A stretch of DNA of 64,000 nt from an uncultured Spirochaetales bacterium (GTDB taxonomy: Bacteria; Spirochaetota; Spirochaetia; Sphaerochaetales; Sphaerochaetaceae). The notes below the pieces were generated by a model, which was not told the origin of the DNA, made no database searches, and was given only the letters and a program-made list of their open reading frames with translations. The stretch covers positions 1 through 64,000 of the forward strand of contig CASENB010000016.1 in the NCBI GenBank assembly GCA_949289305.1, read 5' to 3'. This document shows, piece by piece, positions 1 to 64,000 of this stretch. Each line of letters begins with the position of its first letter. The stretch's first letter is position 1. The position numbers and the translations under genes were made by a program.

Positions 1-141
1 AATCGTTACATGGTACGCTATACGATACTTCCCTGTTTTCTGCGTGAAAAGAATCAGACTAATTGAGAGTACTACCAGAAATGCAGCAACTGCAGCTGTT
101 TGCCACATTTCCATGGTAATACTTATCAATACAGTGAATAA

Positions 142-552
142 TACGTCGAAGAACGCATCTACGACAACAAGATGCATCCGGTAGTATTCCTCTCCTACGA
201 TATGGACACCGCAGGAGAGAAAGGGATGACGGTGCTTGCATCCGACCTGGCTAAAATCCCGGGGTTGACGGTATTCAAATATCCGGTTTCAGGATGCCAT
301 CATGACTTCAACGATTACCTGACATCCGATAGGCGTAATGCGGAGAACCGCATAAGGCTTGCGAAAGGTCTGGCCTTGGGACTGAAGAACCACTTGATCG
401 ATGAGGACGCCGTAAGGTCCTGCATTGATGAGCTTGGACGTCATGATGCATCTGGAGACGGAGGAACATATTGCGAAAAGGCTTTGCGACGCCTGAAGAG
501 GCTGTGGGCCGGCCCTGAATGGGACCATTCGGAAGCCGGCGGGCCGGAGTGA
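142..552 (+). pseudogene. TOPRIM-domain (primase/DUF3991-type) mobile-element gene, 5'-truncated remnant
   Basis: The frame is open from 142 (after a TAA at 139) with the first ATG at 172. It encodes a TOPRIM-like core: SYDMDTAGEKG matches the acidic DxDxAG turn and HDFNDYLT the KDxNDxL motif common at the end of TOPRIM domains in plasmid and integrative-element primase/relaxase-associated proteins. The N-terminal catalytic part is missing and the upstream frame carries stops at 64 and 139, so it is probably a broken gene rather than a full protein. The stretch is visibly GC-richer than the rest of the window and ends next to a split tRNA-Leu, which fits the end of an integrated element. Family assignment is inferred from motifs only. 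Confidence 0.5.
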
Positions 553-661
553 GTATCAAGGGTCAGATGCAGGCCGGCCTCATAATCATGAAGGAGGTCG
601 CATCAAAATCGGCTCACTCAAATCATATTTCCTTCAATTTCCATGTAATTCTAAAAATTTG

Positions 662-688
662 TTGACATTTCCACAAAATAGATATAAT
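662..688 (+). promoter_or_regulatory. Near-consensus promoter facing the tRNA-Leu fragment
   Basis: TTGACA at 662-667 and TATAAT at 683-688 are perfect hexamers but are only 15 bp apart, shorter than the usual 17. Transcription would run through the tRNA-Leu 3' half and stop at the terminator ending at 847, giving an RNA of about 150 nt. No ORF lies between. Confidence 0.45.
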
Positions 689-745
689 AAAAGGAATTGA
701 ATCAGGTATATATTTCCTTATAATTCCTTGTATTTCCAAGAAATA

Positions 746-802
746 CTAGCTTGAGGTGCTAGTGCTTGAAAGGGCTTGGAGATTCGAGTTCTCTCGGCCG
801 CA
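746..802 (+). other. 3' half of tRNA-Leu(GAG): attachment-site junction of an integrated element
   Basis: Anticodon stem CTAGC (746-750) and GCTAG (758-762) enclose loop TTGAGGT with anticodon GAG. A long class II variable arm follows (763-777), then a T-arm GGAGA/TTCGAGT/TCTCT (778-794), acceptor strand CGGCCGC (795-801) and discriminator A (802). No D-arm or 5' acceptor strand (expected GCGGCCG) is present upstream; the sequence left of the anticodon stem is AT-rich and unrelated. The intact terminator follows immediately, so the chromosome lies to the right and the element to the left. This is the normal product of a tyrosine integrase recombining within a tRNA gene. CCA is not encoded, as for the other tRNAs here. 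Confidence 0.75.
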
Positions 803-809
803 GTTTAGA

Positions 810-847
810 TTCCTTTTGCTACTAAGATAGCAAGAGGAATTTTTTTT
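810..847 (+). terminator. Rho-independent terminator of the tRNA-Leu locus
   Basis: A 12-bp stem (810-821 with 828-839, one G-U pair) with a 6-nt loop is followed by eight T residues (840-847). It sits seven bases after the tRNA discriminator base. The stretch 848-978 is AT-rich and holds nothing I can identify. Confidence 0.85.
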
Positions 848-978
848 CAAATTTTATGCTAAAGTTTTAACTTTAATTATTCAGTCGAATATATATAGTT
901 TATAATATTAGTGAAGAAAATTATTGTTCCGAATACAGAATATAAAACATAATTTTATATTTAAATTCTGATATAAAT

Positions 979-1003
979 ATAGGACGGTGCAAGACCGTCC
1001 TAT
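979..1003 (-). terminator. Hairpin downstream of the 5'-nucleotidase gene
   Basis: A perfect 10-bp inverted repeat ATAGGACGGT/ACCGTCCTAT with a 5-nt loop lies 16 bp after the stop codon of the minus-strand gene. The following minus-strand sequence is AT-rich but has no long T run, so it may be an mRNA 3'-end stabiliser as much as a terminator. Confidence 0.6.
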
Positions 1004-1018
1004 GTGTTGGTTGATTAA

Positions 1019-2839
1019 TTAATAAATAATCTGCCAAGAACTGTCGTAGCCATGCGATACGCTATCGTTTGGCGTTACAGTTTTCATTGCGGCAACGTAC
1101 TCTCCGATTTGGGTTGGAACAGGCGCTCTGTCAGATCCAAGGTATTCGCTTGCAGACCAGAATGCATCGCCCTCGCTTAAACCTGTAGCTTCAAAGAAAC
1201 CGTATCCGCCGCTTAATCGGTAAGAATTTACTGCAACTCTGATTGAATCGATGTTTCTAATATCCTCTCCGTTAATTGTTGCTGATACGACTCTCTGGCC
1301 TTTTTCTTTTGTTGCATCGAAAGTGTAGTCAACGCCGTAGAACGTATCTACGCCGTAAATTGAAGAGCCTTCAAATCCAAGAACTCCGCCTGTAACGGTC
1401 AGCATGTCTGCTACTGTGCTCATCCATGCGTAGAGCTGCTCTCCTGTCATTTCAATTGCGCAGAGCAGGTTGTTTGAATATCTGTAAAGCAGAGATAGTT
1501 CAAGGGTAGAAATCGTGTCTCCGTCATGCGGTGTAAATGTTATTGCGCCAGTGTCTCTGTCATATCCGAATACTGCAGAACAGATTGAAACCGTCGCGCC
1601 TTCTATTCCTTCGCTCTCATAGCTCTGCCATGTTGACCAGATCTGCGCCTTATGGATGAAGTCCATGAGCTTTGTCTGCGTAAGAACGAGATCGTCATTG
1701 CTCTTGCCTTCTGTCTCAGCTACATAGTCGTTCCATCCTCCTGAGAAAGTTCCAAGAGGGGAGGACGCCCATTCATATGCGTCCGTATACCATCTTTCAA
1801 CTTTTGCAGAAAGATCGGCATCATCCTGATATTCAGAGAGAGGAAGGAGACTTGATGATACGCTGTAGTCGGTGAGCGTTCCATCTTCAAATGTTAAAGT
1901 GAACACGCTCTTTGTCAAATTATCTCCGCCGCCATTAACAAGGTCGATAGCTTTTCCTTCTTTGTTTTCTACTGTTGCAATGTTGGCCGTATGATCGTGT
2001 CCGTAGATTATAAGGTCTGCTCCGCTTGAGTTCATTGCTCCTGTTAGAGCCTGTCCTTCAAGAAGGAAAGATCCTGAGATGCCATCATCCGTTCCCATGC
2101 CTGAGTGAGCGGCAACGATAATAATGTCAGGATTTTCCGTCTCTTTTACAATGGCAGTCCATTTGTTGATTTCATTTTCAAGCAGTCCGTCAGGATTATC
2201 TAAGCTTGAGAAACTCAGGTTAGGGTAGTTAGTTTCTAGGTCCCATGTATGGTTTGCTGCATTAGATAGTCCTATAATTGCAACCTTTACGCTTAGTCCG
2301 TCGTCAAATTCGATCGTCTTAACAGTATACGGCTTATAGAAGGATTCTCCCGCACTCTTCTTGTTGCCAAATACGTCAACTCCATCCTCTTTGAGCGTGA
2401 TATTTGCACTAATTACGTCAAGGCCTGCATCTTCTGCATAAAGAACCTGCTTGTCTCTCATTGATGGAAGGAAGTTGAACTCATGGTTTCCCATTACCCA
2501 TGCATCGTAACCAATGGCGATAAGCTCTTCCACCATCGGATTAAGTTCGTCAGTCCTATAGTTGATTGCATATTGCGCGCTTAGATTTCCCTGAATCGTA
2601 TCTCCATTGTCGATTAATACGATATCATCGCCAAATTCATCTCTTACGCTCTCTACAGCAGAAGAGACTCTGAGCATTGAATTAGGAACTTCAGCTCCTG
2701 TTGCAACGTCTTTAGCCGTAGCTCTTCCGTGCATGTCCGTTGTAGAGAGTACGGCGAACTCATGTGTCACCGCATCAGCAAAAACTGCAGGAACAGCAAA
2801 AAGAACAATAGCTAAAATTAGAATTGTTTTCTTGAGCAT
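1019..2839 (-). CDS. Secreted 5'-nucleotidase / 2',3'-cyclic phosphodiesterase (UshA family)
   Basis: 606 residues. An export signal (residues 1-21, ending AVFADA) precedes a calcineurin-like metallophosphatase domain with the family's metal ligands: TTDMHGR (33-39), DNGDT (77-81), GNHEF (117-121), AAHSGMG and GHDHTAN further on. A C-terminal 5'-nucleotidase domain (about 350-590) supplies the substrate pocket. Members hydrolyse extracellular nucleotides in the periplasm so that nucleosides can be taken up. It appears monocistronic. SD GGAGG lies upstream of the ATG (AAGGAGGAGC in the minus strand near 2850-2860). Exact substrate is not deducible. Confidence 0.9.
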   Translation of the reverse strand: MLKKTILILAIVLFAVPAVFADAVTHEFAVLSTTDMHGRATAKDVATGAEVPNSMLRVSSAVESVRDEFGDDIVLIDNGDTIQGNLSAQYAINYRTDELNPMVEELIAIGYDAWVMGNHEFNFLPSMRDKQVLYAEDAGLDVISANITLKEDGVDVFGNKKSAGESFYKPYTVKTIEFDDGLSVKVAIIGLSNAANHTWDLETNYPNLSFSSLDNPDGLLENEINKWTAIVKETENPDIIIVAAHSGMGTDDGISGSFLLEGQALTGAMNSSGADLIIYGHDHTANIATVENKEGKAIDLVNGGGDNLTKSVFTLTFEDGTLTDYSVSSSLLPLSEYQDDADLSAKVERWYTDAYEWASSPLGTFSGGWNDYVAETEGKSNDDLVLTQTKLMDFIHKAQIWSTWQSYESEGIEGATVSICSAVFGYDRDTGAITFTPHDGDTISTLELSLLYRYSNNLLCAIEMTGEQLYAWMSTVADMLTVTGGVLGFEGSSIYGVDTFYGVDYTFDATKEKGQRVVSATINGEDIRNIDSIRVAVNSYRLSGGYGFFEATGLSEGDAFWSASEYLGSDRAPVPTQIGEYVAAMKTVTPNDSVSHGYDSSWQIIY

Positions 2840-3033
2840 TTTTTTTCATAGCTCCTCCTTATAAAGATAATATATTGTAACACGTTAAATGAATAATTTG
2901 AAAAATGTAAAATAATTGTTAAATAAAATTACAATTAAATTATTTAAATATAAGTAATTAAATAAAAAGTAAAATATTTTAAAAAGAGTGTTTAATGCAA
3001 AAATAAAAAGGGAATAATATGAAATAAAAAAGA

Positions 3034-3053
3034 TTTTGCAATCGATTGTGAAA
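3034..3053. promoter_or_regulatory. LacI-type operator, upstream copy
   Basis: TTTTGCAATCGATTGTGAAA: the left half matches the perfect palindrome at 3102-3121 exactly and the right half differs in two bases. It lies just upstream of the -35 box, 68 bp centre to centre from its partner. Confidence 0.7.
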
Positions 3054-3059
3054 AAATTC

Positions 3060-3088
3060 TTGACATAACGAAAAAAGAGGTTGATTAT
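3060..3088 (+). promoter_or_regulatory. Promoter of the YhcH-cyclase-KPR operon
   Basis: TTGACA (3060-3065) and GATTAT (3083-3088) are 17 bp apart. The promoter lies between the two operator copies, the classic layout for DNA looping and repression by a LacI-family protein. Confidence 0.6.
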
Positions 3089-3101
3089 ATTGATATGAGG
3101 A

Positions 3102-3121
3102 TTTTGCAATCGATTGCAAAA
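3102..3121. promoter_or_regulatory. LacI-type operator, perfect 20-bp palindrome
   Basis: TTTTGCAATCGATTGCAAAA is a perfect palindrome with the central CG step usual for LacI/GalR-family operators. It sits between the promoter and the ATG at 3132, so a bound repressor would block transcription. The cognate regulator is not adjacent; the LacI protein at 42991 has a different operator. Confidence 0.75.
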
Positions 3122-3131
3122 AGAAAAGAAA

Positions 3132-3599
3132 ATGATTCTAGGAAGACTTGATTCAATATTAGACATTACGATGCTTCCGTCCGCTTTATATAAAGGACTG
3201 AAGTATTTAAAAGAGACAGATTTCTCAGCACTGAAAGACGGGGAATATGAAATTGAAGGCAGAGATATTTATGCGAAGGTATTTTCTGCAGAAAGCAAGG
3301 AACTAAAGGATGCAAACGCCGAATACCACGAGCAATATATAGATATTCAGTACTGGTTAAGCGGATGCGAGCTCATGGGGTGGAAGGCAAAAGAATGCAA
3401 GGATTATAAGCTTAAGCACTCTGATGACGATCTCTTTTTAGTAGATGAAGAGCTTATAGGAGAAAAGTTCATAGAGGCAGTAGTCGGAGACTTTATGATT
3501 CTTTTTCCATCAGACATACACAGGCCACAAGTAAAGCTTGACAATATGATAAAATATAGAAAAGTCGTAATTAAAGTTAATAAGGATTTGATTAATTAG
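3132..3599 (+). CDS. YhcH/YjgK/YiaL (DUF386) family protein
   Basis: 155 residues from the ATG at 3132 (MILGRLDSI); an upstream in-frame TTG at 3114 lies inside the operator and is unlikely. The conserved family core is visible: EYHEQYIDIQYWLSG with the paired His residues and DFMILFPSDIHRPQ, the cupin-like metal site. Members are linked to sugar-acid or sialic-acid catabolism and to opening or isomerising sugars, but the reaction is usually unproved. First gene of a three-gene operon under twin LacI-type operators; the next gene follows after 9 bp. Confidence 0.85.
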   Translation: MILGRLDSILDITMLPSALYKGLKYLKETDFSALKDGEYEIEGRDIYAKVFSAESKELKDANAEYHEQYIDIQYWLSGCELMGWKAKECKDYKLKHSDDDLFLVDEELIGEKFIEAVVGDFMILFPSDIHRPQVKLDNMIKYRKVVIKVNKDLIN

Positions 3600-3608
3600 G
3601 AGGAAAGA

Positions 3609-4298
3609 ATGAAAGAAGTCGTATATGAGATGAACGGACTTAGAATTGTCGATTTGACGAAGACGTTGAACCCTAAAACAGAAACTAGAAGGTGCCATTT
3701 GTATCGTTTTAACACAGGAGGGCCAATTCCTGATTTCCATACGATTATGGATTTGACAAGCCATCTTGGAACACATTGCGAGTGTCCGTATCATCATGAT
3801 GACAACTGGCCTAGCGTCGCAGAGCTTCCGCTTACAACATTCATGGGAAGAGCTATCTACGTGAATATCGAGGCGGGGGAGAGGGATTACATTACTCCAG
3901 AGCTTCTAGATAAGTACTGTGCGCCTAATATGAAAGACGGTACGATTGTAATACTTGACAGCAAATATAAGATTGCGCCGTTTACAGAAAAGTCAAACAC
4001 AGCAGAAGATAAGAGGCTTAGAGTCAATGGCGAGACTGCTAAGTGGTTCTTAGACCATAAGGCTAAGTGCGTTGCATTCGGAGACGGAGTATCTATTGAG
4101 AGCAGTAATGAAGATGTAAAGCCTTTCCATGACATACTGCTAAAGGAGAACATCGTATTCTTAGAGGTTTTAAAGAACTTGGATGAACTTAAAAAAGACG
4201 TATTCTTTATGAGTTACGCACCACTTCCGATAATCGGATTGGATTCATGCCCAGTAAGGTGCTATGCGATTGAAGGGCTAAGCGAGTTTTCAAATTGA
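3609..4298 (+). CDS. Cyclase family protein (kynurenine formamidase-like metal hydrolase)
   Basis: 229 residues, preceded by a strong SD (AGGAGG). The signature HLGTHCECPYHH (about residues 52-63) corresponds to the HxGTHxDxPxH metal-binding motif of the cyclase/KynB family (PF04199), with Glu in place of the usual Asp. The N-terminal IVDLTKTLNP strand is also typical. Family members hydrolyse amide or lactone-like bonds; here the neighbours (YhcH-like, ketopantoate reductase-like) suggest a sugar-acid or hydroxy-acid pathway rather than tryptophan breakdown. The stop codon overlaps the next gene's start. Confidence 0.8.
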   Translation: MKEVVYEMNGLRIVDLTKTLNPKTETRRCHLYRFNTGGPIPDFHTIMDLTSHLGTHCECPYHHDDNWPSVAELPLTTFMGRAIYVNIEAGERDYITPELLDKYCAPNMKDGTIVILDSKYKIAPFTEKSNTAEDKRLRVNGETAKWFLDHKAKCVAFGDGVSIESSNEDVKPFHDILLKENIVFLEVLKNLDELKKDVFFMSYAPLPIIGLDSCPVRCYAIEGLSEFSN

Positions 4299-5206
4299 TT
4301 AATATCTTGGTAATAGGAGCTGGAGCCATGGGGTCTATCTATGGCTCCAAGCTGTCAGAGAACGCAAACGTAACGCTTTTGGACGTAAATGAGAATCTTG
4401 TAAAGAAGATAAGCAGCGATGGCATTACTTTAGAAGAATCGTCTGTAAGAAAGAATTACAAGATCAGTGCCGTAACAAGTGCAAAGGATGTAAAGAGCGT
4501 AGATTTGATAATCCTTTTCACAAAAGCCCTTTATTCTGTTTCTGCATTAGACAGCGTAAGACATCTCATTAACGATGATACTTATCTAATGACGCTTCAA
4601 AACGGAGCAGGACACGAAGATGTATTATCGTCTTATCAAAAAAGAGATCATATAATAATTGGCACGAGCGAGGATAATGGCGCGATTATTGAGCCTTCTG
4701 TTATAAGACATGGAGGAAAAGGAATTACCAATATCGGCTTATTAACAGGAGAGAATGAGAAAATACTCTTTTTAAAGGAGATTTTTGATAAATCAGGCTT
4801 TGATCTAAGATTTTACGAGAATATAAATAAGATTATATGGGATAAGCTTATGACGAACGTGTCGCTTTCCGCTTTAAGCGCAGTTCTTCAATGCGATATG
4901 TCCTACATAGCAGAAAACGATAATGCGTTTTCAGTTTGCAAGACGCTTTTAAAAGAAGCCGTTGAAGTTGCTAACGCTATGGGACTTGGTTTTTCTCTTG
5001 AATACTATATTGAGAAAATAAGAAGCACATCCATTTCAAACAGGGGAGGATATACTTCCATAATGATGGATGTCAAAAACCATAGAGCGACTGAAGTGGA
5101 TTACATTACCGGAGCTGTTTTGAAAAAAGCGAAAGAATTCGACATAAGCGTTCCGACGCATGAGGCTGTTTTGAATATTATTCATGCCCTTGAAAAAAAG
5201 AATTAA
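4295..5206 (+). CDS. Ketopantoate reductase / ApbA-PanE family NADP-dependent 2-oxoacid reductase
   Basis: 303 residues, starting at a TTG (4295) that overlaps the preceding TGA (TTGA), so translation is probably coupled. The N-terminal Rossmann motif INILVIGAGAMGSIYGSKL binds NADP(H); the C-terminal helical domain contains NKIIWDKLMTNVSLSALSAVL, the conserved Lys-Asn substrate region of the family. True PanE makes pantoate for CoA synthesis, but placement in an operator-controlled catabolic-looking operon makes a related 2-oxo-acid reductase at least as likely. Last gene; a long terminator hairpin follows. Confidence 0.8.
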   Translation: MINILVIGAGAMGSIYGSKLSENANVTLLDVNENLVKKISSDGITLEESSVRKNYKISAVTSAKDVKSVDLIILFTKALYSVSALDSVRHLINDDTYLMTLQNGAGHEDVLSSYQKRDHIIIGTSEDNGAIIEPSVIRHGGKGITNIGLLTGENEKILFLKEIFDKSGFDLRFYENINKIIWDKLMTNVSLSALSAVLQCDMSYIAENDNAFSVCKTLLKEAVEVANAMGLGFSLEYYIEKIRSTSISNRGGYTSIMMDVKNHRATEVDYITGAVLKKAKEFDISVPTHEAVLNIIHALEKKN

Positions 5207-5225
5207 ATAATTAACAGAATTAAAG

Positions 5226-5265
5226 ACTTCTTAATGTTAAACTTATAACATAAGAAGTTTTTTTT
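5226..5265 (+). terminator. Terminator of the YhcH-cyclase-KPR operon
   Basis: ACTTCTTA (5226-5233) pairs with TAAGAAGT (5251-5258), extended inward by TGTTA/TAACA, followed by eight T residues. Confidence 0.85.
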
Positions 5266-5320
5266 ATAAAAAATCAACTTTTCAAATATTTGAGAAAAAG
5301 AATTTGCATTGCAAATGCAA

Positions 5321-5348
5321 TAAAAAATCCTTACCCCATGGGGTAAGG
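5321..5348 (-). terminator. Terminator of the tRNA-Met gene
   Basis: A perfect 20-bp palindrome CCTTACCCCATGGGGTAAGG (5329-5348) lies four bases after the tRNA and is followed on the minus strand by a T-rich run. A second small repeat, TTGCAT/ATGCAA (5304-5320), lies beyond it. Confidence 0.8.
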
Positions 5349-5352
5349 ACTA

Positions 5353-5425
5353 TAGCAAGAGAGGGACTCGGACCCCCGACCGACCGGATATGAGCCGGTT
5401 GCTCTACCAACTGAGCTATCTTGCC
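5353..5425 (-). tRNA. tRNA-Met (anticodon CAT, elongator type)
   Basis: Minus strand, 73 nt: acceptor GGCAAGA pairs with TCTTGCT (terminal G-U), D-arm AGCTCAGTTGGTAGAGC, anticodon stem ACCGG/CCGGT with loop CTCATAT (anticodon CAT), T-arm with TCCGAGT loop, discriminator A. CCA is not encoded. A CAT anticodon could also belong to a lysidine-modified Ile tRNA; the G-rich T stem resembles elongator Met, so I favour Met without certainty. It is the only gene in the 354-bp gap between the two flanking CDSs. Confidence 0.85.
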
Positions 5426-5493
5426 ATGCATAGATTGCTTGATATTTATATCTAATTTAAAAAACTTTGTAAATAGGTTTTCATATATTTTAA

Positions 5494-5540
5494 TAAAACT
5501 GGGCTATGTTTTTGAGATTTAACCTCGTTTCGCATAGCCC
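5494..5540 (-). terminator. Terminator of the GntP-family permease gene
   Basis: GGGCTATG (5501-5508) pairs with CATAGCCC (5533-5540); on the minus strand the hairpin is followed by AGTTTTATTA. Confidence 0.75.
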
Positions 5541-5560
5541 ATTGAAAATCTAAATTAAGA

Positions 5561-6934
5561 TTAGATGAGAATCAAAGTCAGAATGAACGTGAATATGATT
5601 CCAACGACTCCCATAATTCCCGTTATTGCAGACTGGGTCTTATAACCGTCTTCCATCTTGATCTTTCCAAAGTTTGTAACAACCCAGAAGTACGAGTCGT
5701 TTGCGTGTGATACTGTCATTGCTCCTGCTGCGATTGCCATAACTGTCAAAACGCCTGCAAGTGGAGTATTTAGTCCAAGAAGATTCATCATGGAACCTGG
5801 GTCTGCAATGCTTCCCATGATACCTGCTGTCGTAGTAAGCGCAACAGTGGAAGATCCCTGAGCGGTCTTTAATATCGCAGATACGATGAATGGGAAGAAT
5901 ATGCCGATTGTCGCAAGAGTTGATGCATGCTCCTGCATATATCCTACGAATCCCGCCTCGCTGATAACGCGGCCAAGGACTCCGCCAGCAGCTGTTACGA
6001 ACAAGATAGGTCCAACAACCTTCAATGTTTCATTAGTAATATCGTAGAACTTGCTCATCGTCTTAGTCTTTATCATAAGAATGATTGCAAAGATTAGACC
6101 GATTGTAAGAGCGATAATTGGTGTTCCAATGAAATTCAATAGGATATCAACAGGTCCGCTCCAGCCTGCCATGTCGGAAATTGAACCGAGTGCCATTGCG
6201 ATGATTGGAACGATTATTGGTGCGAAAGATAAGAAACCGCTAGGAAGAGTTCCGAAACTCCTTAACAGTTCGTTGTAGCTCTCTTCGCTTGTAGCCTGCA
6301 TATCCTCTTCCGTCTTAACCTTCTTTCCTATGTAGTTTGCATAAAAATATGCGACGATGAGACAAGGAATAGATACAAGTGCGCCAATTCCGATTACAAG
6401 AAGAAGGTGCTCTCCAACGCCTAATGTGTTCGCAGCTGCGATTGGGCCTGGGGTAGGCGGAATAAATACGTGGGATGTGTAAAGTCCTGCAGAAAGACAC
6501 ATTGTCATTGCAACCGACGAATAACCTGTCTTCTTCTGTAGTGATGACCTGATCGGATCGAGAATAACGAAACCTGAATCGCAGAATACAGGAATGGAAA
6601 CGACCCAGCCCATGATTTCCATTGCAAGATCAGGGTGTTTCTTGCCAACGATCTTAACAACAACCTCAGCAAGCTTTACAGCTCCTCCTGTTTTTTCCAA
6701 AATAGATCCGATCAAAGCTCCTAATATGATAACGATTCCGATACTTGTGAACGTACCGCTGAATCCGGATCCTATCATTCCTGGAATGCTCTGAAGTGGA
6801 ATTCCGACAACGATTGCAAGAATTAAAGATACTCCCATCAATGCTAAAAACGGGTGTAGCTTCCATTTTGAAATCGATACGATGATAACGACAATTGCTA
6901 TTATTAAGGATATAATTAATCCAATTCCTGACAT
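5561..6934 (-). CDS. GntP-family gluconate/organic acid:H+ symporter
   Basis: 457 residues, almost entirely hydrophobic with about 12 predicted transmembrane segments. Family hallmarks include the N-terminal LHPFLALMGVSLILAIVVGI segment, the GSGFSGTFTSIGIVIILGALIG stretch and a DSGFVILDPI motif. GntP proteins import gluconate and related sugar acids with protons. SD (AGGAGG) lies 6 bp before the ATG. It is monocistronic between its own promoter region and terminator, and converges with the sugar-acid-like operon at 3132-5206, a plausible functional partner (inference). Confidence 0.85.
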   Translation of the reverse strand: MSGIGLIISLIIAIVVIIVSISKWKLHPFLALMGVSLILAIVVGIPLQSIPGMIGSGFSGTFTSIGIVIILGALIGSILEKTGGAVKLAEVVVKIVGKKHPDLAMEIMGWVVSIPVFCDSGFVILDPIRSSLQKKTGYSSVAMTMCLSAGLYTSHVFIPPTPGPIAAANTLGVGEHLLLVIGIGALVSIPCLIVAYFYANYIGKKVKTEEDMQATSEESYNELLRSFGTLPSGFLSFAPIIVPIIAMALGSISDMAGWSGPVDILLNFIGTPIIALTIGLIFAIILMIKTKTMSKFYDITNETLKVVGPILFVTAAGGVLGRVISEAGFVGYMQEHASTLATIGIFFPFIVSAILKTAQGSSTVALTTTAGIMGSIADPGSMMNLLGLNTPLAGVLTVMAIAAGAMTVSHANDSYFWVVTNFGKIKMEDGYKTQSAITGIMGVVGIIFTFILTLILI

Positions 6935-6973
6935 AATAGCCTCCTTTTATTGTAGTTTAACTAAATTTTATGG

Positions 6974-6985
6974 TGACTATTGTCA
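6974..6985. promoter_or_regulatory. Inverted repeat upstream of the GntP-type permease (candidate operator)
   Basis: TGACTATTGTCA is a perfect 4+4 inverted repeat around four bases, 40 bp before the start codon. A wider flanking pair TTTAACT (near 6956) / AGTTAAA (near 7012) is also visible. No regulator is adjacent, so the role is a guess. Confidence 0.35.
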
Positions 6986-7047
6986 TTAGTAAAGAAAAAT
7001 TTTTCCCACTAAGTTAAATTTTTGTTAATTACTTTTCCTTCTTTTGC

Positions 7048-7560
7048 CTATCCGATTAACCTAGAGTAAAGGCTGTCATTATTTTTAAATTTGATTTCGC
7101 TGTCGCCCTTTTTTAAAACAGAATCAATCGTGTCGTTATGATGTTTTATTCTCTCTGGAATAAGGGAGAGCGCATCATCAAATCCTACATCGAGTACAAT
7201 TGAATCTAAATCGTGCAGAATTGCATCAAATGCGTGTTCTCTCTCTATTAGGGCAAGCATGGCGGATGAGAGCGAGTAGAGAATCTCTCTGTCATATGGA
7301 TCCTCAATTCGTACGATTGTCTGCAATACAGAGTCAATCTCCCTTAAAAGATCCTTATCTCCGATCTCTCCTCTTGTATAGCTTTTCGCTTTTTCAATAG
7401 ATCCTTTTAAATCAAGGGAATCTGAAAAGCGTCCGATAACGTAGGCCATCGGTTCTTTTATGAATTCAAAGAGGAATGCCGTAAGCTGTTCATCATTCAG
7501 AGACTCGAGTCTGTCTTTAAGACTCATCAGCATTCCTTTTTTCAAACTATCTTTATCCAT
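7048..7560 (-). CDS. Uncharacterised helical protein
   Basis: 170 residues, soluble, rich in Leu, Glu and Lys and apparently all-helical (SLKDRLESLNDEQLTAFLFE at the N-terminus, many Asp-Ser-Ile/Leu repeats later). I recognise no family and no catalytic motif. There is no SD; TATCTT ends 6 nt before the ATG with TACACA 17 bp further upstream, so the mRNA may be leaderless. It is flanked by unrelated genes on the same strand. Confidence 0.65.
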   Translation of the reverse strand: MDKDSLKKGMLMSLKDRLESLNDEQLTAFLFEFIKEPMAYVIGRFSDSLDLKGSIEKAKSYTRGEIGDKDLLREIDSVLQTIVRIEDPYDREILYSLSSAMLALIEREHAFDAILHDLDSIVLDVGFDDALSLIPERIKHHNDTIDSVLKKGDSEIKFKNNDSLYSRLIG

Positions 7561-7671
7561 ACTTTAAAGATAGCCTTAAAAATAGCAATTGTGTATGTAG
7601 TTTTCTTGAACAGCCAGTTTTCTAAAGTCTAACTTCATTAGATGCTAGAAATTAAAAAAATAATAATATTT

Positions 7672-8424
7672 TTAATATACTGAGTTTTTAAGAGTTCCAA
7701 GATTTTCTATCACGCATTCGATCACATCTCCTCTTTGCATTCCGCTAACTCCTTTGGGTGTTCCTGTTAAAATAACGTCGCCTGGAAGAAGCGTCATTAC
7801 GCTAGATAGGTAACTTATCAGATAGTCAATTTTAAATATTAGGAGGCTTGTATTGCTTTGTTGCATGACTTTACCATTTAAAATACTTTTTATTTCTAGA
7901 TTGTTTGGATCTACTTCATCGCTTACATAAGGTCCAAGCGGCATGAAAGTGTCAAAGCCCTTGCAAATAGTCCATTGTCCGTTCTTATCCTGCATATCGC
8001 GCGCTGTTACATCATTTGCAATAGTGTAGCCAAGCACGTAAGAAGGTGCATCTTCAATCTTCACATCTTTTGCTTTTTTTCCTATTACAACGGCAAGTTC
8101 TGCTTCATAATCGACTCTATTAGATACTTCTGGCTTTATGATCTGCTCCTCTGGATTTAATAGCGCGGTACTTGGTTTTATAAAAACTACGGGCTTAGCA
8201 GGGTAGTTCATCTCAAGCTCCGTTATGTGCGCTTTGTAGTTCAGTCCTATGCACAATGCCTTTGATGGACTTACAGGGGAGAGTAGGCGGACATCTTTTA
8301 AATTCACCTTCTCTTTTGTCTCCTCTTTTGTGTACAGGAAGTTTCCTTTTAAAACAGTAATTCCGTCATCGTTTAAAACACCGTATTTGATCTGGCCTTC
8401 TTTAATAAATCTTACGTACTTCAT
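7672..8424 (-). CDS. Fumarylacetoacetate hydrolase family protein
   Basis: 250 residues. The N-terminal half begins MKYVRFIKEGQIKYGVL; the catalytic FAH domain carries LCIGLNYKAH, FIKPSTALL, the metal ligands in VDYEAELAVVIGK (the E...E pair) and ANDVTARDMQ, and the closing LPGDVILTGTPKGVSGMQRGD. Members hydrolyse or hydrate 2-oxo-acids such as acylpyruvates and 2-hydroxy-hepta-dienedioate. The gene starts 2 bp after the stop of the GNAT-like gene, so the two form an operon. Substrate unknown. Confidence 0.9.
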   Translation of the reverse strand: MKYVRFIKEGQIKYGVLNDDGITVLKGNFLYTKEETKEKVNLKDVRLLSPVSPSKALCIGLNYKAHITELEMNYPAKPVVFIKPSTALLNPEEQIIKPEVSNRVDYEAELAVVIGKKAKDVKIEDAPSYVLGYTIANDVTARDMQDKNGQWTICKGFDTFMPLGPYVSDEVDPNNLEIKSILNGKVMQQSNTSLLIFKIDYLISYLSSVMTLLPGDVILTGTPKGVSGMQRGDVIECVIENLGTLKNSVY

Positions 8425-8426
8425 AC

Positions 8427-9161
8427 TTACCTCTTTATTATCAGAATGTCTTCAACTTTCTTAAAGCCGAGACTGGCATAGAAATTTATTAGTTTCTCTC
8501 CTTTTGTAAACAGGAATATCTTATTCTCTTTTTCGTTTTTTTTAAAATAGTAATTAAGCGCGCTTTTTATGTTTTTAGATGCATAGCCGAAGCATCTTTT
8601 ATCTTTTTTGGTTGCAACATTTGAAATTATGTTTTTTGAAACATACAGGGCAGAAACAATCATTTCATCTTCGAAAATTACTGAAAAGAAATTATTGTCG
8701 TTTCTCTCCTTATATTTTCTAACCATGTCCTTTTCGCTGTAAAAATGATCCATTCCTTCTATTGAATTATAGAAAGAGACGAGGCTTAAGTAGTCTTTTA
8801 GCCTTTTTATTATCACTGCCTCTTCTTTTTCTTCACATCTCTCTTTTACCATCAGCGTCTCAATTCTCTTGCTTTTAACGCCATCTACATTGATTTCTGA
8901 CAGCCCAGGCGCTAAAAGCATCCTAAAGTCATGCTCTCTTATAAAAGAGATGGCATCATCATCTAAAGAAGTTGCTGCAGATAATGATATTAGTAGGGAA
9001 GGTATATAAAGAATATACGTGGTTGAACTTTTATAAAGAAAGTAGTGTTCTCCCAGTTTAAGTCCGTCCATGTTATAAAGAATGAATCTATTTTTGTTTT
9101 CATCCTTTTTCAAATCTTCAATGCAATCTTTTAAACTTTCTGCGGTAATCTTTTTTAGCAT
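8427..9161 (-). CDS. GNAT-like acetyltransferase, N-terminally extended
   Basis: 244 residues. The C-terminal third looks like a GNAT fold: FFSVIFEDEMIVSALYVS (beta strands 2-4), CFGYASKNIKSALNYYFKK in the acetyl-CoA-binding region, and the closing LINFYASLGFKKVEDILII, the usual last GNAT motif. The N-terminal 120 residues are unfamiliar. No SD; TTGATC and TAAATT (18 bp apart) put the -10 box 5 bp from the ATG, suggesting a leaderless message. The FAH gene follows in the same operon. Substrate unknown. Confidence 0.6.
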   Translation of the reverse strand: MLKKITAESLKDCIEDLKKDENKNRFILYNMDGLKLGEHYFLYKSSTTYILYIPSLLISLSAATSLDDDAISFIREHDFRMLLAPGLSEINVDGVKSKRIETLMVKERCEEKEEAVIIKRLKDYLSLVSFYNSIEGMDHFYSEKDMVRKYKERNDNNFFSVIFEDEMIVSALYVSKNIISNVATKKDKRCFGYASKNIKSALNYYFKKNEKENKIFLFTKGEKLINFYASLGFKKVEDILIIKR

Positions 9162-9183
9162 AGGACAATTTAATTCTAGTCTA

Positions 9184-9212
9184 ATGACTTGATCAAAAAA
9201 AGAGGGTATAAT
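9184..9212 (+). promoter_or_regulatory. metG promoter
   Basis: ATGACT (9184-9189) and a perfect TATAAT (9207-9212) with a 17-bp spacer, 28 bp before the metG start codon. Confidence 0.65.
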
Positions 9213-9240
9213 GGCATAGAATTTTAAAAGGTGGCATAAA

Positions 9241-11442
9241 GTGAAGAAGAGATTAATAACATCAGCACTTCCATATGTAAATAACGTTCCTCATCTTGGA
9301 AACCTGACGCAGGTTCTTTCTGCAGATGTATTTGCACGCTTTTGCAGGCTCAGAGGTTATGAGACGTTATATATCTGTGGTACGGACGAATACGGGACTG
9401 CAAGCGAGACGAGGGCTATGCAGGAGGGGATAAGCCCAAGAGAGCTTTGCGACAAATACCACGAGATTCATAAAGAGATTTATAAGTGGTTTAATATCAG
9501 TTTTGATTATTTTGGAAGAACGAGTACTGAAAAACAGACAGAGATCGTTCAGCATATTTTTAATAAAGTAGATGAGAACGGCTACATCTCTGAAAAAGAG
9601 ATGACGCAGTTGTACTGTCCGACTTGCGGCAGATTCTTAGCAGACAGGTTCGTTAGCGGCGAATGTCCGAATTGCCATAGCCTGGATGCAAGAGGAGACC
9701 AGTGCGATGCCTGTGGAAAGCTTCTAGATCCTACAGATTTAATTAATCCTAAATGTTCTGTCTGCGGTACGACTCCTATCGTTAAAAAGACTAAGCATCT
9801 TTTTATAAACCTTCCAAAAGCGCTTCCTCTTTTAAAAGAATGGATGGCAAAAGCTTCTGTTGAGGGTTTTTGGGCTAACAACGCAATTCAGATTACATCT
9901 TCATGGATAAGGGACGGACTTCAAGAGAGATGCATCACGCGTGATCTTAAATGGGGCATTCCTGTTCCAAAGCCTGGCTATGAGGATAAGGTATTCTATG
10001 TATGGTTCGATGCTCCAATCGGCTATATCTCAATTACTATGAACGCTGTTGATAATTGGGAGTACTGGTGGAGAGATCCTGAGAACACGGAGTTATTCCA
10101 GTTCATTGGAAAAGATAATATTCCATTCCATACGGTAATTTTCCCTTCAAGCCTTTTAGCAACCGGTGAAAAGTGGACTATGCTTCACCATATGAGCAGC
10201 ACCGAATATCTGAATTACGAGGGTGGAAAGTTCAGTAAGAGCCGCGGCATTGGAGTATTTGGAAATGACGTAGAGAGTACAGACATTCCTGCAGATTGCT
10301 GGAGATTCTATATGTTCTATAACCGCCCAGAAAAGAGCGATTTCACTTTCATGTGGAAGGATTTCCAAGACAAGATCAACAAGGAACTGATTGGAAACCT
10401 TTCTAATCTTGTTAATAGGACGCTTTCTTTTATTACGAGATTCTATAATGGAAAGATTGAAAATCCTGTTATTGATGAAGAACTCTATGCTGTAATTAAA
10501 AACAAAGAGGACGAGATAACAGCATTGCTTGAAAGGGCAGAAGAAAAAGATGCGATTCATGCTATTTTTGCCCTATCTGATATCGGAAACAAGGTGTTCC
10601 AAGATGCTGAACCATGGAAGAAAAGGACAGAAAGTCCAGAAGAGGCTGTCAAACTTTTATCAACCTTATATTTCTTAATAAGGGATTTGGCTGTAATGGT
10701 AAGTCCATTTATTCCAAGCACAGCAGAGAAGATCCTGTCTTTCATCGGTAAAGAAGGAGCTCTTTGGTCTGACATAGGAAAGACGGATTTACCTGTAGAA
10801 GTTGTCAAGAGCGAGCTTCTTTTTACAAAACTTGAAGATAAGAGAATTGAAGAGTTGAGAGAAAAATACTCTGGTTCTCAGAAAGAAAGAGAAGAAAAGA
10901 AGGAAAAAGAGATGGAGAACAACAAAGTAGAACAAGAGAGCATTATTGATCAGTTCAAGAGAAAAGTAATCTTGAAGGTTTCGAAGATCGTTGAGGTAGA
11001 AAAGCATCCTAACGGCGATAAGCTTTACATTCTTAAGCTTGACACAGGAGAAGAGGAATTAAGGCAGATCGTATCGTCTATCGTACCTTATTATAAGGAA
11101 GAAGAACTATTAAACAGGAACATTGTTCTTGTATCCAACTTAAAACCAGCAAACTTCAGAGGCGTAAAGTCCAACGGAATGCTTTTAGCTGCAAGTGAGG
11201 CAGATGACAATGAGCATAAGACATGCGAGTTAATCTTTGCCGACGATCTTCCTGTTGGCGCTGTGATTGAGTTTGACAACCAGGAGCCTGTTGAAAAGAT
11301 TACGACATATTTGAAGAGCGAACACTTCTTCGCCCTTCCTATGAAGACCATTAACGGTGAAGTATGCGTAGAAGGGCAGCCACTTGGTTATGGCGGCAAG
11401 CATTTGAAGGTTTATAAGTACATCAACGGTAACGTTGGCTGA
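9241..11442 (+). CDS. metG: Methionyl-tRNA synthetase with C-terminal tRNA-binding domain
   Basis: 733 residues from a GTG start (9241) behind AAAGGTGG. The class I signature PYVNNVPHLGN (HIGH-type) and KFSKSRG (KMSKS-type) frame the Rossmann catalytic core. Two zinc knuckles are visible (CPTCGRF/CPNC and CDACG/CSVCG), the four-cluster form. An anticodon-binding helical domain follows, then a charged linker (near 550-570) and an EMAP/Trbp111-type OB domain (about 580-680) that aids tRNA binding and dimerisation, and about 50 extra residues. It charges both initiator and elongator tRNA-Met. Single gene with its own promoter and terminator. Confidence 0.97.
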   Translation: MKKRLITSALPYVNNVPHLGNLTQVLSADVFARFCRLRGYETLYICGTDEYGTASETRAMQEGISPRELCDKYHEIHKEIYKWFNISFDYFGRTSTEKQTEIVQHIFNKVDENGYISEKEMTQLYCPTCGRFLADRFVSGECPNCHSLDARGDQCDACGKLLDPTDLINPKCSVCGTTPIVKKTKHLFINLPKALPLLKEWMAKASVEGFWANNAIQITSSWIRDGLQERCITRDLKWGIPVPKPGYEDKVFYVWFDAPIGYISITMNAVDNWEYWWRDPENTELFQFIGKDNIPFHTVIFPSSLLATGEKWTMLHHMSSTEYLNYEGGKFSKSRGIGVFGNDVESTDIPADCWRFYMFYNRPEKSDFTFMWKDFQDKINKELIGNLSNLVNRTLSFITRFYNGKIENPVIDEELYAVIKNKEDEITALLERAEEKDAIHAIFALSDIGNKVFQDAEPWKKRTESPEEAVKLLSTLYFLIRDLAVMVSPFIPSTAEKILSFIGKEGALWSDIGKTDLPVEVVKSELLFTKLEDKRIEELREKYSGSQKEREEKKEKEMENNKVEQESIIDQFKRKVILKVSKIVEVEKHPNGDKLYILKLDTGEEELRQIVSSIVPYYKEEELLNRNIVLVSNLKPANFRGVKSNGMLLAASEADDNEHKTCELIFADDLPVGAVIEFDNQEPVEKITTYLKSEHFFALPMKTINGEVCVEGQPLGYGGKHLKVYKYINGNVG

Positions 11443-11445
11443 TGT

Positions 11446-11471
11446 AAGCGGAGAGAAATCTCCGCTTTTTC
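11446..11471 (+). terminator. metG terminator
   Basis: AAGCGGAGA (11446-11454), GAAA loop, TCTCCGCTT (11459-11467), then T residues; begins four bases after the stop codon. Confidence 0.9.
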
Positions 11472-11479
11472 ACTCTTAG

Positions 11480-11507
11480 TTACAAAAAAAGCCTCATTAG
11501 TTATAAT
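11480..11507 (+). promoter_or_regulatory. Promoter of the PTS operon
   Basis: TTACAA (11480-11485) and a perfect TATAAT (11502-11507), 16-bp spacer. The transcript would have about 60 nt of leader; I see no antiterminator hairpin in it. Confidence 0.6.
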
Positions 11508-11574
11508 TTTTCTTTCATACTTTTCCCTATTGTGATAAAATTATTAAGAAAATATTAAAAAAGGATGGAGAAAA

Positions 11575-12069
11575 ATGGGGCTTTTCAATAAGTTATTTAA
11601 AAGTTCTGAAGATTTATCTAACACGCTGTTTTCACCTCTTAGCGGTAAAAGCGTCAGCCTATCTTATGTAAACGATCCCACATTTAGTGAAGAAATACTT
11701 GGAAAAGGGGTTGCGATACTCCCTACATCTACTACTGTATTAAGTCCCTGTGACGGCACAGTTGATTTAATGTTCGATACGGGGCATGCTGTTAATCTTA
11801 TATCCGATTCAGGAATTGAAATTCTTATCCATATTGGCCTTGAGACCGTAGCGCTTAAAGGAAAACATTTTAAGACGCTTAAAAACACTGGTGACAAGGT
11901 TAAGATAGGCGATGCTCTAATTGAATTCGACCTTGATGGATTGAAAAACGACGGATATGACACAATCGTACCAATTGTAATCTGCAATAGCGATTCATAT
12001 AAGGAAATCACGCCGATTATAAGCGATGTTGTAAATGCAGGAGACAAGATTCTCTCTCTTTCAAAGTAG
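11575..12069 (+). CDS. crr: PTS EIIA component, glucose family
   Basis: 164 residues. The phosphorylated histidine is His86 in ILIHIGLETVALKG, with the partner His71 in GHAVNLIS; LSPCDGTV and the closing GDKI strand complete the EIIA-Glc fold. It passes phosphate from HPr to the EIIB domain of the sugar permease. First gene of a four-gene operon with ptsI, ptsH and an EIICB permease. Because the permease three genes downstream has IIC and IIB but no IIA domain, this separate EIIA is its natural partner. Confidence 0.92.
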   Translation: MGLFNKLFKSSEDLSNTLFSPLSGKSVSLSYVNDPTFSEEILGKGVAILPTSTTVLSPCDGTVDLMFDTGHAVNLISDSGIEILIHIGLETVALKGKHFKTLKNTGDKVKIGDALIEFDLDGLKNDGYDTIVPIVICNSDSYKEITPIISDVVNAGDKILSLSK

Positions 12070-12075
12070 GATGAA

Positions 12076-13689
12076 ATGATAAAAGGAAGCGGAAGACCAG
12101 TATATAGCGGAGTAGCGATTGGAAAGATTTTTGTTTTTTCAAAGAGCCGCCAGATAAACAGAACTAAATGCAGCGACATAGAAAAAGAGATCAAGAGGTT
12201 CAATGATGCCATTGCCGTTGCAAAAGAAGAGCTCAATGTTCTTTATGAGAAGACTAAGAGAGAGATTGGGGAAGAGCAGGCGGAAATAATAGAAGTTCAA
12301 TCGCTGTTTTTAGACGATCTTGATTATACTGAAGGGATTATCGATATGATAAAAGCCGGAAGCGACGCTGCTTTTTCGACTCATGAGATAGGAGATGCGC
12401 AGGCAAGCGCATTTGCTCAGCTCGATGATGAGTATATGAAGGCCAGGGCTGCTGATATTAAAGATATCTCCGATCGTCTGATAAAGATACTAACAGGATC
12501 TGAAGGATCTTTTAAAATGGATAGTCCAGGTATCGTAGTAGCAGAAGATCTATCTCCTAGTGAAACAGTCTCTCTTGATAAGGAGAAGATTCTTGCATTT
12601 GTTACAAGACAAGGATCATCAAATTCCCATACTGCGATACTTGCTCGAGTTATGAATATTCCATCTCTAGTCCTTACAGATATAGATATAGATCCGTCTC
12701 TAAATGGAAGAACTATGATAGTCGACGGCTTTGCCGGAAACTATTACATAGATCCAGATGATGAGACTATGAATAGCATGCTTTTAAAGCAGAAAGGAGC
12801 GTTAGAGCATAAGGCAGAGCTCGATGCGTATAGAAAGAGAGAAAGCATCAGCAAAAGCGGTAAGAAAGTAAACTTATTTGCAAACATCGGAAGTCCTGAT
12901 GACTTAAAGTATGTCCTTGATGGAGATGCAGAGGGAATCGGATTGTTGAGAAGCGAATTCCTATATCTTGGCCGACATGATTATCCAAGCGAATACGAAC
13001 TTTTTACAGCCTATAAGAAAGTCGTTGAGACGATGGAAGGAAAGAAGGTAGTAATAAGGACGCTCGATATTGGAGCAGATAAGAAGGTCGATTATTTTAA
13101 TCTGGAGAAGGAAGAAAACCCTGCTCTTGGCTATAGAGGAATAAGAATTTGCTTAAGAGAAAAAGAGATATTTAAAACACAGCTAAGGGCAATTTACAGA
13201 GCTAGCGAGTTTGGAAAGGTCTCAATAATGTTTCCTATGATTATCTCTTTAAAGGAAATTAAGGAGATAAAAGAGACTTGTGCTGAAGTCATAAAGGAGC
13301 TTGAGGCTGAAGGCTGTAATTTAAATCCTGTAGAACTTGGCATCATGATAGAAACACCTGCCGCTGCAATTATAAGCGACGTACTTGCAAAAGAAGTAGA
13401 TTTCTTCAGTGTCGGTACTAACGATTTAACTCAATATACATTAGCTCTCGACAGGCAGAATGAGAAGCTCGATTCTTTCTACGATTCGCATCATGAGGCG
13501 ATTATGAGACTTCTTAAGATAATTGCCGATAATGCGCATAAGGCAGGTATTTGGGCTGGAATCTGCGGAGAACTTGCTGGGGATTTAACTCTTACTGATG
13601 AATTTTTAAAGATGGGGTATGACGAACTTTCCGTTGCACCATCAAGAGTATTGGAACTTAGAAAGAAAATAATTGAAAGCGAGGTTTGA
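12076..13689 (+). CDS. ptsI: PTS enzyme I (phosphoenolpyruvate-protein phosphotransferase)
   Basis: 537 residues, slightly short of the usual 570. The N-terminal phosphotransfer domain has the active His in QGSSNSHTAILAR; the PEP-binding domain shows GIGLLRSEFLY, NPALGYRGIRICL, ELGIMIETPAA and VGTNDLTQYTLALDR, and the closing SICGE-type motif appears as GICGELAG. It transfers phosphate from PEP to HPr, starting sugar uptake. The gene begins 6 bp after crr and its stop is one base from the HPr start. Confidence 0.96.
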   Translation: MIKGSGRPVYSGVAIGKIFVFSKSRQINRTKCSDIEKEIKRFNDAIAVAKEELNVLYEKTKREIGEEQAEIIEVQSLFLDDLDYTEGIIDMIKAGSDAAFSTHEIGDAQASAFAQLDDEYMKARAADIKDISDRLIKILTGSEGSFKMDSPGIVVAEDLSPSETVSLDKEKILAFVTRQGSSNSHTAILARVMNIPSLVLTDIDIDPSLNGRTMIVDGFAGNYYIDPDDETMNSMLLKQKGALEHKAELDAYRKRESISKSGKKVNLFANIGSPDDLKYVLDGDAEGIGLLRSEFLYLGRHDYPSEYELFTAYKKVVETMEGKKVVIRTLDIGADKKVDYFNLEKEENPALGYRGIRICLREKEIFKTQLRAIYRASEFGKVSIMFPMIISLKEIKEIKETCAEVIKELEAEGCNLNPVELGIMIETPAAAIISDVLAKEVDFFSVGTNDLTQYTLALDRQNEKLDSFYDSHHEAIMRLLKIIADNAHKAGIWAGICGELAGDLTLTDEFLKMGYDELSVAPSRVLELRKKIIESEV

Positions 13690-13690
13690 A

Positions 13691-13954
13691 ATGAAAAGTT
13701 TTGATTACGTAATCAAGGACGAGCTTGGAATTCATGCGCGTCCTGCAGGAATATTAGTAAAAAAGCTTGCATCAGTGAAAAGCAATGTGAAGATTGAAGT
13801 GAAGGACAAGGACAAAGAGGCCGATGCCAAAAGGCTTATGCAGGTTATGAAAATGGCTGTAAAACAGAATGATACTGTAACAGTCACAATTGAGGGTGAA
13901 GATGAAGATACTGCTTTAGTGGAAATTGAAGCGTTCTTCAAAGAAAATTTTTAA
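13691..13954 (+). CDS. ptsH: Phosphocarrier protein HPr
   Basis: 87 residues from the ATG at 13691, preceded by GAGG inside the end of ptsI; an in-frame TTG upstream is within ptsI and rejected. LGIHARPAG holds the phosphorylated His15. The position that aligns with regulatory Ser46 (in the canonical KSIMGVM) is Arg here: the segment reads KRLMQVM. HPr therefore looks unable to be phosphorylated by HPr kinase, consistent with a transport-only role. Third gene of the PTS operon. Confidence 0.95.
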   Translation: MKSFDYVIKDELGIHARPAGILVKKLASVKSNVKIEVKDKDKEADAKRLMQVMKMAVKQNDTVTVTIEGEDEDTALVEIEAFFKENF

Positions 13955-13995
13955 ACTTTTTTAGCACATTTGTGCTTAATAAAGGAGGTCATCTT

Positions 13996-15450
13996 ATGAT
14001 GAAATTTTTACAGAGGCTAGGAAAGTCTCTCATGCTTCCTGTAGCATGTCTTCCAGTAGCAGGAATTTTGGTAGGAATCGGATACTGGATCGATCCATCA
14101 GGTTGGGGTGCCGGAAGCAACGTCGTTTCTAACATTCTCTACTCTGCAGGTAGTTCGATTATAGACAATATGTCAGTTCTTTTTGCAATCGGCGTTGCTG
14201 TCGGTATGTCAAAAGATCAGGAAGGAACTTCTGCTCTTGCTGGAATCGTATCATGGTTTATATTCCAGACATTATTAGGTAAAGTTGCTCCTACTATTGT
14301 TGGAAATATATCATGGCTTGATGTAACAGCATTTACCAAAGTAAACAACCAGTTTATCGGTATTGTTTCCGGTATTATAGGTGCTGCATGTTACAATAAG
14401 TTCTCATCCACGCAGCTTCCGGACTTCCTTGGCTTCTTCTCAGGTAAGAGGTCTGTTGCAATCGTTACAGCGGGGGTCACTCTTTTAATCTGTATTCCTA
14501 TGATTTTCCTCTGGCCGTTCATCTATGGCGCTCTTGTAACGTTCGGAGAGGCTATGATTTCTCTAGGCCCTATCGGAGCAGGAATTTATGCGTTCTTCAA
14601 CAGACTTTTAATCCCTGTAGGACTACACCATGCTTTAAACAGCGTATTCTGGTTTGACGTTGCAGGAATCAACGATATCGCAAGATTCTGGGGTTCTCCA
14701 GAGAACATTCTCATGAACGGCACATTCCAGGTAACTGGAATCTACCAGACAGGATTCTTCCCTGTAATGATGTTCGGACTCCCTGCTGGCGCTCTTGCAA
14801 TGTATGTTCTCTCAAAGGACAACAAGAAGAAGGCTACCGGCGGTATCTTATTTGCAGCTGCACTCGCATCATTCTTTACTGGTATTACAGAACCTCTAGA
14901 GTTCTCATTTATGTTCTTGGCTCCAGGCCTATACCTCGTACATGCAATCTTGACAGCTATTTCTGTTGCTGTTTGTGCATTCCTCCCAGTAAGAGCAGGA
15001 TTTAACTTCTCTGCAGGTTTCGTAGACTGGTTCCTATCTTTCAGAGCGCCGAATGCTCTCAATCCTTGGATGATAATCCCAATCGGACTTGTAGTTGCAG
15101 TAATATACTTCGTTGTATTCTATTTCGTTATTAAGAAGTTCAATCTTAAGACACCAGGAAGGGAAGACGATGTAGAAGCAGAACTTACAGTAGAGCTTGC
15201 AAGCAACGACTACACTGAAATTGCAAGAATAATCCTCTCTGGCGTTGGTGGAAAGGATAACGTTTCAACAATCGACAACTGTATTACAAGACTTAGACTC
15301 GAAGTAAAAGACCGTCTCATGGTTGATGAAAAGACTATTAAGAGCGCAGGCGTTAAAGGCGTTTTAAGACCTGCAAAGAACTCTGTTCAGATTATTATCG
15401 GACCAAAGGTTCAGTTTGTCGCAGACGAATTTAAGAAACTTTGTAAGTAA
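13996..15450 (+). CDS. PTS EIICB sugar permease (glucose/N-acetylglucosamine family)
   Basis: 484 residues from the ATG at 13996, 7 bp after GGAGG; a second ATG follows directly. The IIC domain (about 1-390) has roughly ten membrane segments, the opening FLQRLGKSLMLPVACLPVAG, and the family motifs LIPVGLHHALNSVFWFD and GITEPLEFSFMFLAP. The IIB domain (about 405-484) carries the phosphocysteine in IDNCITRLRLEV. No IIA domain is fused; crr supplies it. Whether it takes glucose, GlcNAc or maltose cannot be told from motifs alone. Last gene of the PTS operon. Confidence 0.9.
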   Translation: MMKFLQRLGKSLMLPVACLPVAGILVGIGYWIDPSGWGAGSNVVSNILYSAGSSIIDNMSVLFAIGVAVGMSKDQEGTSALAGIVSWFIFQTLLGKVAPTIVGNISWLDVTAFTKVNNQFIGIVSGIIGAACYNKFSSTQLPDFLGFFSGKRSVAIVTAGVTLLICIPMIFLWPFIYGALVTFGEAMISLGPIGAGIYAFFNRLLIPVGLHHALNSVFWFDVAGINDIARFWGSPENILMNGTFQVTGIYQTGFFPVMMFGLPAGALAMYVLSKDNKKKATGGILFAAALASFFTGITEPLEFSFMFLAPGLYLVHAILTAISVAVCAFLPVRAGFNFSAGFVDWFLSFRAPNALNPWMIIPIGLVVAVIYFVVFYFVIKKFNLKTPGREDDVEAELTVELASNDYTEIARIILSGVGGKDNVSTIDNCITRLRLEVKDRLMVDEKTIKSAGVKGVLRPAKNSVQIIIGPKVQFVADEFKKLCK

Positions 15451-15458
15451 TGTTCATT

Positions 15459-15484
15459 AGGAGGCTTCGGCCTCCTTTTTTTAT
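15459..15484 (+). terminator. Terminator of the PTS operon
   Basis: AGGAGGC (15459-15465), TTCG tetraloop, GCCTCCT, then a run of T residues reaching the stop codon of the convergent murD gene. Confidence 0.92.
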
Positions 15485-16776
15485 TTTCCAATTATTTTAA
15501 ATACGGCATCCTTGAACATTTTTCCTAGATCGAATTCGTTATTGAACGTCTCCTGAGAACTGGATGCCGGTGCGAGCAGCACGATTTGCGAATTGCTTCC
15601 CATACTGAGATTTTCAACAGCCTTTGCTTTTGCGTTTTCAACTGCATCGAATATGTTGTCGTACGGTCCGCTGTATCCGATATTGTTCTTTTTTAAATAT
15701 TCGATAAGCCTTGTTGTAAAAGATCCTTTTAAAAGCGTTATGCTGGAAGCCATTTTTATCGGGAGCTTCATCGATGAGAGATCGAGGTCTCCGCTTTTAT
15801 CAGAGCCTCCGGTAATAAGATGAATGGAAGCTCCTGCTATCATTTTGACTGTGAAGGCAACTGCTTCTGGAATTGTTGCTGCACTGTCGTTTATGTAGAG
15901 TATGCTGTCTTTAAAGGCTACTTGTTCAATTCTGTTTGGTATTCCTTTATATGTCGAGAGAGCATTTTCAATATCTCTTTTATGGTAGCCCAGAGCTTTT
16001 AGTATTTCATATGCTGATTCAAGCGGCTCTATGTTCCTGTTCGGATTGAAACGGGTAGGGGTGAAAATGATTTTTCTTGGCTTTCTTCTGCCTATTGCCT
16101 TTAGGAAGGTATCTCTTGCGTTTTTATCTATTATAGCCTTGTCAATCCAAGGGCCGAATATGTAATACGTCTCTTTTTTTTCAGCCCTCTTTTCATTTGC
16201 TTTTCTCGTTAGTAGCGCAAGATCTATCTCTGGCCATAAAGAAGAGAGTGCGAAATCTGTATCGCTTATCTGCCAGTTTGTCATTTCAAGAACTATGTGT
16301 GTATACGCTTCACATCCTTTCTCGTTCAGATCCTGAAGGATGTTGAATCCGGATAGCCCAAGAGATCCGCACATTATTGCGCTCTCTCCGAGAATGTTAA
16401 GCGCATGAGTTACTGCTGATGCAATACTCGTTTTTCCTTTGCTTCCCGTAATGACGATTTTTTTCATCCTTTTAACCCTTTCATCTTGAAGAAGGGCCGC
16501 AAGATCATTTGTCACGTATCTTGAACTTTTTAGCATTTGAAAAGACATTGGTATGCTTGGGGTTTTTACGACAGTGTCGTAGGTTCTAATCTCTTTTGCG
16601 CCTAGTTCTCCAAAGCGAATGGATGCGCCAAGGCTTCGAGCCTTGCTTAGAGCAAAATCAGAGACTTCCCTCTCTGCAGATTCATAGATTGTAACTTCTG
16701 CTCCTTTTGATATGTAATACTCCGCCGCATCAAGTCCTGATGAGTGAGGACCGAAACCCAAGACCAATATTTTCAT
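15481..16776 (-). CDS. murD: UDP-N-acetylmuramoylalanine--D-glutamate ligase
   Basis: 431 residues from the ATG at 16776 (MKILVLGFG); an in-frame ATG 18 codons upstream has no support. The N-terminal Rossmann-like domain binds UDP-MurNAc-Ala; VITGSKGKTSIASAV is the Mur ligase ATP loop (SKGKTS rather than TNGKTT); the C-terminal domain has GIPNRIEQVA, YINDSAATIPEA, LITGGSDKSGD and LLAPASSSQETF, all MurD landmarks. It adds D-glutamate to the peptidoglycan stem in the cytosol. No SD; TATACT lies 9 nt upstream of the ATG, so the message may be leaderless. Confidence 0.85.
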   Translation of the reverse strand: MKILVLGFGPHSSGLDAAEYYISKGAEVTIYESAEREVSDFALSKARSLGASIRFGELGAKEIRTYDTVVKTPSIPMSFQMLKSSRYVTNDLAALLQDERVKRMKKIVITGSKGKTSIASAVTHALNILGESAIMCGSLGLSGFNILQDLNEKGCEAYTHIVLEMTNWQISDTDFALSSLWPEIDLALLTRKANEKRAEKKETYYIFGPWIDKAIIDKNARDTFLKAIGRRKPRKIIFTPTRFNPNRNIEPLESAYEILKALGYHKRDIENALSTYKGIPNRIEQVAFKDSILYINDSAATIPEAVAFTVKMIAGASIHLITGGSDKSGDLDLSSMKLPIKMASSITLLKGSFTTRLIEYLKKNNIGYSGPYDNIFDAVENAKAKAVENLSMGSNSQIVLLAPASSSQETFNNEFDLGKMFKDAVFKIIGK

Positions 16777-16869
16777 TACTATTATAGTATAGCTTAAAAA
16801 TGTAGTGTTTCGATAGTTATATTTCATCAATTAGGTAGAGAGTTGTGTAGTAGTTTTTTCTTCACCCTC

Positions 16870-16899
16870 TTGACTGTCGGGTCAAATTCCTTAGATAAT
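16870..16899 (+). promoter_or_regulatory. Promoter of the COX24-like ribosomal peptide gene
   Basis: TTGACT (16870-16875) and GATAAT (16894-16899) with an 18-bp spacer, about 50 bp before the GTG start. Confidence 0.6.
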
Positions 16900-16952
16900 A
16901 GAGCGGTAATTACAAAATATGTACAATATATTGTTTATAAGGAGCTAGCACT

Positions 16953-17042
16953 GTGCCTTGTGGTAAGAAAAGAAAAAAGCATAAGATTGCAACACACAAG
17001 AGAAAGAAAAGACTAAGAATGAATAGACATAAGAAGAAGTAA
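16953..17042 (+). CDS. AURKAIP1/COX24 domain peptide (mS38/bS22-like small ribosomal protein)
   Basis: 29 residues: begins MPCGKKRKKHKIATHKR and ends RHKKK. Start GTG at 16953 behind AAGGAG (16939-16944); own promoter and own terminator. The composition (over half Lys/Arg, no acidic residue) and the KKHKxATHKRKKRLRxNRHKKK pattern match the tiny COX24-domain proteins annotated in Bacteroidetes and spirochaetes and homologous to the mitochondrial ribosome protein mS38. It probably binds rRNA in the small subunit. Too short for ordinary ORF callers. Assignment is from pattern recall; the autonomous signals argue that it is real. Confidence 0.85.
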   Translation: MPCGKKRKKHKIATHKRKKRLRMNRHKKK

Positions 17043-17060
17043 TTCTTTCAAGCAATCTTT

Positions 17061-17095
17061 ATAGAGGACGCCAGAGCGCGCCCTCTATTTTTTTA
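17061..17095 (+). terminator. Terminator of the COX24-like gene
   Basis: ATAGAGG (17061-17067) pairs with CCTCTAT (17082-17088), with an inner CGC/GCG extension, followed by a T run that touches the stop codon of the convergent lipoprotein gene. Confidence 0.85.
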
Positions 17096-17971
17096 GTTTG
17101 AAGAGAAAACCATGCTAGCAGAATTTACAGACCCTTTTTTTCCGTCATTGCACACCAAATCGACTCTTTTTATTTTTTTATCAATATCTATTGTAATAAT
17201 TTTTCCTTCCGCCTCTTTTATTCCGTTAACGTACCATATGGCGATGGCGTTTTCGTATCCTTTTTCCGCTCTGTACGTCAGCGTGATTGTATTCTCCATT
17301 TTGTTTATATCAAGAACTTCTATTTGGATTTTTTCAGGATTTCCTGTGCTGTCTTCAAGTTCTATCGTAATATCGCCTGATTCATTCCCACTGTGGTAGG
17401 GCAGGCTTAATTCGTAAGATCCGCCTTTTTCAACGTTTATTAAAACTTTTTCTTCAGCTACCGTTGCTTCTCCTTTTGTTATCGTACACTTAAGAACAGC
17501 GTTTTCTGTCTCTTCTATTATAGAAAATAAGAGCATGACTTCTCCTTCTTTATTTATAATTCCTGATTTTGAGACTCCATCTATTTCAACTGTGACAGAG
17601 GAGCCGCTTAGCAAGGAGCTTGTTTTGACTGTTACGAAAAAGGGAAGATCCTCTCTATCTTCTTTTTCAAGCGTTATTGTTTCATTGTTTATCCCCTCGT
17701 CAACTCTTACCGTCTTTACAGCATAGGATGAGAGGTCGTAGTCGCCATATGAAACTACTTCAAGCGTGTATATCCCACAGCGTAAGCTATGGTAGGCGAT
17801 AGTGTCTTTATAAATAAGATTCTCAAACTTTTCATCTTCACCTTTTAACATTACACGATAATACGTGCTTTCGGTTTTATCATCGATTTTAATGTTTAAA
17901 ACGGAAGGCTCTCTTGAACATGATATTGTAATTGCAGCTAAAAATAGTAAAAACGGAATAATTTTTCTCAT
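17093..17971 (-). CDS. Uncharacterised lipoprotein
   Basis: 292 residues from the ATG at 17971, which has AAGGAG 6 bp upstream; an earlier in-frame ATG contains this SD and is rejected. The signal MRKIIPFLLFLAAITISC ends in a lipobox with Cys18, so the protein is lipidated and surface- or periplasm-anchored. The rest is beta-rich with several strand-turn-strand units about 80-90 residues long (VLNIKIDDKTESTYYRV, FFVTVKTSSLLSGSSVTVEI, GDITIELEDSTGNPEKIQIE) resembling Ig-like folds, but I recognise no named family. Confidence 0.75.
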   Translation of the reverse strand: MRKIIPFLLFLAAITISCSREPSVLNIKIDDKTESTYYRVMLKGEDEKFENLIYKDTIAYHSLRCGIYTLEVVSYGDYDLSSYAVKTVRVDEGINNETITLEKEDREDLPFFVTVKTSSLLSGSSVTVEIDGVSKSGIINKEGEVMLLFSIIEETENAVLKCTITKGEATVAEEKVLINVEKGGSYELSLPYHSGNESGDITIELEDSTGNPEKIQIEVLDINKMENTITLTYRAEKGYENAIAIWYVNGIKEAEGKIITIDIDKKIKRVDLVCNDGKKGSVNSASMVFSSN

Positions 17972-18062
17972 ATTTTTCTCCTTCATATTCTTAAGTGCAA
18001 AAAATAGTCTTTTTGTTTAATGTTTTTGAGAAAAAAGATAATAAAATTGCTAAAATCATAAT

Positions 18063-18350
18063 ATGAAAAGTGAAATATTAATTGAGGACGGAAAAAGCGT
18101 TGTAAAAATATATGACGAAGTTGATCTCTTTTTCAGAATGAACGACGAAAGGGATTATACTGTTTTCCTATCTGTCGACGGTACGCCATATTATTTCAGG
18201 GCCGTAGGGACGGACTGTCCATGCGCCAGCGTTGATCTGAGGTTATATGAAAACACAAATAAGGGCACTAAATTCTCATTTACAATTGCTTTCGATAAAG
18301 TATATGAGATTAAGCTCTTGGATCGTATTCAGCAGTGCCAGAGAGAGTAG
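18063..18350 (+). CDS. Uncharacterised 95-residue protein
   Basis: Small, mildly acidic and probably beta-rich (DYTVFLSVDGTPYYFRAVG, CPCASVDLRLYENT, KFSFTIAFDKVYEIKLLD). I recognise no family. There is no SD; TAAAAT lies 6 nt before the ATG with TTGAGA 19 bp further upstream, a leaderless layout. It is divergent from the lipoprotein gene and its last 41 bp overlap the 3' end of the convergent tcdA gene. Confidence 0.6.
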   Translation: MKSEILIEDGKSVVKIYDEVDLFFRMNDERDYTVFLSVDGTPYYFRAVGTDCPCASVDLRLYENTNKGTKFSFTIAFDKVYEIKLLDRIQQCQRE

Positions 18351-19095
18351 ATTCAGGAAGTAGTTTTTCTAGCGCTAAGTGAGCAAGGCGGAGACCGAAT
18401 ATAGCAGTTACGGTTGAAAGAGATCCGAGCATTACGCGATCTCTTCCTCGATCAAGTGTTTTATCAGACTTGATGATGTCTTTATCATCTTCAACTCTTA
18501 TGTAATTAAACCTTACCTTTTCTGGAGAGAATACGACGTCTATTCCACGTCCGACATCCCTCTTTCTAAGCATTGATCTTACTTGTCGTGCCAGTGGGCA
18601 GCCGTAGCTGTCATAGATATCTGCAACCCTGATGAGCTCTGGATTCCTTCTCAGTGCCGCTCCCATTGACGATATTACGGGAAGTCCTCTTTTGTATGCC
18701 GCCTCAAGAAGAGATACTTTCGCACTTAGGCTGTCTATCGCATCAATTATAAGATCGGCTCCGTCAAAGATCTCATCATAATTAGTATTGTCAGCAAAAT
18801 AATTTAAAGCCTTTACTTTTGCATCGCTGTTAATGTCGAGAACCCTCTCTTTTGCAAGCGCAACCTTTGATTTTCCAACAGTGGAATGCAATGCAAGGAT
18901 CTGGCGGTTTATGTTGCTCTCTTCAACGGTATCGAAATCGCAAAGAGTGAATGATCCGATTGCGCTCCTTGAAAGAGCTTCTAAACAAAATCCTCCGACG
19001 GCGCCGACTCCTACAAGCGCGATTTTCTTAGTCTTCAAAAGTTCAACATTGTCTATTCCTATGAAACGCTCTAAGCGTAAAAATTCTCTTGCCAA
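18310..19095 (-). CDS. tcdA: tRNA threonylcarbamoyladenosine dehydratase (ThiF/E1-like)
   Basis: 261 residues. MAREFLRLERFIGIDNVELLKTKK opens as in TcdA/CsdL; the adenylation loop KIALVGVGAVGGFCLEALSRS binds ATP, and CDFDTVEESNINRQI is the conserved E1 nucleotide motif. The C-terminal half shows CPLARQVRSMLRKR and a final G-S-x-S-T-V-TAIFGL segment. TcdA cyclises t6A at position 37 of ANN-decoding tRNAs. It overlaps the TatD-like gene upstream by 25 bp, so the two are co-transcribed. Confidence 0.85.
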   Translation of the reverse strand: MAREFLRLERFIGIDNVELLKTKKIALVGVGAVGGFCLEALSRSAIGSFTLCDFDTVEESNINRQILALHSTVGKSKVALAKERVLDINSDAKVKALNYFADNTNYDEIFDGADLIIDAIDSLSAKVSLLEAAYKRGLPVISSMGAALRRNPELIRVADIYDSYGCPLARQVRSMLRKRDVGRGIDVVFSPEKVRFNYIRVEDDKDIIKSDKTLDRGRDRVMLGSLSTVTAIFGLRLAHLALEKLLPESTLSGTAEYDPRA

Positions 19096-19697
19096 ATATA
19101 GCTCCTGAAACTTTCAACTTTATCTTTTATATCATGTTTGATAATGCCTGATGCTTTTAAGTATAGTTCAGATATCGTCTTTTTTTGAATAGGTCCGGTT
19201 TTCATATCGCTTTCAAGAACGAAATCCAAATTCAAAAGTTTCTTTATGTCCCTTGTTTTAAACGATCTAGGTCCAAGTGAGATCAAATATCCGTTTTTCT
19301 CTATTTCAAACGCCTCCTCATAGCTTGATGTGTAGCCATGGAAAATCGCTTTTTTTATCTTTCTTTCTTTCAGGATTTTTAAAACTTCTGAATTAGTTCT
19401 CACAGAATGAAGAATGACAGTTCTCTCATATGTTTTTGCGATATCAAGAAGATTTGCAAAGTCATCTATTTGATCTTTCATTTCACCCTTTGTCTTGTCA
19501 AGGCCGATTTCTCCTACGGCTAGATTCTTATTTTCCCTTAATAATTCTTCAATTCTTGTAATCTCTATTTTATCGTAAAGCCAGGAAAGCCTTCCAATAG
19601 AAGAGCAGGGATTAATAGCTTTAATTTCCTCTTCGCTCAATATGCTGATGAATGAGTTTGAGTTGTCTTCTCCTGTATGCGCATGGAAATCGAACAT
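19071..19697 (-). CDS. TatD-family metal-dependent hydrolase
   Basis: 208 residues from the ATG at 19697 (MFDFHAHT); ten codons upstream another frame start exists but the HxH motif normally sits at the very N-terminus. Conserved metal ligands are visible: FDFHAHT, AVGEIGLD (Glu), VILHSVRT, AIFHGYTSS and VLESDMK. TatD proteins are DNases/exonucleases or related amidohydrolases; at 208 residues this is shorter than the usual 260. TATAAT lies 7 nt before the ATG and no SD is present, indicating a leaderless mRNA. Confidence 0.75.
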   Translation of the reverse strand: MFDFHAHTGEDNSNSFISILSEEEIKAINPCSSIGRLSWLYDKIEITRIEELLRENKNLAVGEIGLDKTKGEMKDQIDDFANLLDIAKTYERTVILHSVRTNSEVLKILKERKIKKAIFHGYTSSYEEAFEIEKNGYLISLGPRSFKTRDIKKLLNLDFVLESDMKTGPIQKKTISELYLKASGIIKHDIKDKVESFRSYIWQENFYA

Positions 19698-19717
19698 GTT
19701 GAGAATTATAATCGATA

Positions 19718-19746
19718 TTGACAAATGAAAGAAGTTCTTTTACTTT
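19718..19746 (+). promoter_or_regulatory. Promoter of the mntP riboswitch transcript
   Basis: Perfect TTGACA (19718-19723), 17-bp spacer, TACTTT (19741-19746), just upstream of the aptamer and divergent from the TatD-like gene promoter. Confidence 0.5.
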
Positions 19747-19749
19747 AAT

Positions 19750-19863
19750 CCAAGTAAGGGAGTAGTCAGCGCAGTGCGTGACTTGGTCAACAGACTGGGG
19801 AATCCCCCTGGCCAAGACTTAAAAGACGAGACTTATCTGAAATTTTCGGATGGGTCTTTTTTT
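19750..19863 (+). ncRNA. yybP-ykoY manganese riboswitch with expression-platform terminator
   Basis: The conserved AAGGGAGTAG (19756-19765, family consensus GGGGAGUAG) is followed by a P2 hairpin (GTCA...TGAC, 19765-19782), the long TTGGTCAACAGACT/GGGG..CCCC/GGCCAA arm, and ACGAGACTT (19826-19834), the second signature loop. P1 strand AAGT (19752-19755) pairs with ACTT (19831-19834). That ACTT also belongs to an 11-bp terminator stem (19830-19840 with 19846-19856, T7 following). Aptamer and terminator are therefore mutually exclusive: Mn2+ binding should keep transcription on. The mntP gene begins 26 bp later, the classic target. Confidence 0.9.
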
Positions 19864-19889
19864 GTGCCCATCTGCGAGGGAGATTTATT

Positions 19890-20456
19890 ATGGGCGCTTT
19901 TGAGATTGTTCTTTCAGCCTTAGCTCTGAGTATGGACGCATTTGCAGTAAGTATCTGTAAAGGTCTTTCTACAGAGAACGTAAAGTTAAAGCATGCTTTA
20001 ATCACAGGTCTTTACTTCGGCCTTTTCCAGGCATTAATGCCTATTATCGGTTATTTTCTTGGCATAAATTTCCAAGAGGCGATATCAAGCATAGATCATT
20101 GGATCGCTTTTATCCTCCTTGCATTAATTGGTGCTAATATGATTAAGGAGTCGCGATGTGATGAAGATGAGAATGCAGGCGACAGCTACGATTTTAAAAC
20201 GATGATCGTTCTTGCAATCGCAACAAGCATCGATGCCCTTGCTGTTGGAATTTCATTTGCACTTTTAAACGTTGAAATTTTTTCTGCTTCAATTATTATC
20301 GGAGTGATTACATTTACTTTAAGCGCTATTGGAGTAAAGACTGGATCTAAACTTGGACAAAAGAGTAGAAAAGGTGCTGAGCTTGTAGGAGGAATTATAC
20401 TAATTCTAATTGGCTTAAAGATTCTGCTTGAACACCTAGGTATATTAAGCCTTTAA
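19890..20456 (+). CDS. mntP: Manganese efflux pump MntP
   Basis: 188 residues with six predicted membrane segments in two homologous halves, each with the family's acidic motif: [15 protein letters not shown] (residues 11-25) and [15 protein letters not shown] (about 110-124). The first half ends in a charged loop ([14 protein letters not shown]). MntP exports Mn2+ from the cytosol. GGGAG precedes the ATG. Control by the yybP-ykoY riboswitch fits detoxification: the pump is made only when Mn2+ is high. Confidence 0.93.
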
Positions 20457-20472
20457 AAATACCTTTTCATAC

Positions 20473-20502
20473 TAGACTAAAATCATTCTAAAATGCTATT
20501 CT
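20473..20502 (+). promoter_or_regulatory. Promoter of the rpsF-dnaB operon
   Basis: TAGACT (20473-20478), 18-bp spacer, TATTCT (20497-20502) preceded by TGC, an extended -10 form. Confidence 0.5.
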
Positions 20503-20516
20503 ATCAGAGCCTCTTT

Positions 20517-20534
20517 ATCCGAAGTATTTCGGAT
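20517..20534 (+). promoter_or_regulatory. Leader hairpin of rpsF, possible S6:S18 autoregulatory site
   Basis: ATCCGAA (20517-20523) pairs with TTCGGAT (20528-20534) around a GTAT loop, about 40 bp before the rpsF start. It is followed by AG-rich sequence, not a T run, so it is not a terminator. S6:S18 complexes are known to bind rpsF leaders through a structure containing CCG; the match here is only suggestive. Confidence 0.4.
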
Positions 20535-20573
20535 CAGAAGATGAAATAAAATCTAAGACCACAAGGAGGAACC

Positions 20574-20858
20574 ATGATCGCAAATTATGAGTTCACCGTC
20601 ATCTTGCCATCTGATGATGAGAAGATGAAAGAGGCTCTTGCATTCGTAAATGCAGAGCTAGAGAAATCAGGTGCTGTTATCAGCAAGATGGAAGATTTGG
20701 GAGTCAAGACACTCGCATACGAAATCTCAAAGCAGAACAAAGGCCACTATGTTTACTTTGAACTAAGCTTAGATACTCAGGCTATCGCAAGATTAAGCAG
20801 GGTGTTCCAGCTAAGCTCATTAGTGCTTAAGTTCTTATTCGTTAATCCGGAAAAATAA
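20574..20858 (+). CDS. rpsF: 30S ribosomal protein S6
   Basis: 94 residues, SD AAGGAGG. MIANYEFTVILPSDDEK opens as in S6; LGVKTLAYEISKQNKGHYVYFEL is the typical central segment and VLKFLFVNPEK the end. S6 pairs with S18 on the 30S platform; both are in this operon (rpsF-ssb-rpsR), as in most bacteria. No C-terminal glutamate tail is present. Confidence 0.95.
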   Translation: MIANYEFTVILPSDDEKMKEALAFVNAELEKSGAVISKMEDLGVKTLAYEISKQNKGHYVYFELSLDTQAIARLSRVFQLSSLVLKFLFVNPEK

Positions 20859-20870
20859 TAGAAGGTTGTT

Positions 20871-21365
20871 ATGGCAAATGATCTCAATTCAGTAACTCTT
20901 GTAGGACGTCTTACAAGGGATGTGGATGTCAAGTACACGAATAACGGAACGGCAATGTTGCGTTTTTCTATCGCCGTTAACAGAAGCAGAAGGAATGCGG
21001 ACGGCTCATGGACGGAAGAGCCGAATTATTTTGACTGCTTATATACTGGCAAGAGCGTGGACAGCATCTCGAAATATTTAATTAAAGGCAGACAGATCGG
21101 ACTTCTTGGAGAACTTCGTTTAAATAGATGGACAGATCAAGAAGGACAGAACAGAAGCCGTGTTGAGATCTTTGTTAACAATTTGGAGCTTTTAGGATCT
21201 TCTAATCAAAGAGAGGGTTCTTTAGGGCAGGATAATGGCTTTAGCAGCTCCAATTATAATAACAACAGGGGATATAATCAGGGCTATCAGAATGATAGGG
21301 TAGCAGAGAGTGCTCCTCTTCACGACGGCCCTGAAGATTTCCAGGATGACGACATTCCATTTTAA
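20871..21365 (+). CDS. ssb: Single-stranded DNA-binding protein
   Basis: 164 residues. The OB fold occupies residues 1-110 (NSVTLVGRLTRDVDVKYTNN, FDCLYTGKSVDSISKYLIKG, RSRVEIFVNNLELLG). A Gln/Asn/Tyr/Gly-rich disordered linker follows and the protein ends in DDDIPF, the acidic tip that recruits replication and repair partners. It lies between rpsF and rpsR as in many bacteria. Confidence 0.96.
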   Translation: MANDLNSVTLVGRLTRDVDVKYTNNGTAMLRFSIAVNRSRRNADGSWTEEPNYFDCLYTGKSVDSISKYLIKGRQIGLLGELRLNRWTDQEGQNRSRVEIFVNNLELLGSSNQREGSLGQDNGFSSSNYNNNRGYNQGYQNDRVAESAPLHDGPEDFQDDDIPF

Positions 21366-21380
21366 TTAGGAGAAAGGAAA

Positions 21381-21665
21381 ATGAGAGAAGATAAAGATTT
21401 CAACGAGATGGACAAAGGTGCTCTCAAAGACAGAAAGATGGGAGCAAGAAAGAGTCAGACTTTCAAAAAGAAAGTATGTAAGTTCTGCCAGGGAGCTCCT
21501 AAAGCAGATTATAAAAACCCAGATGCACTAAAGCGCTATATCACAGAGCGCGGTAAGATCCTTCCTGCACGCATCACAGGTACTTGCGCAAAGCACCAGA
21601 GAGCATTAAACAGGGAGATCAAGAGAGCTAGGGTTCTTGCATATCTTCCATTTGAGAAGAAGTAA
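21381..21665 (+). CDS. rpsR: 30S ribosomal protein S18
   Basis: 94 residues with a basic N-terminal extension. The core [62 protein letters not shown] pattern is diagnostic (split here: [31 protein letters not shown]). The Cys residues of the zinc-binding form (CKFC, TCAKH) are kept. Third gene of the operon, partner of S6. Confidence 0.97.
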
Positions 21666-21674
21666 GGAAATAAG

Positions 21675-22619
21675 ATGGAAGACGGAGTAAGGAAGTCTGC
21701 GGCAATCAGAGATGTGATTATCGCTTCTATTGCCTCATTTTTACTTTATTACATGGGTTTTGGCGAACTTATCTTCGTTTTCCCCTTGCTTTTGATTTCA
21801 ACAAGGTATGGGAAAGGTTTTAGCGCTGCTGCGATATTGTTAGAGACCATATTGGTTTTAGCATCATCATACTTTTTAAGAGAGGATGGCGCTATTGGTT
21901 TTCCCATAATGTTAATTGACTTATATATTCCCTTGTCGCTGTTAGCGGCTGGAACAAGCTGGCTTATAAGCGAGAGAAAAAGTTTCGGACTTCGTCTTTT
22001 TTATGCGTTGGTCCCTTCTTGTATCTTTCTTATAGCCTTAATAGTGTATCTAGGACGGGATACGGCACTCTATAGCAGTGTTTTTAACTACTATCAAGAT
22101 GTGTTTGAAGCTATGCTCTCTCCGTTTTTGAACGTGGATGCATTTGATCCTGAGATGTGGAATGCAATTTGTTCTGCATTCATAATGGTTATGCTTTCGC
22201 TTCTTCTTCCGATAGTGCTGTGCTTCGCCTGTGCGACGCTCTTTACATTTGAAAGCGTGTTGCATTCAAGAGAAAGCGAGTGGGAGGATCGGGTTGCTAG
22301 GCTGGAGTTGGACGGCAAAGTAATCTGGATCTTTTTAGCCTTATGGCTTTTGATACTCCTATCTCGCTTTATATCCTTACCCACAATAGCAGTGGCGCTC
22401 CTATTCAACGTTGCACTATCTTTCACGATATCGTATGCAATACAGGGTTTTTCTGTTTTGTATTACAGACTTCGTAAAAGGGGCAGGAAGTTAAAGAGTT
22501 ACACACTCTTTTTAATTCTTATTGCTATAGTTCTTTTTGTTCCGGGAATAAATATAATAATCGTTTTAGGCCTGCCGCTAATCGGCGTGCTTGAGACGTT
22601 TATAGAACTTAGAAAATAG
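21675..22619 (+). CDS. Polytopic membrane protein (DUF2232-like)
   Basis: 314 residues with about eight hydrophobic segments (ASIASFLLYYMGFGELIFVF near the start, LFLILIAIVLFVPGINIIIV near the end). Its position between rpsR and rplI is the position where DUF2232/YybS-type membrane proteins are often found, and size and topology agree. No catalytic motif is recognised. It begins 9 bp after rpsR with SD-like AAGGAAAT. Probably co-translated with the ribosomal genes; function unknown. Confidence 0.7.
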   Translation: MEDGVRKSAAIRDVIIASIASFLLYYMGFGELIFVFPLLLISTRYGKGFSAAAILLETILVLASSYFLREDGAIGFPIMLIDLYIPLSLLAAGTSWLISERKSFGLRLFYALVPSCIFLIALIVYLGRDTALYSSVFNYYQDVFEAMLSPFLNVDAFDPEMWNAICSAFIMVMLSLLLPIVLCFACATLFTFESVLHSRESEWEDRVARLELDGKVIWIFLALWLLILLSRFISLPTIAVALLFNVALSFTISYAIQGFSVLYYRLRKRGRKLKSYTLFLILIAIVLFVPGINIIIVLGLPLIGVLETFIELRK

Positions 22620-22628
22620 GAGAGAAAC

Positions 22629-23237
22629 ATGAAGATCATTCTTAATCAGGATGTTATCAACCTCGGTGAAGAGGGAGATGTAGTAGTTGTAAAGGACGGA
22701 TATGCTAGAAACTATCTTCTGCCAACCGGAGCAGCTGTTATTTACAACAAGGCAAACGCAAATATCTTCAAGAGAAAGGCCGATATGATCGAGAAGAGGA
22801 AGATCGAAAAGAGAGCAGAGGCCGCATCTCTAAAAGAGAAGCTTGATGCGGTAAGCCTAGAGCTCGTAGTACCAGCAGGAGAGTCTGGAAAGCTATTTGG
22901 ATCAGTTACTTCTCAAATGGTACAGGAAGCGCTTTCAAAGCTTGGTTTCGAGATTGAGAAGAAGAAGATCGAAGTTGCAACACACGCAATCAAGATGACT
23001 GGCGTTTATACGATTACAGTTCACCTCTATGAGAATGAGTCAAGCCAGATTAAGCTTAGCGTAGTATCTGAAGCACAGCTCAAGGAAAGAGAGAAGAAGG
23101 CTCAGGAAGAGGCTAAGGCTAAAGCAAAGGCTGAAGCAGAAGCAAAAGCTCAGGCTGAGGCTGAAGCTAAAGCAGCTGAAGAGGCAAATGCTGAAGAAGC
23201 TGTAGAGACAACAGAAGAAGTTAAAGAGGAAGAGTAA
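22629..23237 (+). CDS. rplI: 50S ribosomal protein L9 with Ala/Lys/Glu tail
   Basis: 202 residues. MKIILNQDVINLGEEGDVV and VKDGYARNYLLPTGAAV are the L9 N-terminal rRNA-binding domain; LFGSVTSQMVQEAL belongs to the C-terminal domain ending near residue 148. The remaining 50 or so residues are a low-complexity run of Lys-Ala-Glu repeats ending in a glutamate cluster. Normal L9 stops at about 150, so the tail is an extension. It is immediately followed by dnaB. Confidence 0.95.
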   Translation: MKIILNQDVINLGEEGDVVVVKDGYARNYLLPTGAAVIYNKANANIFKRKADMIEKRKIEKRAEAASLKEKLDAVSLELVVPAGESGKLFGSVTSQMVQEALSKLGFEIEKKKIEVATHAIKMTGVYTITVHLYENESSQIKLSVVSEAQLKEREKKAQEEAKAKAKAEAEAKAQAEAEAKAAEEANAEEAVETTEEVKEEE

Positions 23238-23239
23238 AA

Positions 23240-24661
23240 TTGGCAGGCAATGAGGACAGAAAGACATTACCACATAATGATGAGGCAGAAAGAGCTGTTC
23301 TCAGTGCCCTAATGATGAATCAGGAAGCCTTTGATAAGGTCAGTTCCATCATAAGCGCTTCTGATTTCTATCATCCTGCGAACAGGGTAATTTATTCGGC
23401 TATAAGCGATATGAAGCTACAGAATATCGTTGCAGTTGATCAGGTTACCCTGTTTGACTATCTATTGAAAAAAGATCTTTCGGAAAAAGCGGGTGGGGCT
23501 GCATATTTAGCAGAACTATCGGATGCATATACTATTTATGCTAATATCGAATACTATGCAAAAATCGTAAAGGAAAACGGCGTAAGGCGCGCGCTTATCC
23601 AGACAAGCGCTAATATAACGAACGATGCCTATCAGGAGAGCGTAGACGTATTCGATCTTTTAGAATCAAGTGAAAGGAAGCTTGGCGAAATTAGCATAAA
23701 CAGTAACGCGGAGACAAGCGAAAACTATAAGGCGTCGCTTAAAGTAAGCGATGTTATCTCCGTAATGCTTCAGAAGATCGACGGAGTTTATAAGAGCGAG
23801 AACGTCGAGACAGGAATGGATCTTCTCGATAAGTATACCAATGGCGGATTTCAAAAAAGCGATTACATAATCGTAGCAGCGCGTCCTAGCGTTGGTAAGA
23901 CGGCTTTTGCAGTATCATTAATCAGAAATATGATAAAAAAAGACAAGAGGGTTGCATTTTTCTCTCTTGAAATGCCTGCAAGCCAGATCATAACACGTCT
24001 GCTATCTTGTATGAGCCGTGTTGAGCTTTCAAAGCTTTTTTCAGGAAACTTATCATCTGATGACGTCTTCGTAATAAACAATGCTGCGGACAAGATCTAT
24101 CAGAGCGAGTTCTATCTTGTTGACGAGCCTAATATGAAGCTTGCCGATATAAGAAGCAGGGCGAGAATGCTTGCCCGTGAAAAGAAGATCGAAATCATCT
24201 TCATAGATTACATCGGCCTTATCGAATCAGGTCTTGATCAGAGAATTCCAAGGCATGAGCAGGTCGGATATGTATCTAAGGCTTTAAAACAGCTTGCTAG
24301 AGAGCTTAACGTTCCTATTGTTGTCCTTTGCCAGGTAAGCCGTGATACTGCCGACCAGGAGCCTCAGCTTAACAACTTAAGGGATTCGGGATCCATCGAA
24401 CAGGATGCCGACCTCGTTATGTTCATCCATAGAAGAACAAACCTCACTGAACTTTCTGATGAGGATATGGCGAAGCTTCAGATGGACACGAGTGGTAAGA
24501 ACAGAGTACAGCACTCCAAGCTAATAGTAGCAAAGAACAGGAACGGTAAGACCGGTACGATCTTTGTTGGTTATATCGGAGAGATTACGAGTTTTGAAAA
24601 CGTCGTACAGGATAAGAACCTCTTTATCGAGCCTGCACGCGATCAGAATAAGAAGAAGTGA
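23240..24661 (+). CDS. dnaB: Replicative DNA helicase DnaB
   Basis: 473 residues from a TTG (23240) 2 bp after the rplI stop; GAGGAAGAG at the end of rplI serves as SD and no in-frame ATG fits. The N-terminal helical domain begins LPHNDEAERAVLSALMMN; the RecA-like domain has Walker A ARPSVGKTAFAV, Walker B IIFIDYIGLI, and the DnaB motifs FFSLEMP and LRDSGSIEQDADLVMF-HR. It unwinds DNA at the replication fork. The stop codon directly abuts the rseP stop of the opposite operon. Confidence 0.97.
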   Translation: MAGNEDRKTLPHNDEAERAVLSALMMNQEAFDKVSSIISASDFYHPANRVIYSAISDMKLQNIVAVDQVTLFDYLLKKDLSEKAGGAAYLAELSDAYTIYANIEYYAKIVKENGVRRALIQTSANITNDAYQESVDVFDLLESSERKLGEISINSNAETSENYKASLKVSDVISVMLQKIDGVYKSENVETGMDLLDKYTNGGFQKSDYIIVAARPSVGKTAFAVSLIRNMIKKDKRVAFFSLEMPASQIITRLLSCMSRVELSKLFSGNLSSDDVFVINNAADKIYQSEFYLVDEPNMKLADIRSRARMLAREKKIEIIFIDYIGLIESGLDQRIPRHEQVGYVSKALKQLARELNVPIVVLCQVSRDTADQEPQLNNLRDSGSIEQDADLVMFIHRRTNLTELSDEDMAKLQMDTSGKNRVQHSKLIVAKNRNGKTGTIFVGYIGEITSFENVVQDKNLFIEPARDQNKKK

Positions 24662-25993
24662 TTATCTGAAAAGAAAATCCCTGATATCGAAATAGTACAT
24701 CGTAATCATTATTAATAGGGCCATAACCATTCCTATTATCTGCAGGACCACATAAGTCCTTGCCTTGAGGCTGTCACGCCTAATAAGTTCTGCAAAACTA
24801 ATTAGCACCTGTCCTCCGTCAAAGGTAGGAATTGGCAGGATGTTTCCTATGCATATTGAAATTGAAACTATTGATAGAAGGTAGCAGAGTGTCCTTATCC
24901 CTGATCTTCCAGATACTGAAAAGGCCTCTGTTGTAATACTAGATATCGTTTCTGCGGCATTTACTGGCCCTGTTATTATCTCGCGCGCATCGCTGAAGTG
25001 CAGCGTTATTAGAGAGGAAAGAGCTCTTAGCGTCGTAATGAAAAAATCGTTTGTCTGCTTTAAAGCATATCTAAAACTATAAGAGAATGGAACGTCGGGC
25101 CTTACCACAATATCTGCATGCCAAGAGAAGGGGAAGGATGATGAATCAAGATTATAGTAGAAAGTCTTTCCATCCCTCTCTATTTCAAGGCGGTATTTTC
25201 CGCTTGAATTTGCCTCGCTATAAACATCTAGAGTGTTTTTAACAGGCTTTCCATTTACAGATATTATCTTGTCTCCGCTTTTAAAGTTAGAATCTGAGGA
25301 TCTTCCTATTATCGGCGGACTTAGCAATGTTATTCCGTATGTGTATGATCCTTCATATATTGTCGGACGTATTGACGTCTTAATTATTTCTCCATTCCTA
25401 ATTACTGTCAGGCTTGCATTTTTACCATCTGACCTTAATATTTTTACAAACTCCTCATAGTCTCTTATTGCAATATCGTCAACGCTTAAAACCAGATCGC
25501 CTTTTTCAATTCCTTTTTGCTCATAAGATAGTTCGAATACTTCAGGATAATCTGAAATTGGTGCTATGTAGCATTCGTGAGAAAGACGTTCGACCGGAAT
25601 TAGGGTTGCAAGCAAAAGAAGTATGAATGCAAGAAGGAAGTTTGTAACAGGCCCTGCCATGTATATCAATATTCTTTTTATAGGATGGACTGCGAAGTAC
25701 GATCCCTCTTCCTTAAGGCTTATCTCCTTCTTCTTGTCCCTTAGAGCTTTTTCAAGATCGAGAGAGCCTTTCATCCTGCAATATCCGCCAAAAGGAAGGA
25801 GAGAGAGCCTGTATTCGATGTTTTTGCCGTAGATGCTTAATACTTTCGGCCCCATGCCGAAGCTTAGGGTTTCCACTTCGACTTTAAGTGCTCTTGCAGT
25901 AAAAAAATGTCCTAGCTCATGGATGAACACGACAAGTCCTATTGCAATAAATCCGAAAATAAATCCTATAAGATATCTTAGAACTTCAAGCAT
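24662..25993 (-). CDS. rseP: Site-2 intramembrane metalloprotease RseP
   Basis: 443 residues. The zinc motif is in VVFIHELGHFFTARAL (HELGH, near residue 25), in the first membrane helix. A PDZ domain follows (about 165-275), and IPTFDGGQVLISFAELI near the C-terminus holds the second conserved Asp of S2P proteases. It cuts membrane-bound regulators or signal-peptide remnants within the membrane. Last gene of the rpsB operon, overlapping dxr by 16 bp. Confidence 0.93.
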   Translation of the reverse strand: MLEVLRYLIGFIFGFIAIGLVVFIHELGHFFTARALKVEVETLSFGMGPKVLSIYGKNIEYRLSLLPFGGYCRMKGSLDLEKALRDKKKEISLKEEGSYFAVHPIKRILIYMAGPVTNFLLAFILLLLATLIPVERLSHECYIAPISDYPEVFELSYEQKGIEKGDLVLSVDDIAIRDYEEFVKILRSDGKNASLTVIRNGEIIKTSIRPTIYEGSYTYGITLLSPPIIGRSSDSNFKSGDKIISVNGKPVKNTLDVYSEANSSGKYRLEIERDGKTFYYNLDSSSFPFSWHADIVVRPDVPFSYSFRYALKQTNDFFITTLRALSSLITLHFSDAREIITGPVNAAETISSITTEAFSVSGRSGIRTLCYLLSIVSISICIGNILPIPTFDGGQVLISFAELIRRDSLKARTYVVLQIIGMVMALLIMITMYYFDIRDFLFR

Positions 25994-27063
25994 AATGAAG
26001 ATGCTGTATCTTTTGCCCTTTTTATCTCGTCAAGAGCAGCGCTGTATGAAGTGACCGGACGAGAAAAATCTCTTTTCATCGTCTCTTCTGTGATTTTTGC
26101 GATATCTAAAAATGATATTCTGTTCTCAATAAATGCGTTTACGGCTACTTCGTCTGCGATATTGAATGCGATAGGGTAGCCGTTCTTTTTTTCCAACGCC
26201 TTATAAGCAAGCTCAAGCATTGGAAACTTATTCTTATTCCAACCTTCAAAGCTTAAGCTAAGCGATGTGAAATCAAGAGGCCTGACGATACTATCGAGAT
26301 CGACCTTCTTGTCTGCTAAAGCGTCTATAATAGGAAGCGCCATATCAGGTGGACTTAACTGCGCATAATAAGAACCGTTTTTAAGCTGAATGAGGCTATG
26401 TACGACGCTTTGCCTGTGTACGGTCACAATAATGTCTTTTGCACTGAAGTTGAATAGGAACCCAGCCTCTATTACTTCAAGGCCTTTGTTTGCCAACGTG
26501 GCGCTGTCTATCGTAATCTTCTTTCCCATTTTCCATGTAGGATGCTTTAATGCCTCTTCAAGGGTAACGTTTTCCAAATCGTCCCTATCTACGAACGGGC
26601 CTCCGGAGGCTGTGATTATAAGCTTGCTGACATTCTGGTGGCTGTTTATTAGATTATATAAAGCGCTATGCTCGCTATCTACAGGAATGATTCTTACTCT
26701 GTTTTCTTTTGCTTTATTGAAAATGAAACCAGATCCAAGTACCACAGTCTCTTTGTTAGCAAGGGCAATATCGATTTTAAGATCTATAAGAAGAGAAGAA
26801 TAGAAAAGCCCCTCGGATCCTGCGACTCCGTTTAGCGCGATATCCGCATCAAACTGGGAGAGAAAGTCTCTTATCTCTTTCTCGATTCGTCCTTTCGTTA
26901 ACAAATATGGGCAATTAAAATACTCGGCATCCTTTCTTATGCTCTCTTCGCTTGAATGTGCGATGAGTGCCATGACTTTAAATGGAAGATTTTTCTCTTT
27001 TATCGTTCTTATCGCCGTCTGTCCGATCGAACCGCTTGATCCGAGTATTATTATCTTTCTCAT
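25978..27063 (-). CDS. dxr: 1-deoxy-D-xylulose 5-phosphate reductoisomerase
   Basis: 361 residues. ILGSSGSIGQTAIRTI is the NADPH loop; ALANKETVV, IPVDSEHSAL, ITASGGPF, HPTWKMGKKITIDSATLANKGLEVIEA (here quoted in parts) are the Dxr signatures for metal and substrate. It makes MEP in the non-mevalonate isoprenoid pathway. It overlaps cdsA by 4 bp and rseP by 16 bp. UppS in the same operon uses the pathway's product for undecaprenyl phosphate. Confidence 0.96.
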   Translation of the reverse strand: MRKIIILGSSGSIGQTAIRTIKEKNLPFKVMALIAHSSEESIRKDAEYFNCPYLLTKGRIEKEIRDFLSQFDADIALNGVAGSEGLFYSSLLIDLKIDIALANKETVVLGSGFIFNKAKENRVRIIPVDSEHSALYNLINSHQNVSKLIITASGGPFVDRDDLENVTLEEALKHPTWKMGKKITIDSATLANKGLEVIEAGFLFNFSAKDIIVTVHRQSVVHSLIQLKNGSYYAQLSPPDMALPIIDALADKKVDLDSIVRPLDFTSLSLSFEGWNKNKFPMLELAYKALEKKNGYPIAFNIADEVAVNAFIENRISFLDIAKITEETMKRDFSRPVTSYSAALDEIKRAKDTASSLCLKF

Positions 27064-27899
27064 ATCATTTCAAAAATAGTAGTAAGGATTGAGAATGGAG
27101 CAGCCGCAAATAGCAGGCTGTCTAGGCTGTCCAAGATACCGCCGCGGCCCGGTACGATTTTCCCTGAATCCTTTACGTTCGCACTTCTCTTGAATGTCGA
27201 TTCGACAAGATCGCCAAGAGCTCCAAAAGCAGCTGTTACAGCTCCAAGAATCGCTCCCTTTATTGGGGAAAATGTGAATACATTTGAAAATGCGACAGGC
27301 GCAAAGAATCCACATATTGCAGGAACGAGAATTCCGCCGATAAATCCTGCAATACTCTTTTTAGGACTTACCTTGACGATTCCTCTGTTATTCTTTCCTA
27401 AAAGCATGCCTGAAAAATATGCGAAAGTATCCTCTCCGAATACAAGAATGAAATAAAGGATTATGTGGTATGTGGAATTTTCCAAAAACAGGATGTCGAT
27501 TAAGAAAATAGAGAAAAGGGCAGGGTATGCAATTGTAATCGCAGATCTGCCTAAAGTATCGATGCTTTCGTTAAAATCATCGCTTGCACCTTTAAAGACT
27601 TCTAAAGAAAATGACAGGGCAATTAGAATTATGTACAAAAAGAAAGAGAATAATTGTTCTCCTCTAAGAACCTGCTCGATGAAAGAAACTATCGCAAGAA
27701 GAGGAGACAGATAGACTACAGGAGAGATTCTTCCCTTTTTCTTTGTGATATCAGCCATCTCATATGTGCCGAACGAAATTGCAGCAACTAATATTAAAGC
27801 TAAAATCGGATGATTGTATTCAGGCAGTATGAACGTTGCAATCAATAGGATTGGAAGTGCTACAACAGCTGTTAATACTCTCTTTGTAATGCTCTTCAA
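27060..27899 (-). CDS. cdsA: Phosphatidate cytidylyltransferase
   Basis: 279 residues, about seven membrane segments. The family signature lies at the C-terminus: FKRSANVKDSGKIVPGRGGILDSLDSLL (in parts: SANVKDSGKIVPGRGG, ILDSLDS), preceded by GALGDLVES. It makes CDP-diacylglycerol, the precursor of membrane phospholipids. It overlaps uppS and dxr by 4 bp on each side (ATGA-type), so expression is tightly coupled. Confidence 0.95.
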   Translation of the reverse strand: MKSITKRVLTAVVALPILLIATFILPEYNHPILALILVAAISFGTYEMADITKKKGRISPVVYLSPLLAIVSFIEQVLRGEQLFSFFLYIILIALSFSLEVFKGASDDFNESIDTLGRSAITIAYPALFSIFLIDILFLENSTYHIILYFILVFGEDTFAYFSGMLLGKNNRGIVKVSPKKSIAGFIGGILVPAICGFFAPVAFSNVFTFSPIKGAILGAVTAAFGALGDLVESTFKRSANVKDSGKIVPGRGGILDSLDSLLFAAAPFSILTTIFEMI

Positions 27900-28579
27900 A
27901 GAAGTCCTCCAAAGCGTCTTTCTCTTTTTAGATAATCTTCTTTTACTGTTTTTATCATAGCTTCATCCCAATCTGGCCAAAGTTTATCATAAAAACCTAA
28001 TTCTGAATAGGCAGAATCAAACAGAAGGAAATTGGAAAGTCTTTCTTCTCCTGCAGATCGAACTATGAAATCTGCTGCAGGAATGTCAGGGTTGTCGAAT
28101 TTGGATCTAATTAGTTCTGGAGTGACTTCTTTACAGCCTTCGCTTATGAGCTTATTGACGGCACGTGCAATCTCGTCCTGTCCGCCATAGTTGATCGCAA
28201 GCTGAAGGGTTAGGGCAGTATTGCTCTTAGTCTCTTCCACGGCTCTATCTAAAGCATCTAATGCTTTTTGAGGAAGTCCATCCCTCTTTCCGAGGAATCT
28301 AATCTGAACCCCTAATTTGTTATACGTCTTTATTTCGCCGTATATTTTATTTGAGAAGAGGGCCATGAGGTAGTCTACTTCCTCTTTTGGCCTCTTCCAG
28401 TTTTCTGTTGAAAAACAATACAAGCTTAGGTACTTAATCCCTTCGTTAATGGAACCGACTAAAACTTTCTTAAGGCTTTTAAGTCCTTCCAAGTGTCCAA
28501 CCGCTCTAGGAAGATTTCTTTTTTTTGCCCATCTTCCATTTCCGTCCATTATTATTGCGAGATGTACCAAGCTGCTCAT
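27896..28579 (-). CDS. uppS: Isoprenyl transferase (undecaprenyl diphosphate synthase)
   Basis: 227 residues. HLAIIMDGNGRWAKKRNLPR holds the catalytic Asp and the diphosphate-binding motif; STENWKRPKEEV, NYGGQDEIARAVN and the final VRSAGEERLSNFLLFDSAYSEL-type segment complete the cis-prenyltransferase family. It makes the C55 lipid carrier for peptidoglycan. It starts 1 bp after the frr stop region and overlaps cdsA. Confidence 0.96.
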   Translation of the reverse strand: MSSLVHLAIIMDGNGRWAKKRNLPRAVGHLEGLKSLKKVLVGSINEGIKYLSLYCFSTENWKRPKEEVDYLMALFSNKIYGEIKTYNKLGVQIRFLGKRDGLPQKALDALDRAVEETKSNTALTLQLAINYGGQDEIARAVNKLISEGCKEVTPELIRSKFDNPDIPAADFIVRSAGEERLSNFLLFDSAYSELGFYDKLWPDWDEAMIKTVKEDYLKRERRFGGLL

Positions 28580-28580
28580 A

Positions 28581-29135
28581 TTATATTTCCATTATTTCTT
28601 TTTCTTTTGCATCGGCGATTTTTTGAACCTCTGCAATGTAGTTGTCTGTGAGCTTCTGGATTTTTGTTTCACCTTCCTTCTGCTCATCTTCACTTATCTC
28701 ACCGTTCTTCTGCTTCTTTTTCAGATCATCCATTGCATCACGGCGGACATTTCTGATTGCTACCTTGCTCTGCTCTGCAGTTGCTTTGCTCTGCTTTGCA
28801 AGCTCTTTTCTTCTCTGCTCTGTAAGGGCAGGGAAGTTAACACGAATCAGCTTTCCATCGTTGTTTGGATTTAATCCGAGCTCAGACTTCTGAATTGCTT
28901 TCTCAATTAGCGGAAGAAGAGTCTTATCCCATGGTTGGATTACTACAAGTCTTGCCTCTGGGACAGATAAGGATGCAACCTGATTTAAAGGTGTCTCAGC
29001 TCCGTAGTAGTCTACTTTGATCTTATCAAAGAGGGCAACTGATGCCCTCCCTGTCCTAAGATTCTGATATTCAGACTCCAAAGAGGCTACGCACTTTTTC
29101 ATTCTCTCTTCGCAAGATGAAATGATAGTCTGCAT
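28581..29135 (-). CDS. frr: Ribosome recycling factor
   Basis: 184 residues. LRTGRASVALFDKIKVDYYG and PWDKTLLPLIEKAI are the RRF landmarks, with the hinge and three-helix bundle; VNFPALTEQRRKEL and VRNVRRDAMDDLKK follow. With EF-G it splits the post-termination ribosome. In most bacteria pyrH lies between tsf and frr; it is absent here, as in treponemes. Confidence 0.97.
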   Translation of the reverse strand: MQTIISSCEERMKKCVASLESEYQNLRTGRASVALFDKIKVDYYGAETPLNQVASLSVPEARLVVIQPWDKTLLPLIEKAIQKSELGLNPNNDGKLIRVNFPALTEQRRKELAKQSKATAEQSKVAIRNVRRDAMDDLKKKQKNGEISEDEQKEGETKIQKLTDNYIAEVQKIADAKEKEIMEI

Positions 29136-29144
29136 AAATCCTCC

Positions 29145-29996
29145 TTAAGCAGTTACTCCTGCCTGGTATACGCAGTATGACTTTACAGTGATTGTTGCAC
29201 CGTACTTCTTTGCAAGTTCTGCTATTGCATCCTTTACGCTCTTTGAATCATCCTTTACGAAAGCCTGATCCATGAAGCAGATCTCCTTGTAAAGCTTGCT
29301 GAGCTTTCCTCTGATGATTCCTTCTTTTACCTTCTCTGGCTTAGAAGCAAGTTTCTCATCCTGATCTACCTGAGCCTTGAAGATAGCCATCTGCTCTTCT
29401 TCAAACTCCTTAGATACTGCTTTCTCATCAAGATACTGTGGCTTATAAGCTGCAATGTGTAGTGCAAGGTCGTGTGCAAGTTCCTTAGCATCTTCATTTT
29501 CGAAAACGGATGCATCAGAGCTTTCAAGGTTTACGCATACAGCTACTGCACCTTCTCCGTGTACATAAGTTGATGCATATGTTGCAACAGGAAGAACTGT
29601 GAACTTAACGATGTTCATATTCTCCTTGATGATTGCAATAAGTCCGTCAACCATTCCCTTGAGCTCTTCATTTACTTCTGTATAGCCTTTTTCAAGGATT
29701 ACAGAACACATATCCTCGCCAAGCTTTGCAAAATCTGCATTCTTTGCTACAAAGTCTGTCTCGCAGGAAAGAGAGAGTAGGACGACTTTCTCGCCATTGC
29801 TCTTTACGAAAACTCTTCCGTTTTCCGTAGCTCTGTCCTGTCTCTTTGCAACTGCTGCAAGTCCCATTTCCTTCAGGATCTTCTCAGCCTGTGCAAAATC
29901 TCCATTAGCTTCACTTAGAGCCTTCTTGCAGTCCATCATTCCAGCTCCAGTAATGTCTCTTAGTTTCTTTACGTCACTTGCGCTGATGTTTGCCAT
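29145..29996 (-). CDS. tsf: Elongation factor Ts
   Basis: 283 residues. VKKLRDITGAGMMDCKKALSEANGD is the N-terminal UBA-like motif and VLLSLSCETDFVAKNADF the core TDFV contact with EF-Tu. It recycles GDP from EF-Tu. It begins 2 bp after the rpsB stop, in the standard rpsB-tsf pair. Confidence 0.97.
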   Translation of the reverse strand: MANISASDVKKLRDITGAGMMDCKKALSEANGDFAQAEKILKEMGLAAVAKRQDRATENGRVFVKSNGEKVVLLSLSCETDFVAKNADFAKLGEDMCSVILEKGYTEVNEELKGMVDGLIAIIKENMNIVKFTVLPVATYASTYVHGEGAVAVCVNLESSDASVFENEDAKELAHDLALHIAAYKPQYLDEKAVSKEFEEEQMAIFKAQVDQDEKLASKPEKVKEGIIRGKLSKLYKEICFMDQAFVKDDSKSVKDAIAELAKKYGATITVKSYCVYQAGVTA

Positions 29997-29998
29997 AA

Positions 29999-30847
29999 TT
30001 ACTCCTCATCCTCTTCGTCTTCGTCGTCTTCTTCTACTTCCTCTTCCTTTTCCTGAGGCTCGTAGTTGGAAAAGTCTTCGATCTCAACTTCGCTGTCCTT
30101 GTCTTCTACAGGTGCGTTGTTAAGCTCTTCCTCATCGTCTAAGCTCTCGATAATCTGGATTCCGCCTTCGCTATCTGCATCGATAACAGCGTTAGCAATG
30201 ATCTCTACAAAGAGTGAAATTGCTCTAATTGCGTCATCGTTTCCCGGAATTGGATAGTCGATGTCTGTTGGATCGCAGTTTGTATCAACAACTGCGATAA
30301 CAGGGATTCCAAGTCTCTTTGCCTCTGCTACTGCTGTTGCTTCCTTCTTTGTGTCAATGATGAATACAGCGCCTGGAAGTTCTTTCATCTCCTTGAGTCC
30401 GCCAAGGTTCTTCTCAAGCTTAGCCATCTGCTTTGTATATAATGCTACTTCTTTCTTTGTTAGGCTCTCAAAAGATCCGTCAGCCTGCATTCTCTCTAAT
30501 TTCTTTAGTTTTGCAATGCTCTTCTTGATTGTAGCGAAGTTTGTAAGCATTCCGCCTAGCCAGCGGTTTGAAACGTAAGGCATTCCACATCTCTTTGCCT
30601 CGTCCTCGATTGCCTGCTGTGCCTGCTTCTTTGTTCCAACGAAAAGAATCTGCTTGCCATTCTTTACCTGTGCTCTTACAGCTTCGTATGCTTCTACGAT
30701 GCATGCAGATGTCTTCTGTAGGTCGATAATATGAATACCGTTTCTCTCTGTGAAGATGAAACGTGCCATCTTAGGATTCCACCTCTTTGTCTGATGGCCA
30801 AAGTGAACGCCTGACTCTAGCAGGCTTTTCATGGTTACTACTGCCAT
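29999..30847 (-). CDS. rpsB: 30S ribosomal protein S2 with acidic C-terminal tail
   Basis: 282 residues. [19 protein letters not shown] and [18 protein letters not shown] open the protein; [10 protein letters not shown] and [23 protein letters not shown] are S2 hallmarks. After about residue 228 comes a strongly acidic tail ending [15 protein letters not shown], some 50 residues beyond the normal end. First gene of the rpsB-rseP operon; GGGAGG SD. S2 usually represses its own operon through a leader, and the 5' region (30848-30960) contains small stems but no clear consensus. Confidence 0.97.
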
Positions 30848-31000
30848 AGTAATCCTCCCATTCGCTCAGAATATATTAAATATTCCTTCCTTACACTATA
30901 TCTCACCCATACGGGCGGAAATTAACTGCCTAAAGCAGCCTTTTCAAGGATAAAGAGATTTTCTGTTTTATGCAATAGAAATCAGACGGAATAGGTCAAA
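30848..31000 (-). promoter_or_regulatory. rpsB upstream region (leader and probable promoter)
   Basis: On the minus strand GAGATATAGTG near 30890-30900 offers a TATAGT -10 box, and CCGCCCGTATGGGTG and GGCTGCTTTAGGCAG can form short stems upstream. The assignment is weak. The rest of the 627-bp gap to 31474 holds repeat copy A, a hairpin and AT-rich sequence described separately. Confidence 0.3.
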
Positions 31001-31100
31001 AAGGGGATAATAAAGACACACTTAAAATATATAATAAGACTTTATCGCAAAGAATATTATTAACTCAAGAAGACATTTTTGCGGAATTCTGCATTTTTGT
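31001..31100. repeat. 100-bp direct repeat, copy A (downstream of the Ig-repeat lipoprotein)
   Basis: By eye 95 of 100 bases match copy B at 34537-34636 in the same orientation, from AAGGGGATAATA to GCATTTTTGT. It contains an imperfect 14-bp palindrome TGCGGAATTCTGCA. Between copy A and the lipoprotein stop lie about 370 bp of AT-rich sequence with one small hairpin (CTCATT/AATGAG near 31245) and no ORF I would call. Confidence 0.9.
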
Positions 31101-31404
31101 ACATTAAAGACAGTGTGGAATTGTTTTGGTAAACAAGTTTTGGATATGAAAATTTTTTCATGTAATAAATTAAGTAAAAATAGAAAGAAGAAAAGAGTAG
31201 GAGCTTCTAAAATTTTTAATTACTAAAACAAGTCGATGAGGATCACTCATTGAAGAAATGAGCATTTTCCTGCAAACAAAATCCACAGTCTAGCATATGG
31301 GCTAAGGACATCCTAAAAATTATGTAGGCAAGAATATAGTGCGTGTGTGAATATCTAATAGGCTAACTAAGACCCATATTAAAGAAAGAGGCCTTGTAAA
31401 TATT

Positions 31405-31437
31405 ACGGCTTCCTGATGTCACAAAACAGGAAGCCGT
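31405..31437 (-). terminator. Hairpin after the Ig-repeat lipoprotein gene
   Basis: ACGGCTTCCTG (31405-31415) pairs perfectly with CAGGAAGCCGT (31427-31437). It lies 38 bp after the stop codon; the T run on the minus strand is poor (AATATTTAC). Confidence 0.65.
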
Positions 31438-31474
31438 ATGGCACTTTTATTATCCGCCAAAATTCAGGACTTTT

Positions 31475-34384
31475 TTACTGCCTTACTGGAATAATTGGAA
31501 TCAAATCGTTTTCATTTGTCGATTCTATCCACATATATTCAGATGAGTTTTTTATTAAAGAAGAATTCATAATTACAATTGCATCTGATAAATTTTCATC
31601 AGCAACAGCTTCACCAAACTCTTTTCCTGTTCCCCTATAATAGCATGAAACTATTTCTCCTGAGCTTATAGAGCTTATACCATTATCTGTTGAATAACAA
31701 CCTATCAGAGAACCTGCATTTGAATATACTATACCTCCTCTTGTAATAGAAGAACTAGCATTTCCACATGCGATAATCTGTGCTTCTGGCATTAAATAAC
31801 ATGCTATTCCAGCTGTAAAATCACTTCCCCATTCATCAATATTTGCATAATTGACAGAACCTTTTATAATACTGCCTGTATCAGCAGTTCCAACAATACC
31901 TCCTATTCTTGAAATTTGCGTAGAAGAGCTTGCTGAAATATGTTTTATATTGCCTTTTACAATGACATTATCTATTACTGCACCATTTTCTGCTCTACCT
32001 GCCACAGCTCCTATATATTTATTGTTCCCAGAAAAACTAATATTAGCATCCAATGTTAGATTTTTTATCGTTCCTGTAAGAGAACTTACAAAACCGAAGG
32101 CAGTATAACCAGAATTAACAGGGATAGACACCTTTAAATTACTAATAGTATGGTTTTTCCCATCAAAAACACCACTAAAACTTATAGATTCTAAACTATC
32201 TTCAAGTACTATATCATTTTCAAGATTTACATACATATTAGAAGATGAATGACCATCTGATATTTTTGTATTCCAATCTACTAGTCCAGCAGCGTTATAG
32301 ATATACCAAGTCTCTGTTCCATCTATATTTTCTATATAGTTATTTGCTTCAAGAGAAATTGAATTTGATGTATAACCGAAATAAGTAGCTGTTAATGAAT
32401 ATTCTTTTTCTACAAGACCTATTTCATTGTCATAGCTAGGAGAAATATTACAGTTTAAATATGGAATATTTCTTTGTTCATCATCCTCATATGTTGCAAC
32501 AATTTTATATCCAATATCAGAAAGCTTATCTCCTGAATTAAAATAATCATTCTCAACCGTTGCTTCCAGCTTACTGATTGTAATACCGTCTATTTCAAAT
32601 GAAACAGTTTCATTTCCTGTTTTTAAAACGACTTCCTGCTTATCTCCTAAGACAAAATTATTCTCTCCTTCTAAAGAGACTTGATTATTATTTATAAACG
32701 CTTTATTACCATTAGATAATTCTCTATAGACATTAAAATAATAGGATTTTAATTCATCACCTACATAAAATTTCTTATTAGCATCAGCAAGTTCAACAGA
32801 TAATCCTAAAGGAACAACTTCATAATCTACATAATGTGTTCCAACAGAACTTCCTTTATAATAAATTTTAACAGAAAAAGATCCTTCATTTATTTCTGTA
32901 GGATTAGTTGTAAAATCTAAAGAGTTCTCTTCAGTATAAGCAATATCTGTTTCTGTTCCATCTGTCATGACCAAAGTTATAACAAGTCCTGATAAATCAA
33001 CAGCAGAAGGTTTGTTATAATCTTTTTTTGTCGGGTATGTTTTTATATAAATACGTTCCAATTCAGGTTTATATTCTACTGAGAATTTTAATTCAAAACC
33101 TTTATAACTTACTACAACAGATGTATTATCTCTATTTATTACAGAAGGAGAGATAATAGTAAAAAGTTCAGGAGAATCATTATAAGAATCTTCTGTAATG
33201 CTACCATCAGACCATTCTATAGAAACGGAGAACCCAGTTAAATCAACAGCAGATTCTTTTAAATATGTCATTAATGATGGATTATTTTTAATTCTTACTG
33301 CTGTGATAACAGGTTCGTATTTCACATCATATATAACTGTTTGTCCATTATACGTTACATTTACAGTTGTAGATTCTGTTATAATTTCAGGAGAAACTGT
33401 AAAATCAGATGCATTATCATTAGAGTATTCTATCAATGAAGAACTGCCATCTGAATAATGTTCTTCTAAAACAAGTCCAGATAAGTCTACTTTTTCTTCT
33501 TTTTCATATTTTAGTTTTGTCGGTAATGTTTTTATAGTTATATCCTCTGAAACAGGTGTAAACTCTACATCAAAAGTAAAATTATATTTATTTTTATATG
33601 TGATGGTTATTGATTGCGTTTTTGAAACTGATTCTGGAGAGGTAACGAAGTATTCTTCAGTTCCATTTTCCCATTCGATTTCATGATAATTTCCATCCGA
33701 ATAAATTTCACGAACTTTAAGACCCTCTAGATTTACCGGCTCTTCTTTATAATAAATTTTTTTATTTGGATAGGATACAATTTCAACAATTTCAAGAATA
33801 GGATTATAACTTACATTAAATCTCGTATTACAACCGCCATAGTATATTGTTATTGATCCAGTTGAATTAACATAAGTAGGATTTGTAGTAAATAAAGAAG
33901 CATTTTCTTCATTATAAGCTACTTCTTCAACTGTACCGTTTTTCCATTCAACTTCTAAAATAAGGCCATTTAATGAAACAGGCTCAGAAGAAGAATATTC
34001 TAATTTATCAGGATTTTGTTTAATTCTTATTGATTTTATCGTATTTTCTTGAACCATGATAGTATACGAAGCGTTTATTTCAGCGGCTTCATATGAAACT
34101 TTAATAGTATATACCCCAGGTTCAGACATATTTACATTTGAAGAATCGATTATTATAGAACTATCAGAGGAAGAATCTCGCATTATAGAACTTCCATTCG
34201 CATAATAAATTAATAAATGAACAGTATCTTGTTCGTATTCGTCTCCTACAAAATAAACTTTACTTTGTAATTCATCTAAATTTGTAATTTCAATATTTGA
34301 AATCAAATCAACAGGCGTATTATTGCAAGCCATTATAAGAAAAACAAGTAAAACACTGAAAAACAAAGACAATTTTTTTACCAT
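31475..34384 (-). CDS. Large surface lipoprotein with five Ig-like repeats and a GLUG/beta-helix-like C-terminal region
   Basis: 969 residues from the ATG at 34384, which follows GGGGAG; the longer frame to 34441 runs through the promoter. The signal MVKKLSLFFSVLLVFLIMAC ends in a lipobox (Cys20). Residues of about 115-530 hold five repeats of roughly 82 residues, each with a pattern like IxNPxKxxYxxxExVDLSGLxxxxxWSDGS...FTxxPxxIN...TVxYxG, i.e. bacterial Ig-like domains of surface proteins. After two more beta domains, the last 250 residues have GTIKNLTLDANISFSG, IGAVAGRAENGAVIDNVIVKG and IGGIVGTADTGSIIKGSVNYA, GLUG-type beta-helix repeats. It is AT-rich, flanked by a direct repeat and driven by a G-tract promoter. 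Likely an outer-surface adhesin-like protein; ligand unknown. Confidence 0.85.
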   Translation of the reverse strand: MVKKLSLFFSVLLVFLIMACNNTPVDLISNIEITNLDELQSKVYFVGDEYEQDTVHLLIYYANGSSIMRDSSSDSSIIIDSSNVNMSEPGVYTIKVSYEAAEINASYTIMVQENTIKSIRIKQNPDKLEYSSSEPVSLNGLILEVEWKNGTVEEVAYNEENASLFTTNPTYVNSTGSITIYYGGCNTRFNVSYNPILEIVEIVSYPNKKIYYKEEPVNLEGLKVREIYSDGNYHEIEWENGTEEYFVTSPESVSKTQSITITYKNKYNFTFDVEFTPVSEDITIKTLPTKLKYEKEEKVDLSGLVLEEHYSDGSSSLIEYSNDNASDFTVSPEIITESTTVNVTYNGQTVIYDVKYEPVITAVRIKNNPSLMTYLKESAVDLTGFSVSIEWSDGSITEDSYNDSPELFTIISPSVINRDNTSVVVSYKGFELKFSVEYKPELERIYIKTYPTKKDYNKPSAVDLSGLVITLVMTDGTETDIAYTEENSLDFTTNPTEINEGSFSVKIYYKGSSVGTHYVDYEVVPLGLSVELADANKKFYVGDELKSYYFNVYRELSNGNKAFINNNQVSLEGENNFVLGDKQEVVLKTGNETVSFEIDGITISKLEATVENDYFNSGDKLSDIGYKIVATYEDDEQRNIPYLNCNISPSYDNEIGLVEKEYSLTATYFGYTSNSISLEANNYIENIDGTETWYIYNAAGLVDWNTKISDGHSSSNMYVNLENDIVLEDSLESISFSGVFDGKNHTISNLKVSIPVNSGYTAFGFVSSLTGTIKNLTLDANISFSGNNKYIGAVAGRAENGAVIDNVIVKGNIKHISASSSTQISRIGGIVGTADTGSIIKGSVNYANIDEWGSDFTAGIACYLMPEAQIIACGNASSSITRGGIVYSNAGSLIGCYSTDNGISSISSGEIVSCYYRGTGKEFGEAVADENLSDAIVIMNSSLIKNSSEYMWIESTNENDLIPIIPVRQ

Positions 34385-34421
34385 AAAAACTCCCCTCATA
34401 AAATTTAATTCACAAAAAAAA

Positions 34422-34454
34422 ATTCTACCTCCCCCCCCCAACTGAAAATGTCAA
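34422..34454 (-). promoter_or_regulatory. Promoter with a G9 tract in its -35/-10 spacer (probable phase-variable switch)
   Basis: On the minus strand TTGACA (34449-34454) and TAGAAT (34422-34427) are separated by 21 bp, and that spacer contains nine consecutive G residues (34431-34439) followed by AGG. The transcript would start near 34415, giving a 30-nt leader with a good SD before the ATG at 34384. Loss of four G would produce the ideal 17-bp spacing. A run of nine A/T (34413-34422 area) adjoins the -10 box. Confidence 0.8.
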
Positions 34455-34536
34455 TTGGGCGTCTTGATTTAATTTGAAAATTTTTCTGTAAATAGGATAA
34501 CCCTGCATTTGCTTTTTCAATTAACCAAAAGGGGAT

Positions 34537-34636
34537 AAGGGGATAATAATGACACACTAAAAATATATAATAAGACTTTATCGCAAAGAATTTTATTAAC
34601 GCTAGAAGACATTTTTGCGGAATTCTGCATTTTTGT
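34537..34636. repeat. 100-bp direct repeat, copy B (upstream of the Ig-repeat lipoprotein)
   Basis: Same-orientation partner of 31001-31100 with five differences. A GGGGATAA is duplicated immediately before it (34531-34546), so the left boundary is fuzzy. The following 34637-34931 is AT-rich non-coding sequence with a perfect ATGATC/GATCAT hairpin followed by T6 (34791-34813), which could stop rightward transcription. Confidence 0.9.
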
Positions 34637-34931
34637 CTTGTAGAGATTTATTGAAGGTTTCATTCTTGTTATAAATTATAAAAAATATTACTTTTGCATA
34701 AATGGGAAGATAATGATAATGAAATATCAATTTTAAGGAATAAAAGATACGTGAAGTGAAATATAGTATTTAATATTTTATGTGTTACCATTATGATCAT
34801 AGATCATTTTTTCATTCATTTAAATTATTAGTTGGCTAAATAAAATTTTTGTATGATTCCATTTTTATATTCCAAAAAAGTTAACACATAATTGAGTTTT
34901 CTTCTTTAGTAATAAGAAGGAGTAAGAAAAA

Positions 34932-35303
34932 ATGAATAAAATTGCTATTAACAATTTATCAGAAAAAGAACTGGATTCATTATTTAACATTTCGTTAAAT
35001 GAATTAAGAAACGAAAAAGTAGAAGCATTTGCAAATTTAGGAAATTTTGCCATTAGAGTGACTTCATTGGCTAAAAAGCAAATGAAGTTGATGTTCCCCC
35101 AAACATATATGCATTTATTTGCATCAATTATTAGTATAAGTAATTTTGATGCATTTTGTAGGATGCCTTTGGTTTTAAAAGAGCCATGGCAATCTTATGG
35201 GATAAGAACTATTAAAATTAATAGTTATAGAATTTTTATAGTAGTAAATAGATATCGAAAAAATGTTGATATTCTTGCTTTTCTGGATACGCAAAAGAGA
35301 TGA
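34932..35303 (+). CDS. Small protein with RelE/ParE-like C-terminus, upstream of the HTH-methylase
   Basis: 123 residues, SD AAGGAG 9 bp before the ATG. I do not firmly recognise it. The last 40 residues (SYGIRTIKINSYRIFIVVNR then KNVDILAFLDTQKR) follow the pattern of RelE/ParE/HigB toxins: an R-containing strand, YRI-hydrophobic strand, and a final strand ending in basic residues. The N-terminal 80 residues are helical and unfamiliar. It is followed after 58 bp by a gene that starts with an HTH domain, the HigBA order. AT content is high like the rest of the island. Confidence 0.55.
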   Translation: MNKIAINNLSEKELDSLFNISLNELRNEKVEAFANLGNFAIRVTSLAKKQMKLMFPQTYMHLFASIISISNFDAFCRMPLVLKEPWQSYGIRTIKINSYRIFIVVNRYRKNVDILAFLDTQKR

Positions 35304-35309
35304 TGTATA

Positions 35310-35339
35310 TTGCCTTGTTGGGTCTTTTTGTGTTATAGT
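35310..35339 (+). promoter_or_regulatory. Promoter of the DNA methyltransferase gene
   Basis: TTGCCT (35310-35315), 18-bp spacer, TATAGT (35334-35339), 22 bp before the ATG with GGAGG between. A separate promoter lets the methylase be made independently of the upstream ORF. Confidence 0.55.
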
Positions 35340-35361
35340 ATTTTCGTAACCGGAGGGCTCA

Positions 35362-36582
35362 ATGGCTCTAAATAAAGAGTATATAAATACATGCATGACA
35401 GAAAATGGCTTCAAGACTCAAGCAGAACTTGCTTCAGCTATGGGAATAACAAAATCGCAAATGTCATTTATTCTTTCTTCTCAATTTAACCCTTTTAAAT
35501 CAAATGTAATAAAATTGGCTGAAGTTTTAAAGACAACCCCTGTTTCTTTAGTTGAAGAAAACAAAAAAGATAAGTTGACTCTTAAATTTAAACAAGATAA
35601 TAAAAAGTCGATTTATGGAATAGAGTTGTTTGCAGGAGCTGGTGGTCTTGCTTTGGGTTTAGAAGCGGCAGGAATAAAACATTTGTGTCTTGTTGAGTTT
35701 GATAAATCTTGTTGTTCTACTTTAAGAAAAAATAGACCAAATTGGAATGTAATAGAAGGGGATATCCATACTGTGTCTTTTAAAGAGTACAAGGGAAAGG
35801 TTGATATCGTAACTGGAGGGCCTCCTTGTCAAGCCTTTAGCTATGCTGGAAAAAAACTTGGTTTTGAGGATACTCGTGGAACATTATTTCATGAGTTTGC
35901 TAGATGTATTAAAGAAACAGAGCCAAAACTTTTTTTAATGGAAAATGTAAAAGGGCTTGTCTCTCATGATAAAGGTAGAACGTTTACTACTATTCTTGAT
36001 GTTTTTTCCTCTATTGGGTATAAGCTTCAATACAAGATTTTAAATGCTGCTTATTTTGGAGTGGGGCAGAAAAGGGAAAGAATTGTAATTATTGGAATTA
36101 GAAATGACATAAAAAAAGAGTTTGTATTTCCAACTCCAGAAAAAGAAATGACAACATTAAGAGATGTGCTAAAAGACTGCCCTAAAAGTCCTGGAGTAGA
36201 GTATAGCGAGAAGAAAAAGAAAGTTTTTAAACTGGTTCCCCCAGGAGGATCGTGGGTTGATCTTCCAGATGAAGTTGCTAAAGAATATATGGGAGCATCT
36301 TACTACTCTGGTGGGGGGAGAAGAGGAATGGCAAGAAGAATATCTTGGGATGAACCATGTTTGACCCTTACATGCAGCCCTTCTCAAAAACAAACCGATA
36401 GATGTCATCCTGATGAAGTAAGACCCTTTACAATTAGGGAATATGCTAGAATACAATCATTCCCAGATAGTTGGGCATTTCAAGGTACAATTAGCGAGCA
36501 ATATAAGCAGATAGGCAACGCTGTTCCTGTTGAAATGGCTCATAGAATTGGAAATAGCATTATTGATTTCTTTTCTAATTAG
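35362..36582 (+). CDS. Type II cytosine-C5 DNA methyltransferase with N-terminal HTH regulator domain
   Basis: 406 residues. Residues 1-65 form an XRE-type HTH (GFKTQAELASAMGITKSQMSFILSS). The C5 methylase motifs follow in order: motif I GIELFAGAGGLALGLEAAG (87-104), motif IV GGPPCQAFS with catalytic Cys156, motif VI MENVKGL, motif VIII GQKRERIVIIGIR, and motif X QIGNAVPVEMA. It methylates cytosine in the restriction site to protect host DNA. Methylases with such N-terminal HTH domains commonly repress their own promoter, setting the R:M ratio. It converges with, and overlaps by 8 bp, the restriction gene. Confidence 0.92.
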   Translation: MALNKEYINTCMTENGFKTQAELASAMGITKSQMSFILSSQFNPFKSNVIKLAEVLKTTPVSLVEENKKDKLTLKFKQDNKKSIYGIELFAGAGGLALGLEAAGIKHLCLVEFDKSCCSTLRKNRPNWNVIEGDIHTVSFKEYKGKVDIVTGGPPCQAFSYAGKKLGFEDTRGTLFHEFARCIKETEPKLFLMENVKGLVSHDKGRTFTTILDVFSSIGYKLQYKILNAAYFGVGQKRERIVIIGIRNDIKKEFVFPTPEKEMTTLRDVLKDCPKSPGVEYSEKKKKVFKLVPPGGSWVDLPDEVAKEYMGASYYSGGGRRGMARRISWDEPCLTLTCSPSQKQTDRCHPDEVRPFTIREYARIQSFPDSWAFQGTISEQYKQIGNAVPVEMAHRIGNSIIDFFSN

Positions 36583-37270
36583 CTTGGATTTCCTTTTCTA
36601 TTCTATGAATAGTGGAATCTAATATATCGGTTGCACCAACTTCATTAACAAGTTTTGTCATGGTCTCAATTAGGTCATGATAAAACTTATCATCCCCTGT
36701 AAGATGGTACCAGAAGTCTTGCCCTACAAATACAGAATATTCTTTTGCAATTTTCTTATAGTTCTGACTTAGTTGCTCGGATGAACCATATATAACGCCA
36801 ACAATGAAATCATCATCAGGTATTCTTAGTCCATTCGTTCTGGCAAGATGCTTTGCGTTTTTGAAAGTTTGGATAATTGGATCAATATCATCTTTGTTGA
36901 TTGTTTGAGGACCTGCTTTAAGTTGACAATATTTTCTTTGTCCATCAACAGCATCGAAAAATTCAATATCAATTCCGGATGTTGTTGACGCGTAAGAAGG
37001 TAGTACGTTATGACAAAATCCTTGAATAGCATTTCCAAAAGTGGTGGTTATTGATGTTCCTAAAACTCTCGGTAAAACTAAAGCTTTTGCTTGGCTTAAT
37101 GCCGATGTATCTCCAAATGCAAATTTAGCTAGATATAATTGAAGAAATGGATTAGGGTTAAAACTTTTGTAGTTTAATTTTGCTGTATTGCTAATATGAT
37201 TATCAATAATATTTTCTTTAAAATAAGTTTTAGCGGCTCTAAGTATTTCTTTTTTCTCTGATTCTGTCAT
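36575..37270 (-). CDS. Type II restriction endonuclease, Eco47II/PmeII-like family
   Basis: 231 residues. The segments PRVLGTSITTTFGNAIQGFC, TTSGIDIEFFDAVDGQRKYC and QLKAGPQTINKDDI match the Eco47II-type family (PF09553), whose known members cut GGNCC; D...QLKAG is the probable PD-(D/E)xK-like catalytic core. It is tail-to-tail with the cytosine methyltransferase, giving a complete system. The AT-richness and isolation between housekeeping genes indicate recent acquisition. Family from recalled pattern; specificity is inferred, not shown. Confidence 0.8.
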   Translation of the reverse strand: MTESEKKEILRAAKTYFKENIIDNHISNTAKLNYKSFNPNPFLQLYLAKFAFGDTSALSQAKALVLPRVLGTSITTTFGNAIQGFCHNVLPSYASTTSGIDIEFFDAVDGQRKYCQLKAGPQTINKDDIDPIIQTFKNAKHLARTNGLRIPDDDFIVGVIYGSSEQLSQNYKKIAKEYSVFVGQDFWYHLTGDDKFYHDLIETMTKLVNEVGATDILDSTIHRIEKEIQAN

Positions 37271-37309
37271 TGTATTTTCCTTTTATTATTAGGATACATG
37301 TAAGAGAAT

Positions 37310-37720
37310 TTAAGATCTAGTTTTATTTAATTCAATAGTGTGATGTTTTATTTTTTTTACAATAATATTATCGGCAGGAAGCCATTCAACAGAGTCTATA
37401 TCATCAATTTTAAGCCATTTTGCCTGATCGTGTTCTTTTAGCGTTAGTTCTCCAGATTCTATATGGGCTAAAAAGCACTCCATTATAAGAAAGAAGTCAG
37501 GATATTGCCACTTTACCGTACATAGTTTTTTCTCTATGGAAATTGTTGTATCGAGTTCCTCTTTTATTTCTCTTATGGCCGCTTCTTCTCCGCTTTCATT
37601 CTCTTCTAGTTTTCCACCGGGAAATTCCCAGCCGCCCTTAAAATTTCCTTTAGCTCTGCGTGTTGCATAAACATAGCCATCATTATGTATGATGGCCGCA
37701 CTTACTCTTATCGTTTTCAT
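37310..37720 (-). CDS. NUDIX hydrolase, MutT-like (8-oxo-dGTP diphosphatase type)
   Basis: 136 residues. The Nudix box GGKLEENESGEEAAIREIKEEL (split: GGKLEENESGEE, REIKEEL) is complete, preceded by ATRRAKGNFKGGWEFPGG as in MutT. Such enzymes remove oxidised dGTP or related nucleotides from the pool. TAATAT lies 7 nt from the ATG and there is no SD. It lies just outside the AT-rich restriction island, on the same strand as the metY-metA operon but after that operon's terminator. Confidence 0.88.
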   Translation of the reverse strand: MKTIRVSAAIIHNDGYVYATRRAKGNFKGGWEFPGGKLEENESGEEAAIREIKEELDTTISIEKKLCTVKWQYPDFFLIMECFLAHIESGELTLKEHDQAKWLKIDDIDSVEWLPADNIIVKKIKHHTIELNKTRS

Positions 37721-37747
37721 GTTTTAGATATTACCAGGTTAATCGAA

Positions 37748-37787
37748 AAAGAGGCAGCCCCTTTTAAAACTTTTCAAGGGGCGTTGC
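37748..37787 (-). terminator. Terminator of the metY-metA operon, overlapping the metA 3' end
   Basis: On the minus strand GCAACGCCCCTT pairs with AAGGGGCTGCC around a 12-nt loop and is followed by TCTTTTT. The ascending strand lies inside the last eight codons of metA, so the stop codon is in the hairpin. Confidence 0.8.
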
Positions 37788-38711
37788 TTTATTGTCCTTA
37801 ATGGTCTGGATGTCAAATGGCGTTGTCTGATAGACGAAATAGTTAAGCCAATTAGAGTAGAGTAGGTTTGCACAGCTTTTCCATCTCATCATAGGAATGA
37901 ATTCGGGATTATCTTCAGGAAAATAGTTCTTAGGAACATCTATTTCTTTTCCTTGGCTTAAATCCCTTAAATATTCTAGCTTTAATGTATCTCGATCGTA
38001 TTCGCTGTGTCCTGTGATAAAAATCTGCTTTCCTTTATCTGTCGCCATTGCATAGACTCCGGCCTCATCGCTTGTGGAAAAAAGCTTAAGACGCGGTTCT
38101 GAAAGCACGTCTTCAAGCCTAATTTCCGTATGTCTTGAGTGGGGCACATAGAATTCATCGTCAAATCCTCTGAATAATATAGGGTTGTTATAGTTAATAG
38201 TGTGCTTAAATACGCCGAAGAGCTTCTTTTTCAGCGGATATTTCTTTATTCCAAAGTGGTAATAAAGCGCAGCCTGCGCTCCCCAGCATATATGGAATGT
38301 CGAGTGGACATGGGTCTTAGTCCATTCCATAATAGTGCATAGTTCGTCCCAGTACTCGACCTCTTCAAATTCTAGGTGTTCAACAGGAGCTCCCGTTATT
38401 ATAAAGCCGTCGAAAAATCTTCCTCTTATTTCATTGAAACTCTTATAAAAAGAGATCATGTGCTCTTGAGACGTATTCTTTGCACTATAAGAGCTTGTCT
38501 GAACGAGGGTTAATTCTACTTGAAGAGGTGTGTTTCCTAAAAGCCTAGTAAGCTGCGTCTCTGTCTGAATCTTCGTTGGCATTAAATTAAGTATTGCGAT
38601 CTGAAGCGGCCTAATATCCTGCCTATAAGCCCTTTGCTCAGTCATAACGAAGATATTCTCTTTTTCAAGAATCTCTTTTGCAGGTAGATTTGAAGGAATT
38701 TTAATCGGCAT
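37764..38711 (-). CDS. metA: Homoserine O-acetyltransferase (MetA family)
   Basis: 315 residues. [23 protein letters not shown] and [23 protein letters not shown] are the MetA opening; the catalytic Cys is in [31 protein letters not shown] supplies His and Glu. The acyl-specificity position has Glu (GAPVEHLEF, where E. coli has Gly), which in the family selects acetyl-CoA over succinyl-CoA. This agrees with the preceding gene, an O-acetylhomoserine sulfhydrylase. Overlaps metY by one base (TGATG). Confidence 0.92.
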
Positions 38712-39973
38712 CAGACTTTCTCCAATGCCTGATCGATATCAGAAAGAATATCGTTTATATTCTCAATTCCCGTAGAAAATCTTATGAATTCAGGCTTTAC
38801 TCCTGCGCTTTCTAGCTGTTCGTCTGTCAGCTGCCTGTGTGTCGTTGATGCGGGGTGAAGTACGCAAGTTCTTAAATCTGCTACATGCACACAGATTTTT
38901 GCAAGCTTTAATGAGTCCATGAATCTCGTTGCGCCTTCTTTTCCGTTAATAGTTCCAAATGAAACTACGCCGCTTGAAAGGCCGTTATCTAGATACTTAT
39001 TTGCAAGAACATGGTATTTATCATCCTCGAGGCCTGGATAGTTTACCCATGAAACCTTTTTACTTTCTTTCAGATGCTTTGCAACAGCAAGGGCATTCTC
39101 ACTGTGCCTAAGCATTCTTAAATGTAGAGTCTCAAGACCATTATTTAAGAGGAAGGCTGAGAACGGACTTGGAGTTGAGCCAAGATCCCTCATTAGCTGA
39201 ACACGCGCCTTTGTAATATAAGCAAGCTCTTTAAAGTCTTTTGTATAAGTTACGCCATGATAGCTCTCATCAGGTTCTGATAATCCTTTATATTTAGACC
39301 AGTCGAACTTTCCTGAGTCTACAATCATGCCACCGACGACTTCTGCATGTCCATCCATGTATTTGCTCGTAGAGTGTACGACGATGTCCGCACCCCATTC
39401 AAAAGGCCTGCAGAGCATAGGGGTAGCAAAGGTGTTGTCCACAATTAGAGGTATTCCATTTTTATGGGCAAGTTTTGCATAACGTTCGATATCAAGCACT
39501 TCTAGAGATGGATTTGAAATGGTCTCTGCAAAAATTAATGTAGTTTTTTCATCGATTAATTTCTCAATATCTTCGTCGCTATCCTCAAGGGATACGAATC
39601 TTGCTTCTATTCCAAGTTTTTTTAGCGTTACGGCAAAAAGATTTGTCGTTCCGCCGTAGAGGTTTGAAAAACAAATGAAGTTATCTCCGCTTGATGTAAT
39701 ATTTAATACGCTGATTAGAGATGCAGCCTGTCCGGAAGATGTCATCATCGCGCCTACGCCGCCCTCTAAGGCTGCAACTTTCTTTTCCACAGCAGCAACG
39801 GTCGGATTGCTTATTCTTGAATACATATGACCGTCTTTGCTCAGGTCAAAAAGTTTTGCAAGCTCTTCGCTTGAATCATATGAATATGTCGTTGATTGAT
39901 AAATTGGAAGGACGCGAGGCTCTCCGTTTTTACTCTCGTATCCCCCTTGTACGCAAATTGTTTCTTTTTCCAT
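38711..39973 (-). CDS. metY: O-acetylhomoserine sulfhydrylase (MetY-type, PLP)
   Basis: 420 residues, Cys/Met metabolism PLP family. [22 protein letters not shown] and [14 protein letters not shown] bind cofactor; [32 protein letters not shown] contains the PLP lysine ([10 protein letters not shown]). The C-terminus [23 protein letters not shown]-type segment is typical. It makes homocysteine from O-acetylhomoserine and sulfide. The ATG has no SD but TATATT 6 nt upstream, a leaderless layout. First gene of the metY-metA operon. No SAM riboswitch or T-box is visible in 39974-40211. Confidence 0.93.
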
Positions 39974-40211
39974 GGACGAAATATAGCAAATAATAAAACT
40001 TATAAACAGATGAAATTACTTAAAAGCTGAAAGTAATATGAAAAAAACAAATTGAATTAAGTTTGATCAAAATTGCTGTTTTGCTGTCTAAAATTCTTTT
40101 TTTCTTAATGAAAAAGAAATTATACTTAATATTTGGTTCTGAAATGGTTTCCTTTTTCATCTCTTTTACAAAATGATAAAGCCTTTTTATTCTGGATAAA
40201 AGGAGAATTAA

Positions 40212-41120
40212 ATGGAAAAGAAAAACTGTGAAAACTTTAACAGTGCGTTATTTTTAAAAGCATTCGATCTATATAAAGAAGTAAAGGGATATGTGGAAAA
40301 CTACAGGGATTTATCACATCTAAGCATATCTTTTAAATTAGATGAGGTTAATTACGATATAGTTTATAAATTGAAAGACGAACATATAGATTATTGCAGC
40401 AGCATCTGTTCTTGCGGTGATGATGATTGCGTACATAGATATGTCGGAGGACTAATTTATGCAACTAAAAAAGCTAACAGATTCACGTTAAATGAAGTCC
40501 AAGCGTTTAGTTATGAAATGAGCAAGACTAATGGAGATGTTGCAAAAAAGATATTGTCATTTCTTTTTGACGATAGGTATTTTACATTATCTGATTTTAT
40601 TAAATACAAGGAAAAAGCTGTTGATTTCGTTAAAAACAGAGATTCAAATTTAATAAATATTGGAAAAGAACATCTTGAGGATCTTTTTGATGAGGTTTAT
40701 GAACAGTATGAAAGGACATCCGATACTCTTGAGCTTATAGAAATGAAACTTCCTGTTCTGTCAGACAGTTATAGTGAGAAAAATCTTTTTAAATATACTG
40801 ATGATAAGGAACTTCTGACTAATTTAAGCAAGCGTTGCGTTGAAAAATGTCTTGAGTATATAAGCGGTATCTATGAGAAAGTAGGGGATATGTATTATGC
40901 CAGCATAATCGATTTTCTTTTCGTCTTAATGAAAGACCATGTAAAATTCGCAAATGATATAGAGCCTTACTTTATTTCGTTTTATAGCGGAGACTCAAAA
41001 ATAAAAGAGTATAAGCTTTCTTCTATTAAGATTGAAATGCAGAAAGATACAAACAAAGGAAACGAGCTTTATTTAAATGCTTTGAACATGCTGTCCGATA
41101 AGATTATTGAAATCTCTTAA
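40212..41120 (+). CDS. SWIM zinc-finger protein, otherwise uncharacterised
   Basis: 302 residues, SD AAGGAG. The SWIM motif is explicit: CSCGDDDCVHRYVGGLIYA (about residues 65-83), i.e. CxCx4CxH. SWIM fingers bind DNA or protein and are often found before SNF2-type helicases; here no helicase domain follows, only about 220 helical residues rich in Lys, Asp and Glu (for example DTLELIEMKLPVLSDSYSEK). Monocistronic, followed by a strong terminator. Function unknown. Confidence 0.75.
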   Translation: MEKKNCENFNSALFLKAFDLYKEVKGYVENYRDLSHLSISFKLDEVNYDIVYKLKDEHIDYCSSICSCGDDDCVHRYVGGLIYATKKANRFTLNEVQAFSYEMSKTNGDVAKKILSFLFDDRYFTLSDFIKYKEKAVDFVKNRDSNLINIGKEHLEDLFDEVYEQYERTSDTLELIEMKLPVLSDSYSEKNLFKYTDDKELLTNLSKRCVEKCLEYISGIYEKVGDMYYASIIDFLFVLMKDHVKFANDIEPYFISFYSGDSKIKEYKLSSIKIEMQKDTNKGNELYLNALNMLSDKIIEIS

Positions 41121-41124
41121 TATT

Positions 41125-41169
41125 AAGGCAAGGGCATTTTCCTCTTAGGGCCCTTGCCTTTTGTCTTTT
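41125..41169 (+). terminator. Terminator between the SWIM gene and argG
   Basis: AAGGCAAGGGC (41125-41135) pairs perfectly with GCCCTTGCCTT (41150-41160), followed by TTGTCTTTT on the plus strand. The hairpin could also slow the convergent argG transcript. Confidence 0.85.
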
Positions 41170-42382
41170 ATTTTCTAAGACTATCTGCAATAAGCCTTAT
41201 TGCGTTTATATTTATAAAACCTTTGCAGTCGATAGGGTGGTAGCCTCCTGCTTTATCCATTGATCCCAAATCTTCATTGTATAGGCTCTTTGGACTTGTG
41301 ATTCCTGCATTGATTACGTTGCCTTTATACAGTGCGACTGTCGCAACTCCGGTCACGTCTTTCTGGCTTTCATTAAAAAGCGCAGTAAGCATGTTAAATT
41401 CCGGGGCTCCCCAATAGCCGTTGTAAATAAGCTCTGCATATTTTGGAGACAGCATATCCCTTAGATGCATCGCCTCTTTATCCATGCACAGTCCTTCCAG
41501 ATTATGGTGTGCCTTCCAAAGAATTTCACATCCTGGAGTCTCGTAAACTCCTCTGCTCTTAATGCCAATGAAGCGGTTTTCAACCATGTCGACCCTTCCT
41601 ATTGCATTGTCATGCCCAACCTTGTTTAAATATAGGACCATCTCTAAAGGATCTGTAATGCAAACGCCGTCTTTCTCATTCTTTACAGAGATTGGAGTGC
41701 CATCTTTGAATTCGATGCTAAGAACTGTTTCCTCGTCCTTTGCATCTTTTGCACTAAGTGTAAGAGAGTATACGTCTTCTGGACATCTGATAGAAGGATC
41801 TTCAAGAATTCCTGCTTCGTGAGATATATGTATCAGATTTTCATCCTCGCTGTATGGCTTTTTCTTGCTTGCTTTTACAGGAATACCGTATTTATCCGCA
41901 TAAGCGATCATATCAGATCTTCCTTCAAATTCTTTAAGCCATTCTTCATCCTTCCAAGGACTAATAATCTTGACATCGCTCATATTCATGTAATAGCCGA
42001 ATTCGAATCTTACCTGATCGTTACCTTTTCCTGTTGCCCCGTGTGCAACATATTTCGTTCCTTCCTTCTTTGCAATTTCAATTTGTCTTTTTGCAATAAT
42101 TGGTCTTGCAAGAGATGTGCCGAGCATATATGTTCCCTCATATATGCAGTTGCTCTTGAGAGCAGGGAAGATGTAGTCGGTAACAAGTTCTTTTTTTAAA
42201 TCTTCAACATAAACCTTGCTTGCACCTGTCTGGTATGCCTTTTCCTCAATTGCCTTGAAGTCCTCTTTCTGTCCTACGTCCGCAACATATGCAATAACGT
42301 CAAAACCTTTGTTTGAAAGCCATTTTAAAATTACTGAAGTATCTAGACCGCCTGAATAAGCTAAAATAATTTTCTCTTTCAT
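41168..42382 (-). CDS. argG: Argininosuccinate synthase
   Basis: 404 residues. [17 protein letters not shown] is the ATP pyrophosphatase loop; [17 protein letters not shown] and [14 protein letters not shown] bind citrulline and aspartate; [16 protein letters not shown] and GYWGAPE are further hallmarks. It joins citrulline to aspartate in arginine synthesis. argH is not adjacent. GAGGTGA SD. The 120 bp upstream contain two ARG-box-like repeats and, beyond them, a separate terminator-bearing RNA. Confidence 0.97.
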
Positions 42383-42405
42383 ATTTCACCTCACAAATGC
42401 TATTT

Positions 42406-42452
42406 TGCATAAATATTTGAAAAATGCAATAGAAAATATGCATAAATATTCA
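42406..42452. promoter_or_regulatory. Two ARG-box-like operators upstream of argG
   Basis: TGCATAAATATTCA (42439-42452) matches the ArgR/AhrC box TGAATWWWWATTCA at 13 of 14 positions and TGCATAAATATTTG (42406-42419) at 11 of 14; centres are 33 bp apart, i.e. three helical turns. TTGCAT with AAAATA 17 bp apart on the minus strand could be the argG promoter overlapped by them. No ArgR gene is in the window. Confidence 0.55.
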
Positions 42453-42503
42453 GAAATTTATGTTTTATGCATATTTAATGAATATAACGCAAATAAAAAA
42501 GGC

Positions 42504-42641
42504 AAAAAAAACTCCCAGCCGGTCAAAGCTGGGATTTCGCTTAAGGCAATACATCCATTGCGATTGCGCTCCGGACCTCTCCGAAACGACTACGGAAGTC
42601 CCTCTTCTCTAGGCAACCAGGGTTTTCCCTTTTAATCCGTT
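42504..42641 (-). ncRNA. Unidentified structured RNA with intrinsic terminator, upstream of argG
   Basis: Minus-strand promoter TTTACA (42671-42676), 17-bp spacer, TATTAA (42648-42653). The predicted RNA of about 137 nt can form: a GGG-AAAA-CCC stem (42619-42630), a long arm GGAC..TCCG (42598-42601/42593-42596 with 42580-42583/42573-42576), a GCAAT/ATTGC hairpin (42546-42561), and a terminator TCCCAGC/GCTGGGA (42513-42534) followed by T8. It does not match SAM, TPP, FMN, cobalamin, lysine, glycine or SRP consensus as I know them. It may be a riboswitch leader or a free sRNA. Confidence 0.6.
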
Positions 42642-42847
42642 ATTTATTTAATACCATTAAAAAGTGAAGTTGTAAATATCATTTTTGTAAAAAATTTTAG
42701 AATTTTTATATAAGAGTATTTTTTGTAACTTCTTTCCAATAAAAGTGTTATAACAATCATCTTAAATCGAATATTGAAACAAATAACTCCTATTTTTGTA
42801 TTATATTTAAATTAAATAATATTTATATGAAATTATATAATTTTTGT

Positions 42848-42867
42848 ATTCAAATAAATATTTGAAT
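42848..42867. promoter_or_regulatory. Perfect AT-rich palindrome in the argG-lacI gap
   Basis: ATTCAAATAAATATTTGAAT: two 9-bp arms around AA, about 75 bp upstream of the lacI promoter. It is AT-rich, so chance formation is possible. The remainder of 42655-42920 is AT-rich with no coding signal. Confidence 0.35.
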
Positions 42868-42922
42868 TTATCTTGTATGTTTGTGTGTTTTTTTGTGAAT
42901 TTAAGGAGACGAATAAAAAAAC

Positions 42923-42950
42923 TTGACAGGTGGTTTTTGTGTGTTACAAT
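42923..42950 (+). promoter_or_regulatory. Promoter of the lacI-type regulator
   Basis: TTGACA (42923-42928), 16-bp spacer, TACAAT (42945-42950). The operator at 42959-42972 covers the start point. Confidence 0.7.
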
Positions 42951-42958
42951 TAAATTAA

Positions 42959-42972
42959 TTGAAACGGTTCAA
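42959..42972. promoter_or_regulatory. LacI-family operator, autoregulatory
   Basis: TTGAAACGGTTCAA, near-palindromic with the central CG. A sister site TTGAAACGATTCAA lies before the epimerase gene. Confidence 0.7.
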
Positions 42973-42990
42973 AAAAAAGGAGGAGATGCC

Positions 42991-44007
42991 GTGAAAAGGT
43001 CTGTGACTATTAAAGATGTTGCAAAGCACGCAGGACTATCCGTTGGAACTGTTTCTATGGCGTTAAACAATAGCGATAAAATTTCAGAAGCAACTAAAAA
43101 AGCTGTTAGAAAGGCTGTAAGCGAGCTTGGCTACAGAGCAAATCCTTTTGGTCGATTTCTTTCAACCAACACTTCAAGATCCATAGGATGTCTTGTTCCT
43201 GATTTGACAAACCCGTTCTATGGTCAACTACTTGAATCTATACAACGAGAAGTAGAGGCTAGGGGGATTTCTCTTTTAATTGGTCTTACGAATGAAAACA
43301 GCGCAGTGGAAAATAAACTTATAAATCAGTTTATAGATCAAGGGGTGGATGGCATCATGATGATTCCATCCACAGATACAAAGAGAGATATCTCTCTTAT
43401 AAAAAAACTTCTTGATGATAAGTTTCCTCTTTCCTTTATTTCGTCATATTATCCTGAACTTCCTGTAAATACGGTCATGTCCGATCTGAAAATGGGATCA
43501 TATTTAATGACGAAGCATTTGATCTCATCTGGGCAGAAAAAGATTGTTCTTGTATCAGGCAATAAGGAGTTCGTGCAGTTTGATGAACGAATAAGTGGAT
43601 ATAAGGAGGCGCTTAAAGAAGCTTGGCTTGATTTTGATCCATCGTGGATAATTGAGTCCGATGTCGTTACATACCAAGGCGGCTACAATGCTGTTCAAGG
43701 CGTGTACGAAGAAAAAGAGCCCGATGCGATAATGGCGATAAACGATGTCATGGCTATGGGTATCATAAGCCAGATGAGGGCGCATGGCGTACGTGTTCCT
43801 GAAGATGTTTCTGTCGCAGGATATGATGACTTAAGCATTTCAGCAATTCAGGAGACGCCGCTCTCTACTGTGAAACAGAATTTTTCATTGATGGGAAGGG
43901 AGGCAGTCAATATGCTATTTCGCCTTATCTCCGGAGGAGAGAGAGAAGGCATTATAAGGACATCTGTTGAGCTTGTGCTCAGAAAATCGACAGATAAGAA
44001 CTTATGA
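42991..44007 (+). CDS. LacI-family transcriptional repressor of the epimerase/ABC operon
   Basis: 338 residues from the GTG at 42991, preceded by AAGGAGGAG; the longer frame to 42844 crosses promoter and operator. VTIKDVAKHAGLSVGTVSMALNN is the LacI HTH with the hinge LGYRANPFGRFLST; the periplasmic-binding-like sensor domain follows (IGCLVPDLTNPFYGQLLESI, ISGYKEAL, AGYDDLSISAIQETPLSTV). It should bind the TTGAAACGNTTCAA sites on either side of itself and release them with a sugar. It heads the epimerase-ABC operon. Confidence 0.92.
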   Translation: MKRSVTIKDVAKHAGLSVGTVSMALNNSDKISEATKKAVRKAVSELGYRANPFGRFLSTNTSRSIGCLVPDLTNPFYGQLLESIQREVEARGISLLIGLTNENSAVENKLINQFIDQGVDGIMMIPSTDTKRDISLIKKLLDDKFPLSFISSYYPELPVNTVMSDLKMGSYLMTKHLISSGQKKIVLVSGNKEFVQFDERISGYKEALKEAWLDFDPSWIIESDVVTYQGGYNAVQGVYEEKEPDAIMAINDVMAMGIISQMRAHGVRVPEDVSVAGYDDLSISAIQETPLSTVKQNFSLMGREAVNMLFRLISGGEREGIIRTSVELVLRKSTDKNL

Positions 44008-44027
44008 TAATCTTTTTTAAAGGTATG

Positions 44028-44041
44028 TTGAAACGATTCAA
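44028..44041. promoter_or_regulatory. LacI-family operator before the epimerase gene
   Basis: TTGAAACGATTCAA, 13 of 14 bases identical to the autoregulatory site at 42959. It lies 15 bp before the epimerase ATG, so it probably acts as a roadblock or a promoter-proximal second operator. Confidence 0.7.
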
Positions 44042-44056
44042 TAAAAAGGAGGCAAC

Positions 44057-45325
44057 ATGAATTACGCTACTTTAAGAGAAGAGATGCTGAGGACGCTGAG
44101 GGATTACATTATCCCGTTCTGGCTTGATAATTCAATTGATTCAAAGTACGGCGGATATATAACAAGTTTTGATGAGAACGGTAAATTCGACGGTAACGGG
44201 ATAAAGAACATTGTTACCCAGTCGCGCATGATATGGGGATTCTCCTATCTTCTTCCTTATGCAAAAGAGGAAGATAAAAAAAGAATGGAAGAGGCTGCAA
44301 GAGAGGGCGTCGATTTTCTTTTAGATAAGTTCTGGGATAAGGAGCACGGGGGCGTTTATTGGCTGTTGGAGAGGGATGGAACTGTAAAAGATCCTGCAAA
44401 GCTAACGTATGGCGAAGGCTTTGCTATTTATGCGCTAAGCCAATACTACCTGACTTACCATGATAAAAGAGGGCTTGAATATGCTGAGAAGTTGTTTGAT
44501 CTTCTTCAGCTTTATGTTTCAGATACATTAAATGGCGGTTATTTTGAGAACATCGAAAGGGACTGGAGAATCTCTCCTGCAGGAGCCTACGCAGGAGACA
44601 GAAAGAGCCTGGATATCCACATGCATCTTTTGGAAGCTTATACTATACTAGCAGAAGCTTCTGGAAAGGAAATACATAAGAGGAAACTTCAGGAAGTTTA
44701 TTCAATAATCTCAAGGCACATGGTCAATCATGAGGCTGGATATGGCTATAACCAGTTTGATATCGAATTCAATAAGATTCCTGCGATCGCAATTCTTAGA
44801 ACATGGAATGCAGAAAGGGAGAGCAATGAAAAGATTGAAAATCCAGAAGATACGACGAGCTATGGACATAATGTTGAGCTTAGCTGGCTTGCAGATCTTG
44901 CATTAACTGTTATCGGAACGAGAACAGAAGAAGACTCGGCTCTTCTCTTGAAGCTTCTTGATCATGCTCTTCGTCATGGTTACGACTATGAGAGAGGGGG
45001 TATTTACAGAGATGGAATCGCTGACGGAGATCCGATCGTCCTTGATAAGGAATGGTGGCAGAATTTCGAGTCAATGACTGGATTCTTAAATGGATATCTT
45101 CTTTCTTCAGATAAGAGATATTTCGATGCATATGAGGGGCTTTGGAAATTTGTTAAGACACATTTCATGAATTATGAGGTTGGCGAGTCAAGACAGCTTC
45201 TAGATAAGAACGGCAACGTAATTGTTGCTAATATTGGAAACCCATGGAAGGGTATCTACCATACGGGACGTGCTTTTGCAGAGTGTATTAAGCGCCTTGA
45301 CGTCCTTATAAAAAAGGAGGAGTGA
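44057..45325 (+). CDS. Cellobiose 2-epimerase-like enzyme (AGE superfamily)
   Basis: 422 residues, (alpha/alpha)6 barrel family. GGYITSFDENGKFDGNGIKNIVTQSRMIWGF opens the barrel (quote shortened: GGYITSFDENG, VTQSRMIWGFSYLL); catalytic His residues lie in DIHMHLLEAYT, TSYGHNVELSWLADLA and NPWKGIYHTGRA. SYGHN-E-SWL is the cellobiose/mannobiose 2-epimerase pattern rather than the GlcNAc epimerase one. It would turn a beta-linked disaccharide such as mannobiose or cellobiose into its C2 epimer. Operon with an ABC sugar transporter and LacI regulator. Confidence 0.82.
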   Translation: MNYATLREEMLRTLRDYIIPFWLDNSIDSKYGGYITSFDENGKFDGNGIKNIVTQSRMIWGFSYLLPYAKEEDKKRMEEAAREGVDFLLDKFWDKEHGGVYWLLERDGTVKDPAKLTYGEGFAIYALSQYYLTYHDKRGLEYAEKLFDLLQLYVSDTLNGGYFENIERDWRISPAGAYAGDRKSLDIHMHLLEAYTILAEASGKEIHKRKLQEVYSIISRHMVNHEAGYGYNQFDIEFNKIPAIAILRTWNAERESNEKIENPEDTTSYGHNVELSWLADLALTVIGTRTEEDSALLLKLLDHALRHGYDYERGGIYRDGIADGDPIVLDKEWWQNFESMTGFLNGYLLSSDKRYFDAYEGLWKFVKTHFMNYEVGESRQLLDKNGNVIVANIGNPWKGIYHTGRAFAECIKRLDVLIKKEE

Positions 45326-46833
45326 TGAGCGGAAATGAAATCGTAAGGATGGAACATATTTCAAAATCCTTTCCTGGCGTGCAGGCTCTAAACGACGTGT
45401 CCTTTTCTCTCAACAGCGGCGAAGTTATGGCGCTTCTCGGTGAGAATGGAGCTGGGAAAAGCACCCTTATGAAGGTTCTCTCAGGTATCTATGAAAGGGA
45501 TGAAGGGGACATATATCTTTTTGGAGAGAAGATGACAAGCTACTCTCAGAAGATTGCTAGGGAAAAGGGAATTGCGATTATTCATCAGGAATTAAACATG
45601 TGCCAGCATCTGACTGTTGCAGAGAACATGTTCTTAATGAGAGAGCCTGTAAAGTATGGCATGGTCGATCAGAAGAAGATGAACAAGGAGGCGGAAAAGA
45701 TACTTTCAACTCTTGGTGTTGATATCAGTCCGACGGCTTTAACTGGAAGTCTTGCCGTATCTAAACAGCAGATGGTAGAGATTGCTAAGGCGCTTTCAAT
45801 GAACGCAAAGGTTCTTATTATGGATGAGCCTACAAGTGCGCTTACATCAAAAGAAATCGACGATCTGTTTAATATAATTCGCGATCTTAAAGCTAAAGGT
45901 TGCGGAATCGTATATATATCACACCGTCTAGAGGAGCTTAAGCACATAGTCGATCGTGTTACTATAATGAGGGATGGCCGCTTTATAGAAAGAGCTAATT
46001 TCTCAGATATCTCAATGGACGATATCATTAGCTCGATGGTAGGTCGTGAGATAAAAGAGAAGTATCCTCACATCGAAACTCCTGTAGGAAAGGTTGTTCT
46101 TGAGGTAAAGCATCTGAATGCCGGACGCAGCGTCCGAGACGTATCTTTTTCAGTTAGAGAGGGCGAGATCGTAGGTATTGCAGGTCTTATGGGTGCTGGC
46201 AGAACTGAGACGACAAGGGCGATCTTCGGAGCAGATCCGAAAGAAAGCGGAGAGATAATTCTTGACGGAACTCCTGTGAAAATCAATTCGCCTCGTGATG
46301 CGATAAAGGTTGGTATCGTACTTGCTCCTGAAGATAGAAAGAAAGATGGGCTTTGTACGAAACTGCCTGTAAAAGATAATATCTCACTTCCAAATCTCGA
46401 TCTTCTTTCAAATAAGATCGGCAGGGTCTTTAAGAATAAAGAAGAGGAGATGAGTAATAAATCTGTTAAAAATCTCAATATAAAACTGCCAAGCATAGAG
46501 ACAAATGCCCAGAACTTGTCTGGAGGAAACCAGCAGAAGGTCGTTGTTGGAAAGTGGCTTGCAAGAAACGCAAGGATTGTCATTTTCGATGAACCTACTA
46601 GGGGAATAGACGTAGCTGCGAAAGTTGAGATTTACAACCTTATGAACAGGCTTAAGGAAGAAGGGATTGGAACGCTCTTCGTTTCCTCTGAGATGCCTGA
46701 AGTATTAGGTGTTGCCGACAGGATTATCGTAATGTGCGATGGCCGTGTCACAGGGGAGCTTACAAGGGCTGAGGCAACACAAGAGAAGATACTAAAGCTT
46801 GCAACACAATTTGAAAACAAAATGGAGGCATGA
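45325..46833 (+). CDS. Sugar ABC transporter ATPase (RbsA/MglA type, two nucleotide-binding domains)
   Basis: 502 residues from the ATG at 45325 (TGATG overlap with the epimerase stop; AGGAGG SD). N-terminal NBD: GENGAGKSTLMKVLSGI (Walker A), ALSMNAKVLIMDEPTSALT (Walker B). C-terminal NBD: GLMGAGRTETTRAIFGA, a degenerate Walker A, LSGGNQQKVVVGKWLA signature and VIFDEPTRGIDVAA. This tandem layout is typical for ribose/galactose/autoinducer-2 systems. Powers import by the permease encoded next (4-bp overlap). Confidence 0.94.
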   Translation: MSGNEIVRMEHISKSFPGVQALNDVSFSLNSGEVMALLGENGAGKSTLMKVLSGIYERDEGDIYLFGEKMTSYSQKIAREKGIAIIHQELNMCQHLTVAENMFLMREPVKYGMVDQKKMNKEAEKILSTLGVDISPTALTGSLAVSKQQMVEIAKALSMNAKVLIMDEPTSALTSKEIDDLFNIIRDLKAKGCGIVYISHRLEELKHIVDRVTIMRDGRFIERANFSDISMDDIISSMVGREIKEKYPHIETPVGKVVLEVKHLNAGRSVRDVSFSVREGEIVGIAGLMGAGRTETTRAIFGADPKESGEIILDGTPVKINSPRDAIKVGIVLAPEDRKKDGLCTKLPVKDNISLPNLDLLSNKIGRVFKNKEEEMSNKSVKNLNIKLPSIETNAQNLSGGNQQKVVVGKWLARNARIVIFDEPTRGIDVAAKVEIYNLMNRLKEEGIGTLFVSSEMPEVLGVADRIIVMCDGRVTGELTRAEATQEKILKLATQFENKMEA

Positions 46834-47846
46834 TGGACACTAACGATAAAAAGAAACTGACAATTTCTCAAAGAATAAGCTCTAGGCCGGGAATGGGGCA
46901 GGTCATAACTGCATTTATAGGCCTTATTGCGCTTGTAATAGTATTTGGGCTGATTAACCCGACATTCTTCTCTTCAAGGAACATCAGCAACCTTTTAAGG
47001 CAGATCGCACCGTTTATATTGATTGGCATAGGACAGTCATATGTTCTTATAACTGGCAACATAGATCTCTCAATCGGATCTATCGTCGGCATGTCTACTA
47101 TGCTTAGTGCGACTATGATGACAAAAGGCGTAAATCCTTGGATTGCAATGTGTATTACGATAGTTGCTGCTCTTGCTGTCGGCGTATGCAACGGCTATCT
47201 TGTTGCTGGCTTTAAACTTCCTCCTTTCATAGCAACCCTTGGTACAATGACAATTGCAAGAGGTATTGCTCAGATTGCAAACGGAAACTACAACACGAAC
47301 GCAATTGGAGAAGCTGCTCAAGGATTTAGGAATTTCTTCTATTACGGCAAGACGCTAGGCCTGTATAACACTATATGGATTGCAATAGTCGTCTTCTTAA
47401 TATTCAATTTCTTTTTAAGCCATACGAGAAATGGAAGATACATTTATGCACTCGGATCTAATCCGGAGGCGGCAAGGCTGTCTGGAGTAAACGTTGTAAA
47501 AACGACCGTCATCGTATATACCGTATCCGCATTCTGTTCTTCAATCGTTGGACTTACTCAGTGCGCAAGTGCTGGAATGGGCGCGATGGACGCAGGCAAC
47601 TCTTATGAGATGTATGCAGTAGCTGCTTCTGTAATCGGAGGCGTTTCCACCCTTGGAGGACAGGGAATCCTTCTAGGAACTGTTGTTGGCGCATCAATTT
47701 GGGCGGTTCTTCAGAACGGACTTCAGTTCGCAGGCGCTCCTGTTGCGATTAGAAATATCGTTATCGGACTTATAGTAATTGTTTCAGTACTTCTCGATAT
47801 CATCGTAAGAAGCGGAAAATCTAAGGCTTTCAAAAAAGCGAAATAA
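46830..47846 (+). CDS. Sugar ABC transporter permease (RbsC/MglC type)
   Basis: 338 residues, about ten membrane segments; N-terminal cytoplasmic tail of some 20 residues. Family motifs: ISNLLRQIAPFILIGIGQSYVLITGNIDLSIGS (quoted in part: GQSYVLITGNIDLSIGS), LGTMTIARGIA, GSNPEAARLSGVN and GGVSTLGGQG, the site that couples to the ATPase. Start ATG overlaps the ATPase stop (ATGA). Forms a homodimeric channel with the tandem ATPase. Confidence 0.94.
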   Translation: MMDTNDKKKLTISQRISSRPGMGQVITAFIGLIALVIVFGLINPTFFSSRNISNLLRQIAPFILIGIGQSYVLITGNIDLSIGSIVGMSTMLSATMMTKGVNPWIAMCITIVAALAVGVCNGYLVAGFKLPPFIATLGTMTIARGIAQIANGNYNTNAIGEAAQGFRNFFYYGKTLGLYNTIWIAIVVFLIFNFFLSHTRNGRYIYALGSNPEAARLSGVNVVKTTVIVYTVSAFCSSIVGLTQCASAGMGAMDAGNSYEMYAVAASVIGGVSTLGGQGILLGTVVGASIWAVLQNGLQFAGAPVAIRNIVIGLIVIVSVLLDIIVRSGKSKAFKKAK

Positions 47847-47888
47847 CATTGCTTATGCAATGGAAAAAATAAAAAAGGAGTAATAGTT

Positions 47889-48815
47889 ATGAAGAAGAAA
47901 CTATTAGTTTGCTTACTCGTTTCATTGGTTGCGCTTACATGCGCATTCGCACAGGGTCAGACTGAGGACTCCGGCAACTACAAGGTATTCCTCATCTCCA
48001 TGGACCAGATGGACCAGCACTGGGTAAAGGTAGATGAAGGCGCTCGTAAAGCTGCCGAAGAACTCGGAAATATTGATTACACCTGGAGTGCACCTGATGT
48101 CAAGGACGATGCAAAGCAGATTGAGTGTGTTAACAACGCAGTTGCTGCAGGCGCAGATTGTATCCTCGTCGCACCTAACGGACCGGATGCAATTACAGCA
48201 TCTTTACAGGAAGCAGTCGATGCAGGAGTTAAGATCATCTATGTCGACTCTGCTGCAAACTTCTCAGGAGAGAGACTTCTTGCAACAGACAACAGAGCTG
48301 GCGGACGCCAGGTTGGAGAGACTCTTCTTGCTGAGCTTACAGAAAGAGGCATAACAAGCGGCATGATCGGAGTTATTGGCGTTAATGCGGCTACTGAAAG
48401 CTGTAACGAAAGAGAATTTGGATTTAGAGAAGCATTCGAAGGAACAGATTTCACACTGCTTGAGACACAGTACAGCCAGGGCGATGCAGCAACAGCAAAA
48501 GACATGGCTGCAAACTTCATCGCACAGGGATGTGTTGCAGTTTACGGAGCTAACGAAGGCTCGACAGTCGGAGTTGGAAACGCTGTTATGGAAGCAGGAA
48601 CAGATGTTATCGGATGCGGATCTGACGCTTCTGACATGAACCTCTCTTTAGTACGTGACGGAGCTCTATTATGCATCATGGGACAGAACCCTTATGCAAT
48701 GGGATATGAGGGAATGAAGTCTGCAGCTGCTATTCTTGCAGGAGAGTCTTTGGATCCTTACTATGTTGATACAGGTGTTGAGATCATCACAGCTGAGAAT
48801 ATTGACAACGTATAA
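47889..48815 (+). CDS. Sugar ABC transporter substrate-binding protein (RbsB-like)
   Basis: 308 residues. The signal MKKKLLVCLLVSLVALTCAF ends near residue 21; LTC is a poor lipobox, so either lipidation or cleavage at AFA is possible. The Peripla_BP_4 fold follows: VFLISMDQMDQHWVKVDEGA, NAVAAGADCILVAPNGPDAI, IIYVDSAANF, GVIGVNAATESCNEREFGF, AVYGANEGSTVGVGNAV and GCGSDASDMNLSLVRDG. It captures the sugar outside the cytoplasmic membrane. Last gene of the epimerase operon. Confidence 0.93.
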   Translation: MKKKLLVCLLVSLVALTCAFAQGQTEDSGNYKVFLISMDQMDQHWVKVDEGARKAAEELGNIDYTWSAPDVKDDAKQIECVNNAVAAGADCILVAPNGPDAITASLQEAVDAGVKIIYVDSAANFSGERLLATDNRAGGRQVGETLLAELTERGITSGMIGVIGVNAATESCNEREFGFREAFEGTDFTLLETQYSQGDAATAKDMAANFIAQGCVAVYGANEGSTVGVGNAVMEAGTDVIGCGSDASDMNLSLVRDGALLCIMGQNPYAMGYEGMKSAAAILAGESLDPYYVDTGVEIITAENIDNV

Positions 48816-48832
48816 AATCCTCTCTTTGGTTT

Positions 48833-48864
48833 GGATGGCCTTCTATGAGGGCCGTCCTTTTTTT
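48833..48864 (+). terminator. Terminator of the epimerase/ABC operon
   Basis: GGATGGCC (48833-48840) pairs with GGCCGTCC (48850-48857), followed by seven T residues. Confidence 0.9.
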
Positions 48865-48908
48865 GTGAAATCTTGAAAGTATGTCTTATTTAAGCTAAAT
48901 TTTCTTTT

Positions 48909-49685
48909 ATGAAAGGTTTCTTTATAAAGAAGGCGTTTTTTGATGGATGGGACAATCTTATTGGAATGGTTGTTCTCAATTTAATTTACATTGCATTGTT
49001 TTTAGGATCTGTATCTGCTGTACAGTTAATCGGAGATATGACAAGTCTTGCATATGTTCTTTTGCTTGTCATCGTATTTGTTGGCTCACTTTGCATGGGA
49101 GCAGTTGCTAATGCGACATACGAATGGTCGGACTATAAAAGTTCTACATTCGCAGCTTTTAAAGAAGGATTTGTAAGAAACATAAGGCATAGCCTGCTTT
49201 ATTTTGTAATCCAGCTGTTTCAGTTTGCTCTTCTCACAATTGTTCTTCCTTTCTATTTGGCAAATAGTCAGATAATAACTGTTGTAACAAGCGTAATTCT
49301 CATATGGGTAGAGGTAATATTGCTTTTAGCACTTCCATATTATTTTCCTCTTATGTGCCGTCTTCCTGGCGACAGACCTTTAAAGACGCTAAAAAAGTGT
49401 TTTATCGTATTCATAGATAATCTTGGATTCTCAATCTTCTTTGGAATTTACAATATAATTTGCATCGTGCTTACAGTCTTTACTTTCGGCATGATTCCAG
49501 GTATTGCAGGCATGCAGCTTGCAAGGCAGGATGCGATAAAGCTTTTAATGATGAAATATGATTATCTTGAAGAGATGGGAGAGGATGCGGATAGAAAGCA
49601 TATACCATGGGATGAGCTTTTATATGATGAGAGGGAGAAACTCGGTCCAAGAAGCTTCAAGAATATGATTTTCCCTTGGAAATAG
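48909..49685 (+). CDS. Integral membrane protein, uncharacterised
   Basis: 258 residues with about six hydrophobic segments (LIGMVVLNLIYIALFLGSVS, LAYVLLLVIVFVGSLCMGAV, VTSVILIWVEVILLLALPYY, LGFSIFFGIYNIICIVLTVF) and a soluble C-terminal tail (EEMGEDADRKHIPWDELLYD). It resembles DUF624/YesL-type small membrane proteins in topology only. Very clear leaderless layout: TTGAAA (48873-48878), 17 bp, TAAATT (48896-48901), then 7 nt to the ATG, no SD. The CYTH gene follows 4 bp later. Confidence 0.7.
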   Translation: MKGFFIKKAFFDGWDNLIGMVVLNLIYIALFLGSVSAVQLIGDMTSLAYVLLLVIVFVGSLCMGAVANATYEWSDYKSSTFAAFKEGFVRNIRHSLLYFVIQLFQFALLTIVLPFYLANSQIITVVTSVILIWVEVILLLALPYYFPLMCRLPGDRPLKTLKKCFIVFIDNLGFSIFFGIYNIICIVLTVFTFGMIPGIAGMQLARQDAIKLLMMKYDYLEEMGEDADRKHIPWDELLYDEREKLGPRSFKNMIFPWK

Positions 49686-49689
49686 TAAT

Positions 49690-50244
49690 ATGAAAGAGAT
49701 TGAATTAAAGGCATGGGCAAGCGAGGACTTAAAAAAAGAGATAGACTTGCTTGTAGGAAAAAAGTGTGAGAACGTGGATAAGTTCGACCTATATTTTCGT
49801 CGTCCTGGAGAGATCGTGCAGGCTCTTAGAATAAGGGTCAATAATGGAGAGCTTGAATTAACTGCAAAAGATCAGAGATATGGAGCAGTAAGTGAAGATA
49901 ACTCAGAATATGAGCTAAGGCTTACAAAAGATCAAAGGGATGAGGCGATAGCGTTTTTCAAATGCCTTGGATATGAGGAATATTTTGTTAAAAAAAAGAT
50001 AGGCTACAGCTGGATTTATAACGGTCTCCATATAGAACTTCTTAAAGTTAACGATATCGGAACGTTCTTAGAGGTCGAGGCTTTGCTTCCCCTTGATGCA
50101 AAGGATGAAGAGGTAACGGAGGCCCAGAATAAACTGGTAGATCTTTTTAAGCATTTTAATCTTTTAGATAAGATTGAAAGAACGAGTTACAGGGAGTTGA
50201 TTTTAAATGGAATTCAGAGCAAGCCACATATTAGTCAGCGATAA
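49690..50244 (+). CDS. CYTH-domain protein (class IV adenylate cyclase / thiamine-triphosphatase fold)
   Basis: 184 residues. The N-terminal EIELKAW is the ExExK metal/triphosphate motif; basic strands ALRIRVNNGELELTAKDQ and KKKIGYSWIYNGLHIELLKV line the tunnel, and FLEVEALLP supplies the paired Glu residues. CYTH proteins act on triphosphates (cAMP formation, ThTP or polyphosphate hydrolysis); which applies here is open. Its last 38 bp overlap the parvulin gene in another frame. Confidence 0.82.
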   Translation: MKEIELKAWASEDLKKEIDLLVGKKCENVDKFDLYFRRPGEIVQALRIRVNNGELELTAKDQRYGAVSEDNSEYELRLTKDQRDEAIAFFKCLGYEEYFVKKKIGYSWIYNGLHIELLKVNDIGTFLEVEALLPLDAKDEEVTEAQNKLVDLFKHFNLLDKIERTSYRELILNGIQSKPHISQR

Positions 50245-50485
50245 GACGACTGCAGATAATATTTATGAAAGGGTAAAAAAAGGGGAGAGTTTTGCATCCC
50301 TTGCCCAAAGTTATTCAAAGTGCCCATCAAAAAGCAAAGGAGGCGACCTTGGTTGGTTTAAAGAGGGCACTATGGTAAAAGAGTTTGAAAACCAGGTGCG
50401 ACGTATGGGAACAGGATCGATCTCTAAGCCTGTGAGAACCCAATTCGGCTACCACATAATCAAAAAAACTGGCGTAAGAGGGTAG
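50207..50485 (+). CDS. Parvulin-type peptidyl-prolyl cis-trans isomerase, single domain
   Basis: 92 residues. FRASHILVSDKTTADNIYER, FASLAQSYSKCPSKSKGGDLGWF, MVKEFENQV and VRTQFGYHIIKKTG are the complete PpiC rotamase domain; no signal peptide or extra domain is present, so it is cytosolic. It starts at an ATG inside the end of the CYTH gene (38-bp overlap, different frame), with GGGAG upstream, implying translational coupling. RNase H follows. Confidence 0.93.
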   Translation: MEFRASHILVSDKTTADNIYERVKKGESFASLAQSYSKCPSKSKGGDLGWFKEGTMVKEFENQVRRMGTGSISKPVRTQFGYHIIKKTGVRG

Positions 50486-50514
50486 AGCGCCTAAAATTTT
50501 AAGTAGAGGAAAAT

Positions 50515-50949
50515 ATGTTCAACGTATATACGGACGGAGGATGCTCCGGAAATCCAGGCCCCGGAGGATGGGGATTCGTCATATTGAATGACGATGTTTT
50601 TGTTATGGAAAAGAGCGGCGGAGAGAAGAATACGACTAATAACAAAATGGAAATGACTGCCGTAATCGAAGCCCTGAACTTTATAAAAAGCAATGATATA
50701 AAAGAGTGCAATGTTTTTTCTGACAGCCAGTATGTAATCAAGGGTATTACAGAATGGATTTGTTCATGGAAGAAAAAAGGGTGGAAGAACGCAGCAGGAC
50801 AGGCTGTAAAGAATAAGGAGCTCTGGATGGAGATAGATGCCCTTTCTGCTAATATCAGCATAAAATGGAACTGGGTGAAAGGACATGCAGGCATAAAGTG
50901 GAATGAGAGGGTCGACGAGCTTACGCAGCTTGAGATTGCAAAACTTTAA
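50515..50949 (+). CDS. rnhA: Ribonuclease HI
   Basis: 144 residues. VYTDGGCSGNPGPGGWGFV (catalytic Asp), MEMTAVIEAL (Glu), VFSDSQYVIKGITEW (Asp) and VKGHAGIKWNERVDELTQ (His/Asp) give the full DEDD active site. It removes RNA from RNA-DNA hybrids. SD GAGG. Its TAA stop shares bases with the stop of the convergent TPR lipoprotein gene (TTAA). Confidence 0.97.
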   Translation: MFNVYTDGGCSGNPGPGGWGFVILNDDVFVMEKSGGEKNTTNNKMEMTAVIEALNFIKSNDIKECNVFSDSQYVIKGITEWICSWKKKGWKNAAGQAVKNKELWMEIDALSANISIKWNWVKGHAGIKWNERVDELTQLEIAKL

Positions 50950-51611
50950 TTTCCTTCCGTACTCTCTATAATAGTTCCTCCTGACAAGCTAAGAAAGTTT
51001 TCTTTATAGCCTTCAGGATTGAAGAGAGGCGATAAAGCAAAGCGCATTAGAGGAAGATCAAAATTCTTAATGTCTTCTTCAGTTGAGTTGACGACTGCCC
51101 TCGATAGGAAGAACGGATATCTTTTTGCAAGAATGTTTATTGCAATCTGATTGTCCGGATAGTATTCTATAGTCTCTATTGCAACCTCGAATGCTTCTTC
51201 ATCTTCTCTTCCGTCTAATATTCTCATGAGTCTGTTTCTCAGGTCTTCATCCGCATAATTAAGGCTTAACATCTTTCTTATTAGCTCAAGCTCTTGATCT
51301 TCATTTCCAGTCTCGTCATAGAGATACAGAAGGGCGGAATAGAATCTATAAGTATCTGGATAAAGGCTTATTGCCTCTAAAAGCGTTTTTTCGGCATTCT
51401 CATAATCTTTTTCATATAGATAAATATATGCAAGATTATAGTAAGCTCTGTAGTCAGAGCTGTTTTCTATTTCAGTGCTATAAAGATTGATGAGCGTATT
51501 TGCATCGCTTACATCCCCAGCTCTTGAAAGGAAGTCTAAATTATCTCCGCTCTGGCATGAGGATGCAAGTAGTGTAATTAGCAACAGGCTAAGATAAAAC
51601 AGTCTTTTCAA
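50946..51611 (-). CDS. TPR-repeat lipoprotein
   Basis: 221 residues. MKRLFYLSLLLITLLASSC is a lipoprotein signal (lipobox ASSC, Cys19). Two or three TPR units follow (YRAYYNLAYIYLYEKDYENA, EKTLLEAISLYPDTYRFYSA, LLYLYDETGNEDQELELIRK), then helical sequence. Likely a periplasmic scaffold; partners unknown. Its start overlaps the end of the UPRTase-like gene by 23 bp, so they are co-transcribed. Confidence 0.8.
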   Translation of the reverse strand: MKRLFYLSLLLITLLASSCQSGDNLDFLSRAGDVSDANTLINLYSTEIENSSDYRAYYNLAYIYLYEKDYENAEKTLLEAISLYPDTYRFYSALLYLYDETGNEDQELELIRKMLSLNYADEDLRNRLMRILDGREDEEAFEVAIETIEYYPDNQIAINILAKRYPFFLSRAVVNSTEEDIKNFDLPLMRFALSPLFNPEGYKENFLSLSGGTIIESTEGN

Positions 51612-52641
51612 TTTCCCTTACCTGATTTCTATAGAGGTTTACGATTTGTGCTCCGTAATCGGCAATGAGCTGAATCATGTTTCTAGGATTTTCTGCAGTA
51701 TCTATGCCGTTAAGCCTGTCGCCGGCGTCCCCAAGGCCTGGAAGAATATATGCTCTGTCGTTTAAAACCGGATCCATCCATAGCGTGTATACTTCGGCTT
51801 CCTCAATTGCTCTCGTAATTCTTAGAGATCCTTTTAAGGCTGCTATAACGTTTATAAATTTTATTGATTTCGGCTTAAGGCCTATGCTCTTAAGATATTT
51901 TACAATCGTAACGAGAGATCCTCCGGTTGCATTCATAGGATCTGCAAATATCCAGTCCTTGTTATCTAGATCTTCAAGACGGTAGAAACTCTTATCGAGA
52001 TCAAGAAGGTAATCCATGTCCTTCTCGCTTCTTCTCTCATCTCTTTTAATCTTAAAAAGGGCAAATGGCGTTATATATCCGTTTGATGAGTAGTCTTCGA
52101 TCTCTTTTGAGATGATCATTGAAGGAAGCAGTGCGCCGCGTAGCATTACGCACATTACAGAGTCTTTTATCATATTATCGCAGTCAGGGATTCTATGTAC
52201 CGCATAGTTCTGAACGGGAATGGTGACAGGTGTTTTTTCAATAATGCTTCTCTTTTGTCTTAAGCATTGATCTAAAAACGTATGAGAGAACATAAGTTCA
52301 TAAGCTCTCTGTATGTAGTAGAGAAACTCTTCATGTCCTGTCTCTGGACTTCTTAACTTTGCAATTAGGCGTGAGCACTCTGCATGCATCTCATCAGGGG
52401 TTTCAAAAGAGTATACGTGTATTCTCTTATTCTCTTTCGTTATCTTTTCAAGTTCGTATCCAATCTTTTTCTGACTATCTACAAGATCTTCTCTTGCTTT
52501 TTCATCGTTCTCATTTTTTTCTAAAAGAGTGCAGCATTCAAGCGTCCTTGAATACATCTCTTCTATTTTATCGAGATTCTTCTTATCATCTTCGTTTAAA
52601 AATCCGTCTAGATCCTGGGCGTGTAATGTAATGTGATTCAT
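51589..52641 (-). CDS. Uracil phosphoribosyltransferase-like protein with N-terminal helical extension
   Basis: 350 residues from the ATG at 52641 (MNHITLHAQD), which has AAGGAAA upstream; an earlier in-frame start at 52689 lacks one. The C-terminal 200 residues are a UPRTase domain: VMLRGALLPSMIISKEI, the PRPP loop IFADPMNATGGSLVTIV, and the uracil loop LPGLGDAGDRLNG. UPRTase normally has about 210 residues; the first 130 here are charged and helical (coiled-coil-like: KKNLDKIEEMYSRTLECCTL). Activity is plausible because the substrate loops are intact, but a regulatory role is possible. Confidence 0.78.
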   Translation of the reverse strand: MNHITLHAQDLDGFLNEDDKKNLDKIEEMYSRTLECCTLLEKNENDEKAREDLVDSQKKIGYELEKITKENKRIHVYSFETPDEMHAECSRLIAKLRSPETGHEEFLYYIQRAYELMFSHTFLDQCLRQKRSIIEKTPVTIPVQNYAVHRIPDCDNMIKDSVMCVMLRGALLPSMIISKEIEDYSSNGYITPFALFKIKRDERRSEKDMDYLLDLDKSFYRLEDLDNKDWIFADPMNATGGSLVTIVKYLKSIGLKPKSIKFINVIAALKGSLRITRAIEEAEVYTLWMDPVLNDRAYILPGLGDAGDRLNGIDTAENPRNMIQLIADYGAQIVNLYRNQVREIEKTVLS

Positions 52642-52736
52642 TTTGTTTTCCTTGCTTTTGAGTATATAGTAACTCCTTGTTTCTAACAACTATTAGTGTT
52701 ATTCTCAAAGCATCTAAAACATATCAGAGGTGTATT

Positions 52737-53363
52737 ATGAATTTAATTTTCTTAGGCCCTCCGGGAGCCGGCAAAGGAACTATTGCAGCCAAAGCAAAGG
52801 ATGTTTTCAACATTCCTCATATCTCAACAGGGGACCTATTCAGAGCCAATATTAAGAACGAGACAGAACTTGGAAAGCAGGTTAAGGAAATCCTTGCAGC
52901 GGGAAATCTCGTACCAGACGAAATTACGATCAAGATGGTAGAGAACAGGCTTGCGGAAGATGACGCAAAAAACGGTTATATCTTAGACGGTTTTCCTCGC
53001 ACGATTGCACAGGCTGACGCTCTAGCTAAGATGAGCAACGTTGATTATGTTGTTAATTTCTGCATCGACAGAGATGTCATCTTAAAAAGGCTTTCCGGAA
53101 GAAGAGTCTGCAAGAGCACTGGAAGAACTTACCACATCCTTTACAATCCTCCAAAAGTTGAGGGTATAGATGATGAGACCGGTGAGCCTTTAATCCAAAG
53201 AGACGATGATAAGGAAGAGGCGATTTTAAACAGACTTGAAGTTTATGAGAAGTCCACTGCTCCTTTGATTGACTACTATAGGGAAAAAGATCTTTTGGTA
53301 GACATCGATGTATCTGGCGCTCCTGATGAAATCATGGAGAACCTTAAAAAGATTCTAAAGTAA
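52737..53363 (+). CDS. adk: Adenylate kinase
   Basis: 208 residues from the ATG at 52737 behind AGAGGTG; an in-frame upstream ATG at 52677 is not supported. MNLIFLGPPGAGKGT is the P-loop, GDLFRANIKNETELG and ILDGFPRTIAQADAL the AMP-binding parts, CKSTGRTYHILYNPPKVEG the LID without a zinc site. It converts AMP + ATP to 2 ADP. Divergent from the UPRTase-like gene, followed by a hairpin (53369-53385). Confidence 0.96.
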   Translation: MNLIFLGPPGAGKGTIAAKAKDVFNIPHISTGDLFRANIKNETELGKQVKEILAAGNLVPDEITIKMVENRLAEDDAKNGYILDGFPRTIAQADALAKMSNVDYVVNFCIDRDVILKRLSGRRVCKSTGRTYHILYNPPKVEGIDDETGEPLIQRDDDKEEAILNRLEVYEKSTAPLIDYYREKDLLVDIDVSGAPDEIMENLKKILK

Positions 53364-53368
53364 TTATT

Positions 53369-53385
53369 GGCCACTTCGCGTGGCC
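53369..53385 (+). terminator. Hairpin after adk
   Basis: GGCCAC (53369-53374) and GTGGCC (53380-53385) around TTCGC, then TAATTT; a weak T run, so a moderate terminator. Confidence 0.6.
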
Positions 53386-53407
53386 TAATTTAATAAGCAT
53401 ATATTTT

Positions 53408-55231
53408 ATGAAAGCATTTTCAGAAGTATCAAAGAATTTCTTGTCCTCTCTTTATCCTAAAATGGGAGAAAGAGTTAGCATTAAGATTGCAATAGATGAA
53501 AAGATTGACGATGTGACTTTGCGCTATGACAGCTATGACGGTCTTTTCCAAGATGAAAAAATGTCGTATCTAGGTTTTAAAGATAATGCGCATTATTATG
53601 AAGCGAAAGCGGAGATCTTTAACTCCCGTGAAGATCTTTCATACTATTTCATCCTTTATAAAGATGGGGATGCATTTTACTACTCAAAGGACGGGATAAC
53701 AGTATTTCCTCCAAGATATCTTTCAAGATTTATTATTAAGCCTAGCTATGAAGCGCCTTCATGGGTTAGCGGCTCTACATGCTACCAGATATTTCCTGAC
53801 AGATTTTATAACGGAGATGAGAGCAATGATGTAAAGGACGGAGAATACGAATTTGACGGAGCAAAAGTCCAAGCGAAATCTTTTTCCGATATTCCTGAGG
53901 AATTTGAAAAATCAAGGTGCTTAGATTTTTATAACGGAGATTTGAAAGGAGTTGAAGATAAGCTTGATTATCTTAAAGAGCTTGGAATAACGATGATCTA
54001 TTTAAATCCAATCTTCGATTCTCGCACCGTACACCGATATGATGCTGTAGATTTTTTCAATATCGATCCAAAGCTTGGCGGAAATGAGGCGCTAATTTCT
54101 CTTGTTAATAAGGCGCATGATAAAGGCATAAAAATCGTTTTAGATATCTCTATAAACCACGTCGGAACTGATTCTATTTGGTATAAGAGGGCCATTGCAA
54201 AAAAAGATGAGAGAAAATACTTTTCATATAACGAAGACGGCTCAATTAAATTTTGGCAGGGCGTAGAGACGCTTGCCGATTTAAACTACAATTCTCAAGA
54301 GCTTAAGGACATTATATACAGAAGGGACGACAGCGCGATGAAGAAGTTTATAAAGCCTCCCTATAACATCGACGGCTGGCGGCTGGATGTCGCACCAGAA
54401 GTTGCAAGAACAAGGGACTATTCTCTTTGCCTCGATTTATGGCGTGACATCAGAAAACATTTAAAAGCTGTAAAAAATGATTTGTATCTTGTCGGAGAAG
54501 GTTGGGACGACAGTTATAAATATATAGAGGGCGAGGCTTGGGACTCCACTATGAACTACTTTGGATCTGGAAGGATCTTAAGAATGATGATGGGAGAGGA
54601 GGACAGATACCTTAACGACGGCTGGGGGTACAATCCAAAGACGAGAAAGAGGATTAATGCAGAAGAGGCATCCATCGCTTTTAATTCCTTTTTAAAAGGA
54701 TGTCCTGATCAGAGCGTATTCTTTTTAATGAACTTAATAGATAGTCATGATACGCCACGTCTCCATAATAATGAGAAAATTATGGATGACGAGAGATACT
54801 TAGCTGTTGTAATGGCTCTCTTCATGCTTCCGGGATTTCCTTCTGTTTATTATGGCGATGAGGTAAAGCTGGATGGTAGGATTGAGAGCGTTGAAGGGTG
54901 CAGATATCCGATGAATTGGAATGAAGGGACTCAAAACAAGAAATACTATAATTGGCATAAGAGTCTTGCAGAAGTTAGAAAAAAGAACGGATTTGGAGAC
55001 TCTGCATATGAGCTTGAAGCAAAAGGGAAAGATATTCTTGTCATAAAGCGATATTTGGAAAATGAAACTATTCTTGCCGCACTCAATTTAAGTGATGATG
55101 ATAAGACTTTCAAAATTGATAAATTCATGCTTAAAGGTGAAAACGGAAAGTTGCTTGTCGGAAATGGAACTTTAAATGGACTTGATCTCTTTTTAAAAGG
55201 AAGAGAATCTGCACTTTTTTCATTTGCCTAG
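53408..55231 (+). CDS. Alpha-amylase family glycosidase (neopullulanase/cyclomaltodextrinase-like, GH13)
   Basis: 607 residues, no signal peptide. An N-terminal beta domain (1-115) resembles CBM34; the barrel shows the four GH13 regions: [17 protein letters not shown] (nucleophile Asp), LVGEGWDD (acid/base Glu) and [27 protein letters not shown] and [13 protein letters not shown]-type segments agree. Cytosolic location and domain layout suggest breakdown of imported maltodextrins or cyclodextrins. No SD is evident before the ATG; AT-rich TATATTTT lies directly upstream. Confidence 0.9.
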
Positions 55232-55287
55232 TTGATAGCTTTTCAAGAATTCTCTATAAATGTTCAAAACGATCAAGGAGTCTTAAA

Positions 55288-56799
55288 TTGGCATATTATT
55301 ATGAAGATCTAAGTAGAACTTTCAGCGAATACCTATTAATTCCCGGTTATTCATCAAAAGAGTGTGTTCCGCAGAACGTATCATTGAAAACACCTCTCGT
55401 TAAATACAAAAAGGGTGAGGAAGAATGTCCTCTAATGCTTAACATTCCGCTTGTCAGCGCAATCATGCAAGCCGTTAGCGGTGTTAAAATGGGAGAAGCT
55501 CTTGCTAAAGAGGGCGGAGTTGCTTTCATATACGGCTCGCAGAGCATAGAAGATGAGGCGGCTATGGTTAGGAAAGTCAAGTCAAGCAAGGCTGGTTTCG
55601 TACCATCTGATTCAAATTTAAAACCTACCGATACGCTTCAAGACGTACTTGATCTGACTAAGAAGACAGGACACAGCACAATTGCGATAACGAGCGATGG
55701 AACCGAAAACGGCATTCTAATGGGTGTTGTTACAAGCAGAGACTACCGCATAAGCAGAATGAGTCCTAGCGACAAGATCTCAACATTCATGACGCCAAGG
55801 GAGAAGCTCATATACGGGGAAGATGGAATAACATTAAGTGAAGCAAACGACATCATTTGGAATCATAAGCTCAATCAGCTTCCAATCATTACAAAAGATG
55901 GACGTCTTTCATCTTTCGTATTCAGAAAAGACTATTCAAGCCATAAGGACAATCCTCTAGAACTCCTTGATAAGAATAAAAGATACATAGTAGGTGCTGG
56001 AATTAACACAAGAGATTACGAAGAGCGTGTTCCTGCTCTCTTAGATGCCGGTGTGGATGTTCTTTGTATCGATTCATCCGAAGGTTTTTCCGAGTGGCAG
56101 AAGCTTACTCTCGAATGGATTAGAAAGAACTATGGCGACAAGGTGAAAGTAGGGGCAGGAAACGTCGTAGACAGAGATGGCTTTAGATTTCTTGCAAACT
56201 GCGGAGCTGACTTCGTAAAGGTAGGAATAGGTGGAGGAAGCATCTGCATTACCCGTGAGACTAAGGGAATTGGAAGAGGGCAGGCTAGCGCTTTAATCGA
56301 AGTTGCTGCAGCACGAGATGAGTACTATAAGGAGACTGGAATTTACGTGCCAGTATGCTCTGACGGGGGAATCGTATTCGACTATCATATGACGCTTGCT
56401 CTTGCCATGGGGGCTGACTTTATTATGCTTGGCCGTTATTTCGCACGTTTCGACGAGTCGCCTTCAAATCTTGTAAATATCAATGGAAATTATTTGAAGG
56501 AGTATTGGGGCGAAGGATCTCAGAGAGCACGCAACTGGCAGCGCTATGATCTCGGAGGAGAGAAGAAACTTAGCTTTGTAGAGGGCGTAGACAGCTATGT
56601 GCCTTATGCAGGGCCTTTAAAAGACACGCTCTCTGTAACGCTATCTAAGATAAAGAGTACGATGTGCAACTGCGGATCTCTAACTCTTGATGAGTTTAAA
56701 GAGAAAGCAAAACTTACGGTAATAAGCAGTACAAGCATTACTGAAGGCGGAGCACACGACGTCATCTTAAAAGACAATCAACAGCTTAATATGAAATAA
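55288..56799 (+). CDS. guaB: Inosine-5'-monophosphate dehydrogenase
   Basis: 503 residues from a TTG (55288) behind AAGGAG; an ATG 5 codons later would cut the conserved start. The barrel ([10 protein letters not shown]-type start, [21 protein letters not shown]) carries the catalytic Cys loop [20 protein letters not shown]. Two CBS motifs interrupt it (about 95-215: [40 protein letters not shown]). It makes XMP, the committed step to GTP. The long, slightly divergent form with an extended N-terminus is not the commonest bacterial one. Terminator follows. Confidence 0.94.
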
Positions 56800-56914
56800 A
56801 AAAACAATTTAAGAAAAATACTAAGTTTTACTCGAAAGATGGAACTTTTGTATGCTAGTTGGATTTCGTTAATTCAGAAAATTGATAAATAAAACAATTA
56901 AAAGTTTAATTAAC

Positions 56915-56944
56915 GCCTCTGAAGATTATCTTTGGAGGCTTTTT
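56915..56944 (+). terminator. guaB terminator
   Basis: GCCTCTGAAGA (56915-56925) pairs with TCTTTGGAGGC (56929-56939, two G-U pairs), loop TTA, followed by T5; it lies 115 bp after guaB. Confidence 0.85.
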
Positions 56945-57022
56945 CAGCATAAATAAGTTTTAAATTTTAAAAAGTTAACAGAAATTAGTTTTTTTTGCAT
57001 TTAAAGAGATGGGAGGAAGAAT

Positions 57023-57178
57023 ATGGAAGACAAAATAAAATCCTATCTCGAAAAAGATGAAAAGCTTAAAGCCTATATCAAGGAAAAGACTGAAAGGATT
57101 ATGGCATCGAACTTCATGGAAGACAGCGCGTTCAAGTTCATAACCACTGTTGATGTGGTCATGATTATATTTGAATGA
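57023..57178 (+). CDS. 51-residue ORF of unknown function, possibly a truncated gene
   Basis: Starts at an ATG behind a strong SD (GGGAGGAAG) and encodes an amphipathic, charged N-terminal half (YLEKDEKLKAYIKEKTERIM) and a hydrophobic end (TTVDVVMIIFE). The stop TGA lies 6 bp from the stop of the convergent fic gene. I recognise no family. Because translation signals are strong yet the frame ends where the fic segment begins, it may be the intact 5' end of a gene cut by insertion of the fic module. Confidence 0.5.
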   Translation: MEDKIKSYLEKDEKLKAYIKEKTERIMASNFMEDSAFKFITTVDVVMIIFE

Positions 57179-57184
57179 ATAATT

Positions 57185-58249
57185 TCATTTTAGTTTTGCC
57201 CTGTACCATGTTCCTTTGTTCTTGCCATACTGTTCTATAAGATCTTTTTCTATTAAGCGATCTAAAATCTGTTTTATTTTCCTCTGAGTTAGATGTGGAA
57301 TGTTTTCTTGAATTCTTTTTGCACTTACCCCATCTAAGTTTTTCACTTCTAATAAGACCTTTTTCTCATCAGCATTTAAGTCGTCATTTTTTGTGTATTC
57401 TTCAACCTTTTCATTTAATCTTTTTGTCTGTGTTTTTATAAGTGTTGTAAAGAATGAAAGCCACGGTAGATAATCATATCTTTCATTTGAAAATGACATT
57501 TGAGTTCGTCGCAATGCAGAATAGTAATAAGATTTTTCTTCTTCTATGATCTTTTCAAGAGAGTAGTACTCAATAAAGTCATATCCTTGTTTTAACAATA
57601 ATAGATTGGTTAATAATCTAGACAATTTTCCATTTCCATCTTGGAATGGATGTATTTGAAGAAAATGAACGATGAAAACTCCAATAGAAATTATTGAACT
57701 GAATGCAGGATTTGAAAGCATATCATTTGTTTCTCTTACGAGATCATTCATAAGGTAGGGCGTTTCAAATGCTGATGCTGTTTTAAAGATGATTCCTATT
57801 TCTTTTCCTGTATTGTCAAAAGAAGCGACTGCATTATCTACTTTTTTGTATTCTCCTCTATGTCTTTCATCTTTTGTTGCATGTGACAGTAATAATGAGT
57901 GCAACTGTTTTATGTAGTTTTCACTTAGCGGTATATAGGCATAATTGTCATATATGGTTTTTAATGATTCTGCATATCCCGTAACCTCTTCTTCATCTCT
58001 ACTTCTGAAACTTTTTGTAGAAAGGCCGTTTAATAAAGTTTCGACTTCTTCATTTGTTAAGGTACTTCCTTCTATTCTTGTAGAAGAGCCAATACTCTCA
58101 AATGCACCAATGTTTCTTAATGTATTTAAAAAATCTGGACTCATATTTTTTTCTTTATTTGCCCATTCACTCTTAAACGCCTCAATTGCATTTAGGTTCA
58201 TTACTATATCCATCGTTAACAATATGTCGCTTTGTCTAATTACACTCAT
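57185..58249 (-). CDS. Fic-domain protein (class II, probable AMPylase) with C-terminal winged helix
   Basis: 354 residues. The inhibitory motif SSTRIEG (55-61, fitting (S/T)xxxE(G/N)) is N-terminal, so class II: Glu60 would block the ATP gamma-phosphate. The catalytic Fic motif HPFQDGNGKLSR spans 200-211 (His200). The last 70 residues look like a winged helix (VSAKRIQENIPHLTQRKIKQILDRLIEKD). Such proteins transfer AMP to targets or to themselves, and may bind DNA. GAGG SD. A ten-base tandem array lies immediately upstream and supplies a -35 box. No antitoxin partner is adjacent. Confidence 0.92.
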   Translation of the reverse strand: MSVIRQSDILLTMDIVMNLNAIEAFKSEWANKEKNMSPDFLNTLRNIGAFESIGSSTRIEGSTLTNEEVETLLNGLSTKSFRSRDEEEVTGYAESLKTIYDNYAYIPLSENYIKQLHSLLLSHATKDERHRGEYKKVDNAVASFDNTGKEIGIIFKTASAFETPYLMNDLVRETNDMLSNPAFSSIISIGVFIVHFLQIHPFQDGNGKLSRLLTNLLLLKQGYDFIEYYSLEKIIEEEKSYYYSALRRTQMSFSNERYDYLPWLSFFTTLIKTQTKRLNEKVEEYTKNDDLNADEKKVLLEVKNLDGVSAKRIQENIPHLTQRKIKQILDRLIEKDLIEQYGKNKGTWYRAKLK

Positions 58250-58272
58250 GCTAAACCTCAGAAATATAATAC

Positions 58273-58382
58273 GATAAATGTCGATAAATGTCGATAAATG
58301 TCGATAAATGCTGATAAATGTCGATAAATGCTGATAAATGCTGATATATGCTGATATATGCTGATATATGCTGATATATGCT
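58273..58382. repeat. Tandem array, eleven copies of a 10-bp unit in the fic promoter
   Basis: Units in order: GATAAATGTC x3, GATAAATGCT, GATAAATGTC, GATAAATGCT x2, GATATATGCT x4. Ten bases is one helical turn, so all units face the same side of the DNA. On the minus strand the unit junctions give TCGACA; the one ending near 58285-58295 lies 17 bp from TATTAT, forming the likely fic promoter. The rest of the gap to the tRNA (58383-58547) is AT-rich with the tRNA promoter. Confidence 0.9.
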
Positions 58383-58505
58383 TTGCGCTGAATAATATTG
58401 GGGTATTGTTTTTGTTGTATTCGAAATTTTTGTATAATATTTTTTTTAATTATAATAAGTTATACATCATATGGTAAAATCCTTTATAAATTTTCATGAA
58501 ATCTA

Positions 58506-58534
58506 TTGACTTAAAGATCTGATCTTTGTTATTC
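58506..58534 (+). promoter_or_regulatory. tRNA-Val promoter
   Basis: TTGACT (58506-58511) and TTATTC (58529-58534), 17-bp spacer, 13 bp before the tRNA. Confidence 0.5.
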
Positions 58535-58547
58535 TCTTTCACGTTGC

Positions 58548-58619
58548 GGAGGATTAGCTCAGCGGGAGAGCGCCTGCCTTACAAGCAGGATGTCACAAGT
58601 TCAATCCTTGTATCCTCCA
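58548..58619 (+). tRNA. tRNA-Val (anticodon TAC)
   Basis: 72 nt: acceptor GGAGGAT/ATCCTCC, D-arm GCTCAGCGGGAGAGC, anticodon stem CCTGC/GCAGG with loop CTTACAA (anticodon TAC), T-arm ACAAG/TTCAATC/CTTGT, discriminator A. CCA is not encoded. A terminator follows directly. Confidence 0.96.
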
Positions 58620-58620
58620 T

Positions 58621-58652
58621 AAGGCTAGGTTTTTATAATCTAGCCTTTTTTT
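58621..58652 (+). terminator. tRNA-Val terminator
   Basis: AAGGCTAG (58621-58628) pairs with CTAGCCTT (58640-58647), then T residues to 58652. Confidence 0.9.
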
Positions 58653-58670
58653 GTTATCTAAGGAGCTTCT

Positions 58671-59468
58671 ATGCCAGATCTCAGCTATTACGTTATTAGT
58701 TTTTTCATCTATTCTGTTTTCGGCTACATTTCAGAAGTAATATTCTGCTCTGTTCCTAAAAGACATTTTGTAAATAGGGGATTCTTATATGGACCATACT
58801 GTCCTATATACGGATTTGGCGCTTTAGTTGTTACGATTCTCTTAGAGCCGTTTAAAGCACACTGGTATCTGGTATTCATATTTGGTGTTATTCTTACGAG
58901 TTTGATCGAGTATGTGACTTCATGGCTTTTAGAGAAGCTTTTCAACATGAAACTCTGGGATTACTCAAATCATAAGATAAACATTAAAGGAAGAGTCTGT
59001 GGCCTTAACAGTTTTCTCTTCGGCGTTATGGGGATGTTTGTAATGTATGTTTTGGATCCTATTGCCTCTGATCTTATTAATGACATTCCTATGCAGATCA
59101 GATCTTTCGTTGCAGACATAATATTAATCGGCATGTCCATAGACGTAACTATTACTGTTATCAACCTTAAGAGCTTCCAGCGTGGCATCAAAGAATTTAA
59201 AGAGAAAGCCGAGTATATTAAAAATCTTGACAGTGACGATATTAAAGAAGTACTCAGTACCGACCTTGATAAGGCAAAAGAGAAGAGTGCAAGAGTATTT
59301 GCCCACTTCTTAAATAGCAACCCGACGCTCTCAGCAAAGTCTAGTGAGATTATGGAAGGAATAAACGATTTCAAATTCTTCCTTGATAAAAGAGCTGAGA
59401 TTAAGAGAGAATATAAGAAGGCATTAAAAGAAAACAGAGACAGCTATATTGAAAAGAGGAATAAATGA
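58671..59468 (+). CDS. CmpB-type putative ABC transporter permease (PF06541)
   Basis: 265 residues. The N-terminal 150 residues have about five membrane segments with the family pattern: YSVFGYISEVIFCSVPKRHF, NRGFLYGPYCPIYGFGALVV, EYVTSWLLEKLFNMKLWDYS and KGRVCGLNSFLFGVMG. The name is historical; no ATPase is adjacent and a transport role is unproved. The C-terminal 100 residues are charged and helical (possible coiled coil). AAGGAG SD. It overlaps the YggS gene by 4 bp. Confidence 0.8.
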   Translation: MPDLSYYVISFFIYSVFGYISEVIFCSVPKRHFVNRGFLYGPYCPIYGFGALVVTILLEPFKAHWYLVFIFGVILTSLIEYVTSWLLEKLFNMKLWDYSNHKINIKGRVCGLNSFLFGVMGMFVMYVLDPIASDLINDIPMQIRSFVADIILIGMSIDVTITVINLKSFQRGIKEFKEKAEYIKNLDSDDIKEVLSTDLDKAKEKSARVFAHFLNSNPTLSAKSSEIMEGINDFKFFLDKRAEIKREYKKALKENRDSYIEKRNK

Positions 59469-60112
59469 GCGTCTATTCAGATATTAAAAATGAAATAGGG
59501 GATGGCGTCTTTCTTCTTCCCGTAAGCAAGACGAAAAGTTATGACATGATAGAAGCCCTTTATAACGAGGGTGCGAGGGTGTTTGGTGAAAACAGGGTTC
59601 AGGAGGTTCAAAGCAAGTTTCCACTTCCAGAGGACAGGCCTGAAGGAATGAAAGTCTACCTTATAGGGCAGCTACAGAAGAACAAAGTTAAAAAAGCCGT
59701 ATATTTATTTGACAGAATCGAATCTGTAGACTCCGTAGAACTTTTAAAGCTCATAGACGAGCAGGCTGGAAAAAGAGGAAAGAGAATGCCAGTTCTTCTT
59801 GAATACAACTCAAGCAAGGAAGAGAGCAAAAGCGGTTTTTGTAAGCAATCGGATCTTCTTGATACTCTTAAAATCTCATTAGATCTGGCCAATGTAGACT
59901 GTATCGGAATCATGACGATAGGACCTCTTGGAGGAGATGAGGAAAAGATAAGAGCTTCGTTTAAAGAGACGAAAGCACTTTTTGATAAAGCTGCCGAAAT
60001 AAAGACTCTTAGCGTGCTGTCAATGGGGATGAGCGCAGACTATAAGATTGCAATAGAAGAGGGATCTACGGAAATCAGGCTTGGCAGCATTATTTTCGGG
60101 GCTCGTGGATGA
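59465..60112 (+). CDS. YggS/PROSC-type PLP homeostasis protein
   Basis: 215 residues. VFLLPVSKTKSYDMIEALYNEG holds the PLP lysine; ARVFGENRVQEVQSKF, LIGQLQKNKVKKAV and GIMTIGPLGGDEEKIRASF, LSMGMSADYKIAIEEGSTEIRLGS (in parts) are the family signatures. It keeps free PLP balanced and has no known catalytic turnover. ATGA overlaps on both sides show tight coupling with the CmpB-type gene and the next small membrane protein. Confidence 0.92.
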   Translation: MSVYSDIKNEIGDGVFLLPVSKTKSYDMIEALYNEGARVFGENRVQEVQSKFPLPEDRPEGMKVYLIGQLQKNKVKKAVYLFDRIESVDSVELLKLIDEQAGKRGKRMPVLLEYNSSKEESKSGFCKQSDLLDTLKISLDLANVDCIGIMTIGPLGGDEEKIRASFKETKALFDKAAEIKTLSVLSMGMSADYKIAIEEGSTEIRLGSIIFGARG

Positions 60113-60432
60113 AAAGATTAGTCGCCCTTCTTCTTATAATAGTGCTATCTTTTAATATCTTTGCAGATCCTATTACATATGAGTACGAACCGTATGAGGA
60201 GGATGAGTTTCCTCTTTGGCTTAGTGAGATTAGAAGGGCAGAGAGCATATTCTTCGGCTCTCTTGTTATCACGTTTCCTTTAACTGCTGCAGGCTTTGCC
60301 ATTGCAGAGAATTTCGGTGCGAATATCGAGGATAACGATTTCAATCTTTTCTGGCAGCAGATGGGTATTGCTGCCTGCGCATCTCTTTTAATTGCCGGCG
60401 TAGACTGGCTTATCGGGTATTTCAATGATTAA
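60109..60432 (+). CDS. Small exported/membrane protein, uncharacterised
   Basis: 107 residues. A signal-like start MKRLVALLLIIVLSFNIFAD is followed by an acidic stretch (YEYEPYEEDEFPLWLSEIRR) and two hydrophobic segments (SIFFGSLVITFPLTAAGFAI and IAACASLLIAGVDWLIGY). I recognise no family. It overlaps yggS by 4 bp and rluD by 8 bp, so it belongs to the same operon. Confidence 0.7.
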   Translation: MKRLVALLLIIVLSFNIFADPITYEYEPYEEDEFPLWLSEIRRAESIFFGSLVITFPLTAAGFAIAENFGANIEDNDFNLFWQQMGIAACASLLIAGVDWLIGYFND

Positions 60433-61327
60433 AGAGAAAAAAGAGCGTTTTATAGCAGAAGAAGAGGGCAGGCTTGATAAGGTTGCATCCGCTTTTATTA
60501 AAAGAACGATATTTTCCAAAGATTCAACTAAAATCTTTCTTAATGGAAGAGAAGTTAAAAAGAGCACGAAAGTAAAAAGCGGAGACGTTATTGAAATAGA
60601 GTACGAGGAAGACGTCTTTACAGGGCTTGAAAAAGAGGATATTAGCCTTAACGTGATTTATGAGGATGATGATATCCTCGTAATTGATAAAAAAGAAGGC
60701 ATGGTCGTTCACCCCGGATCAGGAGTTAATTCGGGTACTATTGCAAACGCTCTATTATTCCGTTACGGCGATGATTTTCTCTCATCTGATGATGATGTGC
60801 GTCCTGGAATTGTTCATCGCTTAGATAAGGACACAAGCGGTGTCATGGTAATTGCAAAGAACGAGGATGCGCTTAGAATACTCTCTTCTGAGTTTAAAGA
60901 GAGGGAGACTGTTAAATATTACATTGCAATTGCTAAAGGGGTTTTCAAGGAGAAAGAGGGGATAATAGAGAAACACATAATCCGAGACAGGGCAGAGAGA
61001 AAGAGGTTTAAAACTACTAATGACAAAGAAGGACGCTATGCTAAAACAGGTTATAAAGTCTTATATGAGACGTCAGATTACTCTTTGCTTCTTTTAAGGC
61101 TTTATACAGGAAGAACTCATCAGATTAGAGTTCATCTTAAAAGCATTAATCATCCTATAATCGGAGATCCCATATACTCAAGCGATAAGACCAACCCTCT
61201 AATGCTTCACTCGATCTCTCTTACGATAAACCATCCGAAAACTAACGAGAGGATGACGTTCAAATCAGAAATTCCAGAGCGCTTTAAACCTTATCTAGCT
61301 GGATATCATGATGTTTGCCTCAAGTAG
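60425..61327 (+). CDS. Pseudouridine synthase RluD family
   Basis: 300 residues. An S4-like RNA-binding domain (about 10-75: RLDKVASAFIKRTIFSKDS) precedes the catalytic domain with PGIVHRLDKDTSGVMVIAK (catalytic Asp) and LRLYTGRTHQIRVHLKSINHPIIGD. Members modify uridines of 23S rRNA (RluD: helix 69; RluC: others); the exact target is not settled. Its last 33 bp overlap the end of the convergent MBL gene. Confidence 0.9.
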   Translation: MIKEKKERFIAEEEGRLDKVASAFIKRTIFSKDSTKIFLNGREVKKSTKVKSGDVIEIEYEEDVFTGLEKEDISLNVIYEDDDILVIDKKEGMVVHPGSGVNSGTIANALLFRYGDDFLSSDDDVRPGIVHRLDKDTSGVMVIAKNEDALRILSSEFKERETVKYYIAIAKGVFKEKEGIIEKHIIRDRAERKRFKTTNDKEGRYAKTGYKVLYETSDYSLLLLRLYTGRTHQIRVHLKSINHPIIGDPIYSSDKTNPLMLHSISLTINHPKTNERMTFKSEIPERFKPYLAGYHDVCLK

Positions 61328-61882
61328 ATCCTGATTGAACATCTTTTCTATCCTTATTTTGCTAAGAGGGCCATGCCCTGGAAATATCAGCGTATTGTCA
61401 TCTAGGCTAAGAAGCTTTTCCTTTATTGAATTGACGAGCAGTTCCTTTTCTATAAGGGTGTTTGTCTCTGATATGTATCCAGATTCAAGAGTGTCTCCAG
61501 TAAAGAGTGCGGATTCAATCTTATAGCACATGGAATCCAGACTATGGCCAGGAACATGCAATGCATGAATCTCGAATCCAGCTTCTTTTATTATATCTCC
61601 GTCTTTAACCTCCTTAGCCTTAAATGATGCTACTGTGTCAAAATATGCATAGATTTTTGGACTGTAAATCTTAAAAAGAGTTCCTAGTGATGCAATATGC
61701 GACCTATGATTATGCGTTATGAATACCGCCTTTAGATTTAGATTCTCTTTTTCGATAAGTTCTATGAGTTTTCCATCGCATCCGGGAATATCTATCATTA
61801 CAGCATCGTTGTTTTTTTCATTTATTACAATATACTGGTTTATTAGCTCTGCTGAGCTTACGAAGTGTGAAAATATCTTCAT
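61295..61882 (-). CDS. Metallo-beta-lactamase-fold hydrolase, variant HxHxSH motif
   Basis: 195 residues. The MBL fold is visible: VMIDIPGCDGKLIELIEKEN, VFITHNHRSHIASLG, LHVPGHSLDSMCY, ALFTGDTLESG and LIFPGHGP. The canonical HxHxDH metal motif reads HNHRSH: the Asp that binds the second zinc is Ser. Glyoxalase II-like size and layout. It could be a mono-zinc enzyme or inactive. It overlaps the pentapeptide gene by 4 bp (operon) and rluD by 33 bp on the other strand. Confidence 0.85.
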   Translation of the reverse strand: MKIFSHFVSSAELINQYIVINEKNNDAVMIDIPGCDGKLIELIEKENLNLKAVFITHNHRSHIASLGTLFKIYSPKIYAYFDTVASFKAKEVKDGDIIKEAGFEIHALHVPGHSLDSMCYKIESALFTGDTLESGYISETNTLIEKELLVNSIKEKLLSLDDNTLIFPGHGPLSKIRIEKMFNQDLLEANIMISS

Positions 61883-62472
61883 CTGACTTGTCCTGTAAAA
61901 AAGGCCTCCTCCGGATTGGAATATCTAAAAGAAACAGATCTAAGGAGTGCGGAGCGGAACGATGTCCGCTTTAGATTTGAATCTTCAAATGACGTATTAA
62001 TTAATTTAGAGAGCGAGAAGTTTGAAAAATAGAGATCGGTGTTATCGAATTTTGCCCTGTAGCAGTCAATCGCCATGAAGGAAGAGAGAATGAGATTCGA
62101 TCCTGAGAAGTCGGTATCAATTATCATAGCTCCTGAATAGACGTTGTATCTTTGCTCCGTGTCTTTAAATGTACAGTTGTCGAACACAGCGAAATCGAAG
62201 AAGTTGGAATTCAATCTTGCAAAATTAAAGTTGCAGTTTCTGAAACTTGAGAATGCGAAGTTGGAAAAACCGATAAAAGTGTCTGAAAAGTCTATATTCT
62301 CAAATTCAGCGTTTACAAGGCATACGTTTTTGATGCTTTTTTCTTCATCTTTTCTTTTGAGCAGATCTATTATTACTTCGTCTTTGTTCCTGCTATGGTG
62401 GTAGCATACTCCCGTTTCCTTGATTGCAAACGAGTGACAGTCTTTTATCTTACACTTTTCAAATGAGAACAT
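61879..62472 (-). CDS. Pentapeptide-repeat protein with N-terminal Cys/His cluster
   Basis: 197 residues. The start CKIKDCHSFAIKETGVCYHH has three Cys and several His residues, a possible zinc knuckle. From about residue 50 on, A(D/N)LXX-type repeats run to the end (ENIDFSDTFIGFSNFAFSSF, NCNFNFARLNSNFFDFAVFD, NTDLYFSNFSLSKLINTSFE), building a right-handed beta-helix. Some pentapeptide proteins mimic DNA and protect gyrase; most are uncharacterised. Divergent from rsgA; first gene of its pair, no SD seen. Confidence 0.85.
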   Translation of the reverse strand: MFSFEKCKIKDCHSFAIKETGVCYHHSRNKDEVIIDLLKRKDEEKSIKNVCLVNAEFENIDFSDTFIGFSNFAFSSFRNCNFNFARLNSNFFDFAVFDNCTFKDTEQRYNVYSGAMIIDTDFSGSNLILSSFMAIDCYRAKFDNTDLYFSNFSLSKLINTSFEDSNLKRTSFRSALLRSVSFRYSNPEEAFFTGQVR

Positions 62473-62536
62473 ACGTATACTTTATTATTTTTTTACCCTG
62501 TTGTTAAGTTTTACTTTCTGCTAATATTAAATAGAT

Positions 62537-63445
62537 ATGAAGGCCTCTATCAGACGGAGCACGAATAACACTTACATTGCATTAGCAGAAGACGGTAAGC
62601 TCTATAGCTTGAAAATAAAAGGAAAAGTCTTAATAAGTTCTAAGGCTGAATACAATCCCATAGCAGTAGGGGACATAGTGAATTTTACCCCTCATAGTGA
62701 AAACGAAGGACTGATTAACTCAAGAGAAGAGAGAAAAAGCGAATTCACGCGTTTTTTAAACAAGGTAGCCCTTATTCAGTGCACCTGTTCGAATATGGAT
62801 CAGGCTGTAATTGTCTCTTCATTGAAAAGTCCGGAGTTCAATTCCCATTTCATAGACAGGGTTATCGCTTCAATTAGAGGCTGCGATATTGTAATTGCAA
62901 TAAACAAAAGCGATCTAGGCCTTGATAATGAAAAAGAGGAGATAGATCTTTATGAACGTCTTGGATATGAAGTATGTCTTGTGAGTGCAAAAAAAGGTGA
63001 TGTTAGATCTCTTTTACCGCTTTTGAAGAACAAGGTAAGTACTTTTATCGGTCCTAGCGGCGTTGGAAAATCAAGCCTCATAAATTTGATTTTAAACAAA
63101 AATCAGAAAGTAGGGGATATCAACGAGAAATACAACAGGGGAAAACATACCACTACAAGCGCGCTATATTTAGAAAACGAAGACATAGCGATAATCGACA
63201 CTCCGGGAATCAGGGAGGTGATTCCAGCAATTGATTCTGATGAGCTAAAATATTTCTATCCTGAGTTCAAAAATTGCGAGTGCAAATATTCAAACTGTCT
63301 TCATAGCGGAGAGGATGGATGCGCTGTCTCATCGCTAGTAGAAAATGGAATTATGAGCGAGAGACGATACGACGGCTATCTTAATCTCCTTTTTGACATA
63401 AAGAATGCAGAGAAGAAATTAGAGAGAATAAAATGGCAAGCATAA
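62537..63445 (+). CDS. rsgA: Ribosome small-subunit-dependent GTPase RsgA
   Basis: 302 residues. OB domain first (1-75, IAVGDIVNFTPHSENEG), then a circularly permuted GTPase: G4 VIAINKSDLG before G1 FIGPSGVGKSSLINLIL, G3 AIIDTPGIREV, and the C-terminal zinc cluster CECKYSNCLHSGEDGC. It checks late 30S maturation. TTGTTA and TATTAA (18 bp apart) end 6 nt before the ATG without an SD: leaderless. The mutS2 start overlaps its last 13 bp. Confidence 0.95.
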   Translation: MKASIRRSTNNTYIALAEDGKLYSLKIKGKVLISSKAEYNPIAVGDIVNFTPHSENEGLINSREERKSEFTRFLNKVALIQCTCSNMDQAVIVSSLKSPEFNSHFIDRVIASIRGCDIVIAINKSDLGLDNEKEEIDLYERLGYEVCLVSAKKGDVRSLLPLLKNKVSTFIGPSGVGKSSLINLILNKNQKVGDINEKYNRGKHTTTSALYLENEDIAIIDTPGIREVIPAIDSDELKYFYPEFKNCECKYSNCLHSGEDGCAVSSLVENGIMSERRYDGYLNLLFDIKNAEKKLERIKWQA

Positions 63446-64000
63446 AGGCTTTTAAAGATATTGAACTTGACCTCGTACTTGAGAAAGTGAGGTCTTTTTC
63501 CCTTTTTAAAGAGAGTGAAGATTATATAAATTTCAAATCATTCACAGCTGATAAGGATGTAATAAACGATCGCTATCTAAAGATCGAGCGTTATATGAAC
63601 CTTTTAGAATCGGCAAACGATTTAAATAGTTTTCCTTCCATATTCCATATATTCTCATACGCAAGAAAAAGCCATCAGGATATCGAAGGCAAGGATGTTT
63701 TTCTTATTGGACTTTTCTTAGAGTCCTATGAAAAAATGCTAGTGTTTTTAGATGATGGAGAGACTCTTAGCGAAGAGGATGGAAAGCTAAAAGAAGAGAT
63801 CATTTTCTCTCTCGATCAAGATGGAAATGTAAACGAAAACCATCCGCGTCTTTTAGTACATAAGAAGGCGTTAGACGCGGCAAAAAGCAGAAGAAGCAGT
63901 TATACAGCATCTTTTATGAGGGATAACAGGAATATTCTTCAAGGAGAGAATCCTCTTTTTAAAGATAACAGGATCGTTCTTCCGATAAAGGCAAGCGAAA
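63433..64000 (+). CDS. mutS2: MutS2-type protein, N-terminal part, cut by the window edge
   Basis: 189 codons visible from the ATG at 63433 (MASIKAFKDIELDLVLEKVR), overlapping rsgA by 13 bp. The helical lever region and the stretch ending NRIVLPIKASE (RYVIPVK-type in the family) fit the MutS2 core/lever that precedes the ATPase and Smr domains. MutS2 acts in recombination control or in ribosome rescue. The catalytic part lies beyond the window. Confidence 0.75.
   Translation, partial: MASIKAFKDIELDLVLEKVRSFSLFKESEDYINFKSFTADKDVINDRYLKIERYMNLLESANDLNSFPSIFHIFSYARKSHQDIEGKDVFLIGLFLESYEKMLVFLDDGETLSEEDGKLKEEIIFSLDQDGNVNENHPRLLVHKKALDAAKSRRSSYTASFMRDNRNILQGENPLFKDNRIVLPIKASE

Follow-up and report, generated by a model that had tools for sequence, protein, structure and literature searches.

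Whether the nine consecutive guanines lying between the two promoter hexamers of a lipoprotein gene could serve as a phase-variation switch, and at which length such a switch would be on, is the question raised by this locus. In the window, by which we mean the whole 64-kb stretch of DNA that was analysed, all elements of the promoter and gene are placed on the minus strand. The -35 hexamer TTGACA (34449..34454) agrees with the consensus in 6/6 positions and the -10 hexamer TAGAAT (34422..34427) agrees with TATAAT in 5/6. The 21 nt between them, in direct reading of the minus strand, are comprised of TTTTCAGTT, the G9 homopolymer (34431..34439) proposed as the slippage site within the spacer, and AGG (34428..34430), which separates the run from the -10. 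The Shine-Dalgarno sequence AGGGGAG (34390..34396) is located 5 nt ahead of the ATG (34384-34382) of a 969-aa lipoprotein ORF (31475..34384), characterized by a signal peptide with the lipobox LIMAC and by Big_3 Ig-like repeats. The original prediction had named the two hexamers 21 bp apart with nine Gs between them, which is exact, and a good Shine-Dalgarno followed by an Ig-repeat lipoprotein of 969 residues, which our annotation bears out. A T9 run (34414..34422) overlaps both the final part of the -10 and the presumed transcription start; it represents a second slippery homopolymer and could cause transcriptional slippage.

Big_3 Ig-like repeats are the sole Pfam match above the cut-off in the lipoprotein (2.5e-9), and matches to CBM_35 and GLUG in its C-terminal region are weak and below the Pfam cut-offs. 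The C-terminal region is similar to another lipoprotein encoded elsewhere in the genome (C5:109800). Among 46 congeners, no close orthologue of the 969-aa protein was found, the search disclosing weak matches to the C-terminal region and, once, to the N-terminal region. The locus was also sought in viral contigs and in plasmids, with no match in either. The lipobox signal peptide and the Ig-like repeats make the product a candidate for a surface-exposed protein. Upstream of the lipoprotein, the segment 35362-37270 of the window carries a DNA cytosine methylase-like gene with an N-terminal HTH, and the gene convergent to it may, judging from the translations, code for its restriction enzyme.

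The G9 is the only G/C run of at least 7 in the window. The source assembly (2.27 Mb in 30 contigs) contains 16 G/C runs of at least 8 (three G8, twelve G9 and one G10), while a first-order Markov estimate based on 244 kb of this genome predicts ~5 runs of at least 8 and ~0.9 of at least 9, compared with the observed 16 and 13. With its nine bases, the window tract falls within the slipping range (at least 8) and into a length class that exceeds chance expectation. Exact TTGACA is found just upstream of 3/16 runs (binomial P ~4e-5), those being the window G9, C11:32430 and C19:32461, and each of the three lies in a lipoprotein promoter; at C11:32430, the layout is TTGACA-17-TATTAT ahead of the lipoprotein.

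Intragenic runs of the source genome are found in three lipoproteins, two tandem type III methylases and surface-polysaccharide genes. In the lipoprotein at C5:109226, the coding tract is in frame, and the protein has GLUG motifs like those of the weak C-terminal match in the window protein. The methylases belong to a type III restriction-modification locus (contig C18, L082:6525-13633) in which two tandem N6_N4 methylase genes are followed by a Res-like helicase. Each methylase gene has a 9-base G/C tract (C9/G9) close to its start, and at the sequenced lengths both start frames are shifted off the long downstream frame; the arrangement suggests that this locus is likely a phasevarion. At least six G/C tracts of 8-10 are gathered in a surface-polysaccharide region (C23:62000-97000, L086-L088), within glycosyltransferase, acyltransferase, FrhB-like and Wzy-type genes, some of them in frame and some shifted. 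Outside the TTGACA class, a conserved tract was observed in two species upstream of related secreted proteins which share the motif YQLSPL..TYDPTGAGSA..Y.I.NDSDSP. It is a G9 at ~120 nt in the source genome (G000:C13:29273, L081:9274) and a G11 at ~73 nt in a congener (G032:C18:11542, L286).

To describe the promoter class at a larger scale, we used the pattern TTGACA-N(0-14)-G8-N(0-14)-TANNNT, with the reversed pattern as a control. The pattern is present in 34/48 genomes of the genus, that is, the -35 hexamer of the window recurs upstream of poly-G runs in all of these, and the reversed-pattern controls gave 0. At the scale of the phylum, 52/393 genomes carry the pattern, and all but one of these genomes are in the same class. 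In one congener (G032), where all runs of at least 8 were collected without preselection for TTGACA, 13 of the 19 have the exact hexamer upstream (P ~4e-25). Up to about a dozen promoters of the class are found per genome, and their layout is stereotyped: TTGACA, ~10 nt, G8-12, TAGNNT, a short leader and a lipoprotein. The G run directly touches the -10, usually TAGNNT, in 124/128 listed related promoters, and ACC is often conserved just ahead of the run. The window copy fits this layout except that its run and its -10 are separated by AGG, and it is also atypical in having no ACC ahead of the run.

Genes behind these promoters are mostly lipoprotein genes. Taking one locus per genome (n = 30), the downstream ORF codes for a lipoprotein in 25, for a protein with another signal peptide in one and for a truncated signal-like start in one, with three uncalled. 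In five relatives with 40 class promoters, all of the 38 called downstream ORFs are lipoproteins, compared with 11/214 background ORFs in the genome of the window (Fisher 1.6e-35, an approximate value because the background filter was somewhat different). The lipoprotein ATG in relatives is positioned 13-63 nt beyond the TAG, mostly 22-43.

These regularities bear on two other explanations of the tract. One is that it is a chance homopolymer or an assembly artefact devoid of function, as could be argued for a single locus in a draft assembly in which the length of G runs is error-prone. The strong enrichment in the genome and across the genus, the fixed position with respect to TTGACA and TAGNNT, and the zero reversed-pattern matches all speak against it, and we regard it as very improbable. 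The other is a translational switch, in which the coding sequence would start at TTG 34441 (MGGGGRIFF...) and slippage would shift the frame; indeed, the frame is open from this TTG across the run into the lipoprotein. Yet no Shine-Dalgarno precedes TTG 34441, AGGGGAG and the signal peptide belong to ATG 34384, and in relatives TAG comes directly after the run, with the lipoprotein ATG further on by the distances given above. We therefore rejected TTG 34441 as the start of the lipoprotein, and hardly any weight is left for a switch of this kind.

A slipping tract is expected to differ in length between otherwise similar copies. Among copies with near-identical flanks, the number of Gs differs in 8/9 listed pairs (8/9, 8/10, 8/11, 9/10, 9/11). 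Matched promoters of two congeners (G018 and G032) differ in 4/6 pairs with runs of at least 8, and the G5 and G6 pairs (2/2) are identical. Differences confined to long runs match what slippage would predict. This comparison covers copies and species, not one population, and the lengths, taken from metagenome assemblies, may be off by one.

The spacing between hexamers allowed us to address which length would be on. In related promoters, the spacer has a mode at 19 bp (62/128 listed). A second survey, in which runs down to G5 were allowed, comprised 103 promoters from 13 congeners. Pure runs of at least 8 make up 88 of them, again with a mode at 19 (51/88), and the remaining 15, with short or interrupted runs, have spacers of 18 (seven), 19 (six), 20 and 21, none being 17. 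Lipoprotein genes behind the short or interrupted runs are mostly intact. Read most simply, these data suggest that 18-19 bp would be permissive in this clade, and the compact geometry of G-tract DNA offers a possible explanation for that centre. Consensus TTGACA/TATAAT pairs without poly-G gave 31 matches vs 19 in controls and no clear mode. In one promoter family (f24), the length of the G run correlated negatively with that of the non-G part, which was dropped as proof, as the search pattern itself excludes short spacers. In another spirochaete genus (G410, G256 and G082, with genomes of 2.8-2.9 Mb), a looser pattern recovered the same promoters as before, which frequently combine a short non-G part with a run of G12-16 and have spacers that are still 15-20 despite the long runs. 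As an illustration, one promoter of that genus, TTGACAAAAC-Gn-TAGAAT, carries G13 in one species but G16 in a second.

With its 21 bp, the window allele is 2-3 bp above the usual 18-19 and probably corresponds to a low state. It was predicted originally that the promoter is low or off at 21 bp and would be at its optimum of 17 bp after the loss of about four Gs. The mode of 19 in the clade, together with short or interrupted runs that are almost all at 18-19, does not agree with this, and because of these spacings the allele appears to be ~2-3 Gs too long, not four. The on-state would accordingly be expected at G6-G7 rather than G5, giving 18-19 bp.

The same spacings can be read differently, as a sign that the promoter is real and its G run is a fixed spacer, acting through DNA shape or binding of a regulator, with a length that is no switch. 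The clear 19-bp mode in relatives, the often conserved ACC ahead of the run, and the fact that lipoprotein genes are for the most part intact where the run is too short or interrupted to slip easily, are all consistent with it. Difficult to reconcile with a fixed spacer are runs ranging from 8 to 12 among copies with almost identical flanks and the predominance of pure runs of at least 8 (88/103) even when G5 and above were allowed. To these can be added the G8-G10 runs inside coding frames of the same genome, where length alters the reading frame. We consider a fixed spacer unlikely, and more plausible than chance or a translational start.

The reading we prefer, with a probability of roughly 0.8, is that the window G9 mediates slipped-strand phase variation of promoter spacing and is one of many contingency loci across the genus. 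In the proposed mechanism, G9 would be a hypermutable spacer in a sigma-70-type promoter of the lipoprotein. Slipped-strand mispairing during replication would add or remove Gs, and their number would determine how far apart -35 and -10 lie and how they are rotated relative to each other, and thereby the strength of transcription. The outcome would be a population in which expressing and non-expressing cells coexist, with a presumable role in evasion of immunity or phages, or in adhesion. Change of length within this species, its effect on transcription and the biological role are what we infer. The original view of a phase-variable lipoprotein promoter is thus strengthened by the genus-wide class, the length differences between copies and the spirochaete precedent; its optimum of 17 bp finds no support in this clade.

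On a broader scale, these uncultured, host-associated spirochaetes may possess a repertoire of lipoproteins in which each gene has its own copied poly-G cassette, so that individual cells would display specific combinations. The cassette would work at 18-19 and not 17 bp, perhaps through compact G-tract DNA. We put this forward tentatively, at slightly less than even odds. If true, combinatorial surface variation in the style of syphilis or meningococcus would be a lasting trait of gut-type spirochaetes about which little is known, and expression of lipoproteins in these metagenome genomes could not be read from gene content alone. The series of cassettes with differing numbers of Gs within single genomes would also provide a natural set for relating spacer length and G-tract shape to promoter strength.

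Outside spirochaetes, promoters of the form TTGACA-N-G9+-TATAAT-like were observed ahead of many secreted or surface proteins among the matches listed, with a pattern that forced spacers of at least 17. These matches include Streptobacillus notomytis (L167), Alphaproteobacteria (L106/L124), a further locus (L209), rabbit-gut Clostridia and Bacilli, and Saccharibacteria. Poly-G spacers may thus be a common promoter feature among host-associated bacteria.

The mechanism as such is already known, including in spirochaetes. In our literature search, we found no report of phase variation in Sphaerochaeta, and for poly-G phase variation in Treponema denticola it offered nothing beyond a review of syphilis vaccines and a genome paper that, judging by title and abstract, is unrelated. 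We found no earlier report of such cassettes recurring ahead of families of lipoproteins in uncultured spirochaetes, nor of the 18-19 bp centre. The locus was at first taken as apparently not tied to a described family, which does not hold, since poly-G between -35 and -10 controls tp0126, an OmpW homologue of T. pallidum, whose transcription peaks when the spacing is 17 (PMC7864442). Like tp0126, the window locus is a spirochaete promoter in which the length of a poly-G tract sets the spacing. It differs in that an Ig-like lipoprotein takes the place of the OmpW-like porin, related spacers are 18-19 instead of 17 nt, and the layout is repeated, with as many as a dozen or so copies in a genome. 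In the same species, tprE/G/J are transcribed at 8 Gs or fewer, the tprL tract ranges between 7 and 11 within isolates, and among 17 other tracts 76% were clearly variable (PMC7864442). The tprE/G/J and tprL tracts are upstream of surface-protein genes, as the window tract would be, but the tprL run overlaps the -10 region and does not set the distance between hexamers. In Neisseria meningitidis, the poly-G spacer between -35 and -10 of porA sets the level of expression (as cited in PMC7864442), in the manner proposed here, but porA is a single porin gene in an unrelated phylum, without a lipoprotein family of copied promoter cassettes. A cassette centred at 18-19 bp would mean that switch points differ from the rule of Neisseria and T. 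pallidum. Type III mod phasevarions, as suggested by the N6_N4 genes of the source genome, share the same mutational mechanism, with the difference that what is switched there is the reading frame and not the promoter spacing.
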